A stretch of 22,676 bases of DNA from positions 1-22,676 of the IMG/VR virus record IMGVR_UViG_3300025759_000756. One strand, given 5' to 3'. A model generated the notes under the pieces. The model searched no databases and was not told the origin of the DNA. It worked only from the letters and a program-made list of their open reading frames with translations. The translations under genes and the position numbers were made by a program. Positions 1-22,676 of the stretch are shown here, piece after piece (positions within the stretch are counted from its first letter, which is position 1; each line of letters opens with the position of its first letter). Source of the DNA: a virus.

Positions 1-137
1 CATCTCACATTGCAAAAACCGAAGTAGTTCGGTCAACTGAAACCTTCTCCGACATCGTTCGTGGTCTTCATGTGTTTGGACGTAAAGTCCTTCGCCCAGA
101 AGCACTCGTTCGCGGTGTTGTAGATACTGTTGCTTAA
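1..137 (+). CDS. C-terminal end of a head protein, probably the major capsid protein (partial)
   Basis: An open frame enters from the left edge (first full codon at base 3) and stops with TAA at 135-137, giving the last 44 residues of a protein ending in RGVVDTVA. The fragment includes VRGLHVFGRKVLRPEALVRG, which has the look of the closing strand of a phage coat protein. The gene is followed after 13 bases by a small beta-rich protein, in the place where decoration or head-associated proteins usually follow the capsid gene. The capsid assignment rests on position and general character; the reading frame itself is clear. Portal or scaffold is less likely because the next gene resembles a head accessory protein. 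Confidence 0.55.
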   Translation, partial: SHIAKTEVVRSTETFSDIVRGLHVFGRKVLRPEALVRGVVDTVA

Positions 138-150
138 GGGAGACTGACAC

Positions 151-567
151 ATGGCTACTTACACCGTAACTAATGCTGTTGCTGGCATTCCCGTAGGGCA
201 CAAAGCCCAAGTAATTGAGGTTGTTCTTGACTTCTCAACTACTGCTCTTGCAACTGGTGAAGACATCGACGTTTTCGAAATTCCTGCAAACACCCTTGTG
301 TTAAACGCAGGTATCGAAGTGTTGACTCTTGCTTCTACTGGTTCACCAACTCTTGACTTGGGTGATGGCACTGCTGCCGACACTTGGGTTACTGACGTAG
401 CAGGTCATACTGCTGTTGGTTACGAGATTGGTTCAACCCCAGTTCTGTACACTGCTGCCGATAACATCGACATGAAAGCAATCACTGCTAATTTCGATGG
501 TAAGGTTCGTGTGTTTGCGACTGTGGTTCCAATGGGTGCGGCAGAAACTGCTGCGGCATTTGCCTAA
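151..567 (+). CDS. Small head-associated (decoration-like) structural protein
   Basis: 138 residues starting at ATG 151 after a GGGAG ribosome site at 138-142. The protein is Ala/Thr/Val-rich, with alternating hydrophobic strands and few charges, no signal peptide and no membrane segment. It carries a DLGDGTAADTWVTDV stretch typical of beta-sandwich virion proteins. It lies immediately downstream of the probable capsid gene and ends just before a hairpin and promoter, so it closes the head module. A role in capsid decoration or stabilisation is inferred from position and composition; no catalytic motif is seen. A head-completion protein is the main alternative. Confidence 0.6.
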   Translation: MATYTVTNAVAGIPVGHKAQVIEVVLDFSTTALATGEDIDVFEIPANTLVLNAGIEVLTLASTGSPTLDLGDGTAADTWVTDVAGHTAVGYEIGSTPVLYTAADNIDMKAITANFDGKVRVFATVVPMGAAETAAAFA

Positions 568-576
568 ATAACTGTC

Positions 577-600
577 GGGGGGCAGGGCAACTTGCCCCCT
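577..600 (+). terminator. GC-rich hairpin after the head genes (possible terminator or attenuator)
   Basis: GGGGGCA at 578-584 pairs with TGCCCCC at 593-599 (7 bp, extendable by a G577-T600 wobble) around an 8-base loop. A competing inner hairpin pairs GGGCA 585-589 with TGCCC 593-597 around ACT. There is no run of T after the stem, so efficient intrinsic termination is doubtful; the 3' edge runs straight into the -35 box of the following promoter. Confidence 0.5.
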
Positions 601-628
601 TGACACCTTATTAATTTTATGATATAAG
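600..628 (+). promoter_or_regulatory. Sigma70-type promoter for the basic-protein and lysis block
   Basis: A perfect -35 box TTGACA lies at 600-605 and a -10 box TATAAG (5 of 6 to TATAAT) at 623-628, separated by exactly 17 AT-rich bases. The expected start of transcription is near 635, about 20 bases before the ATG at 656. It sits in one of only two intergenic gaps longer than about 45 bases in the plus-strand gene run. Confidence 0.75.
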
Positions 629-655
629 CAGTAATCCCTGCCGGGGGTAAACCAT

Positions 656-835
656 ATGGCACCTAGAAAAAAGACTACACCAAAGAAAAAGTCTGGAAGT
701 CCTACACCTAAAAATAAAGCACTTTATGCAAAGGTAAAGGCAGAGGCTAAACGTAAGTTTGATGTGTATCCTAGCGCATACGCAAACGCTTGGTTAGTTA
801 AAACGTACAAAAAGCGTGGCGGGACTTACGCATAA
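656..835 (+). CDS. Small lysine-rich phage protein (59 aa, YPSAYAN motif)
   Basis: ATG 656 is preceded by a GGGGGT ribosome site at 643-648; the TAA stop at 833-835 shares its last A with the next ATG (TAATG). The 59 residues split into a Lys/Thr/Pro-rich N-terminal tail (about residues 1-22) and a C-terminal segment, residues 23-59, containing KVKAEAKRKF, VYPSAYANAW and YKKRGGTYA. I recognise this motif from small proteins in marine phages and some large DNA viruses, but know of no established function. The high positive charge suggests nucleic-acid or membrane contact (inference). It is the first gene after the promoter. Confidence 0.75.
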   Translation: MAPRKKTTPKKKSGSPTPKNKALYAKVKAEAKRKFDVYPSAYANAWLVKTYKKRGGTYA

Positions 836-1083
836 TGGCTAAACCAAAAGGCGGCTTAACTAAATGGTTCAAGGAAGACTGGCGAGACGTAAAGACTGGC
901 AAGAAATGTGGTCGGTCTGGTTCTGAGAAAAAGAAACGTCCCTATCCAGCTTGTAGACCAGCCAAAGTCGCCAGCCGAATTACTAAAAAAGAAGCAGCTA
1001 AAAAGACAGGCCCCCGCAAAGTAAAGTGGTCTGTTACTGCATCAGGTAAGAAAAGGAAGAAAAGTGGCACCAAGAAAGCCTGA
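835..1083 (+). CDS. Small lysine-rich cysteine-containing protein (DUF5872-like)
   Basis: 82 residues, coupled to the upstream gene by TAATG. The N-terminal GLTKWFKEDWRDVKTGKKCG and the following YPACRP motif match what I know as the DUF5872-type small basic proteins found in marine phages and other aquatic viruses. The two cysteines (in KKCG and PACRP) are the conserved pair and could bind a metal or form a disulfide. The C-terminal half is a low-complexity Lys/Ser/Thr tail. Function is unknown; family identification is from memory of the motif. Confidence 0.7.
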   Translation: MAKPKGGLTKWFKEDWRDVKTGKKCGRSGSEKKKRPYPACRPAKVASRITKKEAAKKTGPRKVKWSVTASGKKRKKSGTKKA

Positions 1084-1351
1084 CAAGATGCCAGCCCGTA
1101 ACAAGAAGAACTTCCGCCCTACAAAGTCTGGTGCGGGAATGACTAAGGCTGGGGTTGCTGCCTATCGCAAAAAAAACCCCGGCAGCAAACTAAAGACTGC
1201 TGTGACAGGCAAGGTAAAGCCGGGAAGCAAGGATGCCAAGCGTCGCAAGTCTTTCTGTGCACGTTCTGCTGGACAGATGAAAAAGTTTCCGAAAGCAGCA
1301 GCCAACCCGAATAGTCGGTTGCGTCAAGCACGAAAGAGGTGGAAATGCTAA
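1064..1351 (+). CDS. Small lysine/arginine-rich protein (DUF6321-like)
   Basis: GTG 1064 gives 95 residues beginning MAPRKPDK, with AGGAAG at 1054-1059 at good spacing; the first residues resemble the MAPR starts of the genes at 656 and 2868. An ATG at 1088 (MPARNKKNF) is a reasonable alternative start giving 87 residues. The core motifs TKSGAGMTKAGVAAYRKKNP, TAVTGKVKPGSKDAKRRKSF and NPNSRLRQARKRWKC belong to a family widespread in aquatic phages, which I associate with DUF6321. It contains two cysteines, in FCARS and at the C-terminal end. Function is unknown. It overlaps the upstream gene by 20 bases and the holin gene by 7. Confidence 0.75.
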   Translation: MAPRKPDKMPARNKKNFRPTKSGAGMTKAGVAAYRKKNPGSKLKTAVTGKVKPGSKDAKRRKSFCARSAGQMKKFPKAAANPNSRLRQARKRWKC

Positions 1352-1728
1352 ACCTACTTGTTGGCCCGATAGCAGACCTAGCCGGAACTTGGCTAAATGG
1401 TAAGGTTGAAGAAAAGAAAGCCCAAGCCAAGACTAAAGTAGCAAAGGCAGAAGCTGAAGCTATCGTTATGCAAAAGAAAGCCACCGGAGAAATCGATTGG
1501 GATTTAGAGATGGCTCGTGGAAGTCAGCATTCATGGAAAGACGAATGGCTGACTATTTTATTTAGTATACCTTTAATATTAGCCTTCATACCGGGAATGG
1601 AAGAACTTGTATCTCGTGGATTTCAACAATTGGAGCAAATGCCTCAATGGTACCAGTACAGCTTGGGCACGATTGTTGCTGCAAGCTTTGGAACACGAGC
1701 GGCAACAAAATTCTTTGGAAAGAAATAG
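1345..1728 (+). CDS. Holin, gene-transfer-agent-like 3TM type
   Basis: ATG 1345 is chosen because AGAGG lies five bases upstream; an in-frame GTG at 1339 has no good site. The 127 residues show a short hydrophobic N-terminus (residues 1-18), a charged Ala/Lys/Glu helix (about 19-57) and two membrane segments (about 68-84 and 104-122). The signature QHSWKDEWLTILFSIPLILA is typical of the GTA_holin_3TM family, in which the holin opens the inner membrane to release endolysin. A GH24 lysozyme lies four genes downstream, consistent with a lysis cassette. A lytic role is inferred from family and context. Confidence 0.8.
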   Translation: MLNLLVGPIADLAGTWLNGKVEEKKAQAKTKVAKAEAEAIVMQKKATGEIDWDLEMARGSQHSWKDEWLTILFSIPLILAFIPGMEELVSRGFQQLEQMPQWYQYSLGTIVAASFGTRAATKFFGKK

Positions 1729-1935
1729 ATGACCTACACAATGGAAAAAATCTTAGCTTGGAAATTGTTACCTAGAGCAATGATGCTGGCTATGACTATT
1801 ATGGCTTATCAAGTTGTACAGTGGTTTATGGACTTAGGACCAGCAGCCACTACACAGCAAACAGCCTTTGTATCAACTGTAGTAGGTGCCATGACGGGTG
1901 CTTTTGCTGTATGGATGGGGCACGAACAGAAATGA
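1729..1935 (+). CDS. Small two-segment membrane protein in the lysis cassette
   Basis: 68 residues starting directly after the holin stop. Two hydrophobic segments are visible (about residues 13-34, LLPRAMMLAMTIMAYQVVQW, and 45-63, FVSTVVGAMTGAFAVWMGHE) joined by a short Gly/Pro/Thr loop. Similar small proteins with a WFM...QQ(T/S)AFVS...GA.TG.F..W pattern occur in marine phages. It could be a second holin or antiholin, inferred from size, topology and position. Its TGA overlaps the next ATG (ATGA). Confidence 0.65.
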   Translation: MTYTMEKILAWKLLPRAMMLAMTIMAYQVVQWFMDLGPAATTQQTAFVSTVVGAMTGAFAVWMGHEQK

Positions 1936-2126
1936 ATACTGTAATTTGGGCACTGGTGTTGACTGTTTGTACAGCAGAGGGTCAATGCTTTAATCAGACA
2001 GTTCAGTGGTTTGATAACGAAAATAAATGCGAACGAAACAGACAGGTATATGAAGAGATACCGAAAGATGGTTCGTGGGCATCTGTTGAATATAAGTGCG
2101 GTATCGTAGGAGCGTTAGAAATATAA
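1932..2126 (+). CDS. Small secreted-like cysteine protein (64 aa)
   Basis: ATG 1932 overlaps the preceding stop (ATGA), and the TAA at 2124-2126 overlaps the next ATG (TAATG). The 64 residues have a hydrophobic N-terminus (NTVIWALVLTVCTA) resembling an uncleaved or weak signal sequence, then four cysteines in total (residues 13, 19, 33, 56) and a charged middle. The pattern resembles DUF1482-type small phage proteins, but this is a weak recognition. The sequence before Cys13 (LTV) is not a good lipobox, so an outer-membrane spanin lipoprotein is not well supported. Location in the cassette suggests an envelope role. Confidence 0.55.
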   Translation: MNTVIWALVLTVCTAEGQCFNQTVQWFDNENKCERNRQVYEEIPKDGSWASVEYKCGIVGALEI

Positions 2127-2356
2127 TGTCTATGTTCAAAATGGAAAACACTGAGGGATTTCCTACTACAAAAGCTGAAGCACGTACCTACGAAGCAAAA
2201 AACATACATGTTGCTGTAAAAAACTACGTACTTAGCTGGGACTATGATGCCCTTGTAGATTACGCTGTACAGGGTATGTACAAAGAATACATGGATAGAA
2301 CACGACCTAGAGTTTATATAGACAACCTTATGAAAGAGTTCGGGGAAAATCAATGA
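2126..2356 (+). CDS. Hypothetical small acidic/aromatic protein
   Basis: 76 residues from ATG 2126, coupled to the upstream stop by TAATG; the frame is open upstream to a GTG at 2096, but coupling and AGGAGC at 2108-2113 favour 2126. The protein is soluble, helical in appearance and rich in Tyr, Asp and Met, with NYVLSWDYDALVDYAVQGMY as its most distinctive stretch. It overlaps the lysozyme start by four bases (ATGA). I do not recognise a family; small cyanophage proteins with a similar Y..LV.(W/F)... helix exist, but function cannot be assigned. Confidence 0.6.
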   Translation: MSMFKMENTEGFPTTKAEARTYEAKNIHVAVKNYVLSWDYDALVDYAVQGMYKEYMDRTRPRVYIDNLMKEFGENQ

Positions 2357-2838
2357 AGTACAATACTTCGCATTTCTTAGATAAGCTTATCGAACACGAG
2401 GGTATGGTTCTTACTGTCTACCAAGATACGCTTGGTATCGACACAATCGGTATAGGTCGTAACTTGAAAGACAGAGGCATAAGCAAAGAAGAGCTTGCTT
2501 ACCTAGATATCCCAAACATTGAAACTGTGTATCAGCACGGCATTACCGAAGCCGATGCGCGGTTTCTTGCAATGAACGATATCAAGATTGTAGAAAGCGA
2601 ACTGTGTAGAGTTCACGAGTGCGTAGAAAACTTGGATGCGGTTCGTCAACTCATTCTGATGGACATGGCATTTAACATGGGTGTACCCCGCCTGTGCAAA
2701 TTCAAGAAGATGTGGTCTGCAATCCACGAAGAAAACTTTGAAGCTGCAGGGTTTGAAATGATGGATTCGAAGTGGGCACGGCAGGTAGGTCGAAGGGCAC
2801 GTATACTTTCGGATGCGATGAAATTCGGAGAGTTTTAA
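2353..2838 (+). CDS. Endolysin: GH24 (T4-type) lysozyme
   Basis: 161 residues starting at ATG 2353 after GGGG at 2342-2345. The N-terminal signature LIEHEGMVLTVYQDTLGIDT followed by IGIGRNL matches T4 lysozyme: Glu16 corresponds to catalytic E11, Asp25 to D20 and Thr31 to T26. The C-terminal part (LILMDMAFNMG, WARQVGRRA) matches the family's helical lobe, where N..MG and W..Q...RA are conserved. Length agrees with T4 lysozyme (164). It hydrolyses the MurNAc-GlcNAc bond of peptidoglycan. There is no signal peptide, so it should depend on the holin encoded at 1345 to reach the wall. Confidence 0.92.
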   Translation: MKYNTSHFLDKLIEHEGMVLTVYQDTLGIDTIGIGRNLKDRGISKEELAYLDIPNIETVYQHGITEADARFLAMNDIKIVESELCRVHECVENLDAVRQLILMDMAFNMGVPRLCKFKKMWSAIHEENFEAAGFEMMDSKWARQVGRRARILSDAMKFGEF

Positions 2839-2867
2839 TAAAAGGTCATAGATAAAGGAGTACAGTT

Positions 2868-3191
2868 ATGGCACCAAGAAATAAAAGAGGCGAACGTACA
2901 GGTCGCAAGGAGGACGGTACAAAGGTCGTTCTTCCCGGTTCATCTAAGGGGGCAAGGCCAGTAAAAGGCAAATTCCCCGTCCCCGGAAAGAAACGCCCCG
3001 GAAAGACTCAGCCGGGTAAGCGTAATCCTAAATTGGACGTAAAATTTCCCGTCCCCGGAAAGAAACGTAAACCAAAAAAACCGGGAACACCCGTCATTGG
3101 TCCGGCAAAAGTACTTCCAGTAAAAGGAAAATTTCCCGTCCCCGGAAAGAAACGCCCCGGAAAGAAACGTCCCGGAAAGACCCTTTTTTAA
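2868..3191 (+). CDS. Lys/Pro/Gly repeat protein (KFPVPGKKR repeats)
   Basis: 107 residues with a strong ribosome site (AAAGGAG, 2854-2860) before ATG 2868. After an RGERTGRKEDG head the protein is built from repeats: PVKGKFPVPGKKRPGK at residues 31-46 and again at 84-99, a shorter KFPVPGKKRK at 59-68, and extra PGKKRPGK units at the C-terminus. It is strongly basic, almost without acidic residues after residue 17 and presumably disordered. I do not recognise a family. A nucleic-acid-condensing or packaging-related role is an inference from charge only; the strong ribosome site suggests abundant synthesis. Confidence 0.7.
   Translation: MAPRNKRGERTGRKEDGTKVVLPGSSKGARPVKGKFPVPGKKRPGKTQPGKRNPKLDVKFPVPGKKRKPKKPGTPVIGPAKVLPVKGKFPVPGKKRPGKKRPGKTLF
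2958..3164 (+). repeat. 48-bp direct repeat inside the basic repeat gene
   Basis: Bases 2958-3005 and 3117-3164 match at 46 of 48 positions, the two changes being synonymous (GGC/GGA, TTC/TTT). A shorter partial copy lies between them at about 3042-3068 and shares the TTTCCCGTCCCCGGAAAGAA core. Confidence 0.85.
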
Positions 3192-3219
3192 CGCTTCAGG
3201 CAACGAACGAGAAAAACAA

Positions 3220-3699
3220 ATGATAGCAGAAACCCTTGCGGGTATTGCACTAGTAAAAAGTGCCGTAGACGGTATTAAATCTGCAATTGGAACAGCCAAA
3301 GATGTGAGTGAGGTTGCGGGGCACATTGACAACCTTCTTACTGGCGAAAAACAAGTCCAACAACAACGGGCTAAAAAGTCTGGAACTAGCATAGGCGACC
3401 AGTTCGGTATCAAGTCGGTTGCACAAGAAGTTATCGATGCACGGCTCGCCCAAGAACAAGTCAACGAAATGCGAAACCTCGTTGACATGAGGTTCGGTCC
3501 CGGAACGTGGCAAAGCATAGTCGATGAACGTGCACGACGCATACAAGAAGCAAAAGAAGCAGAACGACAAGCTAGAATAAAAGCGCAGCAAGAGCACGAG
3601 GAGTTCGTCGAAGGCTTGAAACAATCTGCTTTAGTTAGCCTAGTTGTAGCAATAGCAGCGGGTTTATTATTTGCAGCTATTGCCCTTCTTCCGAAATAG
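3220..3699 (+). CDS. Membrane-anchored coiled-coil phage protein
   Basis: 159 residues. The N-terminus is an Ala/Val/Ile-rich amphipathic helix (1-25), followed by a Gln-rich linker and a long charged helix with coiled-coil character (about 100-134, ARRIQEAKEAERQARIKAQQ). A single C-terminal membrane segment follows (about 136-157, SALVSLVVAIAAGLLFAAIA). Similar proteins occur beside lysis or virion genes in marine phages without known function. Topology could suit an inner-membrane spanin-like or a virion membrane protein, but the anchor is C-terminal, unlike a normal i-spanin. The ribosome site is weak (GAGAAAAACAA). It is the last gene before the second promoter. Confidence 0.65.
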   Translation: MIAETLAGIALVKSAVDGIKSAIGTAKDVSEVAGHIDNLLTGEKQVQQQRAKKSGTSIGDQFGIKSVAQEVIDARLAQEQVNEMRNLVDMRFGPGTWQSIVDERARRIQEAKEAERQARIKAQQEHEEFVEGLKQSALVSLVVAIAAGLLFAAIALLPK

Positions 3700-3700
3700 C

Positions 3701-3729
3701 TTGACTAAATTGAATTTTTAGTCTATAAT
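3701..3729 (+). promoter_or_regulatory. Sigma70-type promoter for the tail and structural block
   Basis: TTGACT (5 of 6 to TTGACA) at 3701-3706 and a perfect TATAAT at 3724-3729, again separated by 17 AT-rich bases. Transcription would start near 3736, just before the GGAAGGGG ribosome site of the gene at 3749. It begins immediately after the upstream stop codon. Confidence 0.78.
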
Positions 3730-3748
3730 AAGTTGGAAGGGGATTAAC

Positions 3749-3949
3749 ATGGACAAACTTGCAATAGACGCTCTTCGTCACACCTATGAATCAAAAAAGA
3801 AGACAGCAGAATATGTTTTTAAAAACGCTAAAAATGACATTATGGCTATGGACAAGGCTGTTAAAGATTGGTCTGAAGCGCATTACCGCCTATGTACCCT
3901 TGATTGGCTTGAAGATGACTATGACATCCGCCCGTCGTTATTTGATTAA
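3749..3949 (+). CDS. Hypothetical 66-aa charged protein
   Basis: ATG 3749 follows the promoter and the GGAAGGGG site at 3735-3742. The 66 residues are largely helical, Lys/Asp/Ala-rich in the first half (SKKKTAEYVFKNAKNDIMAM) and acidic at the end (LEDDYDIRPSLFD). No membrane segment, cysteine cluster or known motif is seen. It is the first gene of the transcript that leads into the tail genes, and its 3' end overlaps the next small gene. Function unknown. Confidence 0.65.
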   Translation: MDKLAIDALRHTYESKKKTAEYVFKNAKNDIMAMDKAVKDWSEAHYRLCTLDWLEDDYDIRPSLFD

Positions 3950-4052
3950 ATATGTTGGCTGGGGTTTGCTCTATTGCGGCAAGCCCTTTACCTCTGTAGG
4001 CGACTGGTTCTGGAAGTTGCACCGCAAAGTTTTGAACTGGGATAGAAAATAG
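3915..4052 (+). CDS. Small aromatic, basic protein overlapping its neighbour (45 aa)
   Basis: An open frame extends upstream to 3786, but the plausible start is ATG 3915 or ATG 3921 (GAAG just upstream), giving 43-45 residues: MTSARRYLIKYVGWGLLYCG followed by KPFTSVGDWFWKLHRKVLNW. The central stretch is hydrophobic and aromatic with basic flanks, like short membrane-peripheral phage proteins. The first 35 bases overlap the upstream gene in another frame. Its TAG at 4050-4052 shares a G with the GTG start of the next gene, which supports it as a real coupled gene. Function unknown. Confidence 0.5.
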   Translation: MTMTSARRYLIKYVGWGLLYCGKPFTSVGDWFWKLHRKVLNWDRK

Positions 4053-4801
4053 TGTCCATCACCTCATACCCAAATCTGATTACGTTTAGTGGTGGCGTAG
4101 GGTCTTTTCCTTACTTTTTGCAGGTATCTCGTGGGGAAATACAGGGACACAAGCGTGTATTTAAGTTTGGTTATAACGGAGAAATACAAAATTCAGAAGA
4201 GACTATCTGGGATGTAGGTGGTCTGTATGCGTACCCATCTAGTGCTGTAGCAATGACAGCAACGAGCAGTTCCGGTGCTACAGACGAAAACGTAGAAGTA
4301 ACCATTCAAGGTTTGGATGCAAGTTACAATGAGTTATCTGAAACAGTAACTCTAAATGCATCGGGAACCGCAACGACAACGGGCAGCTTCTTACGTGTGT
4401 ACCGTGCCTTTGTGTCTAGCGGCACAGCATCTGCTGGTAACATTACAATTGCCAACGGTGGCACTACCTACGCATATGTTTCAGTGGCTGACCAACAAAC
4501 ATTGATGGCCTTGTGGACTGTACCTGCTGGATACACAGCGTATTTGTTTCAAATAGATGCAACTGCGTTTACTGTACAGAATAACAAGGTAGCAACAGTA
4601 CGGATGCTGACGCGGGAAGTCAATGGCGTGTTCCGCACACAAAATAAGTTTGACTTGTTTGAAGGTTCGTACCATCAGGATATTACTTGTCCACAGCCTA
4701 TCCCAGAAAAAACCGACATTGAGTTTCGTGCAATAGCAGACAGTTCAAATGCTGACCTACGAGTTGCCGCAACCTTTGATATCATCTACATAGAGAACTA
4801 G
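4052..4801 (+). CDS. Virion structural protein (marine phage type)
   Basis: 249 residues from a GTG at 4052 that overlaps the preceding TAG; there is no in-frame ATG near this point. The sequence is beta-rich with conserved-looking blocks: KFGYNGEIQNSEETIWDVGG near residues 38-57, VTIQGLDASYNELSETVTLN near 88-107, RVYRAF and QQTLMALWTVPAGYTAYLFQ. I recognise this layout from structural proteins of cyanophages and pelagic phages that are found in virions but have no assigned role. It starts a series of small beta proteins leading to the tail adaptor, so a head-tail or tail-surface position is likely (inference). Confidence 0.72.
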   Translation: MSITSYPNLITFSGGVGSFPYFLQVSRGEIQGHKRVFKFGYNGEIQNSEETIWDVGGLYAYPSSAVAMTATSSSGATDENVEVTIQGLDASYNELSETVTLNASGTATTTGSFLRVYRAFVSSGTASAGNITIANGGTTYAYVSVADQQTLMALWTVPAGYTAYLFQIDATAFTVQNNKVATVRMLTREVNGVFRTQNKFDLFEGSYHQDITCPQPIPEKTDIEFRAIADSSNADLRVAATFDIIYIEN

Positions 4802-4803
4802 AG

Positions 4804-5142
4804 ATGTCAGAACGTAAAAGACGCACCCTTGCCATAGAACTTACAACGGCAAACCAAGATGTATATACAGTTCCTGCAAGGTTTACCAGTGATGTAAACA
4901 GTATTTATATCAACAATGCCTCTAGTTCGTCGGTTACGTTTAGCTTAGATTGGTACGAGGCATCAACAACAACACATTACACCCTTGCTGAAACAGTCGA
5001 ACTTCCCGCGAATTCACTGCTTCAGATTACAGATTATCCCTTGTTTTTAAACCCCGGTGACAAGATTCGCGGATTAGCAAGCGCAAATAGCGCAGTAAAT
5101 ATTTCCATATCTTTGGAAGAATATTTTCAGACTTCACTTTAA
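4804..5142 (+). CDS. Small beta-rich virion protein
   Basis: 112 residues, two bases after the previous stop, with a weak GAG site. The Ser/Thr/Asn-rich sequence shows alternating hydrophobic strands (VNSIYINNASSSSVTFSLDW, and LFLNPGDKIRGLASANSAVN near the end). This is typical of small sandwich-fold phage proteins that coat a tail or capsid; the NPGDKIRG turn is common in them. There is no enzyme motif or membrane segment. It is co-directional and tightly packed with other virion genes. The structural role is inferred from composition and position. Confidence 0.65.
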   Translation: MSERKRRTLAIELTTANQDVYTVPARFTSDVNSIYINNASSSSVTFSLDWYEASTTTHYTLAETVELPANSLLQITDYPLFLNPGDKIRGLASANSAVNISISLEEYFQTSL

Positions 5143-5157
5143 TAGGAGACACAAATC

Positions 5158-5595
5158 ATGGCAATTACAACTGCAATGTGTAATAGCTTCAAGCAAGAGA
5201 TTCTTGGTGGTGTCCATGATTTGGATACGGATTCTTTGAAACTAGCTTTGATTAAAGACACACCGACTGGCACATACAACGCCAGCACTACTAATTATTC
5301 TGACGTAACTGGCAATAGCGATGAAGCCAGCGGAACCAACTACACAACTGGTGGTCAGGTTCTTGATGGTGCGACTATTTCTCTAGACGGATCTACCGCA
5401 ATCGTTGACTTTACAGACGAAGTATTTTCAAACGTAACTGTATCTGCAGACGGTTGTATTATTTATAACACAGCGGCTAGTAATGCAGCCATTGCTGTGA
5501 TTGACTTTGGTGGCACAGTAAGTGCTACTGCAGGTGACTTGACTATTCAATTTCCTGCCGCCAACGCAAGTAACGCTATAATTCGTATAGCGTAA
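5158..5595 (+). CDS. Phage structural protein (MAITTAMCNSFK family)
   Basis: 145 residues after a good TAGGAGA site (5143-5149). The start AITTAMCNSFKQEILGGVHD, the following TDSLKLALIKD, the TTGGQVLDGATISLDGSTAI block and the ending QFPAANASNAIIRIA are familiar from a widespread family of phage structural proteins of unknown exact role. It is soluble and beta-rich, with length typical for the family. Context among virion genes agrees. A role as a minor tail or head protein is likely but not more specific. Confidence 0.75.
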   Translation: MAITTAMCNSFKQEILGGVHDLDTDSLKLALIKDTPTGTYNASTTNYSDVTGNSDEASGTNYTTGGQVLDGATISLDGSTAIVDFTDEVFSNVTVSADGCIIYNTAASNAAIAVIDFGGTVSATAGDLTIQFPAANASNAIIRIA

Positions 5596-5606
5596 GGAAA
5601 TAAACT

Positions 5607-6206
5607 GTGGCAGATACCGCACTAAACTCCGCTACATATGGCGTAGGCGTTTACGGAACTGCAAAGTACGGACGCATTGAAATTGTTGTCTTCAATCTTG
5701 ATGCTGCTACTGCAACAGGAAGTGTTGGTAGTCTTACCGTAAACATTAATAAAGATATTTCCGGGGTTAGCGCAACAGGCGCAATTTCTCCTGTAGTTGC
5801 TGGCGGATTTGAGATTGACATTAGCGAAGTTATTTCGACTGGTGTCGGTGCTACGGGTTCAGTAGGCACGGTTCAATCTAACATAGATGAGAAGCCTAGC
5901 GGCGTATCTGCAACAGGCACTATCGGAACCCCACAACCCATCGTTAGCTTCTCTGTATCTGTATCTGGTGTCGGTGCAGTAGCTACGTTAGGAAGCGTAG
6001 AGGCCCAGACTACTGAACCTCTGGGGAGTGTTAACGCAACAGGCGCAGTTGGTACGCTAATCCTACACACAACAGCAGGACTTTCAGGGGTTCAGGGGAC
6101 GTTCTCCGTAGGAACTGGAACGTACTCAGGAGTGCAGTTTGATTACAATGCGGTTCGTGAACTATATGACAGGCGGCGCACCATCAATATAGACAGAGCA
6201 GCCTGA
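5607..6206 (+). CDS. Repeat-built virion protein (ATGxVGT repeats)
   Basis: 199 residues from GTG 5607, with AAGGA at 5594-5598 eight bases upstream. After an N-terminal TYGVGVYGTAKYG segment the middle consists of about seven repeats of a roughly 20-23-residue unit centred on G-V-x-A-T-G-x-V-G-T: residues 36-45, 53-64, 79-90, 99-110, 121-132, 141-152 and 161-171. The C-terminus (QFDYNAVRELYDRRRTINID) is charged and non-repetitive. Such repeats suggest stacked beta elements. A surface or fibre-like virion role is inferred. The TGA overlaps the next ATG (TGATG). Confidence 0.65.
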   Translation: MADTALNSATYGVGVYGTAKYGRIEIVVFNLDAATATGSVGSLTVNINKDISGVSATGAISPVVAGGFEIDISEVISTGVGATGSVGTVQSNIDEKPSGVSATGTIGTPQPIVSFSVSVSGVGAVATLGSVEAQTTEPLGSVNATGAVGTLILHTTAGLSGVQGTFSVGTGTYSGVQFDYNAVRELYDRRRTINIDRAA

Positions 6207-6379
6207 TGCCTTTAACAAGTTACGAACGAACAGTACACGTTGTTTTAGATCCACGAATCGTTTTAGTTGAAGATGGAATCAACGCCTTCGAACGAACAGC
6301 GTCTGTAGTTTTAGAACCACGAGTTGTCCACATAGAAAGTATTGGCAACAGCTTTACAAGAACAGTTTACGTGGAGTAA
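6206..6379 (+). CDS. Small protein with internal duplication (57 aa)
   Basis: A short gene coupled to the preceding stop by TGATG and ending TAA 6377-6379, three bases before the next start. The 57 residues contain two copies of a 19-residue motif (YERTVHVVLDPRIVLVEDG and FERTASVVLEPRVVHIESI) and the beginning of a third (FTRTVYVE). It is therefore a short beta-repeat protein. Filling exactly the space between two virion genes and coupling to the upstream stop support it as real. Function unknown; probably a virion component. Confidence 0.6.
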   Translation: MPLTSYERTVHVVLDPRIVLVEDGINAFERTASVVLEPRVVHIESIGNSFTRTVYVE

Positions 6380-6382
6380 TTT

Positions 6383-6730
6383 ATGTCATATAAATGGCCC
6401 TTTAAAGATCCCGGAGAGACACTCGACTACAGTATAGATTGGTCGCGGTTTCTTGGTGCTGCAACTATTTCTACAGTTGTATGGTCTGTTGAAACCGACG
6501 CATATTCAACCAGAACAGTCCTTGCTTCTGGACAAGACTTGACTACTGCATCAGGCGGGGCAACAACCGACAGCATTCAAAATGTTTCTCAGACTCAAAC
6601 CAACACAGTCGCTACCATCAATATTGCCAGTGGGGTCAATACACGAAACTACACTTTTTTCTGTACGATGACCGACAGTACAGGTAGTACGGCTATTCGC
6701 TCAGTTAACTTGAAGGTAAGGACACGGTAA
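6383..6730 (+). CDS. Beta-sandwich tail/fibre adaptor-like protein
   Basis: 115 residues. The N-terminal WPFKDPGETLDYSIDWSRFL followed by G..TIST..W matches the pattern W(P)xKDPxExLDYxIDWSxxL.. that I know from small phage proteins described as fibre-tail adaptor or tail-associated Ig-like proteins. The rest, ending VNLKVRTR, fits one beta-sandwich. It sits directly before the connector adaptor gene. Family recognition is reasonable; which tail interface it serves is not shown by the sequence. Confidence 0.65.
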   Translation: MSYKWPFKDPGETLDYSIDWSRFLGAATISTVVWSVETDAYSTRTVLASGQDLTTASGGATTDSIQNVSQTQTNTVATINIASGVNTRNYTFFCTMTDSTGSTAIRSVNLKVRTR

Positions 6731-6732
6731 CA

Positions 6733-7413
6733 ATGGCATATGATTATTTAAGCTTGACCAATGATGTTGCCAAACGCCTAAACGAAACGCAACTTACCTC
6801 TGCGAACTTTGCTTCAGCTATAGGGTTTTATAGTGCAATCAAAGAAGCCGTAAACTCTTCTATCCGTCACATTAATCAGGCACACTTCGGTTGGTCATTT
6901 AATCATAACAAGTATGAACAAACCTTGACTGCCGGAGTTACGCGGTATCCAATTCCGACTCAAGCTAAGTATGTCGATTTTGATACGTTTCGTGTTCGGC
7001 GTGACACTACTCTGGGTATCGGTCGCGCAGAAAATTTAACACTGATAAGCTATGATGAATACGTAGATAGATACATCGATCAGGAAGATGAAACCAACGT
7101 GGCTTTAGGTGCTGCTCCTGAATTCGTATTTCGCACACAAAACGGTGAGTTTGGTGTAGTTCCTATGCCTGACAAAGCCTATCAAGTTGATTTTGAATAC
7201 TTTATGGACCCTGTCGATTTGATTCTTCCCACTGACGTTCCAACTGTTCCTGAACGTTTTCGTCATGTAATTATTGATGGGGCTATGTACTACGCATACA
7301 TGTTTCGTGACAACATCGAAATGGCGTCTATTTCTCAAAACAAGTTTGACAGTGGGATTAAACAGATGAGAACAATTAACGTCAATGAAAACATATATAT
7401 GAGAGCACGATAA
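6733..7413 (+). CDS. Head-tail adaptor (tail tubular protein A / SU10-adaptor-like)
   Basis: 226 residues. A helical N-terminus (LTNDVAKRLNETQLTSANFA, then KEAVNSSIRHIN) leads to a beta core with RYPIPTQAKYVDFDTFRVRR, EFVFRTQNGEFGVVPMPDKA and a helical end (FRHVIIDGAMYYAYMFRDNI). This order is characteristic of podovirus adaptors such as T7 gp11-like and SU10-type proteins, which form a ring under the portal. Length is close to the family norm of about 200. The next gene is the large nozzle-like protein, the usual partner. Assignment is by pattern and context. Confidence 0.75.
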   Translation: MAYDYLSLTNDVAKRLNETQLTSANFASAIGFYSAIKEAVNSSIRHINQAHFGWSFNHNKYEQTLTAGVTRYPIPTQAKYVDFDTFRVRRDTTLGIGRAENLTLISYDEYVDRYIDQEDETNVALGAAPEFVFRTQNGEFGVVPMPDKAYQVDFEYFMDPVDLILPTDVPTVPERFRHVIIDGAMYYAYMFRDNIEMASISQNKFDSGIKQMRTINVNENIYMRAR

Positions 7414-7417
7414 GCTT

Positions 7418-9586
7418 ATGCCGGATCGTTGGCAAACATATGCCCTTGAGTTTAAGGGTGGACTCATTACAAACGTGTCCCCGTTGCAGCACGGTATCAA
7501 TGCTCCGGGGTCTGCCCGTATTCTTCGTAATTACGAACCATCTATCGAAGGCGGGTATCGATCAGTTCAAGGTTACGACAAATACGACAGTGACGTTGTT
7601 CCCGCGTACGGTACGCCCTTAGTTCACGGAAACGGACAAAGTGGTACTTCTTTAATTATAGGTAATATTTTTAAATTACCAATAGTTGGAGACGTTGTTT
7701 CTTTAGACGGAGGTGCAGTAGCTGGTGCAGCACAGACAGGCACAACCTTAAATGTAGATGGTTTGGATGTAGCCCCATCCGCAAACGACACATTTACTAT
7801 TGCGGGGGACACAACTGTATACACAGTTAGTGCCGCAACTGCTCTCGTAGGTACGGCATCTACCTTGACTATCACTCCGGCAATCGTAACAGCACCTGCA
7901 GACGATGCCGTTTTATCGTTCCGCTACACCATTGCAACAGGCGGCGTGTCGTTTAGTTCCGTGAACAAACGAGCAACTTTAACCCTAGATCAGACTATGG
8001 TCGTAAACCCATCTGATCAAGATGCGGTGTCGTTTCCTACCGCTGCAGGGTTGATTTTAGGGGTTTCTAGCTTCGAAAGCTTTGTAGTTGCGGCCCGTAA
8101 TTCAGACATATTCAAGTCGAGCGGTTCTGGGTGGACGAAGATAAACACACCAAATTACGGGTCGGTTTTGGTAGATGGTGCCGCGCAAACAGGGACTAGC
8201 TTGGTTGTGGACGGTATCACGGGAACACCACAAATTGGTGATACCTTTACTATTGCTGGCGTAGATCTAATCTACACCCTCACTGCCACCCCGACGGTTA
8301 CTAGCGGATCTGCAACGTTTGCTATCGATCCGGCTTTGAATAGCAGCCCTGCAGACAACGCTGCAATCACGATGCTGACAACAGATCGTACGGGAATGGC
8401 TAAACATAGGTTTGCTCAGTTCAATTATGCAGGAACTGACTACTTGACAGGCGTAGACGGAAGTAACGTACCGTTTGTATACGATGGTACTACCTTCACT
8501 GCCTTAGATGGAATCCCTACAGACGGTATAGGCGCAAGTCACGTAGCCAATTTTAAAAACCAACTTTTCTTTGGAAAGGGATCTACCCTTCTTTTTACAG
8601 CCCCGTTTACTTTTGATGATTTCTCTGCTGCAAGTGGCGGCGGGGTAATAAATGTAGGAAATGAAATTTCGGGCTTGATTATTTTTCGAGAACAGCTTAT
8701 AATATTTAGTGAGCGTACTATTTTTCGCTTGGTTGGTAATACTATAGGTGATTTTCAGTTGCAGCCTATCACCCTAGATACAGGGTGTGTCCAAACCGAC
8801 ACTATTCAGGAAATAGGGGGAGACGTTATTTACTTGGGGCCGGATGGTATTCGCAGTCTTTCTGCAACCGACCGCGTAGGAGATTTCAGCCTAGCTGTCG
8901 TATCAAAGGCCATTCAAAGTAACGTAACAAACTTTGTAAATCGCAACACTTCGTTTAGTAGTGTAGTAATTAGACCGAAAAGCCAATACAGACTACTTGG
9001 ATACAATGCAAACTTTTCGTCGGATTCAGCACAGGGGATTATAGCGTCGCAAACGTCGGAGGCTATGCAATTTGCGGAATTGAGAGGATTTAAGGCATAC
9101 GTTGCCAGCAGTAATCTAAATGCGGATATAGAAACAATCGTATTTGCCAATGATTCAGGCTACGTATATCAGATGGAATCTGGAAATAGTTTGGATGGGC
9201 AGGATATCTATTCAACATTTGCCACACCGTACATTCCAATAAACGATCCACGAATTCGCAAAACAATTTATCGGTTGGTTTTGTACACAGATCCACAGGG
9301 AAGTTTCTTTTCAGAAATAAACCTGCTTTTTGATTTTGATGAAGTTGGGATTATTCAACCGACACCTTTTGTATTCGATAATACAACAGCATCAAATGCT
9401 CCAACTTTTTACGGAATCGGCATTTTTGGGACATCGACATACGGCGGAACACTTCAACGAATATTTGAGAGCCAGACATTAGGTTCTGGGTATGTTGTTT
9501 CTTTACAATTTAGATCAAATTCAACAAACCCACCGCACTCTTTAGATTCAGCCACGCTTGAATATGGCACTTACGGGCGGCGATAA
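7418..9586 (+). CDS. Tail nozzle / tail tubular protein B-like protein with duplicated insert domain
   Basis: 722 residues from ATG 7418, next to the adaptor as in podoviruses. The N-terminus ALEFKGGLITNVSPLQHGIN, then RNYEPSIEGGYRSVQGY, is the characteristic opening of large podovirus tail tube/nozzle proteins (T7 gp12 or P22 gp10 position). The rest is a beta-propeller-like run with motifs such as FKNQLFFGKG, GLIIFREQLIIFSERTIFRL and GDVIYLGPDGIRSL. Two related inserts of about 70 residues occur at 99-168 and 249-320, both with AAQTGT(T/S)L.VDG and DTFTIAG; a partial third lies near 73-95. The role is DNA passage through the tail (inferred from family). Confidence 0.75.
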   Translation: MPDRWQTYALEFKGGLITNVSPLQHGINAPGSARILRNYEPSIEGGYRSVQGYDKYDSDVVPAYGTPLVHGNGQSGTSLIIGNIFKLPIVGDVVSLDGGAVAGAAQTGTTLNVDGLDVAPSANDTFTIAGDTTVYTVSAATALVGTASTLTITPAIVTAPADDAVLSFRYTIATGGVSFSSVNKRATLTLDQTMVVNPSDQDAVSFPTAAGLILGVSSFESFVVAARNSDIFKSSGSGWTKINTPNYGSVLVDGAAQTGTSLVVDGITGTPQIGDTFTIAGVDLIYTLTATPTVTSGSATFAIDPALNSSPADNAAITMLTTDRTGMAKHRFAQFNYAGTDYLTGVDGSNVPFVYDGTTFTALDGIPTDGIGASHVANFKNQLFFGKGSTLLFTAPFTFDDFSAASGGGVINVGNEISGLIIFREQLIIFSERTIFRLVGNTIGDFQLQPITLDTGCVQTDTIQEIGGDVIYLGPDGIRSLSATDRVGDFSLAVVSKAIQSNVTNFVNRNTSFSSVVIRPKSQYRLLGYNANFSSDSAQGIIASQTSEAMQFAELRGFKAYVASSNLNADIETIVFANDSGYVYQMESGNSLDGQDIYSTFATPYIPINDPRIRKTIYRLVLYTDPQGSFFSEINLLFDFDEVGIIQPTPFVFDNTTASNAPTFYGIGIFGTSTYGGTLQRIFESQTLGSGYVVSLQFRSNSTNPPHSLDSATLEYGTYGRR

Positions 9587-9601
9587 CGGAAGGACAAGAC
9601 T

Positions 9602-11929
9602 ATGGGTACAGGTTACACACGGAACGACACCCCAAACAACATTGCAGACGGAAACGTCATCAACGCTTCGGATATCGATGGCGAATACGATGCTATTGAA
9701 GCTGCCTTTAATGAAACTACAGGCCACACTCACGATGGCACGGCAGCAGAAGGTGCGCCTATTACCGTCTTGGGTCCGGTTCAAGATTTTATTGCAAGTG
9801 CCACAGAAATTAAACCGAAGACCACGAACACGCTAGATATCGGAACCAATTCTTTGCAGTTCAAGGATATGTATCTAGACGGAACCGCCTACATTGACGG
9901 TTTGGGCGAAGATATCTTGGTTGCAACCGACAAGAAAGTACAGTTCCGGGACACAGCCCTGTTTATCAACTCTAGCGCGGATGGACAACTAGACATTGAT
10001 GCTGATGCAGAGTTAGAAATTACAGCACCAATAGTAGATATAAATGCGTCTACCTCTGTAAACATTAGTAATGATTTAAAATTAGATAGCGACTCTGCTA
10101 TTTTATCTTTTGGTGCAGATAGTGAAATCACTGTCACACACGAACATAACACAGGATTAAAGGCAAAAGCAGCTAATGGGTTTGAATTAAATCTACAAAC
10201 TAGCCATGACTCTATAGAGGCTACAGATGTGATAGGTAAAATTACATTTAATGCTCCTGATGAAGCTAATGGTACAGATGCAATACTAGACGGTGCTACT
10301 ATTGAGGCTATAGCTGAAGACACATTTGATGCCTCCACAAATACCACTGCACTTGTATTTAAAACAAACACATCCGGTGCAGCAACAGAACGTATGCGTA
10401 TTAAAGGTGACGGTGCAATCGTCATGGATACGCAGGTTGACATTGACAATATAACTATAGATGGCAACACTATTAGCAGCACCGACACTAACGGTGACAT
10501 TAACATATCACCAGATGGTACTGGTACTGTTGTAATTGATACAGACCTAGACGTTGATAATATAAATGTAAATGGTAATACTGTTTCATCAACTGATACT
10601 AACGGGGATATTAATCTGTCACCTAATGGTACTGGTACTGTTGTAATTGATACAGACCTAGACGTTGATAATATAAATGTAAATGGTAATACTGTTTCAT
10701 CAACTGATACTAACGGGGATATTAATCTGTCACCTAATGGTACTGGTACTGTTGTAATTGATACAGACCTAGACGTTGATAATATAAATGTAAATGGTAA
10801 TACTGTTTCATCAACTGATACTAACGGGGATATTAATCTGTCACCTAATGGTACTGGTACTGTTGTAATTGATACAGACCTAGACGTTGATAATATAAAT
10901 GTAAATGGTAATACTGTTTCATCAACTGATACTAACGGTGATATTAATCTGTCACCTAATGGTACAGGCACTGTAGTTATTAACACTGACCTTGACGTTG
11001 ACAACATCAATGTCAATGGTAACACCATCATCAGCACAGACACCAATGGCAACATTGCTCTGACACCTAATGGTACAGGCGAGGTGGACATAAGCAAAGT
11101 TGACATCGACAGTGGCACAATTGATGGCACAACTATTGGTGCGTCAAGTGCGGCGGCTGGTACATTTACAACGCTTACTGCAAGTGGCGACCTCACTGTT
11201 GACACCGACACCCTTTACGTTGACAGCACGAATAATCGGGTAGGAGTAGGGACGACTTCGCCTAGTGCGAACCTTGAAATAGACGCTGGCTCTGCTAGTG
11301 GCACACACTTGCAAATTACTACAACTGGCTCTGGTCACAACTTTGACATGGTTGATTCAAGCAGCACAGCCCGTATTCGTAATGCGAGTGGTATTCTTCG
11401 TATAGGTGCCGACCACAATGATGAATCAGCGGGTAGCGCGGTACGGTTTGACGTTGACGGTTCTGAAATTGCTAGGCTTACAACGGATGGCCTAACCTTC
11501 AACGGTGACACAGCCGCCGTAAATGCGCTGGATGACTATGAGGAAGGGACTTGGACACCAAGAATAAGGGGAGGCGGCGAACCGGGTACACTAATTACTG
11601 GCAATGGCGTATACACAAAAATTGGCAATAAGGTGACTGTTTCACTTACTTTTGATAATAAAAACATGACTGGTTATAGCGGTGCTGTAAGCGTTGATTC
11701 ATTTCCGTTTGCTCAAGTATCTGGTTTTAATGCGGGTGGGGCGACGGGTATGATTTACGCTTTGCTGGGTGCTAATGCTAGTAGAGAACACACAGCTCAT
11801 TTTATGGCTAATAATTCCACTATTTTGAATCTTTATGACATAAACGCTGCTACGGGATGGACGCAATCACAGCATGGCGCACCCGCTGGCATGTATTTGT
11901 GGACAACGTTTACTTACTTCACATCGTAA
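9602..11929 (+). CDS. Tail fibre protein with 37-residue tandem repeats
   Basis: 775 residues. The N-terminus (GTGYTRNDTPNNIADGNVIN, then DGEYDAIEAAFNETTGHTHDG) is the standard virion-attachment start of marine phage fibres. The shaft has LGTNSLQFKDMYLDGTAYID-like elements, then six 37-residue units (residues 269-490), four of them identical. The distal part contains NNRVGVGTTSPSANLEIDAG and the DDYEEGTWTPRI module, followed by about 100 residues that are probably the receptor-binding tip. No C-terminal intramolecular chaperone motif is seen. It should recognise the host surface. Codon and base composition shift inside the gene, suggesting mosaic origin of the shaft. Confidence 0.85.
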   Translation: MGTGYTRNDTPNNIADGNVINASDIDGEYDAIEAAFNETTGHTHDGTAAEGAPITVLGPVQDFIASATEIKPKTTNTLDIGTNSLQFKDMYLDGTAYIDGLGEDILVATDKKVQFRDTALFINSSADGQLDIDADAELEITAPIVDINASTSVNISNDLKLDSDSAILSFGADSEITVTHEHNTGLKAKAANGFELNLQTSHDSIEATDVIGKITFNAPDEANGTDAILDGATIEAIAEDTFDASTNTTALVFKTNTSGAATERMRIKGDGAIVMDTQVDIDNITIDGNTISSTDTNGDINISPDGTGTVVIDTDLDVDNINVNGNTVSSTDTNGDINLSPNGTGTVVIDTDLDVDNINVNGNTVSSTDTNGDINLSPNGTGTVVIDTDLDVDNINVNGNTVSSTDTNGDINLSPNGTGTVVIDTDLDVDNINVNGNTVSSTDTNGDINLSPNGTGTVVINTDLDVDNINVNGNTIISTDTNGNIALTPNGTGEVDISKVDIDSGTIDGTTIGASSAAAGTFTTLTASGDLTVDTDTLYVDSTNNRVGVGTTSPSANLEIDAGSASGTHLQITTTGSGHNFDMVDSSSTARIRNASGILRIGADHNDESAGSAVRFDVDGSEIARLTTDGLTFNGDTAAVNALDDYEEGTWTPRIRGGGEPGTLITGNGVYTKIGNKVTVSLTFDNKNMTGYSGAVSVDSFPFAQVSGFNAGGATGMIYALLGANASREHTAHFMANNSTILNLYDINAATGWTQSQHGAPAGMYLWTTFTYFTS
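10406..11071 (+). repeat. 111-bp tandem repeat array in the tail fibre gene
   Basis: Six units of 111 bp (37 codons). The four central units (10517-10627, 10628-10738, 10739-10849, 10850-10960) are identical except for one synonymous change in the last (GGG to GGT). The flanking units at 10406-10516 and 10961-11071 encode related but diverged sequence. Reading frame is kept throughout. Confidence 0.95.
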
Positions 11930-11948
11930 CCTGATTGGATTATCAGGT
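11929..11948 (+). other. Short hairpin after the tail fibre gene
   Basis: ACCTGAT 11929-11935 pairs with ATCAGGT 11942-11948 around a 6-base loop, beginning inside the stop codon. No T run follows, so it is not a convincing terminator; it may protect or punctuate the fibre message. Confidence 0.35.
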
Positions 11949-11974
11949 AGTCAGTCCATCCATAGGAGATAAAA

Positions 11975-12226
11975 ATGGCACTAACAGAAGAAACAATCCA
12001 AGACAAAATCGAAATTGTAGGTGACTACAAGCACGTCCAAGTTCGCACAGCTACTATTATTAAACGTGACGGCGTTGAAATTAGTCGTAGTTTTCATAGG
12101 CACACTGTAGCACCAGACGCTGACATTACTGGCGAAAGCGCAGAGGTTCAAGCTGTCTGTGCGGCTGTGCATACACAGGCAGTCAAGGATGCTTATGCGG
12201 CGCATTTGGCTGAACAAGGTGAGTAA
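11975..12226 (+). CDS. Hypothetical protein following the fibre gene (marine phage family)
   Basis: 83 residues after a TAGGAGA ribosome site (11963-11969). The N-terminal part is beta-like (KIEIVGDYKHVQVRTATIIK, then RDGVEISRSFHRH) and the C-terminal part is a helix (QAVCAAVHTQAVKDAYAAHL). I recognise this as a recurrent small protein beside tail fibre genes in marine phages, with no known function. The position would suit a fibre-assembly or fibre-associated factor, but that is inference only. One Cys, no membrane segment. Confidence 0.65.
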   Translation: MALTEETIQDKIEIVGDYKHVQVRTATIIKRDGVEISRSFHRHTVAPDADITGESAEVQAVCAAVHTQAVKDAYAAHLAEQGE

Positions 12227-12249
12227 AACTCCGGCAGGGTGGTAATACA

Positions 12250-12474
12250 ATGGAAATGACCAGTCTCATAGATGTACTTATCGGCCTTGTCGTGGCTGGT
12301 CTTGCATGGTTTTTGTCAGAACAAAACAAAGAAACAAAACGACTAGGCATACTACTGAACAAAACACGTGAAGAATACGCAACTCGCATGGAACTGCGCG
12401 ACGACATGAGTAAGGTTATGGACGCTTTGCACCGGGTTGAAGATAAGCTAGATAAAGTATTGAGTAGGGATTAA
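12250..12474 (+). CDS. Small membrane-anchored coiled-coil protein
   Basis: 74 residues with AGGGTGG upstream (12236-12242). One N-terminal membrane segment (about residues 5-22, SLIDVLIGLVVAGLAWFL) is followed by a charged helix with heptad character to the C-terminus (SKVMDALHRVEDKLDKVLSR). This topology, one anchor and a periplasmic or cytoplasmic coiled coil, occurs in i-spanins and in small marine phage proteins next to fibre genes. No partner lipoprotein gene is visible, so spanin is only one possibility; a holin-like protein is another. Confidence 0.6.
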   Translation: MEMTSLIDVLIGLVVAGLAWFLSEQNKETKRLGILLNKTREEYATRMELRDDMSKVMDALHRVEDKLDKVLSRD

Positions 12475-12476
12475 GT

Positions 12477-13814
12477 ATGGCAACAATTACCACAGACCAA
12501 CAGTTACAACAGGAAGTGGGTGCCCTTGCAGGTGCAGGTATTCCTGCTAATGTTCCGGCTCAACAGACCGTACAAACGGACGAACTACAGACTACTGCTG
12601 GCACACAGTTGAAACCGACGGGTCAACAAGCTGCTACTGTCACTGCTGATCAAACAAGCTTAAAAGCCCCTATCCCTACTCCTTCTTCTTCTGGAGTAGG
12701 CCAAATTGCCGGAACTGACCTTGCTACCGTAACCCCGCAGATTGGTACGATGCAAGCAGCCCAGATCACACAGCCTGTACAAGTTGATATGACTGGCGTA
12801 CAAGCTGGTCCATCTGCAGGTGCTATCGGTACTGCCGCAACGCAACAGCTAGATCCGCAAGCTACCACTCAGTATCAGCTTGGTCAATTGATGAACAGCA
12901 TCCAGCAAGGCCAGCCGATGCCCCCGTGGGCGGCTCCTGCAGTTCGTAAGATTGGTGGCATCATGCAAGCACGTGGCTTGGGCGGCTCTAGTATGGCTGC
13001 AGCGGCTATGACACAAGCTGTGCTAGAATCTGGTATCACGATTGCAGCCGACGACGCAAAGAAGTACGCAACTATCCAGCTTGCTAATTTGAACAACGAA
13101 CAGCAGATGGCCCTTTCCAACGCCGCAACTTTTGCCGCAATGGACAAGGCTAACTTGAATGCCCGTTTGACTGCTGCCGTAACCAACGCACAGTCGTTGC
13201 TTGCCACTGAAACAAAGAACCTCGACGCACAGCAGCAAGCCAATACACTTTCATACAATGCTTTGACTCAGGGTATCTTCAAGGATGCGGCAGAAGAAAA
13301 CGCCCGTCAGCAGTTCAATGCAAAGAATGAACTACAAGTCGAACAATTCTTTGCGGAGTTGGGTTCGCAGGTTGAAACAGCCAATGCAAATCGGATGGCT
13401 GCAATGGAACAGTTCAACGCTGGTGAACAAAATGCAATGAACCAGTTCAATTCTGCAATGGCTGATAACCGACAGAAGTTCAACGCCAATATGCAGTTTG
13501 CTGTGGATCAATCGAACACACAGTGGCGCAGACAAGTCAACACGGCTAACACTGCTGCCCAGAACGAAGCAAACCGACAAAACGTACAAAACGCCTTTAA
13601 CGCATCACAAAACGCACTAAATAATCTGTGGCAACAATACAGGGATAACGCAGCTTGGAATTTCCAAAAAGGTGAATCGCAGCTTCAGCGACAGCATGAA
13701 ATCGGTATCATGGCTATGGAATTTGCCAACAGCGAGAAGCTATATGATAAGCAGCAAAAGGATAACTTGGCTGCAGGTATAGGTAACTGGATTGCTGCTT
13801 GGCTTGCAAGTTAG
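12477..13814 (+). CDS. Probable internal virion protein, Gln/Ala-rich coiled coil
   Basis: 445 residues. Residues 1-150 are Gln/Thr/Pro-rich and low in complexity. A conserved-looking block near 151-213 contains WAAPAVRKIGGIMQARGLGG, SSMAAAAMTQAVLESGITIA and the YATIQLANLNNEQQMAL repeat-like end. The remainder is a long helix with repeated Q-F-N-A elements (about 285-385: RQQFNAK, MEQFNAGEQ, MNQFNSA, RQKFNAN, QNAFNAS). The middle block resembles virion structural proteins I know from marine phages. It begins the internal-protein block and is likely a component ejected with or organising the DNA (inference). Confidence 0.65.
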   Translation: MATITTDQQLQQEVGALAGAGIPANVPAQQTVQTDELQTTAGTQLKPTGQQAATVTADQTSLKAPIPTPSSSGVGQIAGTDLATVTPQIGTMQAAQITQPVQVDMTGVQAGPSAGAIGTAATQQLDPQATTQYQLGQLMNSIQQGQPMPPWAAPAVRKIGGIMQARGLGGSSMAAAAMTQAVLESGITIAADDAKKYATIQLANLNNEQQMALSNAATFAAMDKANLNARLTAAVTNAQSLLATETKNLDAQQQANTLSYNALTQGIFKDAAEENARQQFNAKNELQVEQFFAELGSQVETANANRMAAMEQFNAGEQNAMNQFNSAMADNRQKFNANMQFAVDQSNTQWRRQVNTANTAAQNEANRQNVQNAFNASQNALNNLWQQYRDNAAWNFQKGESQLQRQHEIGIMAMEFANSEKLYDKQQKDNLAAGIGNWIAAWLAS

Positions 13815-13825
13815 GGAAATAAGAT

Positions 13826-14305
13826 ATGTCTTTTAGTCTAGGTAATATGATAAGCACGGCATTTGAATTTGGTAAGGATCTGTTGTTTGGTAGTCCGGCA
13901 GCGGGACCACCGGGGTTGAGTGGTAAGGCAGCAACTAGCGGCCTCATCGGGTCGGGCGGAAATTTGAGCGGCTTTATAAAAAAGGGTGCACAGATGTACT
14001 TGAAGGGTACGGGTGTCGGAGATCAAGGTGGTTACTTTCAAGCACCTGACATCAACATACGACAACGTCCCCGCTCTGTACAAGAATTGACTCGTGGTCA
14101 AGCTGTTGGTCAAGTTCAACTCAGCGACATTCAGCGTACCTTGTATTCTATGCCGGAAGTACAACGGGCTGCACAGATGATGCAAGCATCTAACAATAGT
14201 CACATTGCAAACCTTCGTGCCGCAACAGGCGTAGAACAGACTATTCGTCAGGGACGCAAGACACTTGCTACTGAAACGCCCGAACTACGGGAGATAGATG
14301 TATAA
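13826..14305 (+). CDS. Hypothetical virion protein, Gly-rich (159 aa)
   Basis: 159 residues after a GGGAAATAAGAT leader. The first 60 residues are Gly/Ser-rich with short hydrophobic runs (NMISTAFEFGKDLLFG, SGLIGSGGNLSGF). The C-terminal half is helical and charged (RSVQELTRGQAVGQVQLSDI, QRTLYSMPEVQRAAQMM). No known motif is evident. Its stop overlaps the next start (TAATG), and it lies between two probable internal virion genes, so a virion or assembly role is inferred. I do not recognise a family. Confidence 0.6.
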   Translation: MSFSLGNMISTAFEFGKDLLFGSPAAGPPGLSGKAATSGLIGSGGNLSGFIKKGAQMYLKGTGVGDQGGYFQAPDINIRQRPRSVQELTRGQAVGQVQLSDIQRTLYSMPEVQRAAQMMQASNNSHIANLRAATGVEQTIRQGRKTLATETPELREIDV

Positions 14306-14868
14306 TGAAAATAGATCCGTCACAAGCCCCTCGTGGTAGCATAGAAGCAAAAGACCCGTTTGCAATGGCACCTCCGGGATACGGCCTAACGTCTGACAAT
14401 CAACAGTGGCCGTGGGGACAACCCCCACAGATCGTTGATCCGCAACAGGCTTTGCAAACAGCTATAACTAAGCTAAACCGTAAAAAGAACAAGCGTGAAC
14501 TGATGAAGCTGTTGATTGTCGGCGCGTCGGTTGAGGTGCTTGTCGAAGGATACATTTTTCAGGCATTCTCCGAAGGTCAATTCACACCAGATGTCGGTAT
14601 GCTGATCAAAGGACCGCTTGCAATGGTCATTGCGGGTATGGCTGAAGAGGAAGGTATTCCGTATCGTTTCTTTGAAAACGACAACGAACTTGAAAAAGAC
14701 GAAATGGACGATGCAACCTTCTTCCGCATGATGAAGCAGAACAATCCGGGTATGTTTTCTGTTATCCGTGAAAAGATTAACGAAGACATTCGTAGTGGCT
14801 ACATTCCAGAAGAGCCACAAGAAGAAAACTTTATGAACATGAAACCGACTATGGAAGAGGCGGAGTAA
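14305..14868 (+). CDS. Marine phage structural-type protein (187 aa)
   Basis: 187 residues from ATG 14305, coupled to the preceding gene. The segment PGYGLTSDNQQWPWGQPPQI then VDPQQALQTAITKLN, followed by ELMKLLIVGASVEVLVEGYI and FTPDVGMLIKGPLAMVIAGM, follows the pattern GxSLTxxPGNxPWExPPxxxDPxEAL...G.pVE.LV..I.....D..LLI.P of a family common in cyanophages. In cyanophages it is encoded among virion genes without a defined function. The hydrophobic helices look like packing helices, not a signal. The C-terminus is acidic. Confidence 0.68.
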   Translation: MKIDPSQAPRGSIEAKDPFAMAPPGYGLTSDNQQWPWGQPPQIVDPQQALQTAITKLNRKKNKRELMKLLIVGASVEVLVEGYIFQAFSEGQFTPDVGMLIKGPLAMVIAGMAEEEGIPYRFFENDNELEKDEMDDATFFRMMKQNNPGMFSVIREKINEDIRSGYIPEEPQEENFMNMKPTMEEAE

Positions 14869-14871
14869 GCT

Positions 14872-17079
14872 ATGGGTATTGGCGCAGCGTTTGCTACGGG
14901 CCTTGTAAAAGGCTTCACACAGAACATCCAAGAAGAAAAGGCACGTCGGTTAGCCGAACAGCAGAAGATTGACGCATTCGAACAGACTGCTCTCCAGTCG
15001 GTTTTGACGGGCAAGGCAACCAAATCGGGCTATGCCTCAGTGTCCAATCTTATCAAATCTGCACAACAGCAGATAGATGAGCGTCCCAGTATCGACATCT
15101 TTGGTCGTGCAACCGACGGAATTGATATAGATTTTGCAAGCTTGCAAGGCACCCTAGAAGATGCCACAGAAGACTATATTATGATTGGCTCTGTAAAATT
15201 GGATGTTCCTGAAAAATACTTTGACCCTTCGTCTGACGCTCAAGACAAAGCCAACATGTTTATGGATTCCTTGAACAACCAAATGGCTACCCCTGCTTCA
15301 CGAGCAGAATTTTTGGGGAAGTTTAAAACTGAAGAGGATGTTCGTTCTCTTGACGCAGCCTATCGTGGAAATCTTGGACAGTGGCTTAGAACCCGTACTT
15401 ATGATCAAGAAGGCAATAAAACGGTAAACATTGACCCATCAACTAGTTTGGCAATTCACATTCCTATGGAAGAATTCTTAGGTTGGGGAGTGGATAAAGA
15501 ATACGAAATTGCTGTTGAAGCAGCGTCTAGAAAGTTACAGCCGGGAGCAACAGGCCTTCCACCCAACTATGCTTTGCTGCCCGTCGGTTTAGGGGCTAAC
15601 AAGGGTTCTGTAGCTGTAAAATTAGAAGACTTGGGATTCAAAGAACAAGATCAAATAGAAGGTCTTGAAGGTCTTGCTAAATTTCAAGGTATGGATACAC
15701 AGAAATTTATCTATAACTATGCGGCACAGTTTGATAATCAAGTAGACTTTATAAAGGGCTTGTCTCATTCAGTTAAACTGTTCAATATGGGTGCGGCTGA
15801 ACCTAAAAGTATGGATGACAACTATGCAGTTGGTGAATACTTGATGTCTCAATCTGACTTAAAAGATGATGCCCTTGCTCGTGCGTATGCAATGACACCA
15901 TTTGTTGTTGATCTTAAAAGCCCACACGAACGCACTTTAGCAAGAGTAGGTATGGAATCATCTAAGACTATGTCGTTCAAAGAAGAGTTTGAAAAGCTGA
16001 CAGGTCAGAAGTTAGACGCTTTTCAAGAAAGATCAGCAAGCCTGTTTAAAGCCCGTAAGAATCTTACAGGACTTCTTGAAAAGATAGATGCAACAGGCTT
16101 AAAAGTAGAAGGTGTCGTTGCCAATACATTTCAAACGGTATACGGCTTCTTTGGTGAAACTGGTACTATAGACCAGATAAAAAACTTGGTGGTAGATCGT
16201 AACGGTTATGCAGATGAAATATCTGCCACAAAAATAGATGCATTTATGGAAAATGAACTTAAAGGTGTCTCCAACGACGTAGCTGCAGCCCGTACTCTTG
16301 CATTTATTGCAGCAGGTGACTTGGCCCGTGCCGAAGATCCTAGTGGCAGACTCTCTGACCAAGACTTTATACGTAACTATAGAAAGCTTGGTATCAATGC
16401 TTCTGGTACGGTAGAGAACCAAATTGCAGCTATCAAAACCGTCCTAGATGAAGTTAACATGAAGTACCGTGAAGTCGAGGTCTTGAATCAGATTGTATCT
16501 CGCGGTATAGGTGGTAACCTAACTCCGGGGGATCGTAAGCTTTTGCAAGGCGATGCTCGTGCAAAGTCCTTTGTTCGGCTGTATTATGATTCTGGCGGAC
16601 AAGCGGAAGAAACACAAGCACCACCTGTTCTACCTAGCTTTGAGTCGGTTACAACAAACACTGATCGGTATGAGCCATATTCTTTGTACGTTGGAAAAGA
16701 TGGTGGAACAGTGTACAGAGATAAACAGACAAGTGCTTTGATTATCACATCCAACGGTGCCGTTACACAGCAGTTTGCAAAAGGCGATAGCACAAGACAA
16801 GCATTTACTAGCGGGGCACTTGTTAGAAATAGTGCTGGTGCTCCCGGCGGTCCAGCCCCCGCTCCTGCTCCAGCCCCCGCTCCTGCTCCAGCCCCTGCTG
16901 GTGCCCAACCAACTCCATCACCACAACCTGCTCCTGCTACTGGCACAATAGAATACCTAGATGTTGCAGGAAAAGAATCAGGAAACAACCAACAAGGGTA
17001 CACCTTAGAGGGTTATCCCGGTAAGTACAAGAAGATGACTCGCCCAGACGGAACTCAATACTTTGAACCCATGAAATAA
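14872..17079 (+). CDS. Large internal virion-type protein with Ala-Pro linker (735 aa)
   Basis: 735 residues starting three bases after the previous stop. Residues 1-40 form a Gly/Ala-rich helix followed by a charged coiled coil (KGFTQNIQEEKARRLAEQQK). Residues 40-600 are a mixed alpha/beta region without a recognised enzyme motif. A linker made almost only of Ala and Pro lies near 659-690, followed by a 45-residue tail domain (TIEYLDVAGKESG, GYTLEGYPGKYKKMTRPDG). Size, position between structural genes and pairing with the 1526-residue protein suggest an internal or DNA-ejection protein as in T7-like phages, by context and not homology. Confidence 0.65.
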   Translation: MGIGAAFATGLVKGFTQNIQEEKARRLAEQQKIDAFEQTALQSVLTGKATKSGYASVSNLIKSAQQQIDERPSIDIFGRATDGIDIDFASLQGTLEDATEDYIMIGSVKLDVPEKYFDPSSDAQDKANMFMDSLNNQMATPASRAEFLGKFKTEEDVRSLDAAYRGNLGQWLRTRTYDQEGNKTVNIDPSTSLAIHIPMEEFLGWGVDKEYEIAVEAASRKLQPGATGLPPNYALLPVGLGANKGSVAVKLEDLGFKEQDQIEGLEGLAKFQGMDTQKFIYNYAAQFDNQVDFIKGLSHSVKLFNMGAAEPKSMDDNYAVGEYLMSQSDLKDDALARAYAMTPFVVDLKSPHERTLARVGMESSKTMSFKEEFEKLTGQKLDAFQERSASLFKARKNLTGLLEKIDATGLKVEGVVANTFQTVYGFFGETGTIDQIKNLVVDRNGYADEISATKIDAFMENELKGVSNDVAAARTLAFIAAGDLARAEDPSGRLSDQDFIRNYRKLGINASGTVENQIAAIKTVLDEVNMKYREVEVLNQIVSRGIGGNLTPGDRKLLQGDARAKSFVRLYYDSGGQAEETQAPPVLPSFESVTTNTDRYEPYSLYVGKDGGTVYRDKQTSALIITSNGAVTQQFAKGDSTRQAFTSGALVRNSAGAPGGPAPAPAPAPAPAPAPAGAQPTPSPQPAPATGTIEYLDVAGKESGNNQQGYTLEGYPGKYKKMTRPDGTQYFEPMK
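16852..16905 (+). repeat. 18-bp tandem repeat encoding an Ala-Pro linker
   Basis: CCAGCCCCCGCTCCTGCT occurs twice exactly (16852-16869 and 16870-16887), followed by a diverged third unit (16888-16905). It encodes alternating Pro and Ala inside the 735-residue protein. Confidence 0.85.
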
Positions 17080-17087
17080 GGTTGACA

Positions 17088-20000
17088 ATGGCTTTAGATT
17101 CTACATTACCCGTCGGTTTCCAAGAGCCGATAGACGCAACACCAACAGGCATGGAGTCGGTTCCGTCACCAGAAGAGGCACGGACCGTACAAACGACAAC
17201 AGTTGATTTGCCTACGCTTGCAGCCGAAGATGTAGCTGCACAACGTGGCACGTCTAGATCAGCGCAAGATCTATCGAACGAATTTCGTTCCATAATGAAC
17301 AGCAAGTCCTACGATGAGATTGCTGCTTCCGGTGTTGAAATAATCGGCGATGAAGTCCTGACACCTAGTCGGATTCAAGAAATCAATGCCGACCCCGGAT
17401 TGTACGGCGCACTTGAATATGAATACATCACGAATAAGTCAACACCACAACAAGATCCGGCAAAACCTGCTGTGCCATTCTCTACGCCCGACTACACAGA
17501 AGTCCGGTTACCTGAATGGACAGACGATTACAGCGCGGACTTTAAGTCTATTCTTACTGACGCGGTAAAAAACCGACAGAAGGTAGCTGCCCTAATATCT
17601 GAAACCAACCCAAATCTTACACGTCGGGGACAAGACTTAATTCTTTCGCAGTTTAAGACGGGAGATACCCTGACTGAGTTTCTTCGGGCTGGTGAGGATT
17701 TGCCGGGTGAACTTGCCCGATTGCCTTTGATTGTAGGTATGGCAACCAGTGCAGCGGGGGCTTTGAAAGATGCTGCGGGTGAAGCCATGTTTGGCGACAG
17801 AGATTTTGATAATACGTTTATAGAATCCTTTGGCAAAAGGATGGGACAAAAAGGGTGGATGCGCGAATACGACAGAGCACTGAATGATACTGTAGTCTTA
17901 GATTCTAGTCGTGCATCTTTGAAGCGCGAATATAAAAAGAAATTCATAGCTGAGTACGGCGAAGATGCTTGGCGCGAAGACCATCAGGTTCCTTTGATTG
18001 AGGTTGTAGATGGCAAGGCACAATACAAGCTAGATGAAAATGGTAACGTCGAGTATAGGGATGTCGGCTTGGACGATGCCTCTGCAGACGGTATCTTGGA
18101 ACTTGCCTACAAAGAATTACCTGCAAGTAGTAAAGCGGCTTTGTACTTTTCTGAACAGGCTCCGTTTACTGCTGTCGGCACTGTTATCGCTGTTTCCCGT
18201 GCATCAAAAACAGTAGGGGCTGTTCAGAATGCACGTAAGTCTAACACAATAAAGTACGCAGATAAAACCGACTACGAAGTGTATCAGTCCCTTCGTGCTG
18301 AGAAAAGTTCAGGATTTCTTGCTCCCCTTAAAGGGGCATTTAATTTTGCTACGGCTGGTAACGTAAGAGCACGGGGTCGCCTTACAATGGGCGAACAGTT
18401 GACCTCGCATCGGGCTACTATCTCCCGCTATGAAGATGACATAACCGCAATAAATAAACGTTTAGACGATCCCAACCTAGATGATGTTAAACGCATAGAA
18501 CTAGGAAAGCAGCGCGACGTTCTTAAAACAAGTCTGCGTAGTTATCAGTTACGTAAGGGTACGGGCACAATCAACAGTCCATACATACGTAGTGTAGCAA
18601 GAGATGATGTTTTAATTTCTACTGCAGTCGGTTTAGGTGCAGCCGCACTACCAACAGACTTTACTGCATTCGGTGTAGATGGCGACACAATAGTCGGTAT
18701 TACAGCACCTATATTTGCACCGGCTGTATCACGCCTTGCGGTTTGGGGCGGTAGCAAAGCCATCAATACGATTACCGATAACACCATTAAGGATGTCGGT
18801 TTGATGTTGGAAAATTCAGACTTCCTTCCGTTCATCACACAAGGCACTCTTGTAAAAGGCGACGAAGCAAAGATGCGTTCTGTTATGACTGAGATGGGAC
18901 GTGCTGTAACCGACCAAGATGTAGCTGCCTTCACTCAGTTAAACAGATTATTTAATCAGATGACACCTGAGTACAGGGAAAAAGCCTACCAGTCTCTTCT
19001 CGACTACAACAAAATGATCAACGGTTTTCGTGATGATATGTTTGCAGTCGGGATGTCAGATGAAGCAATTGCAGAAGCCCTGCCTACTTTGCATTTGACT
19101 GTAGCACAAGCGACAGGTATTGCACCGCTTCTTGCGTTTCAAAAAACTGCAGTTCAAGATTTGAATGCGGCTAATCTTACCAAAAAGATGCCAGAAATCA
19201 TGGAAACCATCGGGGCAGAGGAAGCTACCCTAGAAGGTATGACAACAAACCTGAATCTCCTAAAGGATTTGATCCGTAAGAATTCGGGTGTAGACCTAGA
19301 TTCGAACGTCGGTTTACAGCAGTTGATGAACGACACTGCAGAAAGCATTGCATTCCAACAAGGCAACTTGAACAAAAAGAAACAGGAGATGTACCTTGCC
19401 CTTCAAAGCTACGTAGAAAATGTAGGTGTAACAGAAGGCATAGACACTGACACAATTGATAAGCTTGTAGAATTAGAAACCATCTTGGATACAGGAGAAG
19501 TTGCAGGTATTATCACCAGAGGTGAACGTGTAGTAAAAATGCACAATCGCATAATCAAGTCCGCAGAAGAAGAACTACAGGCCATAAAAGATCTGTCTTC
19601 TGATATGGATACGAATACATTTACTAAAGAATTTCGTCGCGTCGCAGACATCATGTTCGATGCAGAGTATGGCAGACGTAAAGCCCTTGCGTCTGCTGAA
19701 TACCGCAAGGTCGATGATATGGTTGGCGAAGATACCCTCGACATGACAGACGTTATGCGTCGGTTAGTTGACATGACTGAAGACATGAAGGACAAACCGC
19801 TGTCTGTAGTGTTCGGTGGTATGAAGGGATTCTTTAATAAGGCAGGTGGTAAAGACCTTCACAATGCTATGCGGACTATGGCACGTCGTGGTTTGCTTGC
19901 AGAATTCGGTGAAGATACTATCACGGCTCTGATTACACAGAGACGCGAAGTAGATGGCTTAGAAAACTTTGGCTACATCGACTTGGCTTTGGAACTGGCT

Positions 20001-21668
20001 GAAAATAGTGCAGAGCCTCTTCAGTTCTTTGCAGCCAAGCCCTCTGAAGTTGAAAATGTCTACAGGTACTTCCGCGACAGAGCCATTACCTTGAGCCGAC
20101 AGTCCAAGACTCCTTCACGCTTGGAAGCCGACATTGCTCAAGAATTTAAAGACACTATCGATGAAGTGTATAGTAACTACGATCCTGCAGTACGTCAACA
20201 GATTACAAAAGCACGTCAGACCTATCAGGATAACGTTGGTAACAGAGTTGATAAAGGACGCTACGCACAGGTGGTCCGTGACGGACGGGAACGCAAAAGA
20301 CCTGCAGACGAAAGCCGTAGCTACTATTACCCAGATGAAAACAAAGCACCTGAAGCACCCTTCGTCAAGATTGCAAACCTTGCTGTTAAGATTACAGAAG
20401 AAGCTGATCCAGCAGAAAGCTTGCAAGCTATTGCAAAAGAGCGGGATCGCATTATGTATCTTCTAGGTGGCACAAAGGGTGCCGATGGTAGGTTGGTATT
20501 TGATTTCCGCGATCCAGTACAAAAGCGAAATGCGTACATGGCGCAGCAGATGCTTGAAACCATGATTAGTAAAAAGATATCAGACAAAATGGCAAGGGAT
20601 GCGGATTTGTCTATTGAAATCTTGAACGAAGGCATGGACGTAGCAAACAAAAAAATCACGTACAACTTTAGCAAAGCTATGCGTATCGTTGATATCGAAA
20701 ACGAACTGCGGGTCGGTTACATCGACGAACAAGGTGTGTTCCAAAGCGCAGGTGGCGTCGAATTAGACGTTATCAAAAACCGTGCGGCAAGTTGGGACAA
20801 AATTATGAAAACCAACAAGGATGCACAAGTCGAATACGAAGCTATTCGTAAACGGGTTGACGTAACCTCTGGTGTACTTGGTATCGCACAAAAGAAAGAG
20901 TTGGATGCAATCAACGAAACGATTGGTCAGCTTTCACAAAACACAAAGCTAATAAACAATCCCAAAGCCTTCTATTCAGAGTTCTTTGAAAACGCCACCC
21001 CAGAAAGCTACAACAATACTATAGCTGAATTTGTAGCGCAGAGTGGCGGAAAGCTGACAGAAGATCAAGTACGCACAAGCATGAAGTACATGTACCTACG
21101 TGGTATCTTTGAACGCGGGGGTGTGCAGACAGGCTTAGATGCCCCATCGGGTCGGTTGCGTGGTGACGTAACAAAGATCAATACGTTTATTGATGACATA
21201 TCTGATCCTAGACGGGCTGCAGTTATGGAAGCAGTATTAGGAACAGATCATGTGGATCAGCTTCAACGTATCGCTCGTTGGTCTAGCTATAGCATGGGAG
21301 ATGCCTTAGACTTCCGCGCAGGTCGGGCAACGAAGGGCATGTCCCTAGACTCTGTATTCTCTCGTGTCTTTAACATTGCACGGGGAATGGTCAGTCCCCT
21401 GTATGTTGGTACTGAAGCAGCTACCCGTATGATGCTGGAGAATAAACAGAATCTAATCAACTTGGCTCTTAGCGACAGACAAGCTGCAGAGTTTATGGCA
21501 AACGTTCTAACCAACCCAGAACGTTTGACTGAGTTAGATATCAAAACATTTAGCTTACGTGTACAAAACTATCTTGCACGAGGAGCAGCAGAAGGGGCGG
21601 TTAAGATCCCGTCTGTTCAAGAACGCTACGGTATTACTGAGGAGAACAATGATGAAACAGTACAATAA
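17088..21668 (+). CDS. Very large internal virion-type protein (1526 aa)
   Basis: ATG 17088 is chosen because AAGG (17078-17081) is six bases upstream; a TTG at 17082 is the only other start. The 1526-residue protein has a Pro/Thr-rich N-terminus. Hydrophobic stretches occur near residues 210-230 (PLIVGMATSAAGAL), 350-372 and 507-555 (VLISTAVGLGAAALP, DTIVGITAPIFAPAVSRLAV). Long charged helices follow to about 1400. The C-terminal region near 1424-1473 (FNIARGMVSPLYVGTEAATR, then NLINLALSDRQAAEFMA) resembles the end of giant marine phage virion proteins. No transglycosylase or peptidase motif is seen. A channel-forming ejection protein in the sense of T7 gp16 is inferred. Confidence 0.7.
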   Translation: MALDSTLPVGFQEPIDATPTGMESVPSPEEARTVQTTTVDLPTLAAEDVAAQRGTSRSAQDLSNEFRSIMNSKSYDEIAASGVEIIGDEVLTPSRIQEINADPGLYGALEYEYITNKSTPQQDPAKPAVPFSTPDYTEVRLPEWTDDYSADFKSILTDAVKNRQKVAALISETNPNLTRRGQDLILSQFKTGDTLTEFLRAGEDLPGELARLPLIVGMATSAAGALKDAAGEAMFGDRDFDNTFIESFGKRMGQKGWMREYDRALNDTVVLDSSRASLKREYKKKFIAEYGEDAWREDHQVPLIEVVDGKAQYKLDENGNVEYRDVGLDDASADGILELAYKELPASSKAALYFSEQAPFTAVGTVIAVSRASKTVGAVQNARKSNTIKYADKTDYEVYQSLRAEKSSGFLAPLKGAFNFATAGNVRARGRLTMGEQLTSHRATISRYEDDITAINKRLDDPNLDDVKRIELGKQRDVLKTSLRSYQLRKGTGTINSPYIRSVARDDVLISTAVGLGAAALPTDFTAFGVDGDTIVGITAPIFAPAVSRLAVWGGSKAINTITDNTIKDVGLMLENSDFLPFITQGTLVKGDEAKMRSVMTEMGRAVTDQDVAAFTQLNRLFNQMTPEYREKAYQSLLDYNKMINGFRDDMFAVGMSDEAIAEALPTLHLTVAQATGIAPLLAFQKTAVQDLNAANLTKKMPEIMETIGAEEATLEGMTTNLNLLKDLIRKNSGVDLDSNVGLQQLMNDTAESIAFQQGNLNKKKQEMYLALQSYVENVGVTEGIDTDTIDKLVELETILDTGEVAGIITRGERVVKMHNRIIKSAEEELQAIKDLSSDMDTNTFTKEFRRVADIMFDAEYGRRKALASAEYRKVDDMVGEDTLDMTDVMRRLVDMTEDMKDKPLSVVFGGMKGFFNKAGGKDLHNAMRTMARRGLLAEFGEDTITALITQRREVDGLENFGYIDLALELAENSAEPLQFFAAKPSEVENVYRYFRDRAITLSRQSKTPSRLEADIAQEFKDTIDEVYSNYDPAVRQQITKARQTYQDNVGNRVDKGRYAQVVRDGRERKRPADESRSYYYPDENKAPEAPFVKIANLAVKITEEADPAESLQAIAKERDRIMYLLGGTKGADGRLVFDFRDPVQKRNAYMAQQMLETMISKKISDKMARDADLSIEILNEGMDVANKKITYNFSKAMRIVDIENELRVGYIDEQGVFQSAGGVELDVIKNRAASWDKIMKTNKDAQVEYEAIRKRVDVTSGVLGIAQKKELDAINETIGQLSQNTKLINNPKAFYSEFFENATPESYNNTIAEFVAQSGGKLTEDQVRTSMKYMYLRGIFERGGVQTGLDAPSGRLRGDVTKINTFIDDISDPRRAAVMEAVLGTDHVDQLQRIARWSSYSMGDALDFRAGRATKGMSLDSVFSRVFNIARGMVSPLYVGTEAATRMMLENKQNLINLALSDRQAAEFMANVLTNPERLTELDIKTFSLRVQNYLARGAAEGAVKIPSVQERYGITEENNDETVQ

Positions 21669-21981
21669 CGGCCCACGCAAGGGTATGATGTATGGCGGGG
21701 CAACCCGTCGCAAACCTATGATGTACGGCGGCACGGCAACTAAGCCCCGTAAAAAGGCACAGATGGGCGGCATGATGCAGTCTGCCCCAATGATGCAACC
21801 ACAGAAAATGAAACCGACCCAGATGCAACCTGCGGGTATGTCAATGAACATGGCAGAGGGTGGCAAGGCAAGCCTGAAACCTGTACCTGAAGATAACAAA
21901 GGGCTAGGTAAACTACCAAAACCTGTACGAAATAAGATGGGGTACATGATGTACGGGGGAAAGGCTAAGAATCGTGGCTAG
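21652..21981 (+). CDS. Met/Gly-rich repeat protein (MMYGG repeats)
   Basis: Starts at ATG 21652 (seven bases after AGGAG 21640-21644) or at the adjacent ATG 21649; the gene overlaps the end of the 1526-residue gene by about 17 bases in another frame. The protein (109 residues) is Met-, Gly- and Lys-rich with three MMYGG elements (RKGMMYGG, RKPMMYGG, GYMMYGG), an MGGMMQSAPMMQPQKMKPTQ stretch and a Lys/Pro-rich part. Similar short Met/Gly-rich proteins with MYGG or MAxGG motifs are seen at the end of structural operons in marine phages. Function unknown; presumably disordered. Confidence 0.65.
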   Translation: MKQYNNGPRKGMMYGGATRRKPMMYGGTATKPRKKAQMGGMMQSAPMMQPQKMKPTQMQPAGMSMNMAEGGKASLKPVPEDNKGLGKLPKPVRNKMGYMMYGGKAKNRG

Positions 21982-22138
21982 AAAAGTTGTTCGTGCCCCA
22001 GAGGGCTACCACTGGATGAAGCAAGGCAAAGAGTTTGTCCTAATGAAAAACCCCAAAGACGGTTACAAGCGTCATCGGGGTTCGTTCTTGAATGCACGAT
22101 TCGAAGTAATCAAGGAACACAAAAAGAAAAAGAAATAA
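21974..22138 (+). CDS. Small basic phage protein (54 aa)
   Basis: GTG 21974 overlaps the upstream TAG by eight bases, with GGGGAAAGG about ten bases upstream; stop TAA 22136-22138. The 54 residues begin VARKVVRAPEGYHWMKQGKE and continue with LMKNPKDGYKRHRGSFLNAR, ending in a Lys run. This APxGYHWMKQG..F.LMKNPxGGYKxH pattern recurs in small proteins of marine phages. Function unknown. It is the last plus-strand gene; the next gene converges from the minus strand two bases away. Confidence 0.65.
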   Translation: MARKVVRAPEGYHWMKQGKEFVLMKNPKDGYKRHRGSFLNARFEVIKEHKKKKK

Positions 22139-22140
22139 AC

Positions 22141-22365
22141 TTAGATGTAGGTGCGGGATTTCTCCATCATTTCATCGCCCATCGATCTGAGGTACCTTAA
22201 CAGGGATGCTATTGAGTGTGCACCTTCATACTCTGGCATCCCTTTATTCATTGCGGATTCAAACTCGCTAGGTGGTACGCCATCCCACATGAGTTCCACG
22301 TTTCCATCCTGATTCAAGTACGCTGTAAATTGAAATAGGTTAGCCTTATGCTGCTTCTTTGCCAT
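22141..22365 (-). CDS. Hypothetical minus-strand protein (74 aa)
   Basis: ATG at 22363-22365, stop at 22141-22143, overlapping the upstream minus-strand gene by 20 bases. The 74 residues start AKKQHKANLFQFTAYLNQDG and continue with NVELMWDGVPPSEFESAMNK and a helical end (SIASLLRYLRSMGDEMMEKS). It is soluble, small and charged. I do not recognise the family. Being on the opposite strand from all the virion genes, it is likely part of an early or DNA-metabolism transcript with its neighbour. Confidence 0.6.
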   Translation of the reverse strand: MAKKQHKANLFQFTAYLNQDGNVELMWDGVPPSEFESAMNKGMPEYEGAHSIASLLRYLRSMGDEMMEKSRTYI

Positions 22366-22676
22366 TGACAGTCTCTAGTTCTTGTATTGCTAGGTTGTAA
22401 CAGTCAGCCTTGAAAACAAAGCCGTTGGCAGGATCAACATCACCCACCTGATATTTGATTGCCTTCTTGTAATAGTCTGCTTTAGGTATTTCCCCAAGTA
22501 TCCACGCTTTACTGTGGTCGGTAAGGATGCGGACAAAGACATAGCTATCGCAGTCTTGTTTCGTACCGTGTGCCGCCACAGAACAATCGTAGTTAGGTGA
22601 AGGGGTTGTGTTGCACCGCTTAGTCTTTACGTCAACACGTCGGTTTCCTACCAATAGGTCGTAATCCTTGCTGTTG
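22346..22676 (-). CDS. PD-(D/E)XK nuclease-like protein (partial at window edge)
   Basis: The frame stays open to the right edge, so the 5' end lies outside; a TTG at 22652-22654 is not a convincing start. The visible part of 109 residues reads ...NSKDYDLLVGNRRVDVKTKR, then CSVAAHGTKQDCDSYVFVRI. Asp in YDLLVG, about eight residues before VDVKTK, gives the D-(x)n-D-x-K core expected of the PD-(D/E)XK fold, and the following Q.CDSYVFV strand fits. The WILGEIPKADYYKKAIKYQV segment with DVDPANGFVFKADCYNLAI matches phage proteins of this kind that I remember. Nuclease activity is inferred from motif spacing. Confidence 0.65.
   Translation of the reverse strand, partial: NSKDYDLLVGNRRVDVKTKRCNTTPSPNYDCSVAAHGTKQDCDSYVFVRILTDHSKAWILGEIPKADYYKKAIKYQVGDVDPANGFVFKADCYNLAIQELETVNGKEAA

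Follow-up and report, generated by a model that had tools for sequence, protein, structure and literature searches.

The tail-fibre gene of an uncultured marine phage holds four tandem, almost identical copies of a 111-bp unit in its shaft region, and this array very probably arose when a single 37-residue module of the shaft was recently amplified in tandem within a fibre that is both modular and mosaic. The window, that is, the whole stretch of 22,676 nucleotides that was analysed, contains the array at 10517-10960, and five related contigs hold the same unit only once, in the same order between the same kinds of neighbouring units.

The tail-fibre gene and its genome context

The fibre gene extends from 9602 to 11929 on the forward strand and encodes a protein of 775 amino acids; it is recognized by its single open frame, its similarity to Roseobacter phage CRP-345 and the gene order. 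Residues 1-275 share 66.5% identity with the 'putative tail fiber protein' of CRP-345 (gp50, MZ892990), which is encoded at the same genomic position, and an HTHDG-type N-terminus can be read directly in the window sequence, whereas the shaft and tip of gp50 differ from those of the window fibre and gp50 has no match to the 37-residue unit. The two tail genes directly upstream stand in the same order as in CRP-345, the 722-aa tail protein that precedes the fibre matches CRP-345 at 57.5%, and a member of the SU10 adaptor family is encoded before the fibre gene at 6733-7413. The conserved N-terminal attachment part and the upstream adaptor and tail genes are those of a CRP-345-like marine phage tail fibre, and the window virus is a marine phage whose closest cultured relative is CRP-345. 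This phage is among the isolates in a paper on HMO-2011-type phages (PMC9038755), and as no replication genes were identified in the 22.7-kb window, an IMG/VR metagenome contig with the structural-gene half only, the window virus is no more than a possible member of the HMO-2011-type group.

Among protein families, PHROG 15769 (function unknown) matches five stretches of the window fibre, the best of them in the array (E 1e-23), which is a repeat match and no proof of full-length homology. The C-terminal Peptidase_S74 domain (endosialidase chaperone) had no match in the window fibre, though 8 of 18 fibres in the alignment possess it. Weak Pfam matches to Bactofilin, BiPBP_C and LEA_2 were set aside; the window fibre itself has only that to BiPBP_C, below the cut-off.

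Repetitive sequence is found also elsewhere in the window. A small, very basic protein at 2868-3191 has repeated KRPGK motifs with a 15-bp DNA repeat, positions 5607-6206 encode loosely repeated SATGSVGT-like motifs, and a Pro-Ala repeat stretch with 18-bp units lies at 16851-16899 in a 735-aa protein. Two other contigs carry tandem 66-bp repeats upstream of the fibre gene, L019 at 174-655 (up to 7.3 copies, 86% matches), which by position is near the counterpart of window 5607-6206, and L092 at 1780-2430 (about 2 copies, 96%). The 1528-aa protein encoded at 17082-21668 matched none of 50,697 phage records and no Pfam family.

Four copies of one unit between two different ones

A sequence-only reading of this DNA had described four tandem 111-bp units that differ at one synonymous base, and both statements are borne out, with a perfect-period tract (10515-10965) that reaches slightly beyond the limits given there. 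The four copies of this core unit, here called C, lie on the forward strand at 10517-10627, 10628-10738, 10739-10849 and 10850-10960; copies 1 to 3 are identical to each other (111/111) and copy 4 agrees with them at 110 of 111 positions. The sole mismatch at a lag of 111 is between 10828 and 10939, where a Gly codon reads GGG in the former and GGT in the latter, so that all four copies encode in frame the same 37 residues, GTGTVVIDTDLDVDNINVNGNTVSSTDTNGDINLSPN. Any change by one copy is therefore a frame-preserving step of 37 residues, as had been anticipated. Tandem Repeats Finder assigns the array a period of 111 and a score of 932, and the motif of the copy/copy junction occurs three times in the window and in none of 100 shuffles, which together exclude an origin of the array by chance.

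On both sides the array is bordered by an outer unit of 37 residues, again on the forward strand. The upstream one (unit -1, 10406-10516) agrees with the core at 74 of 111 nucleotides and 24 of 37 residues, the downstream one (terminal unit L, 10961-11071) at 79 of 111 nucleotides and 31 of 37 residues, and 18 of its codons differ synonymously, 6 nonsynonymously. That the outer units encode similar residues by other codons is thus correct, but codon drift in one and the same repeat is not the reason: they are distinct members of the unit family, of older date, and each has its own closest relatives in other phages. The edges of the array at 10515 and 10965 are sharp and the outer units have not been homogenised, which argues against gene conversion acting generally over all six units, a possibility raised earlier alongside tandem amplification.

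Relatives hold the unit once

When IMG/VR was scanned with a degenerate pattern of the core peptide, five contigs had a match, and each of them had just one: L082, L083, L163 (= L085), L164 (= L086) and L165 (= L087). All five have the order outer unit, one C, terminal unit, and their single C units are 97-109/111 identical to the window copies; compared with that of L083, window copy 1 has 108 and copy 4 has 109 identical positions. The terminal unit of the window likewise matches those of L083 (105/111) and L086 (106/111). The comparison of copy number with related phages, which had been proposed as a check, therefore gives C as single in 5 of 5 contigs carrying it and as an array in none, and as C stands alone between outer units in these relatives, with the order unchanged, the array would be a one-to-four amplification of C. 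The contigs L249-L252, which are the closest by their downstream genes, have another kind of fibre and were left out of this copy counting. The relatives of the C-terminal tip in IMG/VR are distant (best 36-43%) and allowed no copy-number comparison, and four metagenome-assembled contigs, obtained when bacterial and archaeal genomes were scanned, added little on copy number.

The single base that differs among the copies gives the array a direction. All five single-C relatives have GGT at the position of 10939, and copy 4 is therefore the ancestral form and the GGG of copies 1-3 the derived one, implying that GGG would have spread through these three copies and that the array arose in at least two steps. 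Another position does not fit a simple amplification as well: C starts with GGA in all single-copy relatives and with GGT in all four window copies, which calls for one extra substitution before the amplification or for a later spread by conversion. It also counts against the amplification account that no conspecific phage was found that differs in the number of C copies.

These synonymous patterns could also be expected if an old four-copy array had been kept alike by gene conversion, as conversion would make synonymous sites identical and would carry the GGA to GGT change into all four copies. Such concerted evolution is nevertheless highly improbable, given that the five relatives have a single C and none has a C array, and that both outer units, with only 74 and 79 of 111 positions shared with the core, escaped any homogenisation. 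Recent tandem amplification accounts for the single-copy relatives, and the recent origin proposed in the sequence-only reading holds in this form.

The junction and the reliability of the copy number

At the copy/copy junction the C end CACCTAAT is joined to the C start GGTACTGGTACTG, and only the 7 bp ATGGTAC are common to this junction and both outer borders. An assembler that works with k-mers much longer than 7 has no means of building this junction if the DNA holds a single copy, and one tandem duplication or more is therefore probably genuine. The longest exact self-repeat is 313 bp at a lag of 111, followed by one of 202 bp at a lag of 222, and as 313 bp exceed ordinary short reads, the exact count of four is not certain.

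An assembly artefact had been considered from the beginning, and it does not easily explain the junction, although it could make the count of four wrong. In its full form it would mean a phage with one or two C units, and an assembler that over-walked a repeat loop or merged two strains. That the window is an IMG/VR metagenome contig would be in line with this, as would a self-repeat whose length exceeds both ordinary short reads and assembly k-mers, and a scan of IMG/VR for a degenerate form of the junction, which may omit records that are very close to the window, gave no further contig. On the other hand, the 7 bp shared with the outer borders do not suffice for a de Bruijn assembler to make up the junction, only copy 4 keeps the ancestral state at its differing base, and the array is in frame, so that an artefact is unlikely.

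A mosaic gene in a variable cassette

A variable fibre cassette extends over 10000-12245; on both sides of it the genome resembles its relatives, whereas the fibre between is different. Up to 10061 the upstream genome is 92.5% identical to L018 (over 3.5 kb), and downstream from about 12245 (12242-15159) it is 88-91% identical to L249-L252, which have no nucleotide match to the fibre region of the window; the proteins of L249-L251 at the place of the fibre are of another type, with GNVTGNVTGN shaft repeats in L250 and L251.

Within the fibre gene the closest contig changes several times. It is L018 from 9602 to about 9840 (90-97%), L032/L031 between about 9840 and 10300 (in most bins at 92-100%), L132/L128 from about 10360 to 10480, and L083/L086 from about 10480 to 11090 (92-100%), and from about 11175 to 11850 there is no close relative among the compared contigs. 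This profile shows a mosaic gene, with segments that come from several lineages. The switch at about 10480 falls within the upstream one of the two outer units. This unit is chimeric, with a 5' part like L128/L132/L070 and a 3' part like L083/L086, and the position of the switch suggests that the repeated units may serve as homology for exchange. Base composition points in the same direction, as the third-position GC is only 0.13 in the core and 0.19 at 10073-10405, in contrast to 0.37-0.49 in the remaining fibre and the tested neighbouring genes (outer units 0.46 and 0.49). The low value makes the core a module with a history of its own, and both 10517-10960 and 10073-10405 may be imported AT-rich segments, of which this composition would be a sign.

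The identity profile, together with the direction given by the five relatives, leads to the following likely history. A fibre segment consisting of outer unit, C and terminal unit was gained by recombination from an L083/L086-like phage, as the profile shows, and C would then have been duplicated in frame at the 7-bp identity between the C borders, presumably by slippage or unequal recombination. A change from GGT to GGG in an upstream copy, followed by further copying, would have led to three GGG copies and one with the ancestral GGT. For the protein this would mean three extra shaft repeats (111 residues), and the simplest consequence would be that the fibre became longer, or that its flexibility changed, between the conserved base and the variable tip.

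The unit family and fibre length

A profile of the 37-residue unit found 208 units in 82 distinct unit sets from IMG/VR fibres. Among 79 distinct fibres, the longest runs in exact 37-aa register comprise one unit in 42, two in 29, three in 5 and four in 2, and only the window has a run of six. Adjacent units in other fibres share on average 73.5 of 111 positions (sd 6.3, maximum 97, n=45), compared with 111 in the window. Of the 208 units, 201 have their closest relative in a different fibre, and units thus come mostly by inheritance or by exchange among phages rather than by local duplication; the remaining 7, which are in three fibres, have their closest relative in the same fibre. Recent duplications therefore seem rare among the 82 related fibres, with the reservation that short-read assemblies tend to collapse such arrays and may hide cases.

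An array of four 37-residue units is present also in the closest upstream relative, L018, at 3590-3976. Its best unit pair agrees at 97 or 102 of 111 positions, depending on how the reading phase of the units is set, and this pair appears to be an older or separate local duplication.

It has been proposed for the window that copy-number change could tune adsorption or host range, and it is plausible that such an array affects fibre length or host range. It is rather doubtful, though, that the array is a contingency locus, i.e. a length switch with frequent copy-number change that is under selection for such tuning. The unit is in frame and the array sits between the conserved N-terminal part and the variable tip, as would suit a length switch, L018 as a close relative has a different four-unit array with two units that are 97-102/111 alike, and there are precedents in the gp37 duplications of T4 and the 1.8-kb tail-fibre duplications of EfV12-phi1. 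Frequent change does not agree well with only three of the 82 fibres having units that are closest within their own fibre, even if collapse may hide cases, nor with a junction that occurs nowhere else in IMG/VR. That the 37-residue unit is a copy-number-variable, recombination-prone spacer that changes fibre length within marine phage populations and is hidden by short-read assembly is quite unlikely.

Shaft structure and comparison with known systems

AlphaFold2 monomer models had a mean pLDDT of 47.7 for the full-length fibre and 60.5 for the array and contained no regular strands. Foldseek with the low-confidence array model gave no match, and there was no credible match to the array among solved structures; matches to designed beta-trefoils were rejected as compositional, as both are repetitive with similar Gly/Asp/Thr content and the alignments are out of the 37-residue register. 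In the aligned fibres, the part after the array has weak profile matches to the Bdellovibrio trimeric fibre protein Bd2133, the family of which is described as phage-tail-fibre-like intertwined trimeric beta-prisms (PMC10769870), and a trimeric rod is thus plausible.

In-frame duplications in tail fibres are known from cultured phages. In T4, duplications in the adhesin gp37 are the subject of Tetart, Repoila, Monod and Krisch (1996, J Mol Biol 258:726), a study cited by its title in PMC9603124, PMC9004378 and PMC6365445; as far as these sources tell, a small tail-fibre protein domain is duplicated in frame as in the window, but in T4 it is a distal adhesin domain with a shown host-range effect, and in the window a shaft unit of an uncultured phage. 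In Enterococcus phage EfV12-phi1, 1.8-kb in-frame fibre duplications arose in 4 of 4 coevolution replicates and in no phage control, and these too are in tandem with several copies and lie upstream of the predicted receptor-binding part; they differ from the window in the size of the unit (111 bp in the window), in their origin in laboratory coevolution and in having been verified by long reads (PMC6365445). A passage in PMC6949934 describes tandem BACON-domain repeats in a crAssphage protein as evolution hotspots, which are tandem domain repeats in a phage protein like those of the window, but of another domain and in another phage group. An in-frame tandem duplication that is absent from relatives, as in fibres of the T4 gp37 and EfV12-phi1 type, is apparently what the window contains. 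The array is a real, recent and lineage-specific amplification of a shaft module, and as such a natural example of a change known from laboratory phages.

Positions 10400-11080 are a defined place at which variation of fibre length in wild phage populations can be gauged, and if the length does not vary there, the array would be an ordinary neutral duplication. The window presents a natural tail-fibre module of an uncultured phage shortly after its amplification, with the ancestral state given by single-copy relatives, and it makes both the exchange and the amplification of modules visible in one gene.
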